From assembly GCF_027497215.1 (NCBI RefSeq), contig NZ_CP114904.1, positions 4,176,001-4,240,000 on the forward strand: 64,000 bases of DNA. The letters run 5' to 3'. A program made the position numbers and the translations under genes. This document shows, piece by piece, positions 1 to 64,000 of the stretch. The notes below the pieces were generated by a model that searched no databases, had not been told where the DNA came from, and saw only the letters and a list, made by a program, of their open reading frames with translations. The stretch comes from Micromonospora sp. WMMD812. Lineage in GTDB: Bacteria; Actinomycetota; Actinomycetes; Mycobacteriales; Micromonosporaceae. The number at the start of each line of letters is the position of its first letter. The stretch's first letter is position 1.

Positions 1-1
1 A

Positions 2-718
2 GTCGGCATCGCCCTGGTGGCCAGCCTGCTCGTGGTGATCGAGACGGGTGCCACCGGCTTGGAGGCGTTCGGGGAGGGATTGCGCGAGTTCCTGCTCCAG
101 ATGGCTATCGGTGCGACCGTCGGGCTCGTCCTGGGCTACGCCCTGCGATTCGTGGTCCGGGTTCCGCTACCGACCGACGCGCTCTATGCCGTACGCACCA
201 TCGCCGCCGCCGCCACCATCTACGGCGTCGCCACCGTGGCGCACGGGTCCGGCTTCCTCGCCGTCTTCGTCGCGGGGATCACCCTCGGCAACCTGCCTAT
301 CCCGCACAAGGGCGAGATTCGGCGGGTGCACGCCTCGGTGGCCAGCCTTGGCGAGATCGTGGCGTTCGCCGTACTCGGGCTCACCATCGACCTGTCCGAA
401 CTGTTCAGCAGCCGCGCCTGGTGGATCGGCCTGATCCTCGCCGCGCTTCTCACCCTGGTGGTCCGTCCGCTGCTGGTCGGCCCCCTGCTGATGCCGGTGG
501 CGCTGCGGCCGGGCGAGAAGATCTTCGTGCTCTGGTCCGGCCTCAAGGGCGCGGTGCCGATCCTGCTCGGCACCTTCGTCTTCGTCGCCGCCATCCCGGA
601 CGCCGAACTCATCTACGACATCATCTTCGTGGTGGTGCTCTTCTCGGTCGTCGTGCAGGGCGGCCTGATGCCGCTCGTCGCCCGGTGGTGCGGCGTACGG
701 ATGGAGCCGGAGCCCTAG
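2..718 (+). CDS. Cation/proton antiporter, CPA1 family (C-terminal 238 aa, 5' end outside window)
   Basis: The frame is open from the first bases of the window, so the start lies outside it. The visible part is almost entirely membrane segments with short loops, including the sequences FVAGITLGNL and LWSGLKGAVPILLGT. The latter resembles the G-hyd-hyd-P core helix of NhaP-type K+/H+ or Na+/H+ exchangers. Family knowledge: these proteins exchange monovalent cations for protons across the plasma membrane in pH, sodium or volume control. No cytoplasmic TrkA-C domain follows; the protein ends about 10 residues after the last helix. The stop overlaps the convergent PucR-type gene by 4 bp. The ion specificity cannot be read from this fragment. 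Confidence 0.85.
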   Translation, partial: VGIALVASLLVVIETGATGLEAFGEGLREFLLQMAIGATVGLVLGYALRFVVRVPLPTDALYAVRTIAAAATIYGVATVAHGSGFLAVFVAGITLGNLPIPHKGEIRRVHASVASLGEIVAFAVLGLTIDLSELFSSRAWWIGLILAALLTLVVRPLLVGPLLMPVALRPGEKIFVLWSGLKGAVPILLGTFVFVAAIPDAELIYDIIFVVVLFSVVVQGGLMPLVARWCGVRMEPEP

Positions 719-1779
719 GCGCTCGACGGCCATCCGAGCAGGCGAGCGCCGAGCACGGCCGTGTGGAGCGTGAAGCGCTGGGTTGGTTCGCTGGGGTGGT
801 AGCCGGTCAGATCGCGGACGCGATCGATGCGGTAGGTGACCGCGCGGACGGACAGGTGCAGTTGGCGGGCGGTGGCGGTGTAGTTGCCCTGGTTGTCGAA
901 GAGCACGGCGAGCGTGTGGAGGTAGGGCTTCGGACCACCGCGGGCGTCGGTCAGCGGGCCGAGGACGGTCGTGACCAGGTCGGCGATGGCGTCGCGGTCG
1001 CGCAGCAGGACCGGGAAGACGAGAAGGTCCGCCGCGTTGAGGACGGGGGCGGTGAAGCCGAGCTTGGCAGCGAGGTTGAGGGTGTTGCGGGCCTCGTCCA
1101 GTGAGGCGGCCACGCCTTGAAGCCCGGGGTGGGCACGTCCGACGCCGATCTGCCACCGCTCGGTGCCGAGTTCGGCGAGCAGCAGGTGGGCCAGCTCGGC
1201 GGGGACGCCACGCAGGCCGCCGGCGCTGATGCAGACAAGATCGGCGTCGCGCAGGGTGGTCAGGGTGTTGCCTTCCCCGAACCGGGCGGCGAGGCCGGCA
1301 TCGATACGGCGGGTGACCTCAGGGGTGAGCTTCTGGGCGCGGGCGACGATGACTGTGTGCGTCGCCGAAAGGCGGATGCCATACCGTTCGGCGCGTTGGG
1401 CGAGCCCGCCCGGGTCGGCGCGGCCGGTGAGCAGGTCGTTGACAAACGCGGATCGTTCGCCGTCGTGGCGGGCCAGCTCCGCGTGGGCGCGGTGGGTGTA
1501 TCCGTCGATGGCCGCGCTCACAACGGTGTGCGTGCTGTCGAGCAGGGTGGCGGCCTCGGCGTGCACGGTAGTGGCGGTGTCGGTGGTGTGCCGGCCGATG
1601 GCCGCCCACCGGGCTATCGCTGCCTCAAGCATCGCGGTGACGAGGTCGCGGAGTTGCAATCCCGCGTCGGCGGTGCGGGCGCCGAGGTCGCCAGCAGCGT
1701 GTAGCCGTGCCGTTCCCGCTTCGGTCTCCAGCAGCTCAGTGCAGCCGGTTACCAGCCGGCGCCAGTCGAGGTCGGTCAT
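715..1779 (-). CDS. PucR/CdaR-type transcriptional regulator
   Basis: The 354-aa protein has a variable helical N-terminal half, a middle region like the GGDEF-related domain of CdaR proteins, and a C-terminal helix-turn-helix (about residues 295-345). The latter contains LAVLFDNQGNYTATARQLHL followed by SVRAVTYRIDRV, which is the typical PucR DNA-binding signature. It is the third gene of a minus-strand set with the ABC ATPase (2618-3553) and permease (1852-2640), 72 bp after the permease stop. Inference: it may control that exporter. PucR-family proteins usually sense small metabolites, but the ligand is unknown here. It is convergent with the antiporter and overlaps its stop. Confidence 0.85.
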   Translation of the reverse strand: MTDLDWRRLVTGCTELLETEAGTARLHAAGDLGARTADAGLQLRDLVTAMLEAAIARWAAIGRHTTDTATTVHAEAATLLDSTHTVVSAAIDGYTHRAHAELARHDGERSAFVNDLLTGRADPGGLAQRAERYGIRLSATHTVIVARAQKLTPEVTRRIDAGLAARFGEGNTLTTLRDADLVCISAGGLRGVPAELAHLLLAELGTERWQIGVGRAHPGLQGVAASLDEARNTLNLAAKLGFTAPVLNAADLLVFPVLLRDRDAIADLVTTVLGPLTDARGGPKPYLHTLAVLFDNQGNYTATARQLHLSVRAVTYRIDRVRDLTGYHPSEPTQRFTLHTAVLGARLLGWPSSA

Positions 1780-1851
1780 CGGCGGATCGTGGCTCCTCCC
1801 GGTACACGTACCGGTGGCCGCCGTAGGCGGACGGCGGCCACCGGGTTCGTA

Positions 1852-2640
1852 TCAGACACCGACGTCGCGCCGGTCGAACAGCAGCACTCCGGCGATCGTC
1901 GTCGCCGCGGCGACGACGACCAGGGCGAGCAGTCCGGCCGCGTGCCAGCCGGTGTGCAGCGGATCCGTGCCGATGAAGTAGTAGAACGGCGAAAGCCACC
2001 TCAGCCAGCCGGCACTGTCGAACATGCCGCCGATGGCGTTGGCCATGTAGGTGGCGACGGCCAGCACGCCGGTGATGGCCAGCACGTGGCCGCGCCGGCC
2101 GGTGGCAGCGCCGACGAGGAACGCGATGCCGGTGAAGCACCACACCAGCGCCACCAGCCCGGCCGAGGCGGCCGCGACATGGGACATCGGGATCTCCATG
2201 CCGATCGCCGGGACGATTATGCTCAGCAGGATCCAGGGGATCACCGCGACCACGGTCACCGATGCGCCGGTCGCGGCCAGCCGCTGGGCCGCGAACGCGT
2301 TGCGTGACAGCGGGTTGGCCAGCAGCAGCTCCATGCCGCCGTCCTCTTCGGGGCGGGCGATAGTGCGGCCGGTGAGCGTCACCGCACACATGATCACCAG
2401 CAGTGGGCCGATCAGGCTGAACACGGTCGCCTGCAGGTATCCGGCCGGCGAGAGCATGTCGGCGATGCCGAGGAAATCGAGCATGCCCTTGGGCAGAGTG
2501 TCCTGCTTCAGCTCCGCAGCCCCTTGGAACTGGCTGTAGAACGAGGTGTAGATAGTGGTGAACGCGGCGACGCCGACGGACCAGCCGAGGACGGCGCGGC
2601 GGTCGTCGCGCCAGGTCTTACGCACGAGCGCGGGCAGCAT
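1852..2640 (-). CDS. ABC-2 type exporter permease
   Basis: This 262-aa protein has about six hydrophobic segments and the internal pattern EDGGMELLLANPLSR, a cytoplasmic loop typical of ABC-2 permeases of the antibiotic-exporter class. The start is supported by AAGGAG about 8 nt upstream. Its first 23 bp overlap the end of the ATPase gene, so the two are translationally coupled and should form one transporter of two ATPases and two permeases. The substrate is not predictable; relatives export antibiotics, peptides or lipids. The PucR-type regulator follows on the same strand. Confidence 0.87.
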   Translation of the reverse strand: MLPALVRKTWRDDRRAVLGWSVGVAAFTTIYTSFYSQFQGAAELKQDTLPKGMLDFLGIADMLSPAGYLQATVFSLIGPLLVIMCAVTLTGRTIARPEEDGGMELLLANPLSRNAFAAQRLAATGASVTVVAVIPWILLSIIVPAIGMEIPMSHVAAASAGLVALVWCFTGIAFLVGAATGRRGHVLAITGVLAVATYMANAIGGMFDSAGWLRWLSPFYYFIGTDPLHTGWHAAGLLALVVVAAATTIAGVLLFDRRDVGV

Positions 2641-3553
2641 CGCCGGCTCCTTCGGAGTGGTAATAGAACGACAGGAACGTCTCTTCCAGATCGGGTTCGG
2701 CCGACAGCAAGTCGACCACGTCGTGGCGGGCGGCGGCCTTGATCAGCGGGTCGAGGCGGCCGTCGACGGTGCAGCGAAGGACCGGCCCGGACACCACCAC
2801 GTCCGTCACACCGGGTAGGACGCCGAACTCGGCGGCGTCGACCGGATCAGCGAAGTGGATCTCGACAGTGCGAATGGCGCGCTTGCCGAGGGATTCGACG
2901 CGCTCGACGGCGGCCAACCTGCCATCCCGAACGATCGCCACCCGGTCGGCGGTCTGCTGCACCTCGGCGAGAACGTGGGAGGACATGAAGACGGTCTGCC
3001 CAGCGTCGCGGGCGTCCCGAATGATGGCCAGGAACTCGTGCTGCATGAGCGGGTCCAGGCCGCTGGTGGGCTCGTCGAGGATCAGCAGCGCCGGCTGGTG
3101 CATGAACGCCTGCACCAGGCCGACCTTCTGCTTGTTGCCCTTCGACATGGTGCGCACCGGGCGGGACAGGTCCAGGTCGAGGCGTTCGGCCAGGTCGGTC
3201 ACCTGTGACCAGGCCACCCCGCCGCGCGCGGCGCAGAAAAAGCGCAGCAGATCGGCCGCTTTCTCCCGGCCGGGAATCGCCAACTCGCCGGGCAGGTAGC
3301 CGATCTGGCGATGCAGCGCGGCCTTGTCCTTGCGCGGATCCAGCCCAAGCACAGTGGCGTGGCCCCGCGTCGGACGCAGGAAGTCCAGCAGCAACCGGAT
3401 CGTGGTGGTCTTGCCGGCCCCGTTCGGTCCGAGGAAGCCCATCACTTCCCCGGCGCGTACCTCGAGGTTGAGGCCCTCAACGCCGCAGCGGGTGCCATAG
3501 AACTTGGTCAAGTCCTCGGCCAACACGGCCATCTCGGTGGTCATAGCCCACAT
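2618..3553 (-). CDS. ABC transporter ATP-binding protein
   Basis: The 311-aa ATPase has Walker A GPNGAGKTT (residues 42-50), a signature motif in the form MSKGNKQKVG, and Walker B ending LILDEPTSGLD. About 80 C-terminal residues beyond the core match the accessory domain of drug/bacteriocin-type exporters. It is the first gene of the minus-strand set ATPase-permease-PucR regulator. Two starts are possible: ATG at 3553, with AGGAG about 12 nt upstream, or ATG at 3544. The upstream 150 bp to the TIGR03089 gene contain no obvious operator. Confidence 0.9.
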   Translation of the reverse strand: MWAMTTEMAVLAEDLTKFYGTRCGVEGLNLEVRAGEVMGFLGPNGAGKTTTIRLLLDFLRPTRGHATVLGLDPRKDKAALHRQIGYLPGELAIPGREKAADLLRFFCAARGGVAWSQVTDLAERLDLDLSRPVRTMSKGNKQKVGLVQAFMHQPALLILDEPTSGLDPLMQHEFLAIIRDARDAGQTVFMSSHVLAEVQQTADRVAIVRDGRLAAVERVESLGKRAIRTVEIHFADPVDAAEFGVLPGVTDVVVSGPVLRCTVDGRLDPLIKAAARHDVVDLLSAEPDLEETFLSFYYHSEGAGDAARARA

Positions 3554-3702
3554 AGTCGCGACCGCTCCTGCTCGGGATCCAGGTCAGGGTCCGGTCGACT
3601 TCGAGAGTGTGCGTTGCCGGAACCCGGCAAACCCGCAGCTCGCGAGCCCGATTGCGATCACGCAGAAGGTCACCTCCACCGGCGCCCCGAGGCGCGGGCG
3701 GC

Positions 3703-4458
3703 TCAGAGGACGCGGGTGACCTGCTCGGCGGCGACCAGCGCGTCCCGCTTCGCTGGGTCGAGGTTGGCGCAGAGCACCACGGACGCTCCGGCGGACAGCG
3801 GCGCGAGCAGCCACTTCAACGGCTGCTCGTGCTCGGCCGCGTCGACCAGCAGCCGGTCGCCGGCGCGCAGGTCCCACGTCTGGGCCATCTCGCGGGCGAT
3901 CGCGCCCCACTGGCCGTACGTGGTGCCGTCGGGGCTGGCCGGGTCGGTCGGGCGGACGGCGGCGTGGTCCGGGGCCGCGTCAGCGTGCCGCAGCACCTCG
4001 CGGGACCAGTCGAGCCAGCCCGCCGGCACGTCGGCCAGCGGGTCGGGGCCGGTGCCGACGAGGTAACGGTGCGTCCCGTCGGGCACGTCCTCCAGCCAGT
4101 CGTCGAGGCGGTCCGGGGTCACGAAGACCGCGTCGTATGGCAGGTCGCCGCCCGGTTCGAGGACCGGCAACCCGGCGGTGGCGCGCGGCCGGAACGACAC
4201 CGCCAGGCCGACCGCCCAGGCGCCCAGCAACACCGCGGCGGTACGCCAGTGCGGCGGCAGCAGCACCGCCACCCGGCTGCCCGGAGCCAGCCCGCAGCCG
4301 TCCCGCAGCAGGCCCGCGCTGCGCGCCGCCCAGCCGCCGAGCTGCGTCGCGGTCAGGTCGACCCGCTCGCCGCTCGCGTCGTCCAGCCAGGTGAGCAGCG
4401 GAGAGTCTGCGTCGCGCGATGCGGCGACCGTGACGGTGACGTCTGTGCTGGCGGTCAT
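3703..4458 (-). CDS. TIGR03089 family protein (AMP-binding-enzyme-like)
   Basis: The 251-aa protein resembles the N-terminal part of acyl-CoA synthetases, for example GSRVAVLLPPHWRTAAVLLG followed by AWAVGLAV. It lacks the usual phosphate-binding loop YTSGTTGxPKG and the C-terminal lid domain, so it cannot be a normal ligase. This matches TIGR03089, a family of small AMP-binding-like proteins widespread in actinomycetes with no established function. A strong AGGAGG precedes the ATG. It is transcribed alone; the next gene upstream (4628) is divergent. Confidence 0.82.
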   Translation of the reverse strand: MTASTDVTVTVAASRDADSPLLTWLDDASGERVDLTATQLGGWAARSAGLLRDGCGLAPGSRVAVLLPPHWRTAAVLLGAWAVGLAVSFRPRATAGLPVLEPGGDLPYDAVFVTPDRLDDWLEDVPDGTHRYLVGTGPDPLADVPAGWLDWSREVLRHADAAPDHAAVRPTDPASPDGTTYGQWGAIAREMAQTWDLRAGDRLLVDAAEHEQPLKWLLAPLSAGASVVLCANLDPAKRDALVAAEQVTRVL

Positions 4459-4627
4459 CGGGCACCCTCCTGCCGGCCGGTCACCACCCTATCCACCGGT
4501 CCGCCGGACACGACGCCCCGCATCGCGGTCGACTTTGGTCGCGGGGAGCGTCGGCCGATGGCCGTATCGGCGGGCCGGGCGGCTCGGACACCGTGCCGAG
4601 TAACACCGAGCGCCCCGAGGAGCGTCG

Positions 4628-5674
4628 ATGACCACCCTTCCCCGCACTGCCGCCGCGCCCGCGGACCGGCCGTCGCTGGCCCGGCGGCTCGCGCCGGTGC
4701 TGGCGCTCCTCTTCCTCGCGCCCTGGGCCGCCGAGTGCGCCTGGGGCGGCTTCACCCTCGCCGAGGTACCACTGGTGCTGCTCATCCTCGGCCCGATGTA
4801 CGGCGGGGCCGCGATCCTGATCCGGGAGACCGCCCGGCGGCTCGGCGCGGGCTGGCCGGCGATCGTGCTGCTCGCCGCCGCGTTCGGGGTGTTCCAGGCC
4901 GGGATCGTCGACCAGTCGCTGTTCAACCCCGACTTTCTGGACGACACGGAGTACGCCGACACCCAGGCAGCCGCCGCGGCGACACTGGTCCCGGGGCTCG
5001 GGTTCAGCCTCCGGCAGGCGTTCGACTACGTGGGCAACCACATCGTGCTGAGCATCTGCGCGCCGATCGTGCTCGTCGAGTCGTACCTCGGGAAGGCTCG
5101 CCGGCTGCGGCCCTGGCTCGGCCGGCCGGGCCTGGTCGTGGTCACGCTGCTCTGGCTGGCGGGCAGTCTGCTCATCTTCTCCGACGATGGCGGTCGGAAG
5201 GGTTTCCTGGCCAGCCCGCTTCAGCTGGGCTTCGCCGCCGCGCTGATCCTCGCCCTCGTCGCGGTGGCCCTACTGCCCCGCTGGCGGCGTTCGCGACCGC
5301 GCCCGAACGACCCGACCGCGCCGCGCCCGATCTGGGTGGCCCTGGTGGTCGTGGCCGCCCACTTCGGCGTCGACCTCGCGCCCGGCTGGGCCGGGGTGGG
5401 CATCGCGCTGGCGTTCGCCGCCACCGCCGGAGGGTTGGTCGCGTTCTGGTCCTCCCGCGCCGGGTGGGGACAGTGGCATGTGGTCGCCGCCGGCACGGCG
5501 AGCCTGGTCACCGCCGCCGCGTTCGCGTACCTCGTGCCGCCCTACGCCGCCGCGTCGCCGGCGGCGTCCCTGGTCGGCGACGTCGCGATCAGCGTGATCA
5601 CCGTCGCCCTGATCGGCGGCGCGGTGTGGCGACTGCGGCGGCCTTCGTCGGGTGTTCACGTCCGCGCAAGCTGA
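4628..5674 (+). CDS. Polytopic membrane protein of unknown function
   Basis: The 348-aa protein has about nine predicted membrane helices separated by short, often arginine-rich loops and no recognisable catalytic motif. The start has GAGGAG 3 nt before GTCGATG. There is no signal peptide beyond the first helix (residues 19-38). Its end lies only 55 bp before the secreted phytase-like gene, so the two could be cotranscribed. I do not recognise the family; the pattern resembles CPBP-like or generic integral membrane proteins, but the CPBP motifs are not evident. Confidence 0.75.
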   Translation: MTTLPRTAAAPADRPSLARRLAPVLALLFLAPWAAECAWGGFTLAEVPLVLLILGPMYGGAAILIRETARRLGAGWPAIVLLAAAFGVFQAGIVDQSLFNPDFLDDTEYADTQAAAAATLVPGLGFSLRQAFDYVGNHIVLSICAPIVLVESYLGKARRLRPWLGRPGLVVVTLLWLAGSLLIFSDDGGRKGFLASPLQLGFAAALILALVAVALLPRWRRSRPRPNDPTAPRPIWVALVVVAAHFGVDLAPGWAGVGIALAFAATAGGLVAFWSSRAGWGQWHVVAAGTASLVTAAAFAYLVPPYAAASPAASLVGDVAISVITVALIGGAVWRLRRPSSGVHVRAS

Positions 5675-5729
5675 TGATCCCCCGCAGGTGTCAGCCTCCG
5701 ACCGGGCCCCGACCAGACGGAGGACGTCC

Positions 5730-8042
5730 TTGACATTCAGAAGAACCTTCACCGCGCTCACCGCAGCCGGTGTCGCGGCTGCCAGCCTGACCGGCGCCAC
5801 CTCGGCGACCGCCGGTGGACACCACCACCACCCGGGCAAGCCGCTCGCCTTCGACCGGGTCGCCACGTACCCGGTCTTCCAGAACCGACCGGCCGATGAG
5901 GAGCCGGCGACCGCGACGGTCGCCGAGATCTCGGCGGTCAGCCCCGACGGCCGTACGTTGATCTACACCGACGCGCTGTCCCGCCGGATCGGTTTCCTCG
6001 ACATCTCCAACGCCGACAAGCCCCGTGGCCTCGGCACCCTCTCCCTCGCCCAGCTCGGCGAAGCCGAGGACGAGCCCACCTCGGTGGCCGTGGTCGGCCG
6101 GTACGTGCTGGTGGTCGTCAACACCAGCCGCAGCTACACCGAGCCGTCCGGCCGGCTGGATGTGATCGAGCTGGCCACCCGCAAGCGGGTCGCGAGCTAC
6201 GACCTCGGCGGCCAGCCCGACTCGATCGCGATCAGCAAGGACCAGCGGTACGCCGCGATCGCCATCGAGAACGAGCGCGACGAGGAGGCGACCCCGCCCG
6301 GTGGCGAGGAGGGCGACCTGCCCCAGCTCCCCGCCGGGTTCGTGCAGATCGTCGACCTGGGCGGCAAGTCGCCGGCGAACTGGCGGCTGCGGCCGGTGCC
6401 GCTGACCGCCGCCGACGGCACCGCGCTGCCCGCGCTGGTCGCGGCCGGCCTCGCCGAGCCGACCGACCCGGAGCCGGAGTACGTCTCCATCAACAGCCGC
6501 AACCAGCTCGCGGTGACCCTCCAGGAGAACAACGGCGTCGCCCTGATCGACCTGCCGACCGGCCGGATCACGAAGGTGTTCGGCGCCGGGACCGCCTCGA
6601 TCAGCGGGATCGACACCAAGAAGGACGGGGTCATCGACCTCACCGGTTCGATCAGCGACGTGCCGCGCGAGCCGGATGCGGTGGCCTGGGTCGACGACCG
6701 GTACCTCGCGACCGCCAACGAGGGAGACTGGCGGGGCGGCAGCCGCGGCTGGTCGGTCTTCGACAGCCGTTACGGCACGCTGGCCTGGGACGCCGGCAAC
6801 ACGTTCGAGCGCCTGGCCGTGACGTACGGCCTGCACAACGAGGACCGCGCCGGCAAGAAGGGCACCGAGCCGGAGGGCGTCGCCGTCGCCGAGTACGACG
6901 GCGTGCGGTACGGCTTCGTCGGCTCGGAGCGCAGCAACTTCGTCGCCGTCTACGACCTGAGCAACCCCACGAAGCCGGTGTTCAAGCAGGTGCTGCCCTC
7001 CACCAACGGGCCGGAGGGGCTGCTGCCCATTCCGTCCCGCGGGCTGTTCGCCATCTCCAGCGAGGAGGACGACGCCTCGGTCAACGTCCGGGCCTCGGTC
7101 TCGCTCTACCGGCTGGGCAAGGACGCGCCGGCCTCGCCGAGCATCGTGTCCGCGTCCGACAAGCAGGGCACCCCGATCGGCTGGGGCGCGCTCGGTGCGC
7201 TGAGCGCCGTTCCGGGCAAGCCGGACCAGCTGTACAGCGTCACCGACGCCGCGTACAGCCAGACTCGGATCTTCACCATCGACGCCAAGCGGACCCCGGC
7301 CGTGATCAGCGGCGCCCTGCCGGTGCGCGACGCCGCCGGCCAGCCGGTCGGCTACGACGCCGAGGGCATCTTCGCTCGTCCGCAGGGAGGTTTCTGGCTG
7401 GCCGTCGAGGGTGCCTCCGGTCCGGAGAACAAGCTGGTCCGCCTCGACGCCAACGGGGTGACCAAGCAGGTCGTGCCGCTGCCGGCGGACGTCGCCGGCG
7501 GGCTCGCCAAGCAGGGCCTGGAGGGCGTCACCGCCACGACCGACCGGTACGGCCGCGAGGTCGTCTGGGTGGCCGTGCAGCGCGAGGTGGCCACCGACCC
7601 GGCCGGGATCGCCCGGCTGGGCCGGTACGACGTCGCGGCGGGCACCTGGAGCTGGTTCGGCTACCAGCTGGGCAGCACCACTGTGGCCGGTGACTGGATC
7701 GGCCTCTCCGAGATCACCGTGGTCGGCGACCGGCTCGCGGTGATCGAGCGGGACAAGCTGAACGGCCCGGCGGCCACGCTGAAGCGGGTCTACACCGTGC
7801 CGCTGCCGGACGCCGCTGCGGGCCCCGGCCCGCTGCGCGTCCTGCCGAAGCGGCTCGCGGTCGACGTGCTGCCCGCGCTGCGGGAGAACAACGGCTGGAC
7901 CCAGGAGAAGCTCGAGGGTCTGACCGTGGCCGGCAACGGCCAGGTGTACGCGGTCACCGACAACGACGCGGTCCAGGACGCCACCGGCGAGTCGGTGTTC
8001 CTGCGGCTCGGGTCCAGCCGGAAGGTCTTCGGGCGCGGCTGA
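5730..8042 (+). CDS. Secreted phytase-esterase-like beta-propeller protein
   Basis: The chosen start is TTG at 5730 because a GGAGGACG sequence lies just upstream and the product (about 770 aa) then begins with a signal peptide: TFRRTFTALTAAG with a twin arginine, a hydrophobic run, and a likely cut after SATA. An in-frame start at 5652 would bury this signal. The mature protein has repeated propeller-like blades (WxVFDSR, DxAYSQTRIFTID). The C-terminal third (about residues 490-760) resembles the 'esterase-like activity of phytase' domain, with YDAEGIFA and GLEGVTA motifs. Location should be extracellular or cell-wall associated. The actual substrate is unknown; phosphate-ester hydrolysis is a family-level guess. 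Confidence 0.82.
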   Translation: MTFRRTFTALTAAGVAAASLTGATSATAGGHHHHPGKPLAFDRVATYPVFQNRPADEEPATATVAEISAVSPDGRTLIYTDALSRRIGFLDISNADKPRGLGTLSLAQLGEAEDEPTSVAVVGRYVLVVVNTSRSYTEPSGRLDVIELATRKRVASYDLGGQPDSIAISKDQRYAAIAIENERDEEATPPGGEEGDLPQLPAGFVQIVDLGGKSPANWRLRPVPLTAADGTALPALVAAGLAEPTDPEPEYVSINSRNQLAVTLQENNGVALIDLPTGRITKVFGAGTASISGIDTKKDGVIDLTGSISDVPREPDAVAWVDDRYLATANEGDWRGGSRGWSVFDSRYGTLAWDAGNTFERLAVTYGLHNEDRAGKKGTEPEGVAVAEYDGVRYGFVGSERSNFVAVYDLSNPTKPVFKQVLPSTNGPEGLLPIPSRGLFAISSEEDDASVNVRASVSLYRLGKDAPASPSIVSASDKQGTPIGWGALGALSAVPGKPDQLYSVTDAAYSQTRIFTIDAKRTPAVISGALPVRDAAGQPVGYDAEGIFARPQGGFWLAVEGASGPENKLVRLDANGVTKQVVPLPADVAGGLAKQGLEGVTATTDRYGREVVWVAVQREVATDPAGIARLGRYDVAAGTWSWFGYQLGSTTVAGDWIGLSEITVVGDRLAVIERDKLNGPAATLKRVYTVPLPDAAAGPGPLRVLPKRLAVDVLPALRENNGWTQEKLEGLTVAGNGQVYAVTDNDAVQDATGESVFLRLGSSRKVFGRG

Positions 8043-8084
8043 CCCGTAGGGCGGCCCCGGCAGCGGTCGGCCGGAGCCGCCGCG

Positions 8085-8120
8085 AGGCCCGGCATCCACG
8101 GTGAGGTGGATGCCGGGCCT
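8085..8120. terminator. Perfect 15-bp hairpin after the phytase-like gene
   Basis: Arms at 8085-8099 and 8106-8120 pair perfectly (AGGCCCGGCATCCAC with its complement) around a 6-nt loop, 43 bp after the stop codon. It has no long T tract, as is usual in high-GC actinomycetes. It lies between two convergent genes and is probably a terminator for the upstream gene. Confidence 0.7.
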
Positions 8121-8121
8121 T

Positions 8122-8198
8122 CGTCGATCATGCAGTTGTGGCGCCCGCCCAGCCCCGGTATGCCCGCCTCGTGAGGCACCACACGTGCATGATCGACG
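8122..8198. terminator. GATC-type long palindrome between convergent genes
   Basis: Arms at 8122-8134 and 8186-8198 (CGTCGATCATGCA and its exact complement) enclose about 50 nt. It sits directly behind the first hairpin and 5 bp from the stop of the convergent GNAT gene. The arm sequence belongs to the same family as palindromes at 20536, 22352, 28945 and 47669. Confidence 0.6.
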
Positions 8199-8202
8199 GC
8201 GC

Positions 8203-9069
8203 TCACGGGCGGCTGCGCAGGTAGCGGGCGCGGCGGCCGGCGTCGGTGAAGCCCAGCCGCCGGTAGAGCGTGGCGGCCGGGTTGTCGTCGTTGACGCAGA
8301 GCCAGGCCGCGCCGGCCTTCTCGGCGGCCAGCGCCCGCAGCGCCGTCGCCACCAGGTAGGCCCCGACCCGCCGGCCCCGCCACTCCGGGAACACGCCCAC
8401 CTGGTCGATCCACGTGCCGAGGACGTTGAGGAACCCGACGGGACGCCCGTCCGGGCCGCGGGCCAGCATCGACAGGTCCGGGCGGTACTCGTCGTCCTCA
8501 CGCAGCTCGCCCAGCCACTCCTCGGCCTCCGGGGCACGGAAGCCGGGTCGGTCGGCGAACGACGCACGGTACGTCTCGAACAGCTCGGGGCCGACCTCCC
8601 AGGTCACCGGCTCAGCACGCACCCCGCCCGGCGGCGGGATCTCTGGAACGGCGTCGAGGTCGTGCCGCAGCACCCACTCCAGGAACGTCCGGTCGAGGCC
8701 GCGCGCAGCGAACAGGGCCTCCCCGCCCGGGCTCCACGTCTCGGTGGTCACCAGCAGGTCCTCGCCGCCGGCCTGCTCGTCCGCCCAGCTCAGCAGTCGC
8801 TCGCCGAGGCCCCGCCCGCGCCACTCCGGGTGCACGAGACCGGTCGCCGAGACCGGTCGGCGGTCGGCGCCCACACCGACGGCCGCAACCAGCTCATCGC
8901 CTTGCCAGGCGCCGAGGGTACGAGCCTGGAGCAGCCGCGCCCGCAGCAGCGGCGGCCGGACGAACAGCGGCAGCCCCCCGTCGGCCGCAAGACACGCTTG
9001 AGCCAGCCCGGTCAGGGCCGGCAGGTGCTCCTCGCCGAACGGCTTCCAGGTGAGCATCGTCGGGTCCAC
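8203..9069 (-). CDS. Double-domain GNAT acetyltransferase
   Basis: The 288-aa protein has two GNAT folds in tandem. The first contains VHPEWRGRGLGERLL (residues about 88-102). The second contains VFPEWRGRRVGAYLV and NDDNPAATLYRRLGF near the C-terminus. The R/Q-x-x-G-x-G/A acetyl-CoA loop is clear in the first domain and changed (RGRRVG) in the second. The layout resembles mycothiol synthase MshD, but enough differs that the acceptor is left open. A GTG start at 9069 has GAGGAC upstream; ATG at 9057 is an alternative. The gene is convergent with the phytase-like gene and monocistronic. Confidence 0.83.
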   Translation of the reverse strand: MDPTMLTWKPFGEEHLPALTGLAQACLAADGGLPLFVRPPLLRARLLQARTLGAWQGDELVAAVGVGADRRPVSATGLVHPEWRGRGLGERLLSWADEQAGGEDLLVTTETWSPGGEALFAARGLDRTFLEWVLRHDLDAVPEIPPPGGVRAEPVTWEVGPELFETYRASFADRPGFRAPEAEEWLGELREDDEYRPDLSMLARGPDGRPVGFLNVLGTWIDQVGVFPEWRGRRVGAYLVATALRALAAEKAGAAWLCVNDDNPAATLYRRLGFTDAGRRARYLRSRP

Positions 9070-9215
9070 CGTCGTCCTCGTCCCACACGTCGCGACCCCG
9101 TCGGCCGCGTCCCGGTGAGTCAGTAGGCGCGAGGCCCGGCCCCAACGTCAACCGGATTCGACCGCCCCAACCCGGCCGCGCGTCACCCCGGCGTCCATAG
9201 ACCCCTGCGACCCCA

Positions 9216-9341
9216 CCTCCCTGCGTGCCGTGCCTTACCTGCGTGCCGTGCTTACCTGCGTGCCGTGCCTGCCTCCCTGCGCCTTGCCGCCTCCCTGCCT
9301 TGCTTGCGTGCCTTGTCTGCCTCCCTGCGCCTTGCCTGCGT
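9216..9341. repeat. Degenerate tandem repeat, CCTGCGTGCC-type
   Basis: Units such as CCTGCGTGCCGTGC recur at about 9220, 9239 and 9256 and then decay into CCTCCCTGCGCCTTGC copies. The strand bias (C/T with isolated G) is unlike surrounding DNA. It lies upstream of the GNAT gene and could arise by replication slippage. Confidence 0.65.
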
Positions 9342-9487
9342 ACCCGCGTCAACGCGCCCCTGCACCCGCCCCGTCACACAGCACCGCACCCCCCGCGCCT
9401 CCGCGCACTGGGCCACCCCGCCACCCTCCGCCGCCGCGTCACCTAGTGTGACGACCCATCGGGCCGCCGCAACCCACCTCGGGACGC

Positions 9488-9609
9488 TTTGCTCTGCACC
9501 TCGATACGCACCAGTGACGGTGGGTCACGCCCATCGATCATCGGGCCATCGACGCCAATCAGATATCAGCAGCTCAGAGCGGTGGTGCGTATGCGGGTGC
9601 AGAGCAAAG
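9488..9609. repeat. Long imperfect inverted repeat
   Basis: Left arm 9488-9513 (CTTTGCTCTGCACC then ATACGCACCA) pairs with right arm 9583-9609 (TGGTGCGTAT then GGTGCAGAGCAAAG) with one small internal mismatch and bulge. The loop is about 70 nt. It lies about 180 bp from the 3' end of the ligD polymerase gene and may be a terminator or a dispersed repeat. Confidence 0.6.
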
Positions 9610-9787
9610 GGAGCGAACGGCAGTCGAGGTGGCGGCCATTGGCAGTGACGTTGCGTATTCACGGGCGAACACCACGCTGCGTGACCGCGTTGGCTCGCCG
9701 ACGCGCACCCGATGCCGCCCCGAGGCGCCCGCCCGGATGAGCCCGCCCGAGGCGCCCGCCCGAAGGGCCAATGGCTGCAACCGGCGC

Positions 9788-10702
9788 TCAGGCTGCCGGT
9801 AGTTCGGGGCCGCCGTCGAGCACCGGGGCGAGCAGGTCGCCCTGCTTGTCCATCCGCTTGAGCACCTCGTCGGCGGTGTAGGGCTTCGTCGCCGGCCGCT
9901 TGCCCGCCGCGCCCGCCTCGACCTCGTCCCACGTCAACGGCGTCGACACCGACGGCACCGCCTGCGCCCGCAGCGAGTATGGCGCCACGGTCGTCTTCGC
10001 GGCGTTGTTCTGGCTCCAGTCGATGAAGACCTTGCCGGGGCGCAGGTTCTTCGCCATCTTCGACACGATCAGCTTCGGGTGCGCCCGTTCCAGCTCCTGG
10101 GCGATTCGCCGCGCGTACGCGGACACGTCGTCGGAGGACTGGGTGCCGGCGACCGGGCAGGCCAACTGCATGCCCTTCTTGCCGGAGGTCTTCGGGTAGC
10201 TGTCGATGCCGTCCTCGGCGAGCCGGTCCCGCATCAACAGCGCCACCTGGCAGCACTGCTTCAGTGCCGCCGGCGCGCCCGGATCCAGGTCGACCACCAG
10301 CATGTCCGGGTGTTCGCCGACCTTCCACTGCGGCGTGTGCAGCTCCAACGCGGCGAGGTTCGCCAGCCAGACCAGGGTGGGCAGGTCGTCGCAGACCACG
10401 TAGTCGATGGTCTCCCGCCCCTTGCTCGACCCCGGCGCGGGCAGCGTCTCCGTCCGTACCCAGTCCGGCGTCGCCGCCGGCTTGTTCTTCTCGAAGAACG
10501 AGTTGCCGTCCACCCCGTTCGGGAACCGGATCCGGGTCAGCGGCCGGCCCCGCAGGTGCGGCAGGAGCACCGGCGCGATCCGGGTGTAGTAGTCGATCAC
10601 CTCACCCTTGGTGAACCCGGCCGCCGGGAAGAGCACCTTGTCCAGGTTGGACACCTCGAGCGAACGTCCTTCGACGTCCACCCGCAACCGGTCAGCCGGC
10701 AT
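9788..10702 (-). CDS. ligD: NHEJ polymerase/primase, LigD polymerase domain protein
   Basis: The 304-aa stand-alone LigD polymerase domain has metal ligands in VVDLDPG (Asp138, Asp140), the nucleotide-binding SGKKG at 173-177 and a third acidic residue in FIDWSQN. Family knowledge: with Ku it fills gaps and adds nucleotides, preferring ribonucleotides, during non-homologous end joining. The first 11 bp overlap the end of the ligase gene, so both are one transcription unit. In mycobacteria the polymerase, nuclease and ligase domains are fused; here the polymerase and ligase are separate genes and no phosphoesterase domain is visible. Confidence 0.93.
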   Translation of the reverse strand: MPADRLRVDVEGRSLEVSNLDKVLFPAAGFTKGEVIDYYTRIAPVLLPHLRGRPLTRIRFPNGVDGNSFFEKNKPAATPDWVRTETLPAPGSSKGRETIDYVVCDDLPTLVWLANLAALELHTPQWKVGEHPDMLVVDLDPGAPAALKQCCQVALLMRDRLAEDGIDSYPKTSGKKGMQLACPVAGTQSSDDVSAYARRIAQELERAHPKLIVSKMAKNLRPGKVFIDWSQNNAAKTTVAPYSLRAQAVPSVSTPLTWDEVEAGAAGKRPATKPYTADEVLKRMDKQGDLLAPVLDGGPELPAA

Positions 10703-11681
10703 CGTCGACCTCCTCGGGGGGTTTGTCCGGTCGCAGCCGGAGCACCCGCGGGAACCGTAGCCGCCCGTCGGGGGTGCGCTGGCCGTACTTCACCTCCACC
10801 ACGACCCGGGGGGTTACCCAGATCGCGCCCCGGGCATCCTCGCGCGGCACGTCGTCGGCGAACGGCGAGCCGGACGTACGCAGCGGCTCCAGCTCGGCGA
10901 GGAGCTGCCGCTCGATGGCCGCGCCGATGCCGCCGCCGACCCGGCCGCGGAAGGTGAGCCGGCCGTCCGGGCGGGGCACCCCGACCAGCAGCCCGCCGAT
11001 CCGGCGCGCGCCCGGCCGCCAGCCGCCGACGACGAAGTCGCCGGTCACCTCCAGCTTGACCTTCACCCAGTCCGGCGAGCGCACACCTGGCCGGTAGGTC
11101 GAGGCGGCCCGCTTGGCCATCACGCCCTCCAGGCCGTGCTCGCCGGCCGCCTGGTAGGTGGCGGGGCCGTCGGAGAAGACCGGCGGAACCGCCCACCGGG
11201 CACCGCCCAGGGCCAGGCCGTCGAGGGCCTCCCGGCGGCGCTCGTACGGCAGGCCGGTCAGGTCCTCGCCGTCGAGCCGGAGCAGGTCGAAGATCATGTA
11301 CGTCACCGGCATCACGGCCGCCAGCCGGGCCGCCTTGTTCCGGTCCCGGACGTGCATCCGTTCGGCCAGGGCGGTGAACGAGGGCTGCCCGGTCTCGCCG
11401 AGCAGCACCACCTCGCCGTCGAGCAGCGCGTCGCCCACCTGGTCACGCAGGGTCGCCAGTTCCGGGTACGCGATGGTGATCTCCACGCCGGAGCGGGCGT
11501 ACAGGTGCTGCCGGCCGCCGGAGATGTCGGCGAGCGCGCGGACCCCGTCCCACTTGAACTCGTACGCCCAGCCGGAACCCGCCGGGAGCTGCCCGGTCAT
11601 CGCGAGCATCGGCTTCAGGGGTGCGCCGGGCACCTTTCGACTGTAGTTCGCCGCGGAAGTCCTCGCGCCCGCTTCGATCAT
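10692..11681 (-). CDS. ligD: ATP-dependent DNA ligase, LigD ligase domain protein
   Basis: The 329-aa protein starts with the adenylation domain: EFKWDGVRAL with the nucleophile Lys43, RSGVEIT, LLDGEVV, and SPDWVKVKL as motif V. It ends with an OB-fold that has the LigD-type RVGGGIG and RFPRVLRLRPDK. It seals breaks in NHEJ with Ku and the neighbouring polymerase. The ATG at 11681 was chosen because homology begins just after it (PLKPMLA at residues 21-27); the longer open frame beyond is a shadow of ku. Only 36 bp separate it from the divergent ku gene, so a shared bidirectional promoter is likely. Confidence 0.92.
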   Translation of the reverse strand: MIEAGARTSAANYSRKVPGAPLKPMLAMTGQLPAGSGWAYEFKWDGVRALADISGGRQHLYARSGVEITIAYPELATLRDQVGDALLDGEVVLLGETGQPSFTALAERMHVRDRNKAARLAAVMPVTYMIFDLLRLDGEDLTGLPYERRREALDGLALGGARWAVPPVFSDGPATYQAAGEHGLEGVMAKRAASTYRPGVRSPDWVKVKLEVTGDFVVGGWRPGARRIGGLLVGVPRPDGRLTFRGRVGGGIGAAIERQLLAELEPLRTSGSPFADDVPREDARGAIWVTPRVVVEVKYGQRTPDGRLRFPRVLRLRPDKPPEEVDDAG

Positions 11682-11717
11682 TTGCGATCCTGGGCTGTAC
11701 CGGGGAGAGGAGCCGAC

Positions 11718-12740
11718 ATGCGCGCCATCTGGAAGGGAGCGGTCTCGTTCGGGCTGGTCTCGATCGCGGTCAAGCTCTACTCCGCCACGGAGGAGAAGGA
11801 CATCCGGTTCCACCAGGTCCACCGGGAGGACGGTGGGCGGATCCGCTACAAGCGCACCTGCTCGATCTGTGGCGAGGAGGTCACCTACGACGACATCGCC
11901 AAGGGGTACGACATCGGCGGCGGCGAGATGGTGATCCTCACCGACGAGGATTTCGCCGAGCTGCCGCTGAGCACCTCGCATGCGATCGACGTGCTGGAGT
12001 TCGTCCCGGCCGAGCAGGTCGACCCGATCCTCTACAACAAGGCGTACTTCCTGGAGCCGGACGGCTCGGCGACCAAGCCGTACGTGCTGCTGCGGGACGC
12101 GCTCACCGACTCCGAGCGGGTGGCCATCGTGAAGGTGGCGCTGCGCCAGCGGGAGCAGCTCGCCACCCTGCGGGTCCGCGAGGGGGTGCTGCTGCTCAAC
12201 ACGATGCTCTGGCCGGACGAGGTGCGTACCCCGGACTTCGGTTTCCTGGACGAGGACCTGAAGGTCCGCCCCCCGGAGCTGGCGATGGCCAGTTCGCTGA
12301 TCGACTCGATGGCCGGCGACTTCGAGCCGGACGCGTTCACCGACGACTACCGCGCGGCGTTGCAGGAGGTCATCGACGCCAAGGTCGAGGGCCGCGAGGT
12401 GGTCCAGCCGGAGGAGGTCGAGGAGGCCCCGGCGGCGGCCGTGGACCTGATGGCCGCGCTGAAGGCGTCCGTGGACCGGGCCCGGGCGGCGCGCGGCGAG
12501 CAGCCGGCGCGTGGCGCCGGGGCCGGCGAGCCGACGCCGATCTCGTCGGCCCGTTCGGCGCAGAAGGCCGCCGCACAGAAGAAGGCGGCGAAGGCCCCGG
12601 CCAAGAAGGCCGCCGAGAAGAAGGCCGCGCCGAAGAAGGCGGCGGCCAAGAAGGCGGCCCCGAAGAAGACCGGCGAGGCCGCGAAGAAGACCGCCACCAA
12701 GAAGGCCGCGCCGAAGAAGGCCCCCCGCAAGACCGCCTGA
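11718..12740 (+). CDS. ku: Ku protein (NHEJ)
   Basis: The 340-aa protein begins MRAIWKGAVSFGLVSIAVKL, the standard bacterial Ku start, and includes YKRTCSICGEEV and ALRQREQLATLRVREG. The core ends near residue 255. The final roughly 75 residues are a lysine/alanine tail of KKAAAKKAAPKK-type repeats. Bacterial Ku homodimers thread onto DNA ends and recruit LigD; lysine tails in actinobacterial Ku are known to bind DNA and tune end movement. GGGGAGAGGAG precedes the ATG. It is divergent from the two ligD genes. Confidence 0.96.
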   Translation: MRAIWKGAVSFGLVSIAVKLYSATEEKDIRFHQVHREDGGRIRYKRTCSICGEEVTYDDIAKGYDIGGGEMVILTDEDFAELPLSTSHAIDVLEFVPAEQVDPILYNKAYFLEPDGSATKPYVLLRDALTDSERVAIVKVALRQREQLATLRVREGVLLLNTMLWPDEVRTPDFGFLDEDLKVRPPELAMASSLIDSMAGDFEPDAFTDDYRAALQEVIDAKVEGREVVQPEEVEEAPAAAVDLMAALKASVDRARAARGEQPARGAGAGEPTPISSARSAQKAAAQKKAAKAPAKKAAEKKAAPKKAAAKKAAPKKTGEAAKKTATKKAAPKKAPRKTA

Positions 12741-12800
12741 CCCGCTCCCGCGCCGCAGGCGCCCGCCGCCCCACCGGCCTCCCGGCCGGTCCGGGGTTTG

Positions 12801-12820
12801 CCTTGACGTCGGCGGCAAGG
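12801..12820. promoter_or_regulatory. Candidate MerR operator
   Basis: CCTTG (12801-12805) and CAAGG (12816-12820) form a dyad that contains a TTGAC -35-like element, about 40 bp upstream of the MerR-type gene. MerR regulators typically bind dyads between -35 and -10. No clear -10 at 19-bp spacing could be assigned, so this is tentative. Confidence 0.4.
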
Positions 12821-12859
12821 TCTAGCGTCGACCGCGACGCCAGCGGCGAGGGAGGTCCG

Positions 12860-13249
12860 ATGCTGATCGGCGAACTGGCGGAACGCGCCGGCACGAGCAC
12901 CCGGGCGTTGCGCTACTACGAGACGCACGGGTTGGTCCGCGCGGCGCGCTCGGCGAACGGCTACCGGGTGTACGACGAGGCCGAGCTGCCCGTCGTACGC
13001 GAAATTCGGGCCCTGCTCGCGGTGGGGTTCGGGCTGGACGACATCCGTCCGTTCGTGGCCTGCCTGCGGGCCGGCAATGCCTCCGGGCACGTCTGTCCGG
13101 ATTCGGTCGCCGTGCTGCGCCGCAAGCTCGCCGAGGTCGACGCCGGCATCGACCGGCTACACGCGGTCCGGCAGGAGCTGCGCGACCAGCTCTCGCACGC
13201 CATCGCCCACCGGGAGGAAACATGCCTGAGGTTGCGCACGCGACCCTGA
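12860..13249 (+). CDS. MerR family transcriptional regulator
   Basis: The 129-aa protein has the winged helix of MerR proteins at the N-terminus (GELAERAGTSTRALRYYE, residues 4-21), then GFGLDDIRPF and a C-terminal coiled coil (residues about 85-125). A single cysteine in GHVCPDS and one near the end could sense redox or metal, but the spacing does not match a known metal site. The ATG follows GGGAGG. The end overlaps the thioredoxin gene by 28 bp, so the pair is coupled, suggesting redox control of the thioredoxin. Confidence 0.9.
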   Translation: MLIGELAERAGTSTRALRYYETHGLVRAARSANGYRVYDEAELPVVREIRALLAVGFGLDDIRPFVACLRAGNASGHVCPDSVAVLRRKLAEVDAGIDRLHAVRQELRDQLSHAIAHREETCLRLRTRP

Positions 13250-13566
13250 CCACCGTCACCGACGACTCCTTCGCCGGCACCGTGCTGGCCGCCGACCGGC
13301 CCGTGGTGGTCGACGTCTGGGCCGAGTGGTGCCCGCCGTGCCACGCCATCTCCCGCAGCCTCGCCGAGCTGGCCGAGGAGTTCGCCGGGCGGCTGACCAT
13401 CGTCACACTGAACTCCGACGAGAACCCGGAGACCACCCGCCGCTACCGGGTCCTGTCGCTGCCCACCCTGCTGGTGTTCCGGCGCGGTGAGCTGGTCGGG
13501 TCGCTCGTCGGGTCCCGGCCCAAGAACCACCTGCGGCAGGCACTGGGCCGCCACGTCGAGGGGTAG
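13222..13566 (+). CDS. Thioredoxin
   Basis: The 114-aa single-domain protein has the active site WAEWCPPCHAI. The cysteines are at 37 and 40, and Pro replaces the usual Gly (CPPC rather than CGPC). The cis-proline loop LSLPTLLVF is present. It lacks a signal peptide and is cytoplasmic. CPPC variants are often more oxidising than CGPC; that is family knowledge, not measured here. It overlaps the MerR-type regulator, which suggests induction under stress rather than the housekeeping trxA role. Confidence 0.92.
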   Translation: MPEVAHATLTTVTDDSFAGTVLAADRPVVVDVWAEWCPPCHAISRSLAELAEEFAGRLTIVTLNSDENPETTRRYRVLSLPTLLVFRRGELVGSLVGSRPKNHLRQALGRHVEG

Positions 13567-13669
13567 GCGAGCGGGGTCGTCGCGCCGGGTGCCCGAGGGG
13601 GCGCGGCGCGGTCCGGGACCGTCGCCCCCGCCGGGTACGCTCCGCCGGCCACCACCGGAGGAGACCCCC

Positions 13670-14323
13670 ATGCCGTACACCCCTGACCTGGACCGGCTGC
13701 TGACGCCCGGCGCCCGCTTCACCGACGAGCACGGCGCGTACGTCATCGAGGCGCACCCGGTGGGCGAGATCGTCCTGCCGACCGGCCAGGTGGTCGGCTG
13801 CGACCCGCTGGTCTGCCCGGAGGCCGACCCGTTCACGGTCACCGTGCCGCCGGGGCGGCACCCCGCCCGGGCCTGGGTGGCCGTGGTGACCCGCGACGGC
13901 GCGGAGGTGGACCGGCGGGTGGCCGCGCTGGAGCTGGTGGTGCACGACGAGCCGGCGGTCCGCTGGGAGCTGGCCGTCGTCGGCGACCAGGACGCGTCGT
14001 CCCTCGGCGCGGACGACTACTTCGGCTACGGGGTGGACGCCGGCACCGGCACGCTGGCCGACCCGGCGGCGCTGAGTGTGCTGGAGGGCTGGGACTACGA
14101 GCAGGTGGAGGAGGTCTTCATCCCGGCCGAGCTGCCGGCGGACCCGGTGCCGGGGCTGATCACCGCGGTCCTGGACGAGGCGACCGGCGCGAACGTGGTC
14201 ACGGTCACCTCGGGGTGGGGCGACGGCTGCTACGGGACCTGGATCGGCCGGGCCGCCGACGGGCGGGTCACCTCGTTCGTGACCGACTTCATGGTGGTGC
14301 CGGACGAGGCGGCCCCGCGCTGA
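13670..14323 (+). CDS. DUF4241 domain protein
   Basis: The 217-aa soluble protein matches DUF4241 in order and key stretches: PTGQVVGCDPLV near residue 40, a central beta-rich part with FGYGVDAGTGTLAD, and a C-terminal SGWGDGCYGTWIGRAADG. No catalytic role is established for this family. The ATG has GGAGGAG 7 nt upstream; the longer open frame is not supported. It stands alone between thioredoxin and the FKBP gene, each gap about 100 bp. Confidence 0.85.
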   Translation: MPYTPDLDRLLTPGARFTDEHGAYVIEAHPVGEIVLPTGQVVGCDPLVCPEADPFTVTVPPGRHPARAWVAVVTRDGAEVDRRVAALELVVHDEPAVRWELAVVGDQDASSLGADDYFGYGVDAGTGTLADPAALSVLEGWDYEQVEEVFIPAELPADPVPGLITAVLDEATGANVVTVTSGWGDGCYGTWIGRAADGRVTSFVTDFMVVPDEAAPR

Positions 14324-14449
14324 CCGTGCCCGGCCGGTGATCCACACCGTTCCGGGGAGGGCACGGCGGGCGTCCGGGCGGGTACCGTGTGCGTCGACTT
14401 TCCCCCCGGCACCGTGCCGGCCACACCTTCGCAGCAGGGAGTCGACGCC

Positions 14450-15103
14450 GTGAGCGAGCGTACGCAGAACCGGACCAAGTCGGAGCGCCGGCTGGCCGCC
14501 CAACTGGCGGCCCAGAAGGCGGCCGAGGCGAAGCGCCGCCGGCAGGCGTGGGCGGGCGGGCTCGCCGGCCTCGCCGTGGTGGCGGTCCTGGTCACCGTCT
14601 TCGTGATCGTGGCGCAGCGCAACGACGACGACGCGGCCCCGCAGGCCGGCGCTCCCTCGGCGTCCGCCGCGGTGGACGACCCCGCCGCGGCGCCCACCGC
14701 GCCGCCGGCTCCGCAGCTGCCGGAGGGCGCCGACCCGGCGCTGGCCACCAAGCCGACGGTCAAGGCGGGCACCGGCGACCTGAAGAAGCTGACCGTCACC
14801 CCGCTGATCAAGGGCACCGGCCCGGCGGTGAAGGCCGGCCAGACGATCAGCACCAACTACGTGGGCGTGTTCTACAAGGACGGCAAGGAGTTCGACGCGT
14901 CCTGGAACAGCGGTCAGCCGGTCAGCTTCCCGATCGGTGTCGGGCAGGTCATCAAGGGCTGGGACCAGGGCCTCGTCGGCGTGACCGTGGGCAGCCGGGT
15001 GCAGCTCGACATCCCGGCCGACCTGGCGTACGGCGACAGCGGCGAGGGCGGCCGGCCGGCGGGTCCGCTGCGCTTCGTGGTGGACGTGCTCGCCGCGCAG
15101 TAA
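14450..15103 (+). CDS. Membrane-anchored FKBP-type peptidyl-prolyl isomerase
   Basis: With a GTG start at 14450 the 217-aa product has a charged, lysine/arginine-rich cytoplasmic N-terminus, one membrane helix (about residues 34-56), an Ala/Pro-rich linker, and an FKBP domain (about 105-217). The FKBP domain includes YVGVFYKDGKEFDASW, IKGWDQGLVG and DLAYGDSGEGG. The isomerase faces outside and should help fold secreted proteins. FKBP active-site aromatics are largely kept. A GCAGGGAG stretch lies 9 nt upstream of the GTG. Confidence 0.92.
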   Translation: MSERTQNRTKSERRLAAQLAAQKAAEAKRRRQAWAGGLAGLAVVAVLVTVFVIVAQRNDDDAAPQAGAPSASAAVDDPAAAPTAPPAPQLPEGADPALATKPTVKAGTGDLKKLTVTPLIKGTGPAVKAGQTISTNYVGVFYKDGKEFDASWNSGQPVSFPIGVGQVIKGWDQGLVGVTVGSRVQLDIPADLAYGDSGEGGRPAGPLRFVVDVLAAQ

Positions 15104-15180
15104 CCCGCTTCACCTGTTGGCGGTGCGGTTGACCACAGAGGGCTTCCGAGTCGTCACACACTCCCGATAGGTTCGTGGTC

Positions 15181-15207
15181 ACCCTGGACGGCCGGACCGT
15201 CCAGGGT
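15181..15207. terminator. 11-bp hairpin ahead of the SCO6745-type gene
   Basis: ACCCTGGACGG (15181-15191) pairs with CCGTCCAGGGT (15197-15207) around a 5-nt loop. It lies 78 bp after the FKBP stop and 30 bp before the next start, so it may end the FKBP transcript or be part of the next gene's leader. Confidence 0.5.
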
Positions 15208-15236
15208 GAACCCGTACCCGACGCGCGGAGGTGCAC

Positions 15237-16100
15237 GTGACGGCGCTCGACGGCCCCGGGCGGACCGCCCGGCTGATGTGGACGCACTACGAGCCGGTGC
15301 ACGCCGTCACCTACTTCCACCCCCGTGCCCGGGCCGCGTACGAGGCCGCCGGGCTGCGCGGCTACTGGCGGGGTTACTTCGCCGGCCGCACCGCCCCGCT
15401 CGGCCCGATCGACGCGGCCCCGGTCATCGCCGCCTTCTTCAACTTCGCCCCGCCGATGGTGACCCGGGCATTGCCGGCCGTCTGGCGGCTGGCCACCCCG
15501 CAGGAGGCGCTGCGGGCCCGGCTCACCGGCGCGGTGCAGGCGCTGGCCGAGCTGACCTACGAGCTGCCCGAGTCGCACCTGGTCGAGGCGGCCGATCTGC
15601 TGGAGGCGGCGGCCGGCTCGGTGGAGACCGCCGGCCGGGTGCTGGGCGCCGCCAACGCCGCGCTGCCGCTCGGCGAGTACCCGCTGGCCCGGCTCTGGCA
15701 GGCCGCCACCACGCTGCGCGAGCACCGCGGCGACGGGCACGTCGCCGCGCTGGTCGCCGCCGACCTCGACCCGGTCGAGACGCTCGCCTGGCGGGTCGCG
15801 GCGGGCATGTCCGCGCACAACCTGCTCGGGAGGGGCTGGGACGAGGCGCAGTGGGGCGCCGCCCGGGAGCGCCTGCAGAGCCGCGACTGGCTCGACCGCG
15901 ACGGGGAGCCCACCGAGCGGGGCCGGACCGGTTTCCAGGCGGTCGAGGACGCCACCGACGAGGCGGCGGCCCGGCCGTGGCGGGCGCTCGGCCCGGACCG
16001 CACCGACCGGCTGCGCGAGTTGCTCGACCCGATCGCCCGCGCCGGCCACACCGTGATCCCGGTGGACAGCCCCATCGGCCTGCCCACGCTCGAGGCCTGA
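15237..16100 (+). CDS. SCO6745 family protein
   Basis: The 287-aa, mainly helical, soluble protein matches the SCO6745 family found across actinomycetes: RLMWTHYEPVHAVTYF at the start, FFNFAPPMVTRALPAVW, and a conserved C-terminus with LLDPIARAG. Function is not known; some annotations liken it to winged-helix proteins. Start choice: GTG at 15237 lies 5 nt after GGAGG, better than GTG at 15231. It stands alone. Confidence 0.85.
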   Translation: MTALDGPGRTARLMWTHYEPVHAVTYFHPRARAAYEAAGLRGYWRGYFAGRTAPLGPIDAAPVIAAFFNFAPPMVTRALPAVWRLATPQEALRARLTGAVQALAELTYELPESHLVEAADLLEAAAGSVETAGRVLGAANAALPLGEYPLARLWQAATTLREHRGDGHVAALVAADLDPVETLAWRVAAGMSAHNLLGRGWDEAQWGAARERLQSRDWLDRDGEPTERGRTGFQAVEDATDEAAARPWRALGPDRTDRLRELLDPIARAGHTVIPVDSPIGLPTLEA

Positions 16101-16253
16101 CACCGCCGCCCGACCGCCGTCCCGCCCAGACCGGCCGCCCCACGCCGCCCGACCGCCCAGCGCTGCCGCGCGCGGCGCCGCGCCGCGTCGACCGACCGCC
16201 CGCCACCGTCCGACCGTCCGACCAGCGCCCGACAGATCGGGCAGGATGGGCAT

Positions 16254-16907
16254 GTGGTGGATGCGGTGATCTTCGACCTCGACGGCGTGATCGTGGACTC
16301 CGAGCCGGTCTGGGAGGAGGTCCGGCGGGCGTACGTGGCGGCGCACGGCGGGACCTGGCAACCCGACAGCCAGCGCCGGCTGATGGGGATGAGCACCGCC
16401 GAGTGGGCCCGCTACCTGAGCGACGAGCTGGGTGTCACGCTCACCGCGGACCAGGTCGCCCGCGAGGTGGTCGACGAGATGACCCAGCGGTACGCGGCCC
16501 ACGTACCGCTGATCGACGACGCCGACCAGGTGGTGCGCCGGATGGCCGCCCGGTGGCCGCTGGGGCTGGCCAGCTCCTCGCCCACCCGGCTGATCGCCGC
16601 GACGCTCGCCGCGACCGGGCTGACCGACGTGTTCGGCGCGACGCTCTCCACCGAGGAGACGGCCCGGGGCAAGCCGGCGCCGGACGTCTACCTCGCGGTG
16701 GCGGAGCGGATGGGCGTCGACCCGGCGCGCTGTGCCGCGGTGGAGGACTCGTCCAACGGGGTGCGCTCGGCGGCCGCCGCCGGGATGCGGGTGGTGGCGG
16801 TGCCGCACGGGTCGTACCCCCTGGACCCGGACGCCGCCGGGCTCGCCTCGGTGACCCTCCGTGCGATCGACGACCTGACCCCGGAGATCGTAGAGCGGCT
16901 CGGCTGA
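16254..16907 (+). CDS. HAD-superfamily phosphatase (beta-phosphoglucomutase-like)
   Basis: The 217-aa enzyme has all HAD motifs: FDLDGVIVDSE with nucleophile Asp8 and acid/base Asp10, ASSSP as motif II, GKPAPD with the motif III lysine, and VEDSSNG as motif IV. A helical cap between motifs I and II places it with subfamily I phosphatases/phosphoglucomutases. The substrate is likely a sugar phosphate or phosphoglycolate. A CAGGAT hexamer lies 6 nt before the GTG with no clear ribosome site, so it may be leaderless. Confidence 0.9.
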   Translation: MVDAVIFDLDGVIVDSEPVWEEVRRAYVAAHGGTWQPDSQRRLMGMSTAEWARYLSDELGVTLTADQVAREVVDEMTQRYAAHVPLIDDADQVVRRMAARWPLGLASSSPTRLIAATLAATGLTDVFGATLSTEETARGKPAPDVYLAVAERMGVDPARCAAVEDSSNGVRSAAAAGMRVVAVPHGSYPLDPDAAGLASVTLRAIDDLTPEIVERLG

Positions 16908-17057
16908 CCGGCCCGTCCGACTGGTCCTCTCCCATCCCGACCCTGCCCGGATGTACGGTTTGCGAGGCCGTGACGATTCGGCATGACCCCGGATCGGTCG
17001 GGTACCGCAGGCGCGGCACCCAGGCCGGCCGACGGGTGCGGGAGCGAGGAGGCGGCG

Positions 17058-18071
17058 ATGAAGGCGATCGTGTACGAGCGCACCGGCGACCCGTCGGTGC
17101 TCCAGGTGGTCGACCGGCCCGTCCCCGAGCCGGGGCGCGGCGAGGTGCTGGTCCGGGTGGCGGTCTCCGGGGTGAACCCGACGGACGTGAAGTCCCGCCG
17201 GCGCGGCCCGATGCCGGCCGACTGGCAGATCCCCGGCCAGGACGGCGCCGGGGTCATCGAGTCGGTCGGCGAGGGCGTGGACCAGGAGTTGATCGGCGAA
17301 CGGGTGTGGATCTGGGAGGCCGCCTGGCAGCGCCCGTGGGGCACCACCGCCGAGTACACGGTCGTCCCGGTCCGCCACGCCGTACGCCTCGGTGACGCCT
17401 CGTTCGACCTGGGCGCCTGCCTCGGCATCCCGTTCCTCACCGCGCACCGGTGCCTGACCGCCGGCGAGTTCATGCCCGACTCGCTGCACGCCGGTGGGCT
17501 GACCGACCACACGGTGCTGGTCCAGGGCGGGGCGGGCGCGGTGGGCAACGCGGCGATCCAGCTCGCCCGGTGGGGCGAGGCCACCGTCATCGCCACGGTG
17601 AGCAGCGCGGAGAAGGCCCAGCTCGCGGCGGCTGCCGGCGCCTCCTTCGTGATCAACTATCGGGAGCAGGATGTGGTCGAGGAGGTCCGCAAGATCGCGC
17701 CCGACGGGGTGCACACGATCGTGGAGGTCGCCCCGGCGACGAACGCGGCGGTCGACGTGCAGGTGCTGCACCACGGCGGCGCGGTCTCCGTCTACGCCGA
17801 CGACGACGGACCCGAGGTGACCCTGCCCGTCCGGAGTCTGATGACCCCGAACGCGCGCTGGCAGTTCGTTCTGGTCTACACCGAGCCGAAGGCGGCCAAG
17901 GGGCAGGCGCTCGTGGACGTCGGCGCCGCGGCCGCCCAGGGTGGCATCCGGGTCGGCGAGGACGCCGGCCTGCCGCTGCACCACCATCCGCTCTCCGCGG
18001 CGGCGGCAGCCCACCAGGCGGTGGAGAACTCGGTGGTGGGGAAGGTGCTGATCAGCGCGAGCGGCCAGTGA
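17058..18071 (+). CDS. NADPH:quinone oxidoreductase, MDR superfamily
   Basis: The 337-aa medium-chain reductase starts MKAIVYERTGDPSVLQVVD, typical of quinone oxidoreductases. It has the GroES-like domain, then a Rossmann nucleotide site with VQGGAGAVGNAAIQLARW (about residues 155-172). No structural or catalytic zinc cysteines are present, so it belongs to the zinc-free branch that reduces quinones or enones with NADPH. The start at 17058 follows GAGGAGGCG. It is single and ends before a strong terminator. Confidence 0.9.
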   Translation: MKAIVYERTGDPSVLQVVDRPVPEPGRGEVLVRVAVSGVNPTDVKSRRRGPMPADWQIPGQDGAGVIESVGEGVDQELIGERVWIWEAAWQRPWGTTAEYTVVPVRHAVRLGDASFDLGACLGIPFLTAHRCLTAGEFMPDSLHAGGLTDHTVLVQGGAGAVGNAAIQLARWGEATVIATVSSAEKAQLAAAAGASFVINYREQDVVEEVRKIAPDGVHTIVEVAPATNAAVDVQVLHHGGAVSVYADDDGPEVTLPVRSLMTPNARWQFVLVYTEPKAAKGQALVDVGAAAAQGGIRVGEDAGLPLHHHPLSAAAAAHQAVENSVVGKVLISASGQ

Positions 18072-18193
18072 CGGGTCCGCCACGCCGCCTGATCTGGGCG
18101 GATTCGGATCGGTCGCCGGGATATTTCCCCGTCATCGGGACGTAGGCGAACAACTCTCGCAATAATGGCATTGCGGGTCGCCCCGCATGGAAC

Positions 18194-18230
18194 GGGCGGC
18201 CCCGGCGCGGTGCGAACGCCGGGGCCGCCC
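18194..18230. terminator. Bidirectional terminator between convergent genes
   Basis: GGGCGGCCCCGGCG (18194-18207) pairs perfectly with 18217-18230 around a 9-nt loop. It lies between the quinone oxidoreductase stop and the acyl-CoA ligase stop, 64 bp from the latter, and can serve both strands. Confidence 0.8.
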
Positions 18231-18293
18231 CTGGGGAGGAAGGTCTTTCCGGAGCGCCTCCTGCCCCTACAGGCGACTGCCTGCGGGAAAACG

Positions 18294-19943
<1,650 letters not shown>

Positions 19944-20026
19944 GGGTGACAAGTTAGTGTCGCCGGTCACACATTGGGAACCCCGGAAACCCGTCCGGGC
20001 CCGGCCGTGCCTCGTAAATTGTCCGG

Positions 20027-20518
20027 GTGAGTATCTCCTGGGCGGACTCGTACGTGGGGCAGCTGCGCGCGCTCGCCGGGGACCGGACGCTGATGTTCGT
20101 CGGGGCCCGGGCGGTGGTGCGGGACAACGCCGGGCGTGTGCTGCTGATCCGGCGCTCGGACAACGGCCAGTGGGCGATGCCGGCCGGCGCCATGGAGCTG
20201 GGCGAGTCGATCGCCGACTGCGCGGTGCGGGAGGTACGCGAGGAGACCGGGCTGCGGGCGCTGCGGGTCAGCGCGTTCGCCCTCTACACCGGCCCGGACC
20301 GCACCCACACCAACATGTACGGCCACACGTACCAGATCTTCACGACCGCGTTCCGGGTCGAGGAGTGGGACGGCACGCTGGCCCGGGTTACCGACGAGAC
20401 CACCGACGCGGCCTTCTTTCACCGCGACCAGCTCCCGGCCCCGCTCTCGACCTCGGTCACCGAGACCCTGGCCGACCTCGACGTCTTCGAGCAGACCAAC
20501 CGGCTGATCCTGAAGTGA
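20027..20518 (+). CDS. Nudix hydrolase
   Basis: The 163-aa protein has a full Nudix box at residues 54-76: G(x5)E(x7)REVREETGL. The glutamates that bind magnesium are intact. The N-terminal VGARAVVRDNAGRVLLIRR leads into the fold. Substrate is a nucleoside diphosphate linked to another group; which one cannot be told. A TAAATT hexamer lies 6 nt before the GTG with only a weak ribosome site, consistent with a leaderless message. It ends in a long palindrome shared with the convergent exporter gene. Confidence 0.9.
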   Translation: MSISWADSYVGQLRALAGDRTLMFVGARAVVRDNAGRVLLIRRSDNGQWAMPAGAMELGESIADCAVREVREETGLRALRVSAFALYTGPDRTHTNMYGHTYQIFTTAFRVEEWDGTLARVTDETTDAAFFHRDQLPAPLSTSVTETLADLDVFEQTNRLILK

Positions 20519-20535
20519 CCTCGGAACCGTCCCGC

Positions 20536-20591
20536 TGATCAAGAGGTTTGCGTCAGCCGCCCGGCGGATCCTGGCGCAAACCTCTTGATCA
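20536..20591. terminator. GATC-type palindrome between convergent genes
   Basis: TGATCAAGAGGTTTGCG (20536-20552) pairs exactly with 20575-20591; pairing continues inward (TCAG with CTGG). It lies 18 bp after the Nudix stop and 19 bp before the exporter stop, so it is well placed to terminate both. Confidence 0.7.
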
Positions 20592-20609
20592 CCCGGGTTG
20601 AAGAGGCCG

Positions 20610-22286
20610 TCAGATCATCGTCTGGGACTTGGCCTCCATGTCGGCGGCGGCCTCCTCCTTCGACTCGCGGGTCAGCGGCTTGCCACCCGGGGCCGGGGCC
20701 TGGCCGCCGAGCGGGTCCGCGCCGCCGGTGGCGCCCTGCGGCCCGGTGCCGCGCAGCTGGGCGTTCGGCATCACGAGCGTGACCAGCACGGCCGCGATGG
20801 CGATCAGGCCGGCGGTGAGGAAGACCCGGTGCAGCCCCTCCACGAACGAGGCCTGGATCGCAGCCCGCACCGGCCCGGGCAGGGCCATGATGGTCGCCGG
20901 GTCGTTGATCGAGATGTTCGCGCCGCCACTCGCCGCGACGGCGGCCTGCTGCGGCGGCGGCAGCTGGGCGATCGCTGGCGGCAGCCGGTCGCCCAGTTCG
21001 GTGGCGAGCCGGGAGGAGAGCACCGCGCCGAGAATGGCGACGCCGAACGATCCGCCGAGCGACCGGAAGAACGTCGCCGAGGACGTGCTTGCGCCCAGGT
21101 CCCGGACCGACACGGCGTTCTGTACGGCGAGGATCAGCGACTGCATGCAGAGACCCAGCCCGACGCCGATCACCACCATGTAGCCGAACGCCGTCCAGAG
21201 CGAACTGTCCACGTGCAGCTGGGTGAAGAGGAACATGCCGGCGAGCAGGACCGCGGAGCCGGCCACCGGGAACCACTTGTACCGGCCGATCCGGCTCATC
21301 GCCTGGCCGGTGACGATCGAGGTGAGGATGATGCCGGCCATCATCGGCAGCATCAGCAGACCGCTCTTGGTCGGCGAGGCGCCCTTGACGATCTGCAGGT
21401 AGAGCGGGATGAAGATGATCGACCCGAACATCACCAGGCCGAGCACGAAACCGGCCAGGTTGGCCAGCGTGAACGTCCGGTTCCGGAACAGCCGCAGCGG
21501 CAGGATCGGCTCCGCGACCCGGGACTCCTGCATCAGGAAGAGCACGCCCAGCACCACGCCGGCCGCGAACAGCCCGAGGATCACGCCGGAGGTCCAGGCG
21601 TACTCGGTGCCGGCCCAGCTCAGCGCCAGCAGCAGGGTGCTCACCCCGGCCACCAGCAGCCCCGCGCCGAGCCAGTCGATGGCGTGGTTGCGGCGCTCGA
21701 ACGGGATTAGCCGCATCACGTGGTAGCAGACGATGATCGCCAGGATGGCCAGCGGCACGTTGATGTAGAAGATCCACCGCCAGTTGGTCTCCGCGAAGTA
21801 CCCACCCACCAGCGGGCCGGCCACCGAGGAGATGCCGAAGACCGCGCCGAAGAGGCCCTGGTAGCGACCGCGCTCCCGCGGTGAGACCACGTCCGAGATG
21901 ATGGTGAACGCCAGCGTCATCAGGCCACCGGCGCCCAGACCCTGGATGCCGCGGGTGACGATCAGCTGGGTCATGTTCTGCGACAACCCGGCCAGCAGCG
22001 AGCCCACCAGGAACGTCCCGATCGAGAAGAGGAAGACCGGGCGGCGGCCGTAGAGGTCGGCCATCTTGCCGTACAGCGGGGTCGACGCCGTCGAGGCCAG
22101 CAGGTACGCGGTCACCACCCACGAGTAGTGGTTGATGCCGCCCAGCTCGCCGACGATGGTCGGCAGGGCCGTACCGACGATGGTCTGGTCGAGGGCCGCC
22201 AGCAGCATGCCGGTCATCAGGCCGAGCATGAGCAGGCGGATCTGCCGGCTGTTCAGCACCGGGGCGGCGTGAGCTTCCGTGGTCAT
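20610..22286 (-). CDS. MFS drug exporter, DHA2 (EmrB/QacA) family
   Basis: The 558-aa protein has about 14 membrane helices. Motif A appears as GKMADLYGRRPVFL, motif C-like as GPLVGGYFAETNWRW, and LDQTIVGTALPTI near the start is the hallmark D1 motif of the 14-TM drug/proton antiporters. The C-terminus is a polar tail. It probably exports amphipathic drugs or an endogenous product by proton exchange. The ATG at 22286 has GGAAAGAGGG upstream. No adjacent TetR or MarR regulator is present. Confidence 0.92.
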   Translation of the reverse strand: MTTEAHAAPVLNSRQIRLLMLGLMTGMLLAALDQTIVGTALPTIVGELGGINHYSWVVTAYLLASTASTPLYGKMADLYGRRPVFLFSIGTFLVGSLLAGLSQNMTQLIVTRGIQGLGAGGLMTLAFTIISDVVSPRERGRYQGLFGAVFGISSVAGPLVGGYFAETNWRWIFYINVPLAILAIIVCYHVMRLIPFERRNHAIDWLGAGLLVAGVSTLLLALSWAGTEYAWTSGVILGLFAAGVVLGVLFLMQESRVAEPILPLRLFRNRTFTLANLAGFVLGLVMFGSIIFIPLYLQIVKGASPTKSGLLMLPMMAGIILTSIVTGQAMSRIGRYKWFPVAGSAVLLAGMFLFTQLHVDSSLWTAFGYMVVIGVGLGLCMQSLILAVQNAVSVRDLGASTSSATFFRSLGGSFGVAILGAVLSSRLATELGDRLPPAIAQLPPPQQAAVAASGGANISINDPATIMALPGPVRAAIQASFVEGLHRVFLTAGLIAIAAVLVTLVMPNAQLRGTGPQGATGGADPLGGQAPAPGGKPLTRESKEEAAADMEAKSQTMI

Positions 22287-22351
22287 CACGCCCTCTTTCC
22301 CGACCCACGAAGAACATGCCCCGCCCAGCCGAACTCCCCGCACTCCGACGT

Positions 22352-22412
22352 GTTGATCATGAGGTCTGCGGCGGAATCGGAGATCGACTCCGCCGCAGAC
22401 CTCATGATCAAC
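22352..22412. terminator. GATC-type palindrome, 24-bp perfect arms
   Basis: GTTGATCATGAGGTCTGCGG continuing to CGGA (22352-22375) pairs exactly with 22389-22412 around a 13-nt loop. It lies 22 bp after the 3' end of the PfpI-like gene and about 65 bp upstream of the exporter start, both on the minus strand. Confidence 0.7.
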
Positions 22413-22433
22413 GGGATGCTGTGGCCGGGCGCC

Positions 22434-22985
22434 TCAGTGCGCGCCCTCCGCGAACTCTTCGACGATCTTGGCACAGAAGGCCGGGAGGTCGGCCGGCTTG
22501 CGGCTGCTGACCAGGCCGTTGTCGGTCACGCACTCCTCGTCGACCCAGGTCGCGCCGGCGTTGGTGAGGTCCGTGCGCAGGCTGGGCCAGGAGGTGATCC
22601 GCCGGCCGCGCACCACGTCGGCCTCGATCAGCGTCCACGGTCCGTGGCAGATCACCCCGACCGGCTTGCCGGCGTCGAAGAACGTCCGGACGAAGCGGAC
22701 CGCGTCCGGATCGGCGCGCAGGAAGTCGGGGTTCGCCACCCCGCCCGGCAGCACCAGCGCGTCGTAGCCGCCGGCGTCCGCGTCGGCCGCCGTCACGTCC
22801 ACGTCGTACGGCTTGGACGGGTCGAGGTGGTTGAAGGACTGGATCTGGCCGGGCTTCAGCGAGACCAGCTCGACCGTCGCGCCGGCGCTCTCCACCGCCT
22901 CCCGCGGCTTGACGTACTCGACCTCCTCCACGCCGTCGGCGGCCAGGAAGGCGATCCGCTTGCCCTGAAGTGTCGTCGTTGCCAT
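22434..22985 (-). CDS. DJ-1/PfpI family protein (type 1 glutamine amidotransferase-like)
   Basis: The 183-aa protein has the PfpI nucleophile elbow GVICHGPW with Cys113-His114, and DALVLPGGVANPD. It closely follows the YhbO/PfpI layout (start RIAFLAADGVEEVEY). Family members act in repair of glycated macromolecules, as stress chaperones or as putative proteases; the precise role is uncertain. ATG at 22985 has GGAGAGGAG upstream at a slightly long spacing. It is divergent from the HldE-like gene. Confidence 0.9.
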   Translation of the reverse strand: MATTTLQGKRIAFLAADGVEEVEYVKPREAVESAGATVELVSLKPGQIQSFNHLDPSKPYDVDVTAADADAGGYDALVLPGGVANPDFLRADPDAVRFVRTFFDAGKPVGVICHGPWTLIEADVVRGRRITSWPSLRTDLTNAGATWVDEECVTDNGLVSSRKPADLPAFCAKIVEEFAEGAH

Positions 22986-23152
22986 CTCGATGCATCTCCT
23001 CTCCGGGGTATGTCCGATTCCTTCCCGGGACGGCCCCGGCGAAACAGCGCGGACGGTGAGGCCGACCACCGCCCGCCCGTAGCCGAAGGATCGATGGAGG
23101 TCGACCCCGACGGCCAGGTTTGACCCCACCGGCCAGGGGGATCCGGGGAGGC

Positions 23153-25024
23153 ATGGCAGGAGCAGCAGCGGAACAGCGCCGGCTCGCCACGGTCGTGGAC
23201 AGCTGGCGGGAACGCCCCGTCCTGGTCGTCGGCGACGCCATGCTCGACGACTGGCGGTTCGCGGAGTCCGACCGGCTCTGCCGGGAGGCGCCCGCGCCGG
23301 TCCTCACCCTCCGTCGGCGGATCTCCGCGGCCGGCGGCGCGGCGAACACCGCGGTCAACATCGCCGCGCTCGGCGGGCGGGCCGTGCTGGTCGCCCCGGT
23401 CGGCGCCGACGTGGCCGGCGACGAACTGCACGACTGTCTGGACCGGGCGGGAGTCTGGGACCGCACGGTCAACCAGCCCGGCCGCCCCACGCCGGTGAAG
23501 CGGCGGATGCTGGCCGGGAACCAGATCCTGCTCCGGGAGGACTCCGGCGAACCCGACGACGCGCTGGACCCGGAGGGGGTGGCCCGGCTGCTCACCGCGC
23601 TGGGCTGCGCGACCGAGGAGCTGCGCGCCGCCGCCGGCGGGGAGGCACCGACGCTGGTGGTCTGCGACTACGGCCTCGGCGCGCTGCCCGCGCCGGTCCG
23701 CGCCTGGCTGGTCAGCCAGCGGGATCGCTACGCCACCGTCGCGTTGGACGCGCACGACCTCGCCGACTGGCACGGCCTCGCCCCCACCGTGGTGACCCCG
23801 AGCTTCGCCGAGGCGACCCGCCTGCTCTCCCGCGCCACCAGCACCGCCCGCCCGGGCGGCGGCGCCGAACTGCACCTCGACCACCCGGACGACGACCCGG
23901 CCGACGGCCCGTCCGAGCTGACCGTCGGCGCCGCGCCCGGCGCTCGGCCACGTTCGCACGGCCCGGAGGCCGACGGCCCGGCGCGGCCGGCCGACTGGTC
24001 GGACCTCGGACGGCACGACGGCGTTGACCCGGCCACGGCTCGGACGGACCGGGTGGGGCCGACCGGCGAACCCACCCCCGGCGAGGGCCGGGTGGCGATG
24101 ACCGGCGACGGGCTGAGCGTGACCGGCACCGGCGTCACGGTGAACACCGAGGCCGGCGAGGGCGTCGACCGGGCGGTGCTGGCCGAGTCGCGCCTGGCCG
24201 AGCTGCGCGCGCACACCGGCGCGGACGTGGTGGCGGTGACCCTGGACACCGAGGGCGCGGTCGTCGGCGGAGCCGACGGCGAGCCGCGGCGCAGCCACAG
24301 CACCCCGGTGCCGGCCAGCCACGCGGTGGGGGCCGGGGACGCGTACCTGGCGGCGATGACGCTGGCGCTGGCCGCCGACGCGCCGCTGCCCACCGCCGCC
24401 CAGCTCGCCCAGCTGGCCGCGACCATCACCGTCTCGGACACCGGCACCTGCGTCTGCCGGCGCGAGGACCTGCTCGCGGCCCTGGACCTCCCGGTGGAGG
24501 ACGCCGGGCGCCCGGGCGTGGTCGGCGTGGACGAGCTGGAGGCGGTCGTCGACGAGCACCGGCGCGCCGGGCGGACCGTCGTCTTCACCAACGGTTGCTT
24601 CGACGTGCTGCACCGCGGCCACGTGCGCTACCTGGAGCAGGCCCGTACGCTCGGCGACCTGCTGGTGGTCGCGGTGAACTCGGACGGCAGCGTCCGCCGG
24701 CTGAAGGGGCCGGACCGCCCGGTGAACCCGGTGGAGGACCGCGCGGCGCTGCTGGCCGCGCTCTCCTGCGTGGACCATGTGGTCGTCTTCGAGGAGGACT
24801 CGCCCGCCGGGCTGATCGAGACCGTCCGCCCGGACGTCTACGTCAAGGGCGGCGACTACCCGCCGGAGATGGTGCCGGAGGCCCCGCTGGTCCGTCGGTT
24901 GGGCGGTCAGGTCCGCACCCTCGGGTACGTGCCGGACCGGTCCACCTCCCAGATCATCGAGCGGATCCGGGCGCACAGCCAGGAGCGGGAGACCGACCCG
25001 TCGCTGACCAGCAGGCAGTCGTGA
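23153..25024 (+). CDS. Bifunctional heptose-7-phosphate kinase / heptose-1-phosphate adenylyltransferase-like (HldE-like)
   Basis: The 623-aa fusion has a PfkB-type sugar kinase (residues about 20-440) with VVGDAMLDDW, AAGGAANTAVNIAALGG and the catalytic GAGD at 393-396. It is followed by a nucleotidyltransferase (about 470-600) with FTNGCFDVLHRGHVRYLEQA, i.e. the HxGH at 487-490, and VKGGDYPPE. This is the order of E. coli HldE (477 aa), which phosphorylates heptose-7-phosphate and activates heptose with ATP. The kinase carries an extra stretch of about 105 residues (231-338) rich in Gly, Pro, Asp, Thr. The start is uncertain (GGGGAGG is only 1 nt from the ATG). The stop overlaps the GT2 start (GTGA). 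Confidence 0.88.
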   Translation: MAGAAAEQRRLATVVDSWRERPVLVVGDAMLDDWRFAESDRLCREAPAPVLTLRRRISAAGGAANTAVNIAALGGRAVLVAPVGADVAGDELHDCLDRAGVWDRTVNQPGRPTPVKRRMLAGNQILLREDSGEPDDALDPEGVARLLTALGCATEELRAAAGGEAPTLVVCDYGLGALPAPVRAWLVSQRDRYATVALDAHDLADWHGLAPTVVTPSFAEATRLLSRATSTARPGGGAELHLDHPDDDPADGPSELTVGAAPGARPRSHGPEADGPARPADWSDLGRHDGVDPATARTDRVGPTGEPTPGEGRVAMTGDGLSVTGTGVTVNTEAGEGVDRAVLAESRLAELRAHTGADVVAVTLDTEGAVVGGADGEPRRSHSTPVPASHAVGAGDAYLAAMTLALAADAPLPTAAQLAQLAATITVSDTGTCVCRREDLLAALDLPVEDAGRPGVVGVDELEAVVDEHRRAGRTVVFTNGCFDVLHRGHVRYLEQARTLGDLLVVAVNSDGSVRRLKGPDRPVNPVEDRAALLAALSCVDHVVVFEEDSPAGLIETVRPDVYVKGGDYPPEMVPEAPLVRRLGGQVRTLGYVPDRSTSQIIERIRAHSQERETDPSLTSRQS

Positions 25025-25899
25025 ACCGGCCGCTCGACCCGGACGCCCCGGAGCGGTTCCGCGCCGACCGGCAGGTCGACGTGCTGATCCCGACCCGCAA
25101 CCGCCCCGCCGAGCTGGCGGTCACCCTCTCCGGGCTGGCCGCCCAGGAGGGCGTACCCGGCTTCGGGGTGGTGGTCAGCGACCAGTCCGACGTGGAGCCC
25201 GCGTTCGCCCACCCGGCCGCGGCCACCATGGTCCGGGCGCTGCGGCACCGGGGACACCCGGTGCTGCTCACCCGCCGCCTGCCCCGACGCGGGCTGGCGG
25301 AGCACCGCGCGTACCTGCTGGCCGCCTCGACCGCCCGGTACGTGCTCTGCCTGGACGACGACGTCTGGCTGGAGCCCGGGACGCTGCGCCGGCTGGTGAC
25401 CGCTATCGGCGAGCTGGGCTGCGGGTTCGTGGGCAACGCCGTGCACGGCCTGTCCTACCTCGACGACGTACGGCCGGAGACGCACGGGCACTACGAGGAG
25501 TGGATCGGCCAGCCGGTCCCGGAGCGGGTCCGGCCGGGCAGCCCGGAGTGGGACCGGGCACGGATCCACTCCGCGGCGAACCTGCTGCACGTCAGCGGGA
25601 AGCTGGCCCTGCCGGCCGGCGCCTGGCGGGCGTACAAGGTCTCCTGGATCGGCGGCTGCGTGCTCTACGACCGGGCGAAGCTGATCGACTCGGGCGGCTT
25701 CGACTTCTGGCGCCGGGTGCAGGAGAAGCACCAGGGCGAGGACGTCGCCGCCCAGCTCGCCGTGCTGGCCCGCCACGGTGGCGCAGGGGTGCTGCCCAGC
25801 GGGGCATACCACCTGGAGTCGCCGACCACCGTCACCGAGCGGGAGGTGGAGGCGTGGGAGGTCGTGCTCGCCGACGAGGACGCGCCCCAGCCGGCGTGA
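25021..25899 (+). CDS. Glycosyltransferase family 2
   Basis: The 292-aa protein has the GT-A opening VDVLIPTRNRPAELAVTLSG, the metal-binding LCLDDDVWLEPGTL (DxD-type) and a later GGCVLYDRAKLIDSGGFD typical of GT2. No membrane segment is seen, so it acts at the cytoplasmic face. The GTG start overlaps the HldE-like stop by 4 bp, so the two are translationally coupled. Inference: it transfers a sugar, possibly the heptose made by the upstream enzyme, to a surface glycan. Confidence 0.88.
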   Translation: MNRPLDPDAPERFRADRQVDVLIPTRNRPAELAVTLSGLAAQEGVPGFGVVVSDQSDVEPAFAHPAAATMVRALRHRGHPVLLTRRLPRRGLAEHRAYLLAASTARYVLCLDDDVWLEPGTLRRLVTAIGELGCGFVGNAVHGLSYLDDVRPETHGHYEEWIGQPVPERVRPGSPEWDRARIHSAANLLHVSGKLALPAGAWRAYKVSWIGGCVLYDRAKLIDSGGFDFWRRVQEKHQGEDVAAQLAVLARHGGAGVLPSGAYHLESPTTVTEREVEAWEVVLADEDAPQPA

Positions 25900-25957
25900 G
25901 TTGGATCAGGGCGTGAGCCCGGTCAGGGCGCGGCGCGTCCGGCCGGCGTGAGCCCGG

Positions 25958-27079
25958 TCAGGGCGCCCCGGGCTCCGGGTGCAGCAGCTCCCGCGCGGCC
26001 TCCAGGACCTCGGCCACCGGCACGTCGGTGACGAACGAGTCCCGGTGCGGGCACTCGCCGTCGCCGGGCCGGTGCGGGTAGATGCCCGGCGTGCAGTCCA
26101 CCCCGCAGACCGGGCAGTGCACCGTCCACGAGGTGATCGGCCGGTGCCGGCCGCGCAGCGGGCTCGCGGTGTTGATCAGGTTGCCGACCCAGAAGATGCC
26201 GACGGTCGAGGCGCCGACCGCCGCGGCCAGGTGGAGCGGGCCGGTGTCGTTGGAGACCACCAGCGCGCACCCGGCGAAGCAGCCGGCCAGCCCGCCGAGG
26301 CTGAGCGTGCCGACCTGCGGTCGGACCGGCACCCCGGCCGCCGCGACCACCCGGTCCACCACCTCCTGCTCGGCCGCCGTGCCGGTGACCAGCACCTCGT
26401 ACCCGTCGCCGGCCAGCTCGCGGGCGACCGCACCGAATCGCTCGGCGGGCCAGCGCCGGCGGGTGTCGGTCGCGCCCGGGTGCAGCGCCACCCGCGGCCG
26501 CTGCGCCGGCCCGAGCACCTCGGCCGCCTCGGCCCGGTCGGCGTCGGTCACGGCCAGCGTGGGCACGATGGTGGTGGCCGGCGCGCCGAGCAACGCCACC
26601 ACCTCCAGGTAGCGGATCACCTCGTGCTGGTAGTAGACGTACCGGAGCCACCGGTCCAGCGGCGGCGCGTCCTCGGCGCGCACCCCGGCGGTGACCCGGG
26701 CACCGAGCTTGGCGATCAGCGGGTTGGAGTTGGCGCCGCCGCCGTGCAGCTGCACCGCCAGGTCGAAGCGTTCCTGGCGGGCCGCGGCCAGGAAGTCGTC
26801 CATCGCCGCCGCCGGCTCGCCCGGCTCCGGCTGGCGGATGCCGTCCGCCGGCGGCACCACCAACACCCGGTCCACCGGGCCGGGCCGGTCGCGCCAGAGC
26901 TTCGCGTGCCACGGCGCGCCGAGCAGCACGATCTCCGCCTCCGGGTACGCGGCGCGCAGCGCGTCCAGCGCCGGCAGGACGAAGATGAAGTCGCCGAGCG
27001 CGTTCGCGCGCAGGACGGCGATGCGGGCGACATCGGGCACGCGCTCGGCGAGCGGGCCGAGCAGGGACGGGGCGACCAC
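25958..27079 (-). CDS. Glycosyltransferase family 9 (heptosyltransferase-like)
   Basis: The 373-aa GT-B protein starts RIAVLRANALGDFIFVLPAL, matching ADP-heptose:LPS heptosyltransferases. It has LHPGATDTRRRWPAERF and the nucleotide site VVSNDTGPLHLAAAVG near residue 280. An insertion with cysteines (CPVCGVDC and ECPH, about 325-350) may bind a metal; this is seen in sequence, not proven. Gram-positive cells lack LPS, so the acceptor must be another glycan or a natural product. It is convergent with the GT2 gene, with a 58-bp gap, and 9 bp downstream of the Hsp20 gene. Confidence 0.88.
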   Translation of the reverse strand: MVAPSLLGPLAERVPDVARIAVLRANALGDFIFVLPALDALRAAYPEAEIVLLGAPWHAKLWRDRPGPVDRVLVVPPADGIRQPEPGEPAAAMDDFLAAARQERFDLAVQLHGGGANSNPLIAKLGARVTAGVRAEDAPPLDRWLRYVYYQHEVIRYLEVVALLGAPATTIVPTLAVTDADRAEAAEVLGPAQRPRVALHPGATDTRRRWPAERFGAVARELAGDGYEVLVTGTAAEQEVVDRVVAAAGVPVRPQVGTLSLGGLAGCFAGCALVVSNDTGPLHLAAAVGASTVGIFWVGNLINTASPLRGRHRPITSWTVHCPVCGVDCTPGIYPHRPGDGECPHRDSFVTDVPVAEVLEAARELLHPEPGAP

Positions 27080-27088
27080 GCGGTTCCG

Positions 27089-27640
27089 CTACGGCCGGTC
27101 GATCTCGCCGGCCGTGGTATCCGGGTGGTGCAGTTCCCGGTCCGCGGCGGGATCGACCGGCATCGGCGTACCACCGTTGACGGCGCCGGTGCGCGGCCCG
27201 GAACGGCCGACGGTGATGGTGCGCGGCGTGGGCCTGGGAGCCCGGGGCAGCCGGACGCGGAGCAGGCCGTGGTCCATCACGGCGTCGATCGCGGTGGGGT
27301 CCACGCGGGACGGCAGGTCGACCCGGTACTCGAAGCCACGGGTCTCGAAGCCGCCCGCGATGCCGTGGTCGGCGTTGACCTCCGCCTCGGAGCGGGCCCG
27401 TACGCAGAGCTCCCGGTCGTCGAGCTCGACGGCCACCTCCTCCGGCGCCACCCCGGGCAGCCGGACGACCACCTCCCAGCCGTCGGGGGTCTCGGTCAGC
27501 TCCACCTCGGGCGGGCCGGACCGGGAGCCGACCAGCCGGCGCAGCTCCGAGCGCAGCGACTGGAGTTCGCCCATGGGGTCCCAACCCTGTTGCCGGCCCC
27601 GCCAGCTCCGGCCGAACCCGCCGCCGCCCTGGTCACTCAT
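27089..27640 (-). CDS. Small heat-shock protein, Hsp20/alpha-crystallin family
   Basis: The 183-aa protein has an alpha-crystallin domain (about residues 45-130) with EVVVRLPGVAPEEVAVEL, RGFEYRVDLPSRVD and HGLLRVRLPR. The Gly/Arg-rich N-terminus and a long polar C-terminal tail flank it; the usual IXI tail motif is not clear. It would act as an ATP-independent holdase. The ATG at 27640 lies 7 nt after GGGAGG, better than the ATG 6 bp upstream. It follows the DUF2231 gene by 13 bp on the same strand; no CIRCE or HAIR operator was seen. Confidence 0.9.
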   Translation of the reverse strand: MSDQGGGGFGRSWRGRQQGWDPMGELQSLRSELRRLVGSRSGPPEVELTETPDGWEVVVRLPGVAPEEVAVELDDRELCVRARSEAEVNADHGIAGGFETRGFEYRVDLPSRVDPTAIDAVMDHGLLRVRLPRAPRPTPRTITVGRSGPRTGAVNGGTPMPVDPAADRELHHPDTTAGEIDRP

Positions 27641-27653
27641 GCCCATGCCTCCC

Positions 27654-28160
27654 TCATCGCACCTCTCCGATCCGCTGCGCGGCCGCGGGGGGCCGCAGTG
27701 AGCTGGGCGCGTCCAGACCGGCGTCGGCGTCGACGCCCACCCCGAGCCGGTCGACCAACTCGCCGCCGAGCCAGGCGCTCACCCCCAGGATGGCCAGGGC
27801 GACCACCTCGATGGCGATCAGCGCGCCGCCGGCGGCCCGGGACTCGGCGTTGAGCCGGACCGCCCAGACCGCCGCGAAGAGGAGGATCACCGCCAGGTTC
27901 GCGGCGGCGTGGGTGAGCGCCACCCGCTTGGCGCGGGTGCCGGCCGGGATGGCGAGCAGGTCGAACGCGCCGGCGACCGCGGCGAGCAGGCCGCCGACCA
28001 GACCGACGGCGATGTTCCAGTACGCGACCTCGCCGAGCACGTCAGGCCCGCCGACGGTGTCGGCCACGTCGAAGAGGACCGCGGTGACCAGCAGGCCGAC
28101 CGGGAACATCACCAGCATCGGATGGACGGGATGGCCCAGCACCTTGAGTCGGCTCTCCAT
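27654..28160 (-). CDS. DUF2231 membrane protein
   Basis: The 168-aa protein has four membrane helices and the family start LKVLGHPVHPMLVMFPVGLL, with conserved His residues in HPVHP and a later LTHAAANLAVI. DUF2231 proteins may bind haem or metal through these histidines, but no function is proven. The ATG at 28160 has GGAG upstream. It precedes the Hsp20 gene by 13 bp and is likely cotranscribed with it. Confidence 0.85.
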   Translation of the reverse strand: MESRLKVLGHPVHPMLVMFPVGLLVTAVLFDVADTVGGPDVLGEVAYWNIAVGLVGGLLAAVAGAFDLLAIPAGTRAKRVALTHAAANLAVILLFAAVWAVRLNAESRAAGGALIAIEVVALAILGVSAWLGGELVDRLGVGVDADAGLDAPSSLRPPAAAQRIGEVR

Positions 28161-28314
28161 CTCCGGCCTCCACTGGTCGGTGCGCCGCGTCGGGTGAGGC
28201 GGTACCCCCCGCCCCGAGGGGCAAACCTCGCGCTGGTCACGCTCTCCTAGGCTGGCGGGCGGGGCCACGGCGCGGTGGTCCGCCCACAACGGTCAACGCC
28301 CCGGGGAGGATCAC

Positions 28315-28932
28315 GTGACGGTGGAGATCACTTCGGCAGAGGAGCTGCGCGAGTTGCTCGGCACGCCGCACGCGCGGGCCGCCAACAAGGAGCGCACCCG
28401 ACTGCACGAGCGGGACCGCGAGTGGCTGGCCGCGTCACCGTTCTGCCTGGTGGCCACCGCCGGCGCGGACGGCAGCTGCGACGTCTCGCCGAAGGGCGAC
28501 CCGCCCGGGTTCGCCCTGGTGCTCGACGAGCGGACCATCGCGGTCCCGGAGCGACCGGGCAACCGGCGGGCGGACGGCTACCGCAACATCCTCGAGAACC
28601 CGCACGTCGGGCTGATCTTCATGATCCCCGGCCGCACCGACACGCTGCGGATCAACGGGCGGGCCCGGCTGGTCCGGGACGCTCCCTGGTTCGACGACCT
28701 GGTCGTCAAGGGACACCGCCCGGTGCTCGCCGTAGTGGTGGAGATCGAGCAGATCTTCTACCACTGCGCCAAGGCGTTCCTCCGCTCCGAGCTGTGGAGG
28801 CCGGAGACCTGGCAGCCGGACGCCCTGCCGTCCCGGGCGCGCCTGATCAAGGAGGTGGAGGCGCCCGCCGAGAGCCTGGCCGACCTGGAACGCCACTACG
28901 GCCCCGACTACATCAAAACCATCTACGCCTGA
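28315..28932 (+). CDS. FMN-binding PPOX-type flavoprotein, MSMEG_1061 family
   Basis: The 205-aa protein has the split-barrel flavin fold: SPFCLVATAGADGSCDVSPKGDPPG, then RPGNRRADGYRNILENPHVG and FMIPGRTDTLRINGRA. The C-terminal IKTIYA fits the family end. Members bind FMN and are pyridoxamine-phosphate-oxidase-like, but their substrate is not established. The GTG start follows GGGGAGG. It ends in a strong palindrome. Confidence 0.9.
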   Translation: MTVEITSAEELRELLGTPHARAANKERTRLHERDREWLAASPFCLVATAGADGSCDVSPKGDPPGFALVLDERTIAVPERPGNRRADGYRNILENPHVGLIFMIPGRTDTLRINGRARLVRDAPWFDDLVVKGHRPVLAVVVEIEQIFYHCAKAFLRSELWRPETWQPDALPSRARLIKEVEAPAESLADLERHYGPDYIKTIYA

Positions 28933-28944
28933 CCCCTGCACAGT

Positions 28945-29024
28945 CCCCGCGATCTTGCACTTTCGGCCCCTCAAACGCGGCATTCATCCCGAAATGCCGG
29001 GGCAGGAAGTGCAAGATCGCGGGG
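28945..29024. terminator. Palindrome with 18-bp perfect arms and an inner hairpin
   Basis: CCCCGCGATCTTGCACTT (28945-28962) pairs exactly with 29007-29024. The loop contains a second hairpin in which GGCATT pairs with AATGCC. It lies 12 bp after the flavoprotein stop and 10 bp before the promoter of the ArsR-type gene. Confidence 0.75.
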
Positions 29025-29033
29025 GGTCGCGAC

Positions 29034-29067
29034 TTGCTAAAGGTGTCTTTATAAAGATAGCTTTAGC
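29034..29067 (+). promoter_or_regulatory. Leaderless promoter overlapped by a 32-bp operator palindrome
   Basis: GCTAAAG (29036-29042) and CTTTAGC (29061-29067) flank a self-complementary centre TCTTTATAAAGA (29046-29057). TTGCTA (29034-29039) and TAGCTT (29058-29063), 18 bp apart, fit -35 and -10. The ATG of the regulator is 6 nt after the -10 and there is no ribosome site, so the message should be leaderless. A regulator bound here would block its own promoter. Confidence 0.75.
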
Positions 29068-29069
29068 GT

Positions 29070-29846
29070 ATGACGCTGCCCCGGATGAAACTGACCGATC
29101 CGAAGGCGCTGCGCGGCTACGCCCACCCGCTGCGGATGGCCCTGATCGGGCTGCTGCGCACCCAGGGCCCGATGACCGCCACCCGGGCGGCCGAGCAGCT
29201 CGGCGAGAGCGTGCCCAGCTGCTCCTTCCACCTTCGCCAGCTCGCCAAGTACGGCCTCGCCGAGCGGGCGCCCGGCGCCGACGCCCGGGAGCGACCCTGG
29301 CGTGCCACCGCGCTCGCCACCTCCTGGGACGACGACTCGGACGACCCGCAGCTGCGGGCGGCCACCGACGAACTGAGCGGCGCTCAGCTCGCGCTCTACA
29401 CCCGCCTGGCGCAGGAGTCCCTCGCCCGACGCCCCGACGAACCGGCGGCCTGGCGGGCCGTCACCGGCTTCGGCGACCAGTCGCTCTACGTCACCGCCGA
29501 GGAGATGGCCGAGCTGCAGACCCGGCTCGACGCCCTGCTCGCCGAGTACGACGACCGGATCACCGACCCGTCCCGACGACCGGCCGGCTGGCGCCGGGTG
29601 AGCCTCATCCAACTCGCCGTGCTCTCACCGGTCAGAACCGGCGCCACCGCCGGCGGCGACGTGGCGCCCGGACCCGCTGCGCACACCAGCCCTGCTGCCG
29701 ACGACGGCACACCCACCGGCCCCGCCACCGGCCACGGCGCACCCATCGGCTCCGCTGCCGACGATGGCACGGCGGTCGGACCCGCTGCCGGCGGCGACGC
29801 AGCCACCGGCGAGGGCGGCACGGCCGGACGGGGTGGCCCCCGATGA
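29070..29846 (+). CDS. ArsR-like winged-helix regulator
   Basis: The 258-aa protein has an N-terminal winged helix (residues about 12-75) with GYAHPLRMALIGLLRTQGP, TATRAAEQLGES and FHLRQLAKYGLAER. A helical middle is followed by a roughly 70-residue disordered tail of repeated Gly/Thr/Pro/Asp-type units (GPATGHGAPIGSAADDGTAV). There are no metal-site cysteines, so it is not a classical arsenic sensor. The gene begins directly after a 32-bp palindrome and overlaps the exporter gene by 4 bp, so it probably represses itself and the exporter. Confidence 0.88.
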   Translation: MTLPRMKLTDPKALRGYAHPLRMALIGLLRTQGPMTATRAAEQLGESVPSCSFHLRQLAKYGLAERAPGADARERPWRATALATSWDDDSDDPQLRAATDELSGAQLALYTRLAQESLARRPDEPAAWRAVTGFGDQSLYVTAEEMAELQTRLDALLAEYDDRITDPSRRPAGWRRVSLIQLAVLSPVRTGATAGGDVAPGPAAHTSPAADDGTPTGPATGHGAPIGSAADDGTAVGPAAGGDAATGEGGTAGRGGPR

Positions 29847-31270
29847 GCGGTGACGTGCCCGGCCCTCCGGTCGCCGCCCCCACCGCGCCCGCCATCCCCG
29901 GCGCCGCGGTCCAGGAGGGCACCGGCGCCGCCGCCGGAGTTCAGGACACCGTCCGGGCCGCCGCCGGCGCGCAAGAGACCGTGGGGACCCCCACCGGCAC
30001 CCCGACCGCCACCGCCGGTGTGCCGGTCCGTGGCGGCTGGCTGCCCCGGCTCCTGCGCGGGGCGATGTTCCGCCGGTACTGGTCCGCGCAGACCGTCTCG
30101 TACTTCGGCGACGAGATCTCCACGCTGGCCCTGCCACTGCTGGCCGTGCTCATCACCGACGCCGGGCCCGCCCAGATGGGCTATCTCACCGCCGCCGCGC
30201 TCGCGCCGAACCTGCTCTTCTCACTGGTCGCGGGCGCCTGGGCGGACCGGCTCCACCACAAGCGGCGCCTCATGATCCTCAGCGACCTCGGCCGGGCGCT
30301 GCTGCTGGCCACGGTCCCGGCCGCATACCTGCTGGACCTGCTCACGCTGCCCCAGCTCTACGCGGTGGCCTTCGCGATGGGCACGCTCGCGGTGCTGTTC
30401 GAGGTCGCCCGCGGTCCGCTCTTCGTGTCCCTGGTGGATCGGCCCGACTACGTCGACGCGAACACCCTCATCAACGGCAGTCGGGCGATGGCCCTGGTGG
30501 CCGGGCCGAGCATCGGTGGTGTCCTGGTGCAGTTGGTCACCGCGCCGATCGCCCTGGTCGTCGACGCGGTGTCGTACCTCGTGTCCGCGTACTTCCTGGG
30601 GCGGATCCGCCCGACGGAGCCGGCGCCGGCCCGCGGCCGCGGTCTGGGGATCGCGGCCGGGCTGCGCTTCATCGCCCGGACGCCGATGATGCGCGCGATC
30701 GTGCTTGGCACGACCACGGTCAACCTGTTCAACTTCATGTTCGCCGCGCTCTTCGTGCTCTACGCCACGCGGGACCTGCACCTCTCACCCGGCCTGCTCG
30801 GCGCGGTGCTCGGTGGGGGCGCGGTGGGCGGTCTGCTCGGCGCGGCGGTCACCGGGCGGCTGACCCGCCGGTTCGGCATCGGACCGATCCTGATCGCCGG
30901 GTTCGTGCTCTTCCCGGCTCCCCTGCTGCTCGTCCCGCTGGCGGGCGGGCCGACGCCGATGGTCCTCGGGATGCTCTTCGCCGCCGAGTTCCTCTGCGCG
31001 ATCGGGGTGATGATGCTCGACATCGTGACCGGCTCGGTGCAGACCGCGCTCACCCCGGAGTCCATGCTGGCGCGGGCCACCGGTGTCCGGCGCACCATCA
31101 ACTACGGCATCCGGCCGATCGGGGCGCTGCTCGGCGGGGCGCTCGGTGCCGCCCTCGGCGTACGCGAGGCGCTCTGGATCGCCACGGTCGGTGCGCTGGC
31201 CGGGGTGCTCTGGGTGCTCTTCTCGCCCGTCCGCCGTCTGCGCGACCTGCCCGAGCCCGCCGACGGGTGA
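29843..31270 (+). CDS. MFS exporter, EntS-like
   Basis: The 475-aa protein has a roughly 65-residue disordered Ala/Pro/Thr-rich N-terminus, then 12 helices beginning RYWSAQTVSYFGDEISTLAL. Motif A appears as GAWADRLHHKRRLMIL and a later GPSIGGVLVQL. Relatives export siderophores or macrolides. ATGA overlap with the ArsR-type gene indicates a coupled regulator-exporter unit. The low-complexity segments at the regulator's end and this N-terminus flank the junction and have similar composition. Confidence 0.9.
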   Translation: MSGDVPGPPVAAPTAPAIPGAAVQEGTGAAAGVQDTVRAAAGAQETVGTPTGTPTATAGVPVRGGWLPRLLRGAMFRRYWSAQTVSYFGDEISTLALPLLAVLITDAGPAQMGYLTAAALAPNLLFSLVAGAWADRLHHKRRLMILSDLGRALLLATVPAAYLLDLLTLPQLYAVAFAMGTLAVLFEVARGPLFVSLVDRPDYVDANTLINGSRAMALVAGPSIGGVLVQLVTAPIALVVDAVSYLVSAYFLGRIRPTEPAPARGRGLGIAAGLRFIARTPMMRAIVLGTTTVNLFNFMFAALFVLYATRDLHLSPGLLGAVLGGGAVGGLLGAAVTGRLTRRFGIGPILIAGFVLFPAPLLLVPLAGGPTPMVLGMLFAAEFLCAIGVMMLDIVTGSVQTALTPESMLARATGVRRTINYGIRPIGALLGGALGAALGVREALWIATVGALAGVLWVLFSPVRRLRDLPEPADG

Positions 31271-31376
31271 CCGTGCGCGCCTCCGCGACCGTCGCCGAGG
31301 CGCATCGAGATCCATGTTTGCCGATCAGCCACGGTGGACATCAGGAGGCTCCCAGCAGACATTCAGGGAGGGACCG

Positions 31377-31661
31377 ATGAGTCAACCGTCGTACACCGAG
31401 CACGACCGGCCGACATCCAGTGCGCCCCAGGCCGGCGGCACCAACGTCATGGCGATCCTGTCGCTGGTCTTCGCATTCGTCTTCTCCCCGGTCGGGATCG
31501 TGCTCGGCCACGTCGCGAAGAAGCAGATCCGGCGCACCGGCGAGCAGGGCGACGGCCTCGCCACCGCGGGCCTCGTGCTGAGCTACATCTTCACGATCCT
31601 CGGCGTGCTCGGGTTCATCCTCGTCTTCGTGGCGGCCATGAACAGTCCGACAACCGCCTGA
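31377..31661 (+). CDS. DUF4190 small membrane protein
   Basis: The 94-aa protein has a polar N-terminus and two membrane helices. The helices are joined by GHVAKKQIRRTGEQGDGLA, the conserved loop of DUF4190 proteins, where the small polar residues before the second helix (TAGLVLSYI) are also typical. Function is unknown; relatives are fused to or near secretion and signalling proteins. AGGGAGGG precedes the ATG. Confidence 0.85.
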   Translation: MSQPSYTEHDRPTSSAPQAGGTNVMAILSLVFAFVFSPVGIVLGHVAKKQIRRTGEQGDGLATAGLVLSYIFTILGVLGFILVFVAAMNSPTTA

Positions 31662-31849
31662 CCACCCGGGGCGCGGAGCGGACGCACGACGTCGCGGCAC
31701 GGCCCCGCGCGGGCGCACCCGGTGACGCCCGCGTACCACGGCGGGGCCGTGTCCGCGGCGCGCGTCGCCCCGCGCCGCGGGACACCCGTCGGTCGGGCGT
31801 GGCTCGCTCCGACAGCCCTTCTCGTCGGCTGACCGGTAGGCCCGGCACG

Positions 31850-31931
31850 CCCGCCGGCTGGCGCCGTGGTGCGCTCCGGAGGCCGCCCGCCGGCTGGCGC
31901 CGTGGTGCGCTCCAGAGGCGGCCCGCCGGCT
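31850..31931. repeat. 36-bp tandem repeat, 2.3 copies
   Basis: CCCGCCGGCTGGCGCCGTGG starts units at 31850 and 31886, with a partial third copy from 31922. The period is 36 bp with two differences between full copies. The last copy reaches the stop codon of the minus-strand GNAT gene. Confidence 0.8.
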
Positions 31932-32589
31932 ACGGCTGGCCGGTCGGGCCGAGCCCGAACAGCTCCCGACAGGCGTCCAGCCCTTCGACGGTCACCGGCA
32001 GTCGATCGGTCGCCAGCCAGTCCTGCCGCGTCAGACGCAACCGCTGCGAGACCCGCACCTCGCCCTGCACCGCGTCGCGGCTGATCCCGTCCGGCCGGTA
32101 GCCCAGCCCGCGGGAGATCGCCAGCGGGGCCGGGTTGTCGGTGAACGATTCGGTGACGGCGTGCTCGGCGTCGAGATCCGCGAAGGCCAGATGCAGCATC
32201 GCCGCGCGCATCTCCCGGCCGATGCCACGTCCCTGGTGCTCCAGACCGAGCCAGGACGCGCTGCGCACCTCGCGGAGCACGGCGAAATTCCGCCCATGCA
32301 TCTGCTGCACACCCACCGGCCGGTCGTGCTCGAAGACCGTCAGTTGCAGCGTCCACTCCTGCGGCGTCCACTGTCCGCGGGTCTGCCACTGCCACTGCAC
32401 CACTTTCCGCCCCAACTCCCGTGGCGGCAGGTCCGTCCAGGGGGTCAGGAAGGGCCGTTCGTCCGGCCGGTGGATGCCGCGTACGGCCAGGTCGGCCAGG
32501 TCGGCGAGCTCCTCCTGGGTCGGCAGCCGCAACTCGAGCCGGTCGGTGCGCACGCGCAGCCCCAGCAGGGGCCAGTGGTCGACGATCAC
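31930..32589 (-). CDS. GNAT family N-acetyltransferase (RimJ-like)
   Basis: The 219-aa protein follows the RimJ/RimL branch: LRTDRLELRLP at the start, then SWLGLEHQGRGIGREMRAAM as the acetyl-CoA loop, FADLDAEHAVTESFTDNPA and ISRGLGYRPDG. The start is GTG at 32589; the longer open frame adds residues without family match. The acceptor could be a protein N-terminus or a small amine. The 3' end abuts a 36-bp tandem repeat. Confidence 0.88.
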   Translation of the reverse strand: MIVDHWPLLGLRVRTDRLELRLPTQEELADLADLAVRGIHRPDERPFLTPWTDLPPRELGRKVVQWQWQTRGQWTPQEWTLQLTVFEHDRPVGVQQMHGRNFAVLREVRSASWLGLEHQGRGIGREMRAAMLHLAFADLDAEHAVTESFTDNPAPLAISRGLGYRPDGISRDAVQGEVRVSQRLRLTRQDWLATDRLPVTVEGLDACRELFGLGPTGQP

Positions 32590-32705
32590 GAGGCATTCTG
32601 ACGCCGGGGCGCCGCGCGCCGCACCTCGATTGATCTCCCGCTCAGCTCTGCCGCCCGGCACGACCACCAGCGGCTCCGGATGTCAGGTGTGCCATCCTGA
32701 GGCGC

Positions 32706-33056
32706 ATGTCGAGCCACCCCTTCGCCGACACGCTGGAGCCGCCGTACGTCGCGGTGATCTTCACGTCCGTCCGCACGCCCGGAGACAACGGGTACGCGGT
32801 GATGGCCGCGTCGATGGAGGAGCTGGCGAGGGGGCAGCCCAGCTTCCTCGGGATCGAGTCCGCCCGCGAGGACGTCGGGATCACCGTGTCGTACTGGTCG
32901 GACCAGTCGGCGGCGCAGGGTTGGAAGCGGGTCGCGGCGCACCTGGTCGCCCAACGGCGCGGCCGCGAGGTCTGGTACGCGGACTACCGGGTCCGCGTGG
33001 CGACGGTCGAGCGGGAGTACGGCCGCGACACCTCGTCGCTGGACGCCGACCGCTGA
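32706..33056 (+). CDS. Antibiotic biosynthesis monooxygenase-like (ABM) domain protein
   Basis: The 116-aa single-domain protein has YVAVIFTSVRTPGDNGY, a FLGIESARED strand and VSYWSDQSAAQGWK, a dimeric ferredoxin-like ABM fold. ABM proteins include small cofactor-free oxygenases and haem-degrading enzymes, but most are uncharacterised. The ATG has a CATCCT hexamer 7 nt upstream, so it may be leaderless. The stop codon lies inside a 19-bp tandem repeat. Confidence 0.85.
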   Translation: MSSHPFADTLEPPYVAVIFTSVRTPGDNGYAVMAASMEELARGQPSFLGIESAREDVGITVSYWSDQSAAQGWKRVAAHLVAQRRGREVWYADYRVRVATVEREYGRDTSSLDADR

Positions 33057-33167
33057 CGCGGAGGCGGGGCGCTGAGGCAGAGGCCGGGCGCTGAGCGTGA
33101 GGCCGGCGCTGAGGCGGAGGCGGGGCGCCGACGCGGAGGCGGGGCGCTGACGCGGAGGCCGGGCGCT
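33055..33167. repeat. 19-bp tandem repeat, six copies
   Basis: Units like GACGCGGAGGCGGGGCGCT repeat six times (one copy is 18 bp) with several substitutions. It begins on the stop codon of the ABM gene and lies between two convergent genes. Confidence 0.85.
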
Positions 33168-33258
33168 GACCGACCGCGCTGACCGACCGGGAGCCGGCCG
33201 ATCTCGCCACCGGCCTGCTTGTTCGGCGCCGCGGTCGGAGGCCGCCACCGCCGACGGC

Positions 33259-33810
33259 TCACTCCGGCCAGCCCACCGGGTTGCTGACCGACTCGCGGGA
33301 GATCGCGGAGCCCGTCTCCGGCCAACCGCCGAACCGCTCCTCGTGCAGGTGCGCGAAGAAGTAGCACATCTCCTCGCAGTCGGCGTCCAGCACCGCCATG
33401 GCCGGGTCGGCCTTGACCGCCGCGTAGAACTGCTCACCGACCGCGACGATGAACCCACGGGCGTAGAGGAAGCCGTCGTCCGAGCCGTCGGTCACCTCCT
33501 GGATGTCGGCCCGGTCGATGTCGTAGAGCTTCCGCTCCACCACCCGGTCGAGGTCGGTCAGCTCGACGCTGGACAGGCCGTCGGTCAGGTCGCGAAGGTT
33601 GGCGAGGAACGGGTCGAGCCAGTCGTCGAGGGCGTACAGCCTCGCGTCGTCGGCCTCCGGGTCGACCATCGGGTCGCGGTCGATCAGGAGGCGGCGCAGC
33701 GCGGCCGGCTCGTCGCCGAGCCGCTGCCACGCGGCCTCGACGAGGGCCCAGAACCGCGCCTCGTCGGCGATGGTCGGCATCGCGCCGACAGCGTCCACGG
33801 TGTTAGTCAC
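33259..33810 (-). CDS. DUF4240 domain protein
   Basis: The 183-aa acidic soluble protein has the family opening FWALVEAAWQRLGDEP (about residues 20-35) and LYARGFIVAVGEQFYAAV in the centre, matching DUF4240. No catalytic residues are assigned for this family. Some members neighbour toxin or immunity genes, but none is evident here. It is convergent with the ABM gene. Confidence 0.82.
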   Translation of the reverse strand: MTNTVDAVGAMPTIADEARFWALVEAAWQRLGDEPAALRRLLIDRDPMVDPEADDARLYALDDWLDPFLANLRDLTDGLSSVELTDLDRVVERKLYDIDRADIQEVTDGSDDGFLYARGFIVAVGEQFYAAVKADPAMAVLDADCEEMCYFFAHLHEERFGGWPETGSAISRESVSNPVGWPE

Positions 33811-33962
33811 GGCGGCAGGTTAGCCAGCGGCACCGACAGGAATCGGGGCGCGGACGATGAGCGCGGCTGTCCCGCGCCCGCTTCGGCGCAAGGTTTAGCG
33901 AACCGGCAGTCGGGCAAGCGCGCCGGGATGCCTGGGACTGCGAGAACCTGCCGGAGACAGCG

Positions 33963-34469
33963 ATGAGCGACGCAGCATCCCGCCACCGCGACAACGCGGT
34001 CGAGGCGCGAGTGACCATCGAGCGCCCCGTGGCGGACGTCTTCAGCTTCTACCGTGACCTGGAGAACCTGCCCCGCTTCCTGGGAGACGTCCTGGGTGTG
34101 GAGCGGACCGGCCCGGCGACGTACCGGTGGACGATCGAGGGTCCGCTCGGCGTCCGGCTGCGGTCCACGGTGAGGCTGACCGAGGAGCGCACGAACGAGC
34201 TGATCCGCTACGAGACGCGCACCGCACCCGGGATGAGAACCGAGTGGGCGGTCCACTTCGCTCCTGGATCCGGCCCCACCCGGACCGAGGTGCACGAGGT
34301 GCTGACCACGCCCCTCGGCAGGCTGGGCCACGCCGCGCTGATCCTGATCGGGAAGCCGCCCGCCACCGAGGTGGCCGCGAACCTGCGCCGGCTCAAGCAA
34401 CTCCTGGAGACGGGAGAGGTGACCGACACCGACCACGCCGTCGCCGGCAAGTTCGGCAGACTGTCGTGA
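33963..34469 (+). CDS. SRPBCC family protein (polyketide cyclase/dehydrase-like)
   Basis: The 168-aa protein has the START-like fold signature: VEARVTIERPVADVFSFYRDLENLPRFLG at the start (first 60 residues), then an antiparallel sheet and a C-terminal helix with LRRLKQLLETG. Such proteins bind hydrophobic ligands; many are non-enzymatic. Nothing nearby makes polyketides. The ATG follows CCGGAGA. Confidence 0.85.
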   Translation: MSDAASRHRDNAVEARVTIERPVADVFSFYRDLENLPRFLGDVLGVERTGPATYRWTIEGPLGVRLRSTVRLTEERTNELIRYETRTAPGMRTEWAVHFAPGSGPTRTEVHEVLTTPLGRLGHAALILIGKPPATEVAANLRRLKQLLETGEVTDTDHAVAGKFGRLS

Positions 34470-34532
34470 TGACAGGTTGATTCCTGCCGGCCGGGGTGCG
34501 CCCAGAGCGGCGGCGTTCGGCAGGATGACGGG

Positions 34533-35156
34533 GTGACCCATGACGTCGAGGACGAGCACGCGGCACCCGGCTGGGATGCGATCGACGCGGCGCTGAGCCT
34601 GCTGTATCCGGGGGTGGAACCGCGCCACGTCGGCTACCTACCGCCGGCGGCGTTCAGCGCCAATCTGCAGGGATGCTCGTCCTATCCGGCCGCCGGGCAC
34701 TGGCACTACGTGACGTACGGGCTGAGCGAGCTGTACACGCCGGGGCCCGACGACGACCGGGAGTGGTCGGGTTGGGGCTTCGAGCTGACCCTGCGAGTGG
34801 TGCGGGGCAGCGAGGACGAGGCGCCCGGTTGGCCGTTCACCGTGCTGAACCACCTCGCCAACTTCATCAACGGCCAGGGCGTGCTCGTCGAGGACGGGCA
34901 CCGGATGGACCTGCGGCAACCGGTCACCGGGCATCCGCACACCGACGGACCGGACACGGGACTGACCGTCTTCGCGTTCACCGTCGACCCGCAGTTGGAC
35001 ACCATCGACACCCCCAATGGAAAGGTGACCTTCTACCAGGCGGTCGGGGTCACCCCCGAGGAGAAGACACGCATGCAGCAGGCGAGCACCCGGCAGGTGC
35101 TCGACCAGATGACCGGGTCGAATCCGCTGCTGGTCACGGATCCGGCGCGGGCCTGA
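34533..35156 (+). CDS. Suppressor-of-fused (SUFU) domain protein
   Basis: The 207-aa protein has a SUFU-like core with HWHYVTYGLSELY, a WSGWGFELTLRV stretch and LLNHLANFINGQ-like helix text (here VLNHLANFINGQG). Bacterial SUFU proteins are often immunity proteins against polymorphic toxins; that is family knowledge. No toxin gene is next to it here. A GTG start with CAGGAT 6 nt upstream suggests leaderless expression. Confidence 0.85.
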   Translation: MTHDVEDEHAAPGWDAIDAALSLLYPGVEPRHVGYLPPAAFSANLQGCSSYPAAGHWHYVTYGLSELYTPGPDDDREWSGWGFELTLRVVRGSEDEAPGWPFTVLNHLANFINGQGVLVEDGHRMDLRQPVTGHPHTDGPDTGLTVFAFTVDPQLDTIDTPNGKVTFYQAVGVTPEEKTRMQQASTRQVLDQMTGSNPLLVTDPARA

Positions 35157-35292
35157 CGGCCCGCGCCGACGACCTAAACACCCCCGTGTATGAATGGCGA
35201 CAGCCGCGACACCACCAGTTTTTCCCCGACGGCTTCCGCCCCGGTCGATCAAGCCCGGTGAGCATCCTCTTCAGTCGTTTACCGTGGCTGGA

Positions 35293-35937
35293 ATGACCGA
35301 CCAAGGTTGGTTGGCGGACACCCGGGTCTCCTACGACACGGTCGCGGCCAGCTACGCCGCACAGGTGCGCGAGGCTCTCGCCAACGAGCCGTACCTGCGC
35401 GGGAGCCTGGCGTTGTTCGCCGACCTGATCCACGCCGCCGGCGGCGGGCCGGTGGCGGACGTGGGCTGCGGACCGGGACACGTCACCGCCCACCTGCACA
35501 CCTTGGGCGTAGACGCCTTCGGCATCGACCTCTCACCCGCGATGGTCGACGTGGCACGGCGCGACCACACAGGCCTGCGGTTCGACGTGGGCTCGATGAC
35601 CGACCTGGACCTCGCCGATTCCTCGGTCGCCGGTCTGCTCGCCTGGTGGTCGCTGATCCACGTCCCCGACGACGCGGTGCCCACGGTCCTCGGTCACTTC
35701 TGGCGCGCGTTGCGAGCCGGCGGGCTGCTGCTGCTCGGCTTTCATGTCGGCGACGGATCGCGGCTGAAGACACAGGGATACGGTGGCCACCCGATGAACG
35801 TGCACGTCCATCGTCGCCGGCCCGACCAGATGGCGGCCTCGCTGCGCGACGCCGGGTTCGCGGTCGAGACGCAGATGCTGACCGACCTGGATCAAAGCGT
35901 CCCCGGAGGCCTCCTTTTCGCGCGCCGTCGGCCCTGA
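35293..35937 (+). CDS. Class I SAM-dependent methyltransferase
   Basis: The 214-aa enzyme has motif I VADVGCGPGHVTAHLH (about residues 55-70), an acidic loop FGIDLSPAMVDVAR, and LLAWWSLIHVPDD. The fold is the small Methyltransf_11/25 type. The substrate is unknown. TACCGT lies 7 nt before the ATG and there is no Shine-Dalgarno sequence, so it is a leaderless candidate. Confidence 0.87.
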   Translation: MTDQGWLADTRVSYDTVAASYAAQVREALANEPYLRGSLALFADLIHAAGGGPVADVGCGPGHVTAHLHTLGVDAFGIDLSPAMVDVARRDHTGLRFDVGSMTDLDLADSSVAGLLAWWSLIHVPDDAVPTVLGHFWRALRAGGLLLLGFHVGDGSRLKTQGYGGHPMNVHVHRRRPDQMAASLRDAGFAVETQMLTDLDQSVPGGLLFARRRP

Positions 35938-36078
35938 CGACGGGCTTGCGCGCTTCTCGTGCGGTGGGTCATCGGCTACGGCGTGTCACGATGCTGCTCA
36001 GCGCCGTGCTACTGGGCACGGCCGGCCTGGGCGTCGGCTCCTGGTGGGGCGGCGAGGATCTGAAGCTGAGGGGCATCT

Positions 36079-36500
36079 GTGGTTGCTGATCTGGCATCCG
36101 GGCTGCGGTTCGCCGCACAGCCGGTCGTGAGCGTCTTCGTTCCGGGCACTCCGGCGGTGTCGCCGAACTTCGACTTCGGCGGCATGGCGCCGGTCGAGGT
36201 GCAGCGGTATCCGCTCGAGCGGGACGATCCGGATTCGTTTCCGTACTCCCGCGTCACCGAATACGATCTTGTCCTCGATGAACTGCCGGCCGACCTCCAC
36301 GCCTATCTGATTCATTGCGTGCGCTGCGGGAGACAGCGTGGTCTGGCTCGGATTCGAGGGCTCGCTCCACTTCGACCACATCCTCACCGACGTGATCGCG
36401 CCGCAGATCTACGGCGTGTGCGCGCCTGGCATCGAGCCGGTCGTGGCCCCGGACCTGGAGACTCTCAGGACGCCGGCCTGGCGGTCACTGATCAGTTCAT
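36079..36500 (+). pseudogene. Frameshifted hypothetical gene
   Basis: A GTG at 36079 with GAGGGG 5 nt upstream opens a frame that reads VADLASGLRFAAQPVVSVFV to about 36330 (DLHAYLIHCVR). Protein-like sequence then continues in another frame as VVWLGFEGSLHFDHILTDVI and IYGVCAPG to about 36500. One inserted or lost base near 36325-36340 would join the two parts into roughly 140 aa. I do not recognise the family. G+C is lower than in neighbours. It could be a real frameshift or a sequencing error. Confidence 0.55.
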
Positions 36501-36795
36501 TCCGGAGCCGGCTAGCCAGCCAAGCCGACCGCATCCGGCGATGGATTAGCCGCCTCCGCAGCGCCAATGGCTCTCACGGCCAGGCATCGGAGACGCTTCG
36601 TCTCCCCATCGTGGCCGAGCTTCTGCGGTCGCGTTCTGGTTGCTCTCCGGGCCAGCACCACGACTATCGGCTGCCCCAGATCGTCGGCCAGTCGCGCCAA
36701 CCGTTCCAACGCTCAGGTTGGGGTGCTGTGCCGTGCAACAGAGGCTGGTGCCGGGGTCGTATATCCGGGTGTGGGTACGCAGCTTGGCGGGGAGG

Positions 36796-37308
36796 GTGGC
36801 ACAGGTTTTGGAGTTCGACGACTACGTGCGGGCGCGGGGTGCAGCGCTGGTGCGTCTGGCGCGACTGTTGACCGGCGACCGGCATCGCGGTGAGGACCTG
36901 GTCCAGGAGGTGCTGGCGCGGGCGTTCGCGCGCTGGAATCACATCTCGACTGTGAACCCGGAGGCGTACCTGCGGCGGATGCTGGTCAACGCTTCGATCA
37001 CGCGCTGGCGGCGACTGTCGAGCCGCGAGATCGTCATGGTGGACACCGGCGATTCCGCCAGCCAGGTGGATCTTGAATCAGAGGTTGTCGAGCGCGACGT
37101 CTTGTGGGGTTACGTCCGGCAGTTGCCCGCCAAGCAACGGGCCGCGGTGGTACTGCGCTACTACGAGGACCTTGACGATGTGTCGATAGCGGGGTTGCTC
37201 GGTTGTTCGACGGTGACCGTGCGTACGCAGGTGAAACGGGCGCTTGCCACGTTGCGGGGCAAAGTGGGTGCTGATGTGGCGCTGTACACCAAGGAGGGAA
37301 CGCGATGA
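36796..37308 (+). CDS. SigE-family ECF RNA polymerase sigma factor
   Basis: The product (about 170 aa from the chosen GTG) has region 2 with FDDYVRARGAALVRLARLLT and DLVQEVLARAFARW. Region 4 has LPAKQRAAVVLRYYEDLDDV and LLGCSTVTVRTQVKRALATL. This is the SigE-like ECF group abundant in Micromonospora and Streptomyces. The start is unsure: GGGGAGG directly touches the GTG, and upstream in-frame starts exist. The stop overlaps the next gene (ATGA), a membrane protein that is probably its anti-sigma factor. Confidence 0.88.
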   Translation: MAQVLEFDDYVRARGAALVRLARLLTGDRHRGEDLVQEVLARAFARWNHISTVNPEAYLRRMLVNASITRWRRLSSREIVMVDTGDSASQVDLESEVVERDVLWGYVRQLPAKQRAAVVLRYYEDLDDVSIAGLLGCSTVTVRTQVKRALATLRGKVGADVALYTKEGTR

Positions 37309-38450
37309 CTGACCTGGATCGAGCGCTGCATGAGACGTTGGCCCGTGTCGCCGATGAGGACGTGCACGTCGAGCGGCTCCTCGCCGGGGCTCGCACGGCG
37401 GGCGTCCGCTACCGCCGGCGGCGCCGGTTCGGTATCGCGGCGAGCGCGGCGGGTCTGCCGGCCGTCGCTGCGGCGGTGGTGCTGTCGCTGACGGCGGCGC
37501 TGAGCCCGAGCGCCGGCTCGGGGGTGGGGCCGGGGTCGTGGCCGAGCGTGCCGACGCCGACGGCGAAGCCGACGCCGACCGCGAAGCCGACGCCGTCCGC
37601 GCCCTCGAGAAGTACTTCGCCGAGGGCAGTGTTGCCGACACCGCCGCTCGCTGCCGGTGCCGCTACGGCGATCGACTCGGCGGATGAAGTCGGCCGGCCG
37701 CTGCTGCTGCACCTCAGCTTGGCCCAGTTGCCGTTCCCGGTCATTGACGCCCAATACCAGCAGCTGGTCGAAGAGCGACAGGAACGTCTCGCATTCTTCG
37801 GCGTCGACGACAACGGTGAGCAACGAGAGCTCGTGGTGCGGGTCGGGGCCGACACGAAGGATTGGGAACCGCTGGCCGGTGACCGCGAAGCCGTCCGCGT
37901 CGCCGGGCGATCCGGCACGTTCGCCCTCGACAAGATCGACGACCGCCGGTCCGCCGTGCTGCGCTGGCGGGCCGCCAACGGCCTCTGGCTACAGGTTGCG
38001 GGGGCGCGAGACAAGACCGATGCGTTGACGGTCGCGGCCAGCGTACGGCTGGATCGCACCTACCGGTGTGTGGCGCCGTACCGGCTGCGCTCGCTGCCCG
38101 CCACGATGAAGCCGGAGAGCTGTTCAGTGGTGTTCAGAGGCACCACGGCCACCAGCATGCTGAGCGTGAGCAACGGAACGTTCCATATCCTGTTCACCAC
38201 CGAGTCCGGCCCAGTCACCGACGCCAACGAAACAATCGGCGGCCGGCCGGCCCGGGTCGTGGAGCATCCCGGAGACGGCGGCGCCCACATCATGGAGGTG
38301 GCAGCCGACCAGGGCGACGGCGTGCTGTCGCTGACCGCCTCCGGCCGCTACGACCCCACGCTGGTCCGACGGATCGTCGCCGAGTGCGACTGGACAGGCG
38401 GCGAGGACCCGGCGACCTGGCCCATTGATCCGTTTACCGGCGATCGGTGA
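37305..38450 (+). CDS. Probable membrane anti-sigma factor with extracellular domain
   Basis: The 381-aa protein has a short cytoplasmic N-terminus (residues 1-40, RYRRRRR at the membrane edge), one helix (about 43-66), a Pro/Thr/Lys-rich linker (PTPTAKPTPTAKP) and an extracellular domain of about 250 residues with four cysteines. Overlap with the sigma gene and this topology are typical of SigE-family partner proteins. No zinc-binding anti-sigma motif (HxxxCxxC) is present, so the interaction is inferred from context alone. Confidence 0.75.
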   Translation: MTDLDRALHETLARVADEDVHVERLLAGARTAGVRYRRRRRFGIAASAAGLPAVAAAVVLSLTAALSPSAGSGVGPGSWPSVPTPTAKPTPTAKPTPSAPSRSTSPRAVLPTPPLAAGAATAIDSADEVGRPLLLHLSLAQLPFPVIDAQYQQLVEERQERLAFFGVDDNGEQRELVVRVGADTKDWEPLAGDREAVRVAGRSGTFALDKIDDRRSAVLRWRAANGLWLQVAGARDKTDALTVAASVRLDRTYRCVAPYRLRSLPATMKPESCSVVFRGTTATSMLSVSNGTFHILFTTESGPVTDANETIGGRPARVVEHPGDGGAHIMEVAADQGDGVLSLTASGRYDPTLVRRIVAECDWTGGEDPATWPIDPFTGDR

Positions 38451-38490
38451 CCGGAGCCAGGTTTTTGGAGGGCACCGTTGACCCGTTGCA

Positions 38491-38542
38491 GGCCATGCAC
38501 GACCCCCACCAGACGCATCCTTGGTGGGGGTTGTGCATGGCC
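38491..38542. terminator. Bidirectional terminator, 21-bp arms
   Basis: GGCCATGCACGACCCCCACC with one more base (38491-38511) pairs with 38522-38542; the only non-Watson-Crick pair is one G-T. The loop is 10 nt. It lies 40 bp after the anti-sigma gene and 8 bp from the convergent permease stop. Confidence 0.8.
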
Positions 38543-38549
38543 GGTCGGT

Positions 38550-39311
38550 TCAGGCGATCTTGCGGCGGTAGGCGGCCATCGCGAACGCGTAGGCGATGAC
38601 CAGGATTCCGGCGCACCAGGCGAGCGCGATCCAGATGTCATTGCCGACCGGCTGTTGCTCGAACAGTGCTCGGATGGCGTTGACGATGGCGGTGACCGGC
38701 TGGTTCTCGGCAAAGGCTCGCACCGGGCCGGGCATCGTCTCGGTGGGGACGAACGCCGAGCTGATGAACGGCAGGAAGATGAGCGGATACGAGAAGGCGG
38801 ACGCCCCGTCCGGGGTGGACGCGGTCAAGCCGGGGATCACTGCGAGCCAGGTCAGGGCGAGGGTGAACAGCGTGAGTATGCCCGCCACGGCGAGCCAGGC
38901 CAGCAGCCCGGCGGAGGAGCGGAAGCCGATCACCAGCCCGACTCCGATGATGACCGCCACGGACATGCTGTTGGACACCAGAGAGGTCAGCACATGGCCC
39001 CACAGCACAGATGACCGGGCGATCGGCATCGAGTGGAACCGCTCGAAGATGCCGCTCTTCATGTCCATGAACAGCCGGAATCCCGTGTACGAGATGCCGC
39101 TGGCAATCGCGATCAGCAGGATGCCGGGCATCAGATAGTTGACGTAGTTGTCGGTGTTGGCCTGGATCGCGCCGCCGAACACATATCGGAACAACAGTAG
39201 GAACGCGATGGGCATGATCGTAACGGTGATGATGGTGTCGAGACTGCGGGTGACGTGCTTGATCGAGCGGTCGAGCATCACGCCGGTGTCACTGAGAACG
39301 TGGGTGGTCAT
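38550..39311 (-). CDS. ABC-2 permease, DrrB family
   Basis: The 253-aa protein has six membrane helices and the family sequences PIAFLLLFRYVFGGAIQ, FRLFMDMKSGIFERFHSMPI, and SSAFVPTETMPGPVRAFAEN. This matches daunorubicin-resistance-type permeases. It pairs with the ATPase at 39314-40075, only 2 bp apart, as the last gene of the PadR operon. The substrate is probably a hydrophobic drug or lipid; unknown here. Confidence 0.9.
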   Translation of the reverse strand: MTTHVLSDTGVMLDRSIKHVTRSLDTIITVTIMPIAFLLLFRYVFGGAIQANTDNYVNYLMPGILLIAIASGISYTGFRLFMDMKSGIFERFHSMPIARSSVLWGHVLTSLVSNSMSVAVIIGVGLVIGFRSSAGLLAWLAVAGILTLFTLALTWLAVIPGLTASTPDGASAFSYPLIFLPFISSAFVPTETMPGPVRAFAENQPVTAIVNAIRALFEQQPVGNDIWIALAWCAGILVIAYAFAMAAYRRKIA

Positions 39312-39313
39312 GG

Positions 39314-40075
39314 TCAGGCCTGCTTTCCGACGACGGAGAGGAACACTTCCTCGAGAGTGGGCTGCCGTTCCACGTACTCGACCTTGGCCGGCGGCAGCAG
39401 TTTCCGGAGGTCGGCCAGGGTGCCGGAGACGATGATCGTGCCCTCGTGCAGGATCGCGATCCGGTCGGCGAGCTTCTCGGCCTCTTCCAGGTACTGCGTG
39501 GTCAACAGCACCGTCGTCCCACCGCCGGCGAGCTTCTGAATCTCGTTCCATACCTCGATGCGGCCCTCTGGGTCGAGGCCGGTGGTCGGCTCGTCGAGGA
39601 AGATGATCGGAGGGTCACCGATGAGGCTCATGGCGATGTCGAGCCGCCGGCGCATGCCTCCCGAGTACGTCCCGACCCGGCGCCTGCCGGCGTCGGCTAG
39701 CCCGAACCGCTCGAGCAGCTGGTCCGCGGTCTCGCGGGGGTTGCCGACCCGGCGGAGCCGGCCGACCATGACCAGGTTCTCCCGGCCGGTGAGGATCTCG
39801 TCGACGGCGGCGAACTGCCCGGTCAGGCTGATCGATTCGCGCACCCGCAGCGGCTCGGACCCGACGTCGAACCCGTGGACGCTTGCCGTGCCGCCGTCCG
39901 GCTTGAGCAGGGTGGACAGGATGCGCACGATCGTGGTCTTGCCGGCGCCGTTCGACCCGAGCAGCGCGAAGATGCTGCCGCGCGCCACCTCGAAATCGAC
40001 GCCCTTGAGGACGGGTAGTTCCTTGTAGGACTTGCGCAATCCGTTGACCCGGATCGCCGGGCTGGCTGTTGCCAT
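39314..40075 (-). CDS. ABC ATPase, DrrA family
   Basis: The 253-aa protein has Walker A GSNGAGKTT (40-48), signature YSGGMRRRLD, Walker B IIFLDEPTTGLD, and the DrrA-type C-terminal end VERQPTLEEVFLSVVG. It drives the adjacent DrrB-type permease. The 125-bp gap to the EXLDI gene upstream contains no clear promoter, so it is probably read from the PadR promoter. Confidence 0.92.
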   Translation of the reverse strand: MATASPAIRVNGLRKSYKELPVLKGVDFEVARGSIFALLGSNGAGKTTIVRILSTLLKPDGGTASVHGFDVGSEPLRVRESISLTGQFAAVDEILTGRENLVMVGRLRRVGNPRETADQLLERFGLADAGRRRVGTYSGGMRRRLDIAMSLIGDPPIIFLDEPTTGLDPEGRIEVWNEIQKLAGGGTTVLLTTQYLEEAEKLADRIAILHEGTIIVSGTLADLRKLLPPAKVEYVERQPTLEEVFLSVVGKQA

Positions 40076-40200
40076 GTGCCGCCTCCTGTGCTTGGGCAGG
40101 GGTCATCGCCGGGCGGGCCGCCGTCGGCTCCGTCCGTGATGCGGGACGTGTGTGATCGACGGGCGAGCCGGCGGCTCGTCCGTGGTTGGTCAGGCGTGGA

Positions 40201-40731
40201 TCAGATGTCGAGGTCCTCGATCGTCGGCTCGTGGACGGCGTCGAGAACCAGCTCGTAAAGCTCGGTCGGGATGATTCCGCGCAGCGCGTCGAGGTCGTCG
40301 GCGATGCGCAGGCTGGAGTCGGCGGGAATGCGTGTCCAGGATTGGTTGGCGCTCCAGTCACCGACCCAGGCGCGCCAGCCGGTGCGGTACTTCTCGGCGT
40401 TCGGTCCGGTGTTCACCTGCGCCTCGGACCGCTCGAGGTGAACGACGTACTTCTCGCTGCGGGTGCGGTAGACCCGATAGGTCTCGTCGCGCTCGTTGCC
40501 GGTCCGCTCCATCTCGGCCAGCAGCACGCCGGAGAACCGCTGTTTGCGGCCGAGCCCGGGCCCGACGCGCACGACGACATCGTCGTATCCCTGCTGCCGG
40601 CCCTCCTCGACCTCGACGTAGCGACGCAGTGCGGCGGCGATGGCCGCCGACAGGGTGCCGCCGGCGAGCTCCTGGGCGCGCTGAAAAAGCGGCAGGTCGT
40701 CGTCGGACACGTAGATGGTCTTGTTGGGCAT
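40201..40731 (-). CDS. EXLDI family protein
   Basis: The 176-aa protein has an N-terminal ribbon-helix-helix-like start (KTIYVSDDDLPLFQRAQELA, residues 4-23, then LSAAIAAALRRYVEVEEG). The central part includes YRVYRTRSEKYVVHLERS, and the protein ends IEDLDI, which is the EXLDI motif that names TIGR04342. The biochemical role is not known. The N-terminus suggests DNA binding, so it could be a second regulator of this operon. It lies between the DUF1048 genes and the ABC pair. Confidence 0.85.
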   Translation of the reverse strand: MPNKTIYVSDDDLPLFQRAQELAGGTLSAAIAAALRRYVEVEEGRQQGYDDVVVRVGPGLGRKQRFSGVLLAEMERTGNERDETYRVYRTRSEKYVVHLERSEAQVNTGPNAEKYRTGWRAWVGDWSANQSWTRIPADSSLRIADDLDALRGIIPTELYELVLDAVHEPTIEDLDI

Positions 40732-40774
40732 GACCTGACTATACGCACACCTATACGTACACGCAACGCTGGAG

Positions 40775-41080
40775 CTATCGGGTGAGCGACTCCTGATAGA
40801 CGTCGGCGTAGGTGCGCGAGTCCTTGATCAGGTCATCGCAGAAGGCGGCGACGTCAGTGCCCGTGACTTCCAGAACGCCCTTGCCGGCTGCGACGCCCTC
40901 CTCGAAGAAGTCGACGATTCCAGGGAGCAGACCCCCGTCGAGCAGGTCGGTCGGCCCGACCTTGAACAGGTAGCGCTGCATCTCCTGGTAGACGATCCGA
41001 TAGTCGGGCGGGAGAGCCTTGACCCGGGCGACGTGCGCCCGCCACTGCTTCTTGCCCTCGATGATGTCCTGGATGCTCAC
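40775..41080 (-). CDS. DUF1048 protein
   Basis: The 101-aa helical protein has the DUF1048 pattern IIEGKKQWRAHVARVKALPP, DYRIVYQEMQRYLFK and VTGTDVAAFCDDLIKDS. Family members occur next to PadR regulators and resemble a small helical bundle. Function is not established. It follows the other DUF1048 gene with a 1-bp gap, indicating tight coupling. Confidence 0.88.
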   Translation of the reverse strand: MSIQDIIEGKKQWRAHVARVKALPPDYRIVYQEMQRYLFKVGPTDLLDGGLLPGIVDFFEEGVAAGKGVLEVTGTDVAAFCDDLIKDSRTYADVYQESLTR

Positions 41081-41081
41081 G

Positions 41082-41438
41082 TCAGCCTCCTAGCCGGGCC
41101 AGTTTGCGTGCGACATTCCGGTTCAACTGCTCCCGCCACCGGTCGCGGTAATCGCGGGCCCCCGCCCCGCCGGCCAGTGCCGTCGAGAAGCCGGCAATGT
41201 CGTCGCCGAGCACCTCGTCAATGCGCTGCCCGTCGGCCGCGGCTTCCTCGAGCAACCCGAGAGCGGCCTCGGCGATCGGGGTCAGGTTGCGGCCCGTGAA
41301 GCTCCCGTACGGGAAGAGGTGAGCCACGATCTGTCCCCACGCGGCCTGATAGTCGGCCGGCAACGCCTGCGCCCGGCCTTCGAACGCCTTCCACTCCCGG
41401 GTCAGATCGCTGCCCGTGATGGTCTCCCAGAAGCTCAT
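41082..41438 (-). CDS. DUF1048 protein (paralogue)
   Basis: The 118-aa protein shares the family layout of its neighbour: WKAFEGRAQALPADYQAAWG, IVAHLFPYGSF and VLGDDIAGFSTALAGG. It is more diverged and carries a basic C-terminus (NVARKLARLGG). Its start overlaps the PadR stop by 4 bp. Two DUF1048 genes in tandem suggest a heteromeric partner role for PadR or the exporter. Confidence 0.85.
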   Translation of the reverse strand: MSFWETITGSDLTREWKAFEGRAQALPADYQAAWGQIVAHLFPYGSFTGRNLTPIAEAALGLLEEAAADGQRIDEVLGDDIAGFSTALAGGAGARDYRDRWREQLNRNVARKLARLGG

Positions 41439-41761
41439 GCCCCGCCCTCCTTAAGTTTGTCGATCCGTGAGGAGACGTACTGCCATTTCGTCCAGAACGT
41501 CGCGAGCTCCTCGCGCCCGGCGTCGTTGAGCGTGTAGAACTTGCGCGGCGGACCCACCTCGGACGGCCGCTTCGACACCTGGACGAGCCTGTTGCGCTCC
41601 AGGCGCAGCAGGATGGTGTACACCGTGCCGTCGATGACGTCGGCGAAACCGAGTTCGTTCAGGCGGCGCGTGATGGCGTAGCCGTAGGTCTCCTCACGGC
41701 CGATGATTTCGAGCACGCAGCCCTCAAGCGTGCCCTTCAGCATCTCGGTCAGATCCTCCAC
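41435..41761 (-). CDS. PadR family transcriptional regulator
   Basis: The approximately 108-aa regulator has the PadR winged helix: MLKGTLEGCVLEIIGREETY, GYAITRRLNELGF, and GTVYTILLRLERNRLV, then RKFYTLNDAGREEL. The start is taken as GTG at 41761, after GGGGG at 5-nt spacing; GTG 41791 and ATG 41743 are alternatives. It is the first gene of a six-gene operon ending in a DrrAB-type exporter and probably represses it until a ligand binds. Confidence 0.9.
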   Translation of the reverse strand: MEDLTEMLKGTLEGCVLEIIGREETYGYAITRRLNELGFADVIDGTVYTILLRLERNRLVQVSKRPSEVGPPRKFYTLNDAGREELATFWTKWQYVSSRIDKLKEGGA

Positions 41762-41805
41762 CGCAGCCCCCAATCCGGTATCTAGTAGCACCGGGTACTG
41801 GTATA

Positions 41806-41846
41806 CGGTAGCACTGAGTACCGCTAGGCGGTAGTACCGAGTACTG
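41806..41846. promoter_or_regulatory. Candidate PadR operator region
   Basis: An 18-bp sequence (CGGTAGCACTGAGTACCG at 41806) recurs at 41829 as CGGTAGTACCGAGTACTG. The second copy holds the dyad AGTAC-CGA-GTACT (41833-41845). Related GGTACTGG sequence lies nearby at 41794. This cluster is just upstream of the PadR gene and fits an autoregulatory site. Confidence 0.5.
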
Positions 41847-42271
41847 GAGATTTCTGCCGGTCAGGCGGAAGCGGTAGCCCGAGCAGGCTCGGCGAGAAGG
41901 CGGGTCCAACCGCGCAGGCCCCGGTGGAACCGGGCGGCCCGTCCCCGCCGGAAGAACCCGCGGCGCAGCAGGTCCTCGAAAGTTCCCCGTCGCACCGGGG
42001 TCCTGGTCAGACCATCGGCGACGCCTGGTCGTGTGGCGGAGTTTGCGGGCGGCGACGCAAATCCTCATCGATAGAGACGATGCCCTACGAGTTCAGGTTG
42101 CCCATGTCGCCTACCTGGTCAAATGTTGATTGAGCTGCGGATCTACCTTCCGACATCTCTCACTGGCGATGATGGCGATTCGGCGTCTTGAGGACTGGAT
42201 GAGGACTGCGGGGGTCTTGGCAGAGGCGCTGTCCTTTCGATCTATAGGATCAGGCCAGGCAACTCGCGGAG

Positions 42272-42472
42272 GTGGCTGGGGGGCGATCTGTCGATGGAAC
42301 CCCGATCCCTCGCCGATGCAACGGCACGGTGACCCTTGATGACGACGAAACAACGCACTGCAGCAGCGCCGGTTGCCCCGGCACCGAATGGGGGCAGGGC
42401 GACATCGATGCCTGCTGGGTAGATCAGTGCGTGCACTCCCCATCCGGCCCCGCATGGAGCGACTCGTTGTAG
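42272..42472 (+). CDS. Possible small cysteine-rich protein
   Basis: A 66-codon frame (GTG start) encodes five cysteines, including CNGTVTLDDDETTHCSSAGC and DACWVDQC, arranged somewhat like a zinc ribbon. The ribosome site is weak and the codon bias is not convincing. It lies within the low-GC accessory strip. It may be a small element gene or chance. Confidence 0.25.
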   Translation: MAGGRSVDGTPIPRRCNGTVTLDDDETTHCSSAGCPGTEWGQGDIDACWVDQCVHSPSGPAWSDSL

Positions 42473-42806
42473 GGCTCGCTACACGGTTTAGGAAGTGTGG
42501 ACACGGCCGACACTCGCGGAGCGCCGACCTGGCTTGACCTGCGCCGCCATGCCGGCCGCCACGTCCAGGAGCTGACCGCCGTTGACCCTCAGGTCCCGTC
42601 CCATCGGGCACGCGACGGCACGCCCGCACTTCCCTGCCTTGCAAAGATCAATACTGTTGTCGGCTGGTGTCGGCCGCTGCCGCTGACCTGCTCGACTTGT
42701 CGGCTTCCGTCGCTCGCCACTCCTGCTTTTCGGCCGGCTTGGCTGCATGGTTGGCTGTACAACGAGGCTACGGATGGGGTAGCAGGCACCTCGTACGGTT
42801 GACGGG

Positions 42807-43784
42807 GTGTTGTTCGAGCCGGTGACTGCGGAGCTGTCGTTCGAGGACGACGGGAACGAGCTGATCGGCGATTTCGTCCGGCCGCCATGGCCGGGTCCGT
42901 GCCCGGCAGTGGTCTTCGTCGAAGGTTCTGGTCCGGGTGGTCGCAACCAGGGGCCGTGGCAGACGAGGCTTGCCGCCGCCGGCTTTGCGAGCCTCGCCTA
43001 TGACAAGCCCGGTTCTGGAGACTCAACGGGCGATTGGACCCGTCAGACCATGGCCGACCGCGCTGAGGAGACTGTGGCTGCGGTCCGGGCGGTGAGAAGC
43101 CGCGAGGACGTGCTATCCGGTGCGGTCGCGCTGATCGGCGGCAGCCAGGGAGGCTGGGTGGCTCAACTCGCGGCGTCAGCCGACGACAGGATAGCGGCGG
43201 TGGTGACGGTGTCAGGTCCGGGCGTGAACGCGCGAGCTCAGGAGGAGTACCGGCTCCGCCACCAACTCGCGGCGGAGGGCTTCAGCAGCGCGGACATCCA
43301 GCAGGCGCTTGTTCTGCTACGCGACCAGGTCCAGCGGGTTCAGTCAGGCGACGACCCCGCGCGAGTGCACGCCGCGCAAGCGCACTGGCATGCCGCCCCC
43401 TGGTATCCGCTACTCGCTGGAACAACACCCCGGTCCATCGCATTCATCGCGGGCATCGCGGACTACGACCCTGCCCCTGCACTGGCAGCTCTAAATTGCC
43501 CGCTGCTGGCAATCTTCGGCGCAGATGACCTGCTGGTGCCGGTAGAGGCGAGCGTGCGCGCCATCAGCAACACCCTCAAGGACGCTGGCCATACCGATCA
43601 CGCGATGGTGGTCTTTCCCGGTGCTGACCACAACATTCGCGTCTACACGGGCAAGGGACCCGCGCAGGTCAAGCAGGGTCGCTACACCCCTGCCGAGAGG
43701 GCTGCGGGTTTCGACGAACTCATCGTCACCTGGCTACAGCGCCGCTTGCCGCTGGGACCTGATCTCCTCCTCGGGCAGTCGTAG
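42807..43784 (+). CDS. Alpha/beta hydrolase (dienelactone hydrolase-like)
   Basis: The 325-aa protein has the nucleophile elbow GGSQGG (Ser113), an oxyanion turn VEGSGPGGR, acid candidate FGADDLLVP, and His in GADHNIRV. The layout fits acyl-peptidase/dienelactone-hydrolase-like esterases. TACGGT lies 7 nt before the GTG, so it may be leaderless. Its G+C is below that of core genes and it sits in the tRNA-Thr accessory strip, so recent acquisition is likely. It is followed 10 bp later by hairpin A. Confidence 0.87.
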   Translation: MLFEPVTAELSFEDDGNELIGDFVRPPWPGPCPAVVFVEGSGPGGRNQGPWQTRLAAAGFASLAYDKPGSGDSTGDWTRQTMADRAEETVAAVRAVRSREDVLSGAVALIGGSQGGWVAQLAASADDRIAAVVTVSGPGVNARAQEEYRLRHQLAAEGFSSADIQQALVLLRDQVQRVQSGDDPARVHAAQAHWHAAPWYPLLAGTTPRSIAFIAGIADYDPAPALAALNCPLLAIFGADDLLVPVEASVRAISNTLKDAGHTDHAMVVFPGADHNIRVYTGKGPAQVKQGRYTPAERAAGFDELIVTWLQRRLPLGPDLLLGQS

Positions 43785-43793
43785 ATCTTCCGG

Positions 43794-43860
43794 CTTCCCC
43801 GGACGGGGACAAGGTGGAGCGCCCTGCCGGACGTACGACCTTCGTCCCCGTCCGGTGAAG
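43794..43860. repeat. Hairpin A: conserved-loop structured repeat
   Basis: Left arm 43794-43815 pairs with right arm 43838-43860 (one mismatch, one bulge; CCGGACGGGGAC then AAGGT). The 22-nt loop is GGAGCGCCCTGCCGGACGTA plus CG. The loop is almost identical to that of hairpin B at 44770, but the distal stem sequence differs. It lies 10 bp after the hydrolase stop. Confidence 0.8.
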
Positions 43861-44035
43861 CTGGTAGCCCTTGTGGTGCCCGGCGAGGTGATCCGCGCGG
43901 CTGATCTCTGAGGAGGGCCGGGGTTCGGGGCGGAGCCCCGAGGTCTTGTAGTCCTGGTCGTCCCCAGGCATGGCCGGCCGGCCCGGCCGATGCCGGCCGG
44001 AGGTCGCCAGCAGGCCGGGGCCAGGCCGGCGCCGC

Positions 44036-44191
44036 CTTGACGTGTACGCGGGACTGTTCGGTGACGACCTGGACGCGGTCGCCAACCGGCTAGACGAGGC
44101 GGTCACAGCGCGGGACAAGGACTATCTAAGGACTGGCACTGCTGGCGGCGAGTTTGTCGACCTTGGAAAACGGCGAAGCCCAGGCCGGTGA
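44036..44191 (+). pseudogene. Integrase C-terminal relic (older copy)
   Basis: Fifty-one codons match the end of the integrase at 44856-45548: LDVYAGLFGDDLDAVANRLD, the catalytic Tyr included, through LGKRRSPGR and the same stop. The identity begins abruptly at 44036, so all upstream domains are missing. It sits next to a partial tRNA copy in the same arrangement as the second integrase next to the intact tRNA. Confidence 0.85.
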
Positions 44192-44208
44192 CCTGGGCTT
44201 CTGTACCG

Positions 44209-44250
44209 AGCCGCCTGACGGAATCGAACCGTCGACCTACGCATTACGAG
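44209..44250 (-). other. Partial tRNA-Thr copy (attachment-site scar)
   Basis: These 42 bp are identical to 45566-45607, the 3' half of tRNA-Thr from the anticodon loop to the last base. Upstream flanking DNA (from about 44164) also matches. Identity stops at the anticodon loop (ATTACGAG), a usual crossover site of tyrosine recombinases. It marks the distal end of an integrated element. Confidence 0.88.
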
Positions 44251-44435
44251 ATCAAGGTAGGCGGGTCTGCAACCTGCCCGCATGTGCAGCTACCAGCGAA
44301 GACGCTTCTCGGCATCTTTCACCGCTCCCCCGCAATCCACCGACCTCTTGCGGACTGGATGCGGACTGACCCGCTGGTCGGCACGCCCACACTCGTCCCG
44401 CGATTAGGCCCAACTGACATCGCCCTTCGGCACCG

Positions 44436-44693
44436 CTACACGCGCCACTCCTGTCGGTAGTCGGGGTGCTCGTAGTAGGACTGCGCCAGCACTCGGACCG
44501 CGTACGCGAGACCAGCGAAACGCTCGTCAGAGGGGTCCATCGCCTCGTACTCCCGTGCCAGCATCTCGACCAGGTCGAGCATCGGCAGGTGGCTGTCGAG
44601 CAGAGCTTCACCGCCGAACCGGTGGGCCACCTCGGCATAAGCATGGTTGTCCGCCTCGTAGCGGGCATGAAGGAACCGCAGGAGATCTTCCAT
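44436..44693 (-). CDS. DUF6221-like protein
   Basis: The 85-aa protein begins MEDLLRFLHARYEADNHAYA and ends YYEHPDYRQEWRV, which resembles DUF6221 proteins common on actinomycete plasmids and integrative elements. The central part is shorter than usual. Function is unknown. It lies between the partial tRNA and the truncated integrase, i.e. within the scar of the younger element. Confidence 0.65.
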   Translation of the reverse strand: MEDLLRFLHARYEADNHAYAEVAHRFGGEALLDSHLPMLDLVEMLAREYEAMDPSDERFAGLAYAVRVLAQSYYEHPDYRQEWRV

Positions 44694-44769
44694 CCGCCGA
44701 TTCTCGCGCGCCGCCACGCCGCTTACTCGCTGCCATCCCGTCTGCCGCCGACCCACACACCGTGGAGCG

Positions 44770-44837
44770 GGCCAGGGCCAGGGCGACAAGGTGGAGCGCC
44801 CTACCGGACGAACGACCTTGTCGCCCTGGCCCTGGTC
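44770..44837. repeat. Hairpin B: conserved-loop structured repeat
   Basis: Left arm 44772-44792 and right arm 44815-44835 form a perfect 21-bp stem (CCAGGGCCAGGGCGACAAGG plus T); two more pairs extend it outward. The 22-nt loop GGAGCGCCCTACCGGACGAA plus CG differs from hairpin A at two positions only. It abuts the truncated 5' end of the integrase relic. Confidence 0.85.
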
Positions 44838-44855
44838 TGCTCGGCTCTGCCTGGG

Positions 44856-45548
44856 TCGGAGGGCGTGCGGCTGCCTCGGGTGGTTCGGGAGGAGCCGGTG
44901 TTTCTCGACCACGACCAGGTGGCGAGGCTCGCGGAGGCGTGCGGGCGCTATAGGTTGCTGGTGCGGGCCCTCGCCTACACCGGGCTGCGGTGGGGTGAGG
45001 CGTCAGCGCTGCGGGTGTCGCGGCTGGACCTCCTGCGGCGTCGGGTGACGGTCGCCGTGGCGTTCGCCGAGGTTGGCGGAGAGCTGGTCGAGGGCACGCC
45101 GAAGAACCATCAGCGCCGTTCGGTGCCGATCCCGCGCTTCCTCGTCGACGAGCTGGCCGCGCACGTGGCCGGCAAGCGCCGGGACGAGCTGGTGTTCACC
45201 GCGCCAGCCGGCGGGCCGCTGCGCAACACCAACTTCCGGTCGCGAGTCTTCGCGCCGGCAGCGGCGTCGGTCGGGCTGGCCGGGCTGACTCCTCACGATC
45301 TGCGGCACACGGCCGCGAGTCTGGCCGTGGCGGCGGGTGCGAACGTCAAGGCGGTGCAGCGGATGCTTGGGCACGCCTCGGCGTCGATGACGCTGGACGT
45401 GTACGCGGGGCTGTTCGGTGACGACCTGGACGCTGTTGCCAACCGGCTGGACGAGGCGGTCGCGGCGCGGGATGCGGACTATTTGCGGACTGGCACGGTT
45501 GGCGGCGAGGTTGTCGACCTTGGGAAACGGCGAAGCCCAGGCCGATGA
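44856..45548 (+). pseudogene. Tyrosine recombinase/integrase, 5'-truncated
   Basis: The catalytic domain is present: GLRWGEASALR with the first Arg, HDLRHTAASLAV with His-x-x-Arg, LGHASASMTLDVYAG with the His and the nucleophile Tyr. The core-binding N-terminal domain is missing; recognisable sequence begins at SEGVRLPRVV, just after hairpin B. The gene ends 17 bp from tRNA-Thr, the classic place for an integrase of an element integrated there. Likely non-functional because about half of the protein is lost. Confidence 0.85.
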
Positions 45549-45557
45549 CCTGGGCTT
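45533..45557. terminator. Integrase terminator hairpin
   Basis: AAGCCCAGG (45533-45541) pairs with CCTGGGCTT (45549-45557) around a 7-nt loop that contains the integrase stop codon. The same hairpin is copied at about 44176-44200 beside the older relic. Confidence 0.65.
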
Positions 45558-45565
45558 CTGTACCG

Positions 45566-45639
45566 AGCCGCCTGACGGAATCGAACCGTCGACCTACGCA
45601 TTACGAGTGCGTCGCTCTAGCCGACTGAGCTAAGGCGGC
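45566..45639 (-). tRNA. tRNA-Thr(CGT)
   Basis: Reading the minus strand, acceptor arms GCCGCCT and AGGCGGC pair, the D arm has TTAGCTCAGTCGGCTAGAGC, the anticodon arm ACGCA-CTCGTAA-TGCGT gives anticodon CGT (Thr, codon ACG), and the T arm GACGG-TTCGATT-CCGTC is standard. Discriminator is T. No CCA is encoded. Its 3' half has served as an attachment site at least once, as shown by the copy at 44209. Confidence 0.96.
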
Positions 45640-45783
45640 AACGATCGCCAAGTGTACGGCACGCCCCGGCTACGGCCGAACCGGATACCCCCGCCCGGGC
45701 CGCCCTCGGCAAGCCGGACATCGGGTGCGATCCGGTCGGTCGCCGGACAGCATTCACGGCGGGTCGGGACTACGCTGCGGCGC

Positions 45784-47658
45784 GTGAGCGACGACCACCC
45801 CCGCCCCGACGACCCGGCCCGCGACCCGGAGGACTTCCCGGCCGCGGACGGCTCCGCCGCCGAGAGCAGCGCGAGCGACCCTACCGCCGGCAGCGCCGCG
45901 GGATCCCCGAGCGGCCCCACCGCCGGCGAGCCCTCGACCGGCCCGGGCGCCGGGGCCGCCAGCGAGCCGGCCGGCCACCGGGCGGCCCGCCGGCCGCGGA
46001 CCACGGATCCGCTGGAGCTGGGCTTCACCCCGCGCAAGCCGGTGCCGTGGCTCGCGCCGCTCCTGCTGATCAGCACCGGTCTCCGTACGCTGCTGGCGAT
46101 GCTCTTCGGGGCGTACCTGGACAAGCGGGAGCTGCAGAACTCCCTCGACGCCCGGATCGAGCGGCAGGTCGGGCCGGACGGTGGGCTCTGGCTGGACTAC
46201 GTGGCCGACCTGGGCGACGGCTTCAACTCCACCTACTCGGTCGCGTACCTGTTGGCCCAGCGCGAGCTGGAGGTCGACGGCCACCGCCTGCCCCGGGCGC
46301 AGACCCTGGTGATGGGGGGCGACCAGGTCTACCCGTCGGCGGCCTACGAGGCGTACGAGGACCGGTGCAAGGGGCCGTACCAGGCGGCGCTGCCGGTCGC
46401 CCCGCCCGAACGTCCCACCCTGTTCGCGGTGCCGGGCAACCACGACTGGTACGACGGCCTGACCGCCTTCCTGCGGCTCTTCGTCCGGTCCCGGGACCGG
46501 CACTTCGGCGGCTGGGGCACCGGCCAGTCCCGCTCCTACTTCGCCGTCGAGCTGCCCGCCGACTGGTGGCTGCTCGGCCTGGACGACCAGTCCGGCTCGT
46601 ACCTGGACGATCCGCAGCTCGCCTACTTCGACACCGTGGCGCGGAAGCTGGGCCCGCAGAGCAGGGTGATCCTGGCGGTGCCGGCGCCGACGTGGGTCAA
46701 GGCGGTCGACCACCCCACGGCGTACGACTCGATCGACTACTTCATCCGTACGATCATCTCGCCGACCGGGGCGCAGGTCCGGCTGCTGGTCTCCGGCGAC
46801 CTGCACCACTACGCCCGGTACGCCGGCGACGAGCGGCAGCTCATCACATGCGGGGGCGGTGGCGCCTACCTGTATCCGACGCACAAGCTCCCGGAGCGGA
46901 TCGAGGTGCCTCCGAAGGACACCCTCGCCCGGCGGTCCAGCCTCACCCGGCCGTACGACCTGGTGGCCCGCTATCCGGACGCGGCCCGCTCCCGGCGCTA
47001 CGGCTGGGGGATCTTCCCCCGGCTGCCGCTGCGCAACCCGGGCTTCGCCACCCTGCTCGGCACCCTGCACACCCTGCTGATGCTGGCCATGGCCGGGGTG
47101 GCGGCGAACCGGGTGGGCACCACCGAGCAGCGGCTGTTCAGCGTCCCGCTAGTGGTGATGCTGGTGGTGACGCTGCTCGGCGCCGCCTTCTTCGCCAAGC
47201 CGCCCAGCGCCGGCGGGAAGCGGCACGCCCGGCACTGGATCCTCGGCGTCGGGCACGGGCTGGCCCACGTCGGGCTGGGCGCGGCCGGCACCTGGGCCTG
47301 GCTGCACCTGCCGTTCTACGACTGGCCGTGGCCGCTGCCGGTGGCCGCCGCCGCGGTGCTCTACGGCCCGGTGAGTGGGCTGGTGGCGAGTCAACTGGTG
47401 GCGGCGTACCTGATGATCGCCGGCGCGTTCGGGGTGAACGTCAACGAACTCTTCGCCGGCCAGGGCATCGAGGACGCGAAGTCCTTCCTCCGGATGCGCA
47501 TCGACCCGGACGGCACGCTGACCGTCTACCCGGTGGCGGTCGACCGGGTGGCCCGGGACTGGCAGGTCAACCCCGACCAGACGCCCACCGCCTCCTGGCT
47601 GACCCCGAAAACCCCACTGACCCCGCGCCTGGCCGAACCCCCGATCACCCTCACCTGA
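45784..47658 (+). CDS. Metallophosphoesterase with C-terminal membrane domain
   Basis: The 624-aa protein has an acidic, disordered N-terminus (first 80 residues), one helix (WLAPLLLISTGLRTLLAMLF), then a calcineurin-like domain. Metal ligands are seen in GGDQVYPS, VPGNHDWYDG and SGDLHHYARY. After residue 420 come about five helices, and a soluble tail follows. This domain order places the phosphoesterase near the membrane. The substrate (phosphoester, nucleotide or lipid) is unknown. Start GTG at 45784 is preferred over upstream in-frame starts that overlap the tRNA flank. Confidence 0.82.
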   Translation: MSDDHPRPDDPARDPEDFPAADGSAAESSASDPTAGSAAGSPSGPTAGEPSTGPGAGAASEPAGHRAARRPRTTDPLELGFTPRKPVPWLAPLLLISTGLRTLLAMLFGAYLDKRELQNSLDARIERQVGPDGGLWLDYVADLGDGFNSTYSVAYLLAQRELEVDGHRLPRAQTLVMGGDQVYPSAAYEAYEDRCKGPYQAALPVAPPERPTLFAVPGNHDWYDGLTAFLRLFVRSRDRHFGGWGTGQSRSYFAVELPADWWLLGLDDQSGSYLDDPQLAYFDTVARKLGPQSRVILAVPAPTWVKAVDHPTAYDSIDYFIRTIISPTGAQVRLLVSGDLHHYARYAGDERQLITCGGGGAYLYPTHKLPERIEVPPKDTLARRSSLTRPYDLVARYPDAARSRRYGWGIFPRLPLRNPGFATLLGTLHTLLMLAMAGVAANRVGTTEQRLFSVPLVVMLVVTLLGAAFFAKPPSAGGKRHARHWILGVGHGLAHVGLGAAGTWAWLHLPFYDWPWPLPVAAAAVLYGPVSGLVASQLVAAYLMIAGAFGVNVNELFAGQGIEDAKSFLRMRIDPDGTLTVYPVAVDRVARDWQVNPDQTPTASWLTPKTPLTPRLAEPPITLT

Positions 47659-47668
47659 CCCGCCCTCT

Positions 47669-47737
47669 CCGCGTTGATCATGAAGTTGTTGCCCCGACAC
47701 GCCGACGCGGAGGGCAACAACTTCATGATCAACGCGG
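47669..47737. terminator. GATC-type palindrome, 26-bp perfect arms
   Basis: CCGCGTTGATCATGAAGTTG continuing to TTGCCC (47669-47694) pairs exactly with 47712-47737; beyond a 2-nt offset the pairing continues. It lies 10 bp after the metallophosphoesterase stop and 33 bp before the ricT tail relic, i.e. between convergent units. Confidence 0.75.
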
Positions 47738-47770
47738 AGGGCCGGTGAGGGCGGGCGCCTGCGAAGGGGG

Positions 47771-47980
47771 TCAGGCGTTGTAGTGCTGGTCGTGGGCTTG
47801 GCGGGGGCCGCAGACGGAGGCCCGGGAGCAGGAGCAACGGGAGCCGTCGGCGTCCAGCCGCACGGTGACCGAGTCGCGGGGCACACTGTGGCCGACCACC
47901 CGGCCGTCACCCTCCGGGCTAGAGACCCGGGTGCCGATCGCCGGCGCGGACTCCTGGAACCGCTGGTAGAGCGGGTGCTC
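47771..47980 (-). pseudogene. Duplicated C-terminal fragment of ricT
   Basis: Seventy codons read EHPLYQRFQESAPAIG, RVVGHSVPRDSVTVRLDADG and CSCSRASVCGPRQAH, closely matching residues from EHPLYSRFQESAPAIG onward in intact ricT (48584-49450). No start or N-terminal domain exists. It abuts, in the same frame, the stop codon of the kinase gene at 47981. It appears to be an original or displaced ricT tail. Confidence 0.88.
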
Positions 47981-48484
47981 TTACTTGCTCGGAGACAGCA
48001 TTACTCGATTAAGGATTTCGTCGACGACGCTCGCGAGAGGTGCCGTGGCGTCGATTACGGTACCGCTTCTCGGAATGTCTTCCTTCGTTCGATGCAATCG
48101 GGCGATGAGTTCGCGTTCCGCCGGTCTTCCGCCCCACTCGTCTTGCGGTCGCCCGTCAAGTCGCCCATTCAAGGTGTGCAGGTCGACGTCAAGGACAAAG
48201 ACGCCATCAAACAAATCGATGAACTTGTGAAAGTTCCGTGAACCCCCGCAGAAGAAGGTCACCGGCTCGTCGTGGTTGGCGACCAGAGCTCTCACGTCAT
48301 CCACGTGCCAGATGTGGTGCTCGTGCTTGAGACCGTCCGACGGCTCACCAGTCTCCGGGTCACCTTGATAAGCCAGTTCTCGGTCACCATTGATGGCATG
48401 ATAGCCGCGCCGCTGCAACTCTTTGCAAACCGAAGTCTTGCCGGTGCCGGAGACGCCTTCAATCAGATAGTTCCTCATGCCCAT
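47981..48484 (-). CDS. P-loop nucleoside/nucleotide kinase-like protein
   Basis: The 167-aa protein has Walker A LIEGVSGTGKTSVCKELQRRGY, reading into GVSGTGKTS near residue 9, and a later VFVLDVDLHTLNGRLDGRP and RTKEDIPRSGTVIDATAPL that fit a small adenylate-kinase-like NTP-binding fold. The substrate is unknown. Composition is clearly lower in G+C than both neighbours, suggesting recent transfer. The start (ATG 48484, 48478 or 48529) lacks a good ribosome site. Confidence 0.8.
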   Translation of the reverse strand: MGMRNYLIEGVSGTGKTSVCKELQRRGYHAINGDRELAYQGDPETGEPSDGLKHEHHIWHVDDVRALVANHDEPVTFFCGGSRNFHKFIDLFDGVFVLDVDLHTLNGRLDGRPQDEWGGRPAERELIARLHRTKEDIPRSGTVIDATAPLASVVDEILNRVMLSPSK

Positions 48485-48583
48485 CGCTGGATGATAACGA
48501 GCAAGGGTGAGACAAATGCTGTCCCGCACGGCTGCTCGGTCATCTGAGGCGGGATCACAGCCGTGAGCGACGAGGCACGTCGA

Positions 48584-49450
48584 TCAACGCGCTGCGCCCT
48601 CCGGACCTGATTGGTCACGGCTTTCGTAGGCGCGGCGGGAGCCGCAGACGTCGGCGCGGGAGCACATGGAGCGCGAGCCGTCGGCGTCCAGGCGGACGGT
48701 CACCGCGTCCCTCGGGACGCTGTGGCCGACCACGCGGCCCTCCCCTCCCGGCGTGGTGACGCGGGCGCCGATCGCCGGGGCGGACTCCTGGAACCTGGAG
48801 TACAAAGGATGCTCGTACTTCAGGCAGCACATCAGTCGGCCGCACGCCCCGGAGATGCGCAGGGGGTTGAGCGGCAGATCCTGGTCCTTCGCCATCCGGA
48901 TGGTCACCGGCTCGAAGTCGGTGAGGAACGTGGCGCAGCAGAGGTCCCGACCGCAGGAACCGATGCCGCCCTGCACTCGGGCCGAATCGCGGGCGGAGAG
49001 CTGACGCAGCTCGACGCGGCAGTGCAGGGTGGCGCCGAGGTCACGGACCAGCGACCGGAAGTCCACGCGGTGCGGGGCGGTGAAGTAGACCGTCGTCCGC
49101 TCACCACCGCCGCTGCTCTCGCCGGAGCCGAGCACGTGGTCGACGGCCACCACCTTCATCGGCAGGCCGTGCGCCCGGATCAGCTTCTTCGCGGCCACCT
49201 TCGCCTCGGCCTTACGCCGGCGCAGCGCCTCGTCGCGGCGCAGGTCCTCCTCGCCGGCCAGACCGGCCAGCTTGGGGAAGCCGTCGGTCTCCTCGGTGAC
49301 CCACTGCGCGGCCCAGACGCACTCCGCCACCTCGGGCCCGTCGTCCGTGGGCACCAGCACCCGGTCGCCGACCTGCGGACGCAGCTCGCCGGGGTCGAGG
49401 TAGTAGAGGCGCCCGTACCGGTTGAAGCTGACCGCACAGAGCATGCCCAT
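48584..49450 (-). CDS. ricT: RicT/PSP1 family protein (regulatory iron-sulfur protein)
   Basis: The 288-aa PSP1 domain protein has CGRDLCCATFL and CGRLMCCLKYEHPLY, the cysteine pairs that ligate an iron-sulfur cluster in the B. subtilis RicAFT (YaaT) complex. Family knowledge: the B. subtilis homologue affects RNase Y-dependent processing and sporulation; in actinomycetes the role is less clear. It lies beside holB and tmk as in related genomes. Its C-terminal tail differs in composition from the copy at 47771. Confidence 0.9.
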   Translation of the reverse strand: MGMLCAVSFNRYGRLYYLDPGELRPQVGDRVLVPTDDGPEVAECVWAAQWVTEETDGFPKLAGLAGEEDLRRDEALRRRKAEAKVAAKKLIRAHGLPMKVVAVDHVLGSGESSGGGERTTVYFTAPHRVDFRSLVRDLGATLHCRVELRQLSARDSARVQGGIGSCGRDLCCATFLTDFEPVTIRMAKDQDLPLNPLRISGACGRLMCCLKYEHPLYSRFQESAPAIGARVTTPGGEGRVVGHSVPRDAVTVRLDADGSRSMCSRADVCGSRRAYESRDQSGPEGAAR

Positions 49451-49753
49451 GCCCCCACCCTACGACGGACCGGCGGCCGGAGGCGGGCCGGGCGTCGCCG
49501 GACGACTACACCGTGCAGCCATCCACGACGGTCGACTCGACCGACCCGCCGGCCAACCCGTCGTGCCGTTGCCCCTCGCCCGGACGGCTGAATCCGGGCT
49601 GGCGCGGGCGACAAACGACCGGCGGAGGCGTTGAGTGGAGGCAGACCTGCGGGGGGTGCAGGGGGAAGCCACGGCGTCGCTGCCGGTGCCCGGTTCGGCC
49701 GGGCGCTCGAGCGCGACGCCGTCGGCTGTCCGGCCCCTGGGCCTGGTGGACCG
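49451..49753. other. 303-bp gap without gene
   Basis: No coding frame or strong hairpin was seen between the ricT start and the stop of the 228-aa minus-strand gene. It should contain the ricT promoter. Confidence 0.5.
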
Positions 49754-50440
49754 CTACCAGCCGACCCGGGTCGGGGTGTCGTCGCGGGAGCGGCCGGCCA
49801 CCGGCGGCCGCCAGGTCGACTCGGCGAGGCTGGGCGCCCACTCACGCAGCAGAGTTTCGGCCCCGTCGTACGCGACGCAGAGCACGGCCAGCACCCGGGC
49901 GGCGATCTCGGCCGCCTCGCCGACGCCCGGACCGGCCGGCCCGGAGCGGGACGCCGCACCGGTCACCATCGAGGTCGCGGCGACCACCGCGACCGCCTCG
50001 GCGGAGCGGAGCACCTCGGTGAGCGCCCGGGCCAGCGCGAGGCGGCTGCCCTCCACCCAGTCGGCCAGCGCGTCGGCGTAGCCGGCGGTGGACTCCAGCC
50101 GGCCGACCAGGCTCTCCGGGCCCTCGTCCAGGTGGTGCAGCAGCGCCGCCCGGGCCTGCCCGTACGCCTCGGCGGCCGGACCGGACCAGAGCACCTGGTC
50201 GGTCAGCGCGGCCGAGACGTCGTCGTAGCCACGGACCAGCCGGCGCACCGCGTGCCCCGCGCCCGCCAGCGGCACGGGACGCAGGTCGAGAAAGGTGCGC
50301 ACCGCCTCACCGGGGAGCACCTGCATCCGGCGCAGCAGCGGCCAGACCCGGTGCGACTCCGGGGCGCCGGCGGCGAGCAGGGTGTCGACGCGACGCAGCA
50401 GGTCGAGGCCGGGCTCGGCGAGCCGGTCCAGCGCGTCCAT
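49754..50440 (-). CDS. Helical hypothetical protein (third gene of YbaB/EspC-like operon)
   Basis: The 228-aa, Ala/Leu/Arg-rich helical protein starts MDALDRLAEPGLDLLRRVDT and has a WSGPAAEAYGQARAALLHHL segment (about residue 95) that resembles a WXG-like turn, plus a Gly/Ala hydrophobic stretch near 160-185. It overlaps the preceding gene by its start codon, indicating coupling. The WSG motif and context suggest a type VII secretion-related helical partner, but this is inference. No homologue is recalled with confidence. Confidence 0.7.
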   Translation of the reverse strand: MDALDRLAEPGLDLLRRVDTLLAAGAPESHRVWPLLRRMQVLPGEAVRTFLDLRPVPLAGAGHAVRRLVRGYDDVSAALTDQVLWSGPAAEAYGQARAALLHHLDEGPESLVGRLESTAGYADALADWVEGSRLALARALTEVLRSAEAVAVVAATSMVTGAASRSGPAGPGVGEAAEIAARVLAVLCVAYDGAETLLREWAPSLAESTWRPPVAGRSRDDTPTRVGW

Positions 50441-50745
50441 CACGCCTCCCCGGCGAGCCGCAGCCCGGCCGCCCGGTCGCTGTCGGCGTAGCCGTCGGCC
50501 GCCTCGCGGACTGCGGCGGCGACGGCGCTGAGCCGGCCGGCGGCCGCGCGGGCCTCCCGCGACCGGTGGTCGGTGGCGGCCGCCCACTGCCGGTGCAGGG
50601 CCCGGCCGACCTCACCCGGACGCCCGAGCGCGTCGACGCCGAACGCGGCCTGCGCCGGGTCGCTCGCGGTGACCGTGTGGGAGAGGGTCGTGAGGGTGGC
50701 GCTCGCCTGGTCGAGGCGGGCGGTGAGGGCGCGCAGGGTGTCCAT
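50440..50745 (-). CDS. EspC/WXG100-like small helical protein
   Basis: The 101-aa helical protein (MDTLRALTARLDQASATLTT, HRQWAAATDHRSREARAAAG, VREAADGYADSDRAAGL) has the two-helix, turn-W pattern and a C-terminal YADSD. This resembles EspC-family (ESX-secreted) proteins, where YxxxD/E acts as an export signal. It is the middle gene of three in tandem. Whether it is secreted is untested, and no ESX core gene lies in this window. Confidence 0.7.
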   Translation of the reverse strand: MDTLRALTARLDQASATLTTLSHTVTASDPAQAAFGVDALGRPGEVGRALHRQWAAATDHRSREARAAAGRLSAVAAAVREAADGYADSDRAAGLRLAGEA

Positions 50746-50746
50746 G

Positions 50747-51076
50747 TCAGGCTCCCGCGAGCGGTCGGTAGGCGGTGAAGGTCTCGTTGTGCAGCTTCTC
50801 CCGGGCCCACACGGCCGCGTCGGCGGCGGCGGTGACCGCGGCCTGCACCGAACCGGCCACGTTGCGGGGGTTGCGGGCGTGCAGGGGGCCGAGGAAGCGG
50901 ACGTCGGTGATCCGGCCCCCGGCCGTCACGACGACCTCGACCAGGCCGTCGGGCGACCGCACGGTGACCTCCACCGTCGACACCGCCTGGTCGAACTCGG
51001 CCTGGAGGGACTCGATCCGGCGGTAACGCCGCACCGCCTCCTCGATCCAGGCCTCGTCGATCTCCCCCCGTGGCAT
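50747..51076 (-). CDS. YbaB/EbfC family DNA-binding-like protein
   Basis: The 109-aa protein has a YbaB-like fold: helix RRYRRIESLQAEFDQAVSTV, strands VEVTVRSPDGLVEVVVTAGG and ITDVRFLG, and a C-terminal helix. YbaB/EbfC proteins bind DNA as dimers; in actinomycetes many such paralogues sit beside WXG100-like genes. It is the first gene of the three-gene unit, 1 bp ahead of the EspC-like gene. ATG at 51076 is the family-consistent start. Confidence 0.82.
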   Translation of the reverse strand: MPRGEIDEAWIEEAVRRYRRIESLQAEFDQAVSTVEVTVRSPDGLVEVVVTAGGRITDVRFLGPLHARNPRNVAGSVQAAVTAAADAAVWAREKLHNETFTAYRPLAGA

Positions 51077-51288
51077 CGGCGGACTCCTCCCGGGACTCAC
51101 CATCACTGGGCGTGTCGTCGCCGTCACCACGGCATTCCCGGACCGTACCGCACGGCAATCGGAGCTGTCGATGCCTGTGGATGAGCGGTCCGGCGGGCGG
51201 GACCGCGTGGGCACGCTTCGGGCGGGCAAGCACCGGGCGGCGCGACGCCCAGGCACCATGGGCCGGCGCGACGCCCAGGCACGCACCG

Positions 51289-51342
51289 GCCGGACTGTCG
51301 GTCAGGCACGCATCGGCCGGGCTGTCGGTCAGGCACGCATCG
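51289..51342. repeat. 27-bp tandem repeat, two copies plus edges
   Basis: Unit GCCGGACTGTCGGTCAGGCA plus CGCATCG occurs at 51289 and 51316 with one difference, with shorter related pieces upstream (CAGGCACC, CAGGCACGC). It fills part of the 290-bp gap between the YbaB-like gene and the holB stop. Confidence 0.8.
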
Positions 51343-51366
51343 GCCGGGGCGATGCCCGGGGTGGAG

Positions 51367-52683
51367 TCAGCCCCGCCAGAGGGCGAGCATCATCGCCTCG
51401 ACGGCGATCCGGGGCTTCACGTTCGCCTCGATCGCGGTGCGGCACTCCAGCACTGCCTCCAGCCGGCGCAGCGCACCCTCGGCGTCCCACTTCTGCGCGC
51501 CGGCGCCGGCCAGCGCGGCGGTGTCGATGTGCACCGGCGCGACCGGGGCACGCAGCGCCATGGTGAGCGCGTCCCGGTAGAAACCGGCGAGGTCGACCAG
51601 AGCCCGGTCCAGCGCGTCCCGCTGGGCCCGGGTCGCCCGCGACTTCTGCCGCTTCTCCAGGTCCTTGAGCTGCCCGGCCGCGCCGCGGATGGCACCTGCG
51701 GCGCCCCGGCCGGTGCCGCCGGCGCCGAGCGCCGTCTCCAGCGCCGCCCGCTCGGCGGCGTCGGCCTCCGTCACGGACGCCTCGGCTTCCGCCTCGGCCG
51801 CCTCGATCAGCGCGGAGGCCGCGTCGAACGCCGCGCCCACGCCGGTCAGTCGGCGCGGCACCGCGAGCACCGCGTCCCGCCGCTTGCGGGCCTCGGGGTC
51901 ACGGGCCAGCCGCCGGGCCCGACCGACGTGCCCCTGGGCGGCCGCCGCCGCCCACTGTGCCACGTCGGGCGCCACGCCGTCCCGGCGGACCAGCACCTCG
52001 GCCACCGCGGTGGCCGGCGGCTGCCGCAGCGGTACGACCCGGCAGCGCGACCGGACCGTCACCGAGACGTCGTCGGGGTGGGTGGACGGGGCGCAGAGCA
52101 GGAAGACCGTGCGCGGTGGCGGCTCCTCGATCGCCTTGAGCAGCGCGTTGCCGGCCGCCTCGGTGAGCCGGTCGGCGTCCTCGATCACCACCACCTGCCA
52201 GCGCCCGCCGGACGGGGTGCTGGCGGCGCGGAGCACCAGCGCCCGCATCTCGCCGACCCCGATGGAGAGTCCCTCCGGCACCACCAGCCGCACGTCGGCG
52301 TGGGTGCCGGCCAGGGTGGTGTGGCAGCCGGGGCACTCGCCGCAGCCCGTGCCGTACGCGCACTGGAGGGAGGCGGCGAAGGCGCGCGCCGCCACCGAGC
52401 GCCCGGAGCCGGGCGGACCGGTGAAGATCCAGGCGTGGGTCATCCCGGCACCCGGGTCGGGCGCGCGGCCGGTCGCCCCGGCGTCCGGCGTTCCGTCGCC
52501 GGCCGGCCCGGCCGGCGTGCCGTCGTCACCCGCTGTGCCTTCGTCGCCCGCGCCGACCGGGAGGAGCGCGGTCGCGCGGTCGGCGGCGGCCTGCCGCAGC
52601 ACGGCGGCCGCCGCCGCGGCGGCCCGGCGGAGCGTGGCGACCGCCTCGTCCTGGCCGACCAGGTCGGCGAAGACGTCCGGCAT
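51367..52683 (-). CDS. holB: DNA polymerase III subunit delta'
   Basis: The 438-aa clamp-loader subunit has a degenerate P-loop GPPGSGRS (Arg replaces the Lys, typical for delta'), the zinc module CAYGTGCGECPGC, ADRLTEAAGNALLKAIEEPP and SRCRVVPLRQPP. It loads the sliding clamp as part of the polymerase III clamp loader. A long Gly/Ala/Asp insertion lies in the N-terminal part (about residues 45-75), and the protein is longer than the usual 330-400 aa. The start overlaps the MFS-tmk stop by one base (TGATG). Confidence 0.93.
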   Translation of the reverse strand: MPDVFADLVGQDEAVATLRRAAAAAAAVLRQAAADRATALLPVGAGDEGTAGDDGTPAGPAGDGTPDAGATGRAPDPGAGMTHAWIFTGPPGSGRSVAARAFAASLQCAYGTGCGECPGCHTTLAGTHADVRLVVPEGLSIGVGEMRALVLRAASTPSGGRWQVVVIEDADRLTEAAGNALLKAIEEPPPRTVFLLCAPSTHPDDVSVTVRSRCRVVPLRQPPATAVAEVLVRRDGVAPDVAQWAAAAAQGHVGRARRLARDPEARKRRDAVLAVPRRLTGVGAAFDAASALIEAAEAEAEASVTEADAAERAALETALGAGGTGRGAAGAIRGAAGQLKDLEKRQKSRATRAQRDALDRALVDLAGFYRDALTMALRAPVAPVHIDTAALAGAGAQKWDAEGALRRLEAVLECRTAIEANVKPRIAVEAMMLALWRG

Positions 52684-55028
52684 CAGGGGCGCTTCTCCAT
52701 CGTCACGAGCTCCGATTCGGATAACTCCGGCTGCACCGACGTGTCCGGCCCCTGCGCCGGCCGTGGGTGCACGATCCCGGCCGGGTCGCCGAGCAGATCG
52801 TCGACCCGCCGAGCCACCAGCTCGGAGAGCTCCGCCACCGGGCGGGAGGCGTCGAGCACCAGGTAGCGCTTCGGGTCGGCGGCGGCGAGGTCGAGGAAGG
52901 CGTACCGGACGCGCTCGTGGAAGGCGACCGACTCGGCCTCCAGCCGGTCGGCGGCCTGGTTGCGGGCGGCGGCCCGGGACAGGCCGGTCTGCGGTTCGAT
53001 GTCGAGCAGCACCACGAGGTCGGGCTTGAGCCCGCCGGTCGCCCAGGAGGAGAGCCAGGAGACCTCGTCCACCGGGAGCGTGCGACCGGCGCCCTGGTAC
53101 GCCAGGGACGAGTCGACGTACCGGTCGCTGATCACCACGGCGCCGCGGACCAGCGCCGGGCGGACCACGGTGGCCACGTGGTGGGCGCGGTCGGCGGCGT
53201 AGAGCAGCGCCTCGGCCCGCGGCGAGGGCGCCTCGGCGCCGGAGTCCTCGAGCACCAGTGACCGGATCCGCTCGCCCACCGTGGTGGCGCCCGGCTCGCG
53301 GGTGACCACCACGTCCCGGCCCTGCCCGCGCAGCTGCTCGGCGAGCGCGGCCAGCTGGGTCGACTTCCCCGCGCCCTCGCCACCCTCGAACACCACGAAG
53401 AGGCCGTTGGAGACGAACGGCTCGGCGGGCATGAGCGGGCGGCCCCGGATCGAGCCCCAGAGGTCGGCGAGGACCGGGACGCCCTTCTTGTCGTCCATCT
53501 GACCGAACGCGCTGATGCCGGCGAAGATGCCGGCCGCGCCGGCGGCGAGCAGCAGCAGTCGGGTGGACGAGATCGAGATCCCGAGGTCGGCGATCTCCAG
53601 CTTGCGGGAGCCGCCGACACCGGCGAGGAGGCTGCTCAGCGCGATCGCCAGGATCAGCACCAGCCGGGTGCCGATCTGCACCACCGCGAAGACCCGGCCG
53701 CGGACCTCGTCGGCGATCTCGCCGCCGAGCAGCGTGGTGCCGGCCAGGAAGGCCATCCCGGCGCCGGCACCGACCAGGACCGCGCCGAGGATCGCCATCG
53801 ACAGGTGGATGGCGAAGGCGAGGGTCATCACGGCCGCGCTGGCCAGCACGATGCTCATCCCGAACCAGCGACGCCGGGACATCTCCTTGACGATCATCGG
53901 GCCGAGCCCGATGCCCAGGGCCAGGCCGATGAAGATGGCGCCGAAGAGCAGGAAGAAGGCGGCGTCACCGGCGCCGAGCGAGTTGGCGAAGAACCGGGCG
54001 GTGCCGATCACGATGCCGCCACCCGCGAACGCGCCGAAGATGCCGAGCACCAGGCCTCGGACCAGCGGGGTCTGGGAGATGAACCGCCACCCCTCGGCGA
54101 ACTGCCGGGTCATGCTCTGCTCGGCGCGTTCGTGCCCCGTGGCCCGGGTCTGGCTGATCTCCTTGATGCCGAACGCCACCACGACGGCGGTAGCCAGCCG
54201 GGAGAAGGAGTTGAACCACAGCGCCAGTTGCGCCGGTTCGGCCCAGCCGGGCACCTCACCGCCGGTGGCCGCCCGGACGCTGCGGTCAAGCACCGCGATG
54301 GCCAGCGCGGCGAGCACCGGGGTCAGGCCGTACGTGGTGATCAGGGTGAGCTGGTTGGCCGTCTCCAGCCGGGCGCGCGGGATCAGGTTGGGGACCGCGG
54401 CCTCCTTGGCCGGGATCCAGAGCAGGGTGATCGACTCGATCAGGAAGGTGGCGATGGTGGCCCAGCCGACGACGACCCCGCCCTGGGCGCCGAGCAGCGC
54501 GACCAGCGGGATCGAGGCGAAGAGCACGAAGCGCAGCACATCGCAGATGACCATCGTCCAGCGCCGGTCGAACCGGTCGGCGAAGACGCCGGCGATCGGG
54601 CCGAGCACCAGCGCCGGCAGCAGCCGGATGGCGATCACGAGGCCGAAGGCCGCGCCCTTGGCGGTGCTGCCCTGCACCTGGGCGGCGGCGAAGACGGAGG
54701 TGGCGAGCAGGCCGAGCCAGTCACCGAAGGAGGCGGCGCCGAGCACGATCCAGAGCCGGCGGAACGGGCGGATCCGCAGCACCGAACGGATGGCGCTGTA
54801 GCCGGAGCGGTCGGTCTGGGTCGCCGCGGACGGCTGGCCGGATCCACTGCCGGACTGGGCCGTGGCGCTGTTGAACTGCCCCGCGGCGCTGCCGACCGGG
54901 GCCGCGGTGCTCCCGATCTGACCCGCCGACTCGCCGGGCTGGCCGCCGGACGGCGACACGCCGGGCGACTCGCCGTTGTTCTGGCTTTCGATGGCCGTAC
55001 CTCCACGTGCCGGCCCATCGCTGGGCAT
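52683..55028 (-). CDS. tmk: Bifunctional MFS transporter / thymidylate kinase fusion
   Basis: The 781-aa protein has a disordered Ser/Gly/Gln-rich N-terminus (1-75), 12 MFS helices (about 80-510) with LGPIAGVFADRFDRRW as motif A, and a thymidylate kinase (about 541-760). The kinase has P-loop FEGGEGAGKST (548-558), TREPGATTVGERIRS, and the DR motif VISDRYVDSSLAYQG. The kinase makes dTDP from dTMP; the MFS part resembles EntS-like exporters with an unknown substrate. This fusion is known in annotated Micromonosporaceae genomes. It is coupled to holB. Confidence 0.92.
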   Translation of the reverse strand: MPSDGPARGGTAIESQNNGESPGVSPSGGQPGESAGQIGSTAAPVGSAAGQFNSATAQSGSGSGQPSAATQTDRSGYSAIRSVLRIRPFRRLWIVLGAASFGDWLGLLATSVFAAAQVQGSTAKGAAFGLVIAIRLLPALVLGPIAGVFADRFDRRWTMVICDVLRFVLFASIPLVALLGAQGGVVVGWATIATFLIESITLLWIPAKEAAVPNLIPRARLETANQLTLITTYGLTPVLAALAIAVLDRSVRAATGGEVPGWAEPAQLALWFNSFSRLATAVVVAFGIKEISQTRATGHERAEQSMTRQFAEGWRFISQTPLVRGLVLGIFGAFAGGGIVIGTARFFANSLGAGDAAFFLLFGAIFIGLALGIGLGPMIVKEMSRRRWFGMSIVLASAAVMTLAFAIHLSMAILGAVLVGAGAGMAFLAGTTLLGGEIADEVRGRVFAVVQIGTRLVLILAIALSSLLAGVGGSRKLEIADLGISISSTRLLLLAAGAAGIFAGISAFGQMDDKKGVPVLADLWGSIRGRPLMPAEPFVSNGLFVVFEGGEGAGKSTQLAALAEQLRGQGRDVVVTREPGATTVGERIRSLVLEDSGAEAPSPRAEALLYAADRAHHVATVVRPALVRGAVVISDRYVDSSLAYQGAGRTLPVDEVSWLSSWATGGLKPDLVVLLDIEPQTGLSRAAARNQAADRLEAESVAFHERVRYAFLDLAAADPKRYLVLDASRPVAELSELVARRVDDLLGDPAGIVHPRPAQGPDTSVQPELSESELVTMEKRP

Positions 55029-55176
55029 CCCCGGTGCAACACTCTAGACCCGGTGGGGAGCCACCCCACCCGCGACATTCTCCTGCTCGTCGAGCCTAGG
55101 CCGCCGGGACCACCCACCGCACCCGGGCAGACGCGAGGGTATTTCGCATTGACCGCCGGACAGTTAGCGTGCACAC

Positions 55177-56391
55177 GTGGCCACCGAAAGCGACAAACTT
55201 CGCGACCGCCTGGATCGGGCAACCGACCACCTCGACCCGCCGTACGCCGTCGTCGACCTGACCGCCTTCGATGCCAACGCGATCGCGCTGACCGGGCTCG
55301 CCGCCGGCAAGCCGGTCCGGCTCGCGAGCAAGTCGGTCCGCAGCCGGGAGCTGATCAGCCGGGCACTGCGCCGGCCGGGCTGGCGAGGCGTGATGGCCTT
55401 CACCCTGCCCGAGGCGATCTGGCTGGTCCGGGCCGGAGTGACCGACGACGTGCTGGTGGCGTACCCCACCGCGGACCGGGGAGCGCTCGCCGAGCTGAGC
55501 GCCGACCCAGCCCTCGCCGCGGCGGTCACGCTGATGATCGACGGCGTCGACCAGCTCGACCTGGTCGACGCCGTACGCGCTCCCGACCAGCGGCCCGAGC
55601 TGCGGGTCTGCCTCGACCTGGACGCGTCCTGGCGACCACTCGGCGGGCGGGTGCACGTCGGGGTCCGCCGATCGCCGGTGCACAGCGCCCGGGCCGCCGG
55701 CGCGCTCGCCGCCGCCGTCGCCGGGCGCGCCGGCTTCCGGCTGGTCGGCCTGATGGCGTACGAGGCACAGATCGCCGGCCTCGGCGACGCGCCGCCCGGG
55801 CGGGCGGGAGCGGTGCTCGGCCAGGCGATCCGGCTGGCGCAGCGCGGCTCGTACCGGGAGCTACTGGCCCGCCGGGGCGCGGCGGTGGCGGCCGTCCGCG
55901 AGCACGCCGACCTGGAGTTCGTCAACGGCGGCGGCACAGGCAGCGTGGCCGCGACCAGCGCCGATCCCGCGGTCACCGAGGTCACCGCGGGATCAGGCCT
56001 GTACGGCCCGACGCTCTTCGACGCGTACCGCGCCTGGCGCCCGACCCCGGCGGCGTACTTCGCCTGCTCGGTGGTGCGCCGGCCGACGCCGGACCTGGCG
56101 ACCGTGCTCGGCGGCGGCTGGATCGCCTCCGGTCAGGCGGCGGCCAGCCGACTGCCCCGGCCGGTCCTGCCGGCCGGGCTCTCCCTGATCGGCACCGAGG
56201 GGGCCGGCGAGGTGCAGACCCCGCTGGCCGGCGCGGCGGCGGCGACGCTGCGGGTCGGCGACCGGGTGTGGTTCCGGCACGCCAAGGCCGGCGAGCTGTG
56301 CGAGCACGTCAACGAGCTGCACCTGGTCGACGGGGACACGGTCGTGGCGACCGTGCCCACCTATCGGGGCGAGGGGAACGCGTTCCTCTGA
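55177..56391 (+). CDS. PLP-dependent amino acid aldolase/deaminase (alanine racemase fold)
   Basis: The 404-aa protein has the barrel with the PLP lysine in RLASKSVRS (Lys52), VNGGGTGS as a phosphate-binding loop, and a C-terminal beta domain with RHAKAGELCEHVNELH. The His and Cys in that segment match the metal site of D-threonine aldolase / D-serine dehydratase. It probably acts on a D-hydroxy-amino acid. TAGCGT lies 6 nt before the GTG, so it may be leaderless. It is divergent from MFS-tmk. Confidence 0.85.
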   Translation: MATESDKLRDRLDRATDHLDPPYAVVDLTAFDANAIALTGLAAGKPVRLASKSVRSRELISRALRRPGWRGVMAFTLPEAIWLVRAGVTDDVLVAYPTADRGALAELSADPALAAAVTLMIDGVDQLDLVDAVRAPDQRPELRVCLDLDASWRPLGGRVHVGVRRSPVHSARAAGALAAAVAGRAGFRLVGLMAYEAQIAGLGDAPPGRAGAVLGQAIRLAQRGSYRELLARRGAAVAAVREHADLEFVNGGGTGSVAATSADPAVTEVTAGSGLYGPTLFDAYRAWRPTPAAYFACSVVRRPTPDLATVLGGGWIASGQAAASRLPRPVLPAGLSLIGTEGAGEVQTPLAGAAAATLRVGDRVWFRHAKAGELCEHVNELHLVDGDTVVATVPTYRGEGNAFL

Positions 56392-56759
56392 CCGTGCGGC
56401 TGGCCGGGTCGGCCCGGCCCGGAAGCCGCCGGGCGGGCCCATGACCGCCGGACCGGCCCATGACCCGCCGGGCGGGCGCACGATCCGCCGGACCGGCCCA
56501 TGACCCGCCGGGCGGGCGCACGATCCGCCGGACCGGCCGATGAGCCGCCGGCCCGGCGCACGACTCGTCCGCCCGGCGCACCCCGGGAGGCGCCTTGCGC
56601 TGTGGTGTCGCCCGGCGCACCCGGGCCCTGGTACCGCACGCCCGGCGCACCCCCGGGCCCCGCATTCCGGCCCGGCGCACCTCCGGGCCCAGCTTCGCCG
56701 CCCGGCGCACCCCGGGCCTTGACCTACCGCCGCCACCGCACCGTGCCGGCGGGCCGGGC
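56392..56759. other. 368-bp gap filled largely by repeats
   Basis: No coding frame is supported. Three 40-bp tandem units occupy 56445-56564, followed to about 56725 by irregular CCCGGCGCACnnCGGGCC-type copies. The gap lies between the PLP enzyme stop and the TetR-family gene stop, i.e. between convergent genes. Confidence 0.65.
56445..56564. repeat. 40-bp tandem repeat, three copies
   Basis: Units starting CCGCCGGACCGGCCCATGAC occur at 56445, 56485 and 56525; copies 1 and 2 are identical and copy 3 is diverged. A partial copy precedes. Confidence 0.88.
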
Positions 56760-57413
56760 TCAGCCGGCCTGTCGGGCGTCGGCCGGGGCGTCGACCTGGC
56801 GGTGCAGGTAGTCCCGGATCAACGCCTTCGCCTCGGCCAGCACCCGATCGTCGCCGTCCGGCTTGCGGCGGAACGCGAGCTTGATCAGCGCGTCGGCCAC
56901 CTCCACCGCGATCTCCAGGTGGAACCGGAGCTCGGGGACGTCGGTCAGCCCGAAGCGCTCGGTGAGCACGCGGGCCAGCTGGTCCGCGATCACCCCGTTG
57001 TTGTCCCGCTGCTCATCGAGCAGGTGCAGGTCGACCACGTCGCCGAAGTGCAGGGTACGGAATCCCGGGACGGTGCGGTGCATCGTGATGTACTCGTCGA
57101 TGCCCGCGTCGACGCCGTCCCACCAGTGGGTCAGGTCGTCGGAGGCGAACCGCTCGTCGAGGCGCTGGAGGTAGGACTCCATCGTGCGCAGGGTCAACGC
57201 CTGCACGATCGCCCGCTTGTCCGGAAAGAACTGGTAGACCGACCCGATCGCCACCTCGGCACGCTCGGCGAGCAAGGTTGTGGTCAGTCCCTCGTACCCC
57301 ACCTCGTCGACGAGTTCGGCACAGGCGTCCAGCATTCGCTGGACACGCGCGACACTTCGACCCTGCACCGGTACCCGGCGCAGAGGCCCGGTCGTGGCGG
57401 CTGGTGTGGACAC
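56760..57413 (-). CDS. TetR family transcriptional regulator
   Basis: The 217-aa protein has the TetR helix-turn-helix (about residues 22-68): RVQRMLDACAELVDEVGYEG, TTTLLAERAEVAIGSVYQFF, PDKRAIVQAL. The C-terminal ligand domain is helical and contains WWDGVDAGIDEYI. The GTG at 57413 follows GGGGGTGG. It is divergent from the lactone oxidase gene, with a palindrome (57524-57542) near that gene's start as the likely site of action. Confidence 0.9.
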   Translation of the reverse strand: MSTPAATTGPLRRVPVQGRSVARVQRMLDACAELVDEVGYEGLTTTLLAERAEVAIGSVYQFFPDKRAIVQALTLRTMESYLQRLDERFASDDLTHWWDGVDAGIDEYITMHRTVPGFRTLHFGDVVDLHLLDEQRDNNGVIADQLARVLTERFGLTDVPELRFHLEIAVEVADALIKLAFRRKPDGDDRVLAEAKALIRDYLHRQVDAPADARQAG

Positions 57414-57523
57414 TCGGCGCCACCCCCCTTCGACGGATGAACATATCTGCACGTCACGAGTTCGTGACTACCGGTACAACGAGCGGGACTCAGTTGCGGT
57501 ATTTACCAGCGACAACGTTCCTG

Positions 57524-57542
57524 ATATGAAGTCAGTTCATAT
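57524..57542. promoter_or_regulatory. Candidate TetR operator
   Basis: ATATGAA-GTCAG-TTCATAT is a perfect 7-bp inverted repeat, 17 bp before the lactone oxidase ATG, with a further half site TTCATAT-like sequence after it. The AT-rich character contrasts with the surroundings. It would overlap the oxidase promoter. Confidence 0.6.
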
Positions 57543-57559
57543 TCATATCGAGGAGCGCC

Positions 57560-58876
57560 ATGGTCGGCACCGCACCTCCCACCGCCCCCTGGACGAACTG
57601 GGCCGGTAACCAGCGTGGCACCGCCACCACCATCCTGCGTCCCCGCTCCCTCGCCGACGTCACCGAGGCCGTCCGGGCCGCCCGGGCCGCCGGTGGTCGG
57701 ATCCGGGTGGCCGGCAGCGGGCACTCCTTCACGGCCATCGCGCTCGCGGAGGACGCGCGCATGGAACTGGCCGCGCTGGACACCGCCGTACGCGTCGACG
57801 CGGAGCGCAGGCTCGTCACCGTACCGGCCGGCATGACCCTGCACGCGCTCAACGACGTGCTCATGCGGCACGGCCTCGCCCTGCCCAACCTCGGCGACAT
57901 CGACGCGCAGACCGTCGCCGGCGCGATCTCCACCGGCACCCACGGCACCGGGGCCGGGTATGGCTGCCTGGCCACCTTCGTCGAGGCGCTCACCCTGGTC
58001 ACCGGCACCGGCGAGGTGCTGCACTGCTCCGCCGACGAGCGGCCGGACGTCTTCGCCGCCGCCCGGGTCTCCCTCGGCGCGCTCGGCGCGCTGGTCGACG
58101 TGACGCTGCGCTGCGCGGACGCGTTCGTGCTGCACGCGCACGAGCGGCCGGCGCCGCTGGACGCGGTGCTGGGCGAGCTGCCGGAGCTGATCGAGGCGCA
58201 CGACCACGTCGAGTTCTACTGGTTCCCGTACACCAGCCGGGTGCAGGTCAAGACCAACGACCGGGTGCCCGCCGACGACCGCCCGCTGTCCCGGCTTCGT
58301 GGCTGGCTGGACGACGAGTTCCTGTCCAACACCGTCTTCGCCGGCGCCTGCCGGCTCGGCCGGGCGGTGCCCGCGCTCGCCCCGCGCATCAGCGCGGTCT
58401 CCGCGCGGGCGCTCACCGAACGCCGCTACACCGGCCGCTCCGACCAGGTCTTCTGCACCCCGCGCCGGGTCCGCTTCGTCGAGATGGAGTACGGGCTGCC
58501 GCGCGCGGCACTCCCCGAGGCGCTGGACGCGCTCCGGCGGATCGTGGACGGCCTGCCGTTCAAGGTGCTCTTCCCGGTCGAGGTGCGCTTCACCGCCGCC
58601 GACGACATCTGGCTCTCGCACGGGTACGGGCGGGACTCCGTCTACCTCGCCGTCCACCAGTACGTCGGCATGCCGTACGAGCCGTACTTCACCGCGTTCG
58701 AGCAGGTCGCCGCCGGGCTGGGCGGCCGGCCGCACTGGGGCAAGCTGCACTGGCGCGACGCGGCGACGCTCGCCCCGGTGTACCCCCGCTGGGCGGACTT
58801 CCTCGCCGTCCGCGACCGCCTCGACCCCGACCGGGTCTTCACGAATCCCCATCTGACCCACGTCCTCGGCCACTGA
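57560..58876 (+). CDS. FAD-linked sugar-1,4-lactone oxidase (D-arabinono/L-gulono-lactone oxidase type)
   Basis: The 438-aa protein has the VAO-type FAD domain: ILRPRSLADVTEAVRAA, VAGSGHSFT with His55 at the position of the covalent FAD ligand, and GTHGTGAGYG. The ALO C-terminal domain follows, ending with RPHWGKLHW and LDPDRVFTNPHL. It oxidises an aldonolactone with oxygen. The ATG follows GAGGAGCG. The TetR-type repressor is divergent. Confidence 0.92.
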   Translation: MVGTAPPTAPWTNWAGNQRGTATTILRPRSLADVTEAVRAARAAGGRIRVAGSGHSFTAIALAEDARMELAALDTAVRVDAERRLVTVPAGMTLHALNDVLMRHGLALPNLGDIDAQTVAGAISTGTHGTGAGYGCLATFVEALTLVTGTGEVLHCSADERPDVFAAARVSLGALGALVDVTLRCADAFVLHAHERPAPLDAVLGELPELIEAHDHVEFYWFPYTSRVQVKTNDRVPADDRPLSRLRGWLDDEFLSNTVFAGACRLGRAVPALAPRISAVSARALTERRYTGRSDQVFCTPRRVRFVEMEYGLPRAALPEALDALRRIVDGLPFKVLFPVEVRFTAADDIWLSHGYGRDSVYLAVHQYVGMPYEPYFTAFEQVAAGLGGRPHWGKLHWRDAATLAPVYPRWADFLAVRDRLDPDRVFTNPHLTHVLGH

Positions 58877-58963
58877 CGTCGGGTCGGGACGAGCCGGCCG
58901 CGGGCCCATCCGAATCGCCAACGCACCCGTCCGACGGCGTCGAATTCTTAACGCGTTTTATAC

Positions 58964-59003
58964 GCTTCACAGACTTCACGATTCTGTGAAGCGGGCGTAG
59001 CGT
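58964..59003 (+). promoter_or_regulatory. Operator palindrome over a leaderless promoter
   Basis: GCTTCACAGA (58964-58973) and TCTGTGAAGC (58983-58992) form a perfect 10-bp inverted repeat with a 9-nt centre. TTCACG (58975-58980) and TAGCGT (58998-59003), 17 bp apart, fit -35 and -10; the ATG of the ATPase gene is 7 nt after the -10. The MarR-like protein at the end of the operon is the probable ligand. Confidence 0.7.
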
Positions 59004-59010
59004 TCGGGCC

Positions 59011-59910
59011 ATGACTAGTGCTATCTCGGTGGCCGGCCTGGTGAAGACCTTCGGCCGGGTGAGTGCGCTCGACGGACTGGACCTGCAGGTCGACGTCGGC
59101 GAGGTGCACGGTTTCCTGGGCCCGAACGGCGCCGGGAAATCCACGACCATCCGGGTCCTGCTCGGGCTGCTGCGGGCGGACGCGGGCGCGGTCAACCTGC
59201 TCGGCGGAGATCCGTGGCGGGAGCCCGTGGCCCTGCACCGACGGCTGGCGTACGTGCCGGGCGACGTGAACCTGTGGCCGAACCTGACCGGTGGGGAGGC
59301 GATCGACCTCTTCGGGTCGCTCCGGGGCGGCCTGGACAAGCGCCGCAGGGAGGAGCTGATCCAGCGGTTCCAGCTCGATCCGTCCAAGCGGGCGCGGACG
59401 TACTCGAAGGGGAACCGGCAGAAGGTCGCGATCGTCGCCGCCTTCGCCTCCGACGTCGAGCTCTACATCCTCGACGAGCCGACCTCGGGGCTGGACCCGC
59501 TGATGGAGGCGGCCTTCCAGGAGTGCGTACGCGAGGTGAAGCGGCAGGGCCGGACGGTTCTGCTGTCCAGCCACCTCTTCTCCGAGGTGGAGGCGCTCTG
59601 TGACCGGGTGAGCATCGTCCGGCAGGGCCGCACGGTGGAGAGTGGCACCCTCGCCCAGCTGCGACACCTGACCCGCACCACGGTCACGGTGGAGACCACA
59701 CGTCCGGTCGCCGGGCTTGCCGACCTGCACGGCGTACACGACGTCGACGGGGTGGCCACCCACGCGACCTTCTCGGTGGACAGCGCCGAGCTGAACCATG
59801 TGCTGGAGTATCTGACCCAGTTCGACGTGCGTGCGCTCTCCAGCGCCCCGCCATCGCTGGAGGAGCTCTTCCTGCGGCACTACGGTGACGAGCTGGTGAG
59901 CGCGCGATGA
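59011..59910 (+). CDS. ABC transporter ATP-binding protein
   Basis: The 299-aa ATPase has Walker A GPNGAGKS (37-44), signature YSKGNRQKVAIVAAFA, Walker B YILDEPTSGLD, and an accessory C-terminus ending EELFLRHYGDEL. It pairs with the 543-aa permease through an ATGA overlap. No Shine-Dalgarno precedes the ATG; a -10 lies 7 nt upstream. Confidence 0.93.
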   Translation: MTSAISVAGLVKTFGRVSALDGLDLQVDVGEVHGFLGPNGAGKSTTIRVLLGLLRADAGAVNLLGGDPWREPVALHRRLAYVPGDVNLWPNLTGGEAIDLFGSLRGGLDKRRREELIQRFQLDPSKRARTYSKGNRQKVAIVAAFASDVELYILDEPTSGLDPLMEAAFQECVREVKRQGRTVLLSSHLFSEVEALCDRVSIVRQGRTVESGTLAQLRHLTRTTVTVETTRPVAGLADLHGVHDVDGVATHATFSVDSAELNHVLEYLTQFDVRALSSAPPSLEELFLRHYGDELVSAR

Positions 59911-61538
59911 GCGGTTCCTTCACCGGCGCCACCCGACTGACCCGCCTCGCGCTGCGGCGCGACCGCGTACAGCTGCCGGTCTGGATCCTGAGCACCGTCG
60001 CACTCGGGGCGTTCGCCAGCTCGGCGATCGACACGCAGTATCCGACCGAGGCCGACCGGCTCGCCGTCCTGCGCGTCGCCGTCGACACGCCCGGGCTGCT
60101 GATGTTCCGGGCCGCCCCCACCGGCACCAGCGACGGCCAGATGACAGTCTTCGGAATCCTGGCGTTCCTGGCGCTGATGGCGGGCTTCATGAGCACCTTC
60201 GCCGTTGTCCGGCACACACGCCAGAACGAGGAGACCGGACGCGCCGAGATGATCGGCGCGACGGCGGTCGGCCGGCACGCCACCCTGACCGCCGCCCTGG
60301 CCGTCGTGGTCGGCGCCAACATCGCGCTCGCCGCGCTGATCGGGCTCGCCTTCGCCGGGAACGGCGAGTCGGCCGCCAGCTCGTTCGCCGCCGGCGCCGC
60401 GGTCGGGAGCGCCGGCATCGCCTTCGCGGCGATCGCGGCCGCCGCCGCGCAACTGACCCAGGGCGCGCGCGCCGCCAACGGGATCGCCGCCACGGCGGTC
60501 GGCGCGGCCTACCTGGTCCGTGGCCTCGCCGACGCGTTCGGCGAGGTACGGCCGGACGGTTACACGATGACGAGCGCCTGGCCCGCCTGGCTCTCCCCGA
60601 TCGGCTGGACCATGCAGGTACGGCCCTACGCCGGCGACCGGTGGTGGGTACTCACGCTCCCGCTCGCGCTCTTCGCGGTCATGACAGCGGTGTCCTTCGC
60701 GCTGACCGCGCGCCGTGACGTCGGCATGGGCCTGTTCGCGGACCGCCCCGGACCGACGCGGGCGTCCTCCGCGCTGCTCAGCCCGCTCGGCCTGGCCTGG
60801 CGGCTGCAACGCGGCACGGTCCTCGGCTGGGCGGTGACGATCACCGTGTTCGGCCTGATCATCGGGTCGATAGCCAACGCGGTGAAGGATCAGCTGGCCG
60901 TGAACGAGAACGTCACGGGGACGCTCAACGACCTCGCCGGTGGCGGCGGGCACGAGGTGATGGACGCCTTCTTCGCCGCGATGATGGCGACCATCGGCGC
61001 GCTGGTCGCCGGCTATCTGGTCCAGGCGCTACTGCGGGCGAGAGTCGAGGAGGCGAGCGGGCGGGCCGAGGTGGTGCTCGCCACCGCGACCGGCCGGCTG
61101 ACCTGGCTGGGCAGTCATGTCGTGGTCGCCACCGCCGGAGCCGTGGCGATGCTCGGGCTCGCCGCGCTCTCGATCGGGCTGGTCTATGGCGCGAGCGTCC
61201 ACGATCTCAGCGGGCAGATCGGGCAGCTGGCCGGCACGGCGTACCTGCAACTGCCCGCCGCGCTGGTCCTGGCCGGGCTCGCCCTGACGCTCTTCGGGCT
61301 CCTGCCCCGCGTCTCGGTCGGGCTGACCTGGTTCGGCTTCGCCCTCAGCTTCGTCACCGGCCCGTACGGGGCGCTGCTCGGCGTGCCCGAGGCGGTGCGG
61401 GAACTCTCGCCGTTCAGCCACATCCCGGCTGTACCGGCCGATGCCACGGCGGCGCCGATCGTGCTCATGACCGCCGTCGCGCTGGCGCTCGGCGTGGCGG
61501 GGCTGGCCCTCTTCCGCCGACGTAACCTGGCCGCGTGA
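59907..61538 (+). CDS. ABC exporter permease, polyketide-antibiotic exporter type
   Basis: The 543-aa protein has about 12 membrane helices in two similar halves, a pattern of the large actinobacterial permeases annotated as exporters of polyketide antibiotics. Recognisable parts: FSTFAVVRHTRQNEETGRAEM-like loop (here MSTFAVVRHTRQNEETGRAE) and its echo RARVEEASGRAEVVLATATG in the second half. The substrate is unknown. It is followed 67 bp later by a MarR-like regulator. Confidence 0.9.
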   Translation: MSGSFTGATRLTRLALRRDRVQLPVWILSTVALGAFASSAIDTQYPTEADRLAVLRVAVDTPGLLMFRAAPTGTSDGQMTVFGILAFLALMAGFMSTFAVVRHTRQNEETGRAEMIGATAVGRHATLTAALAVVVGANIALAALIGLAFAGNGESAASSFAAGAAVGSAGIAFAAIAAAAAQLTQGARAANGIAATAVGAAYLVRGLADAFGEVRPDGYTMTSAWPAWLSPIGWTMQVRPYAGDRWWVLTLPLALFAVMTAVSFALTARRDVGMGLFADRPGPTRASSALLSPLGLAWRLQRGTVLGWAVTITVFGLIIGSIANAVKDQLAVNENVTGTLNDLAGGGGHEVMDAFFAAMMATIGALVAGYLVQALLRARVEEASGRAEVVLATATGRLTWLGSHVVVATAGAVAMLGLAALSIGLVYGASVHDLSGQIGQLAGTAYLQLPAALVLAGLALTLFGLLPRVSVGLTWFGFALSFVTGPYGALLGVPEAVRELSPFSHIPAVPADATAAPIVLMTAVALALGVAGLALFRRRNLAA

Positions 61539-61620
61539 ATCCGACGGGCGGCCCCGTTCGCGGCGCGACCGGCTCGACGCCGGCCGCGCCGCCGGTCACG
61601 AAGCAGTGAAAGATAAGCAG

Positions 61621-62121
61621 ATGCAATCCGCAGGCCAACGCGACGAGGAAGCGGTACGACGCTTCATCGAGCACTTCGCTCTCACCTTCAGCGACATGGG
61701 GGTGCCCCGCATGCCGTCGCGCGTGCTCGCGGCGTTGATGGTCGCCGAGGAGCCCGGGCTGACCGCGGCGCAGATCAGCGATCGGCTCGGGGTCAGCCCA
61801 GCCGCCGTCTCCGGGGCGGTGCGCTACCTGATCCACGTCGGCATGGCCGTACGCGAGCCGGCCCCCGGATCCCGCCGGGACCTCTACAAGGCCGCCCGGT
61901 CCAGCACGTACACCTCGATGATCCGGAGCGGGATCTACACGAGGTTCGCCGACGTGGTGCACGAGGGCGTGGTGGCGGTCGGCGACGAGACCTCGTCGGC
62001 CGGCGCGCGACTCGCCGAGTTGCGGGACTTCTTCCTCTTCGTCCAGGACGAGATGAGCGCCGCCGCGGAGCGTTGGGAGAAGGGCCGCGAGGAGCGGCAG
62101 AAGGCGCAGCCGGGCGACTGA
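61621..62121 (+). CDS. MarR/GbsR-like transcriptional regulator
   Basis: The 166-aa protein has a winged helix (about residues 30-90): MPSRVLAALMVAEEPGLTAA, QISDRLGVSPAAVSGAVRYL, VREPAPGSRRDLYKA. A C-terminal helix with many charged residues may dimerise. It ends the exporter operon and probably acts on the palindrome at 58964. ATG 61621 is preferred; GTG 61606 would add five residues; neither has a strong ribosome site. Confidence 0.87.
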   Translation: MQSAGQRDEEAVRRFIEHFALTFSDMGVPRMPSRVLAALMVAEEPGLTAAQISDRLGVSPAAVSGAVRYLIHVGMAVREPAPGSRRDLYKAARSSTYTSMIRSGIYTRFADVVHEGVVAVGDETSSAGARLAELRDFFLFVQDEMSAAAERWEKGREERQKAQPGD

Positions 62122-62177
62122 CCGCCGGGCGGAGCGCCAGCCGGGTGACACCGGCCGTGCGCCCCGCCCCGACAGGG

Positions 62178-64000
62178 TTACTCCGCGGCCGCCTTGCGGG
62201 GGGCGGCCTTCTTCGCCGGGGTGGCCTTGGCGGTGGTGGTCTTCTTGGCCGCGGTGGACTTCGTCGCCGCCGCGGTCTTCTTGGTCGCCGTCGCCTTCTT
62301 CGTCGCCGTGGCCTTCTTGGCCGGGGCCTTCTTCGCCGCCGCCTTCTTGCGCGGTGCCGGGCCCTTCGCCCGCTTCTCGGCGAGCATCTCGGACGCCTCT
62401 TCGATGGTCAGCGCCTCGGGAGTCTGCGCCCGCCGCAGCGACGCGTTCGTCTCGCCGTCGGTCACGTACGGGCCGAACCGGCCGTCCTTGATCACCAGGG
62501 GCTTCTCGGTCAGCGGGTCGACGCCCATCTCCCGCAGCGGCGGCGCGGCGGCCCGCCGCTGGCGCGTCTTCGGTGCGGCCAGCAGGGCCAGCGCCTCGTC
62601 CAGCGTGACGGTGAACATCTTGTCCTCGGAGTCCAGCGACCGGAACTCCTCGCCCCGCTTGACGTACGGGCCGTAGCGGCCGTTGTTGGCGAAGACCTCG
62701 ACGCCGTCGGGGGCGACGCCGACCAGCCGGGGCAGGCTGAGCAGCTTCAACGCCTCGTCGAACGTGAGCGAGTCGGGCGACTGCGAGCGCAGCAGCGACG
62801 ACTTGCGCTCGCCGCTGGCCACGTACGGACCGAACCGGCCGGACTTCAGCAGGATCGGCTCGCCGGTGGCCGGGTCGTCGCCGAGCTTGCGCTCGCCCCC
62901 ACCGCCGAGGAACAGCTCGTGGACCTTCTCCGGGGTCAGCTCGTCCGGAGCCAGGCCCTCCGGGATCGGCGCCCGGTCGCCCTGGGTGCCGCCCTCCTCG
63001 CCCTCGGCCGGGGGCGCGGGCTGCTCGCCGGGCACCGCCCGCTGGAGGTACGGGCCGTAGCGGCCGACCCGGACCACCACCTCGCGGCCCTCGTCGTCGG
63101 TGAAGAGCGGGATGGAGTTGACGCTGCGCGCGTCGATCTCGCTGAGGTTCTCGGTGACCAGCTTCTTCAGCCCGCCCGCGTGCGCGATGGTCTGGTCGCC
63201 GGTGCCGTTGGTGCTGCCGAAGTAGAAGGAGGTGAGGAAGTCGACGGCGGCGTGGTCACCGCCGGCGATCTCGTCCAGCTCGTTCTCCATGCTGGCGGTG
63301 AAGTCGTAGTCGATCAGGCGCGGGTAGTGCCGCTCCATCAGCCCGATCACCGCGAACGCCAGGAACGTCGGGATCATCGCCTGGCCGCGCTTGTTCACGT
63401 ATCCGCGGTCCTGGATGGTCTGCATGATCGAGGCGTACGTGGAGGGGCGGCCGATGCCCAGCTCCTCCAGCGCCTTGACCAGCGACGCCTCGGTGTAGCG
63501 GGACGGCGGCTGGGTGTGGTGCCCCTGCGCGGCCAGCTCCTCGGCGGTCAGCGGCTGGTCCTTGACCAGGGTCGGCAGGCGCCGCTCGGCGTCCTCGGCC
63601 TCGGCGTTCTCGTCGTCGCTCGACTCGACGTACGCCCGCAGGAAGCCCGGATCGGTGATGGTCTTGCCGGTGGCGCCGAAGTCGACCTCCTCGCTCGTCG
63701 AGGAGATCGCCCGGATGCGGACCGAGACGCTGGACCCGACGGCGTCGGTCATCTGCGAGGCGATGGTGCGCCGCCAGATCAGCTCGTAGAGCTTGAACTC
63801 CTCGGCGGACAACTCCTTGGCCACCTCGCCCGGGGTGCGGAAGTTGTCCCCCGCCGGGCGGATCGCCTCGTGCGCCTCCTGCGCGTTCTTCACCTTGCCG
63901 GTGTAGCGGCGCGGCTCCGGCGGCACGCTGCGCTCGCCGTAGAGCTCGATAATCTGCCGGCGGGCCGCCGCGATGGCGGTCTCCGACAGGTTCACCGAGT
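62178..64000 (-). CDS. topA: DNA topoisomerase I (C-terminal part; start outside window)
   Basis: About 607 residues are visible and the frame stays open to the window edge. Seen: VKNAQEAHEAIRPAG, LGIGRPSTYASIMQTIQDRG and RGQAMIPTFLAFAVIGLMER from the type IA core, then topoisomerase C-terminal repeats of RYGPYV / RFGPYV type (at least four). The final roughly 65 residues are a lysine/alanine tail of KKATATKK-type. The active-site Tyr region lies beyond the edge. It relaxes negative supercoils; the lysine tail is known in actinobacterial TopA to aid processivity. Confidence 0.96.
   Translation of the reverse strand, partial: SVNLSETAIAAARRQIIELYGERSVPPEPRRYTGKVKNAQEAHEAIRPAGDNFRTPGEVAKELSAEEFKLYELIWRRTIASQMTDAVGSSVSVRIRAISSTSEEVDFGATGKTITDPGFLRAYVESSDDENAEAEDAERRLPTLVKDQPLTAEELAAQGHHTQPPSRYTEASLVKALEELGIGRPSTYASIMQTIQDRGYVNKRGQAMIPTFLAFAVIGLMERHYPRLIDYDFTASMENELDEIAGGDHAAVDFLTSFYFGSTNGTGDQTIAHAGGLKKLVTENLSEIDARSVNSIPLFTDDEGREVVVRVGRYGPYLQRAVPGEQPAPPAEGEEGGTQGDRAPIPEGLAPDELTPEKVHELFLGGGGERKLGDDPATGEPILLKSGRFGPYVASGERKSSLLRSQSPDSLTFDEALKLLSLPRLVGVAPDGVEVFANNGRYGPYVKRGEEFRSLDSEDKMFTVTLDEALALLAAPKTRQRRAAAPPLREMGVDPLTEKPLVIKDGRFGPYVTDGETNASLRRAQTPEALTIEEASEMLAEKRAKGPAPRKKAAAKKAPAKKATATKKATATKKTAAATKSTAAKKTTTAKATPAKKAAPRKAAAE

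Follow-up and report, generated by a model that had tools for sequence, protein, structure and literature searches.

The window, by which we mean the whole 64-kb stretch of Micromonospora sp. WMMD812 DNA that was analysed, contains a tRNA-Thr gene beside which integrase fragments, a hydrolase gene and two long hairpins, A and B, are laid out as follows.

42632–42761 (+): attP-like block (CTGCCTTGCAAAGATCAA...), left of the cargo gene of the hairpin A unit; similar blocks lie in 10 other loci
42807–43784 (+): cargo gene, alpha/beta hydrolase (ORF; Pfam Abhydrolase_1, 9.6e-14)
43761–43777 (+): module A outer stem, 5' arm (GATCTCCTCCTCGGGCA)
43794–43860 (+): hairpin A (H), inner stem and conserved loop, 28-nt core at 43813–43840; candidate single-strand origin
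43877–43893 (+): module A outer stem, 3' arm (TGCCCGGCGAGGTGATC)
43903–43948 (+): accessory hairpin region on the 3' side of module A (GATCTCTGAGGAGGG...GGAGCCCCGAGGTCTT); by eye, conserved among type A copies
43971–44035 (+): module A GC-rich S segment preceding the nick motif
44036–44039 (+): CTTG, 5' half of a presumed double-strand origin (dso) nick site; the remainder of D is missing and an integrase interior is joined on
44040–44180 (+): integrase C-terminal fragment (DVYAGLFGDDLD...); 44036–44185 is 88.7 % identical to 45393–45542
44180–44250 (+): att repeat, a copy of the integrase 3' end and the 3' part of tRNA-Thr, 98.6 % identical to 45537–45607
44436–44699 (-): DUF6221 gene (Pfam)
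44732–44755 (+): module B outer stem, 5' arm (GCCATCCCGTCTGCCGCCGACCCA)
44770–44837 (+): hairpin B (H), inner stem and conserved loop
44852–44859 (+): module B, remnant of the 3' outer arm (TGGGTCGG); the module ends about here, by comparison by eye with full type B copies
44860–45548 (+): integrase fragment without its N-terminal part, fused to module B (Pfam Phage_integrase, 4.3e-22, in ORF 44466–45548)
45565–45639 (-): tRNA-Thr(CGT), the integration target (ARAGORN)

The core of the attP-like block was seen to resemble a tRNA-Ala anticodon arm, followed by an arm with GGCTGTAC-like repeats (tRNA identity judged by eye), and the hydrolase stop codon falls inside the 5' part of module A. A preliminary description of this DNA had reported two hairpins with a near-identical loop on differing, compensated stems, and both were confirmed in position as in structure. 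The two 22-nt loops are identical except for one G/A and one T/A difference; hairpin A has a 1-nt bulge near the loop and hairpin B is ungapped. RNA folding of the + strand gave z-scores of -6.60 for A and -9.66 for B, values that none of 200 shuffles equalled. The loop pattern matched twice in the window (0.00 expected) and, allowing ≤3 mismatches, twice in the whole 7.13 Mb genome, both copies being those in the window. A reading of KVVRPxGRSTLSP in the minus frame, also noted earlier, was reproduced, as this is the minus-strand reading of the loop and lies in ORFs of that strand which run over both hairpins. The minus-strand ORF 44436–44912, which runs across hairpin B, is the DUF6221 gene, and its N-terminal extension through the hairpin is probably spurious. 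Rfam gave just weak miRNA-model matches below the gathering score over H in the window, and five loci carrying H or D gave no matches at that score other than RNase P and tRNA.

Our study revealed that the two hairpins are the inner part of a larger module of ~190–330 nt, which the preliminary description had overlooked. The order is an outer stem enclosing H, then one or more GC-rich hairpins, then a conserved element, D, which reads CTTGAT-N4-AAGAG-N4-ATTCGGCA. The outer stem differs in sequence between types, with both arms still matching (by eye), and D follows a foot hairpin of varying sequence in types A, B and F. CTTG stands directly after the foot hairpin in 47 of 48 distinct feet (two letter patterns), the exception being L025, where it comes four letters later; the next base at these feet is always A (42 AT, 4 AC and 1 AA). 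A loose D pattern gave 77 distinct matches, among them a few chance matches (e.g. L025 minus, L050 plus and L164 minus), and none in the reversed control. A stricter pattern gave 53 distinct D copies, 50 of them with 1.2 kb of upstream sequence, within which H lay on the same strand in 45, on the opposite strand in none, and no loop was found in five. For one of these five, L083, H was found at 1452 nt upstream. The loop is inverted relative to S and D at three loci (L026, L049 and L093), and the interval between H and D can contain various genes.

Variants of this arrangement were also observed. At L240 (-) the place of H, 244 nt upstream of D, is taken by another hairpin, of 28 bp and with an 11-nt loop, which is possibly a second class of single-strand origin (sso); L237 and L239 have another hairpin ~740 nt upstream of D, and no such hairpin was found upstream of D at L236 and L241. 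At L043 (-) 108, the outer stem is of type B but the hairpin inside it and its loop are wholly different. The H loop is broken at GGACGA and continues as GTCTCAAT(A/G/C)GCGG(T/C)TGTCAA in three loci that between them have two stem types (L058 4261, L071 (-) 2423 and the L178 (-) 4949 region). A TGTC-type end was seen 18–20 nt after D, across a spacer that is itself variable. We take these ends to resemble IS21-type ends; 18 D copies were listed with one, three of them doubtful (L056, L121 and L182) and the others, in which it begins 19 or 20 nt after TTCGGCA, being L151, L170, L165, L050, L145, L142, L166, L168, L074, L071, L042, L083, L097, L174 and L241. They may represent targeted insertion or repeats that belong to the origin.

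The claim in the preliminary description that selection acts on the folded structure was supported by two lines of evidence. The covariation set comprised 65 of 114 distinct in-register copies (alignment A1), across which standard pairs filled 97.5 % of stem cells, compared to 68.6 % in shuffles, and 22 of 25 stem pairs had changed on both sides. The covariation score was 0.706 against 0.155 in shuffles, none of 500 shuffles being as high and a slid alignment giving ≤0.145, and mutual information per stem pair was 0.81 bits against 0.04. The loop was the most conserved part of H across the aligned copies. As copying from arm to arm could also yield compensation, strand asymmetry was used as a second test, in which a G.U pair on one strand is an A.C pair on the other. 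Over 121 distinct stems there were 69 G.U and 18 A.C, and after collapse to 17 clusters 38 and 17 events, respectively (p 0.006). Types A and B jointly had 50 G.U and 9 A.C; type C stems, mainly from Asanoa, had 1 G.U and 5 A.C and were without the + strand bias. The G.U excess in AICE-type copies points to the + strand as the one that folds, as RNA or as single-stranded DNA.

Few copies, or stem changes left uncompensated, had been named beforehand as speaking against the preliminary reading of the hairpins; across the family the copies are numerous and compensated, the genome of the window itself having only two. The loop pattern was present in 107 of 300 genomes of the family, with 0 reversed-control matches in every row listed, and a scan of named genomes gave at least 119 stretches in Micromonospora, Asanoa, Actinoplanes, Nonomuraea, Actinomadura, Streptomyces and others. 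Within Micromonospora, 85 of 108 genomes contained D, the reversed control again giving 0 in every row; across the class D was present in 51 of 246 genomes, none of which belongs to family f19, and the reversed control matched once, in a single genome. One Micromonosporaceae-scan region (G050:C1:3883426-3947539) carries five loop copies at ~16-kb spacing, perhaps a tandem array of one element. The type B module was present in 14 plasmid records and the type A module in none; no viral contig contained an exact match to the loop pattern, and no phage a type A module.

The plasmid search identified an intact type B module (97 % coverage, 83.4 % identity) in pMR2 of Micromonospora rosaria, an 11.2-kb rolling-circle AICE plasmid with an integrase, an excisionase (Xis), a RepSA initiator and an FtsK-like protein. 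Its module, with both H and D, lies just past int and the tRNA-like att region, and its loop differs from the commonest loop at six places. The pMR2 Rep matched RepSA (PF20199, 2.7e-98) and REP_ORF2-G2P (PF23343, 2.5e-07); Rep_1 (PF01446), the family of the pC194 initiator, was not reported for it by Pfam at E 0.01. Relatives of this Rep occur in 67 of 108 Micromonospora genomes. Of 60 RepSA hits with ≥800 bits in this genus, 50 were entered into a linkage test, where D lay upstream on the same strand in 36 (at 3.7–18.5 kb), downstream on the same strand in one and on the opposite strand in none, 13 having no D.

Outside the family, RepSA was present in 44 of 48 D-bearing genomes, where hits were split into MR2-like and SAM2-like by Pfam score, with cut-offs set after the gap between them was seen. 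D lay upstream on the same strand, at 2.2–10.4 kb, of 48 of 67 MR2-like RepSA, a fraction that is biased because the genomes were picked for having D, with 19 lacking D and none having it on the opposite strand; the contrast with the SAM2-like hits in the same 48 genomes, where the figure is 0 of 43, is unbiased. Counted from the side of D, RepSA was so placed for 50 of 82 copies, and the other 32 had no RepSA listed within 20 kb. Genus g65 of family f19 was taken for Streptomyces because an S. tendae plasmid has nearly the same loop variant. Here 11 of 16 H places lay 5.1–8.8 kb upstream of RepSA on the same strand, the remaining five having no RepSA within reach on the contig, and in 11 of the 16 H was followed by a hairpin and CTTGATGARGTAGAGAAAC-like letters, another variant of D (SAM2-type). 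The CTTGATGARGTAGAGAAAC-type pattern was found at 19 places in 10 of 26 genomes searched, all of them in g65, and RepSA lay downstream on the same strand at 14 of the 19 (by eye, from coordinates); it was absent from the 14 searched genomes outside g65, some of which have SAM2-like RepSA. H was thus found with both MR2-like and SAM2-like elements. Two RepSA groups with two right halves behind one CTTGAT, and H common to both, are what a Rep-specific dso combined with a Rep-independent sso would be expected to give.

Several published observations bear on this pattern. Passages of PMC3218068 state that pSAM2 has a dso nicked by its RepSA, that te Poele et al. assigned pSAM2 to the pC194 family, partly by its nick site, and that RepSA forms two subfamilies, SAM2 and MR2, of which the Streptomycineae AICEs have only the SAM2 type; for RepSA-MR2, a shared nick mechanism and discrete dso binding regions were predicted. 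In part of PMC5037232 the pC194 dso is given as TATTAT|CAAGATAAGAAAGA, whose complement is CTTG|ATAATA, and mobilisation is proposed for genes that lie between dso and sso; an excerpt of PMC10378824 gives CTTGATA as the conserved dso nick site. An sso is described as active on the leading strand only and in one orientation (PMC5703833, in part), as is orientation specificity for the ICEBs1 sso (PMC4595007, in part). The portions of the literature searched, including those of PMC3218068 and with the older pSAM2 origin papers outside their scope, held nothing on second-strand synthesis of the AICE displaced strand or on the RepSA-MR2 nick site.

On this evidence we favour, though not with certainty, the reading that the window hairpins are decayed copies of the origin module of RepSA-type rolling-circle AICEs. 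That D is the double-strand origin is highly likely, and H is probably the single-strand origin, an assignment we make with more reserve. No relative of the pMR2 Rep was found in the genome of the window and the D pattern matched there at a single place, far from the window (G000:C1:6143663-6143689); the window therefore shows remnants. We infer nicking at D, priming at H and the role of Rep as joining enzyme from sequence comparison. Under the proposed mechanism, the GC hairpin and CTTG|AT of D would form the dso that RepSA nicks, and H, just upstream on the same strand, would be exposed last on the displaced leading strand. There it would fold into a long hairpin whose conserved loop would be recognised by a host priming factor, so that second-strand synthesis would begin at H, and the stems would be free to drift while pairing holds, as the loop would not. 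For copy A, Rep would have linked an element, at its CTTG end, with a CTNG|A-like site inside an integrase gene, by illegitimate termination or one-ended transfer; copy B would have been cut at the outer stem by some event.

The joint in copy A is one of 15 distinct cases in which S stops at CTTGA[TC] and the remainder of D is missing, the search pattern having included A[TC] and left the native letters in front free. For nine of the 15, representing at most seven places, a homolog covered or nearly reached the joint, and in eight of these nine the native letters in front were CT[GC]G or TTGG. These letters were CTGGAC or TTGGAC in the window, where the other integrase has CTGGAC at the place matching the CTTG of copy A (45393), and likewise CTGGAC or TTGGAC at L123, in a rep gene. 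They were CTGGAY at L049 and L122 and CTGGAY or CTCGAC at L078 and L171, each pair having a common place and possibly being one event; CTCGAC or ATCGAY at L081; CTCGAC or CTCGAG at L091; and CTCAAT or CTCGGT at L178, a poor case. A homolog across the joint was lacking in the other six, stopping short at L125 and being absent for L006, L022, L093, L108 and L116. At the third letter the element supplies T and the gene has G or C; the following G and A are common to both, which would place the break after the third letter; this is consistent with a break at CTTG|A, although it is not fixed to the base. Other truncations of H are not at CTTG (window copy B, L007, L095, L260 and L262). The earlier suggestion of a mobile element or recombination site was in part correct, in that AICEs are the carriers of the module and integrase interiors are found fused to its CTTG end.

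The copies in Asanoa (genus g18, by identity of L079 with G052) bring into question whether H belongs to replication at all. Loop copies number 16, 4 and 5 in genomes G088, G110 and G101, in none of which RepSA was found, and no D was found in the 6–7 kb surrounding 20 copies (G088 and G052). The gene contexts of these 20 were convergent in 10 and tandem in 10, with none divergent, and REP elements likewise avoid divergent contexts. At one Asanoa locus H is present or absent between species, the element missing from the orthologous locus in four genomes with flanks too diverged for exact ends. H could on these grounds be a REP- or MITE-like palindrome that hitch-hikes on AICEs, with D as the origin and H having no replication role. 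However, H has a fixed orientation upstream of two different D variants, the AICE-type stems are strand-biased, the wider set of 86 copies with both neighbours called includes 16 divergent contexts, and no target-site duplication was seen at H by eye; we regard this explanation as unlikely for H in general. The Asanoa copies themselves look like REP repeats and may either have arisen from the origin hairpin as a by-product or have been its source.

A transcribed structure, acting at the AICE end as terminator or insulator or else as a structured RNA whose loop binds a protein, would account for the G.U bias as well as single-stranded DNA does; stop codons often lie just ahead of the module, and the upstream gene is co-directional with H in 57 of 99 copies (by our own ORF caller). 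A terminator near one end of Tn916 serves as an insulator, according to part of PMC11658703. Yet no T-run was seen by eye behind the stem in the H copies compared, as an intrinsic terminator would have, and such a terminator has no need of a 28-nt conserved loop, nor does it explain the fixed place beside D. A terminator scan found one weak site in the window region (44881–44897), away from the hairpins, and none in one Asanoa region, although it scores only loops of 3–8 and H is beyond its reach. The free-standing structured RNA considered in the preliminary description is disfavoured, as the position of the module follows that of rolling-circle rep genes, with a fixed orientation, and no Rfam match to it reached the gathering score in the loci searched, and we consider a transcribed role of either kind improbable. 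Lower still do we rate H as clt, the cis-acting transfer locus. Streptomyces plasmid clt loci are short direct repeats, whereas H consists of one long hairpin whose pairing is strand-biased, as would suit single-stranded DNA rather than double-stranded translocation; in favour, H sits on an AICE carrying FtsK (pMR2), and FtsK-like Tra proteins bind clt (PMC3218068, in part).

Further candidates were dropped. Integron-like cassettes and IS200/IS605-like ends with TTGAY targets, suggested at first by the CTTGA joints and cargo genes, were set aside as D is linked to RepSA and the E block resembles an AICE attachment site. An integron attC site would have an integron integrase close by and a variable apical loop, whereas here the loop is the most conserved part and the recurrent neighbours are AICE-type tyrosine integrases (by eye). 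A guide-RNA reading, with the integrase fragment as guide after a scaffold, found no nuclease family among the recurrent neighbours (by eye), and RepSA linkage explains the joints.

Returning to the origin module, a bolder and tentative proposal is that RepSA initiators drive gene shuffling, whereby segments of cargo, H and CTTG would be moved by Rep and joined at CTNG|A-like sites of other elements and sso-cargo-dso cassettes would pile up beside tRNA genes, H being the first sso class described for AICEs and common to several families. One sso candidate and two dso candidates make AICE second-strand synthesis and the RepSA-MR2 nick site testable, and with them the replication and reshuffling of the self-transmissible elements of soil actinobacteria. 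The module is also a marker for AICE ends and remnants and explains a class of spurious short proteins, and joining by Rep would offer a mechanism for truncated integrase genes beside tRNA genes.

In comparison with known systems, H is like ssoA, ssoU, ssoT, ssoW and ICEBs1 sso1 in being a long leading-strand hairpin near the dso, in fixed orientation and with various rep types. It differs from the ssos of rolling-circle plasmids and from ICEBs1 sso1 in sequence, in its one 28-nt apical loop on freely varying stems and in its AICE context, and its function is a predicted one. D shares the CTTG|AT nick motif with the dso of pC194 and pUB110, but here the initiator is RepSA (PF20199) rather than Rep_1, a GC hairpin stands directly before the motif, and two conserved right halves match two RepSA groups; the SAM2-type right half may be the nick region already mapped for pSAM2. 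The HUH transposons IS91 and ISCR target CTTG or GTTC and likewise have a hairpin and then CTTG at the end that abuts the target, whereas no IS91-like transposase was seen by eye among the recurrent neighbour families here and the linked rep gene is RepSA. REP and BIME sequences are, like the Asanoa copies, dispersed palindromes that avoid divergent promoters; in Micromonospora and g65, unlike these, H is linked and oriented to RepSA. Closest in layout are the DSO-gene-SSO elements of qacC and lnuA, as described in part of PMC5037232, in which genes lie between sso and dso as they do between some copies of H and D, whereas here they lie in AICE islands of the chromosome and CTTG is joined to integrase and rep genes.
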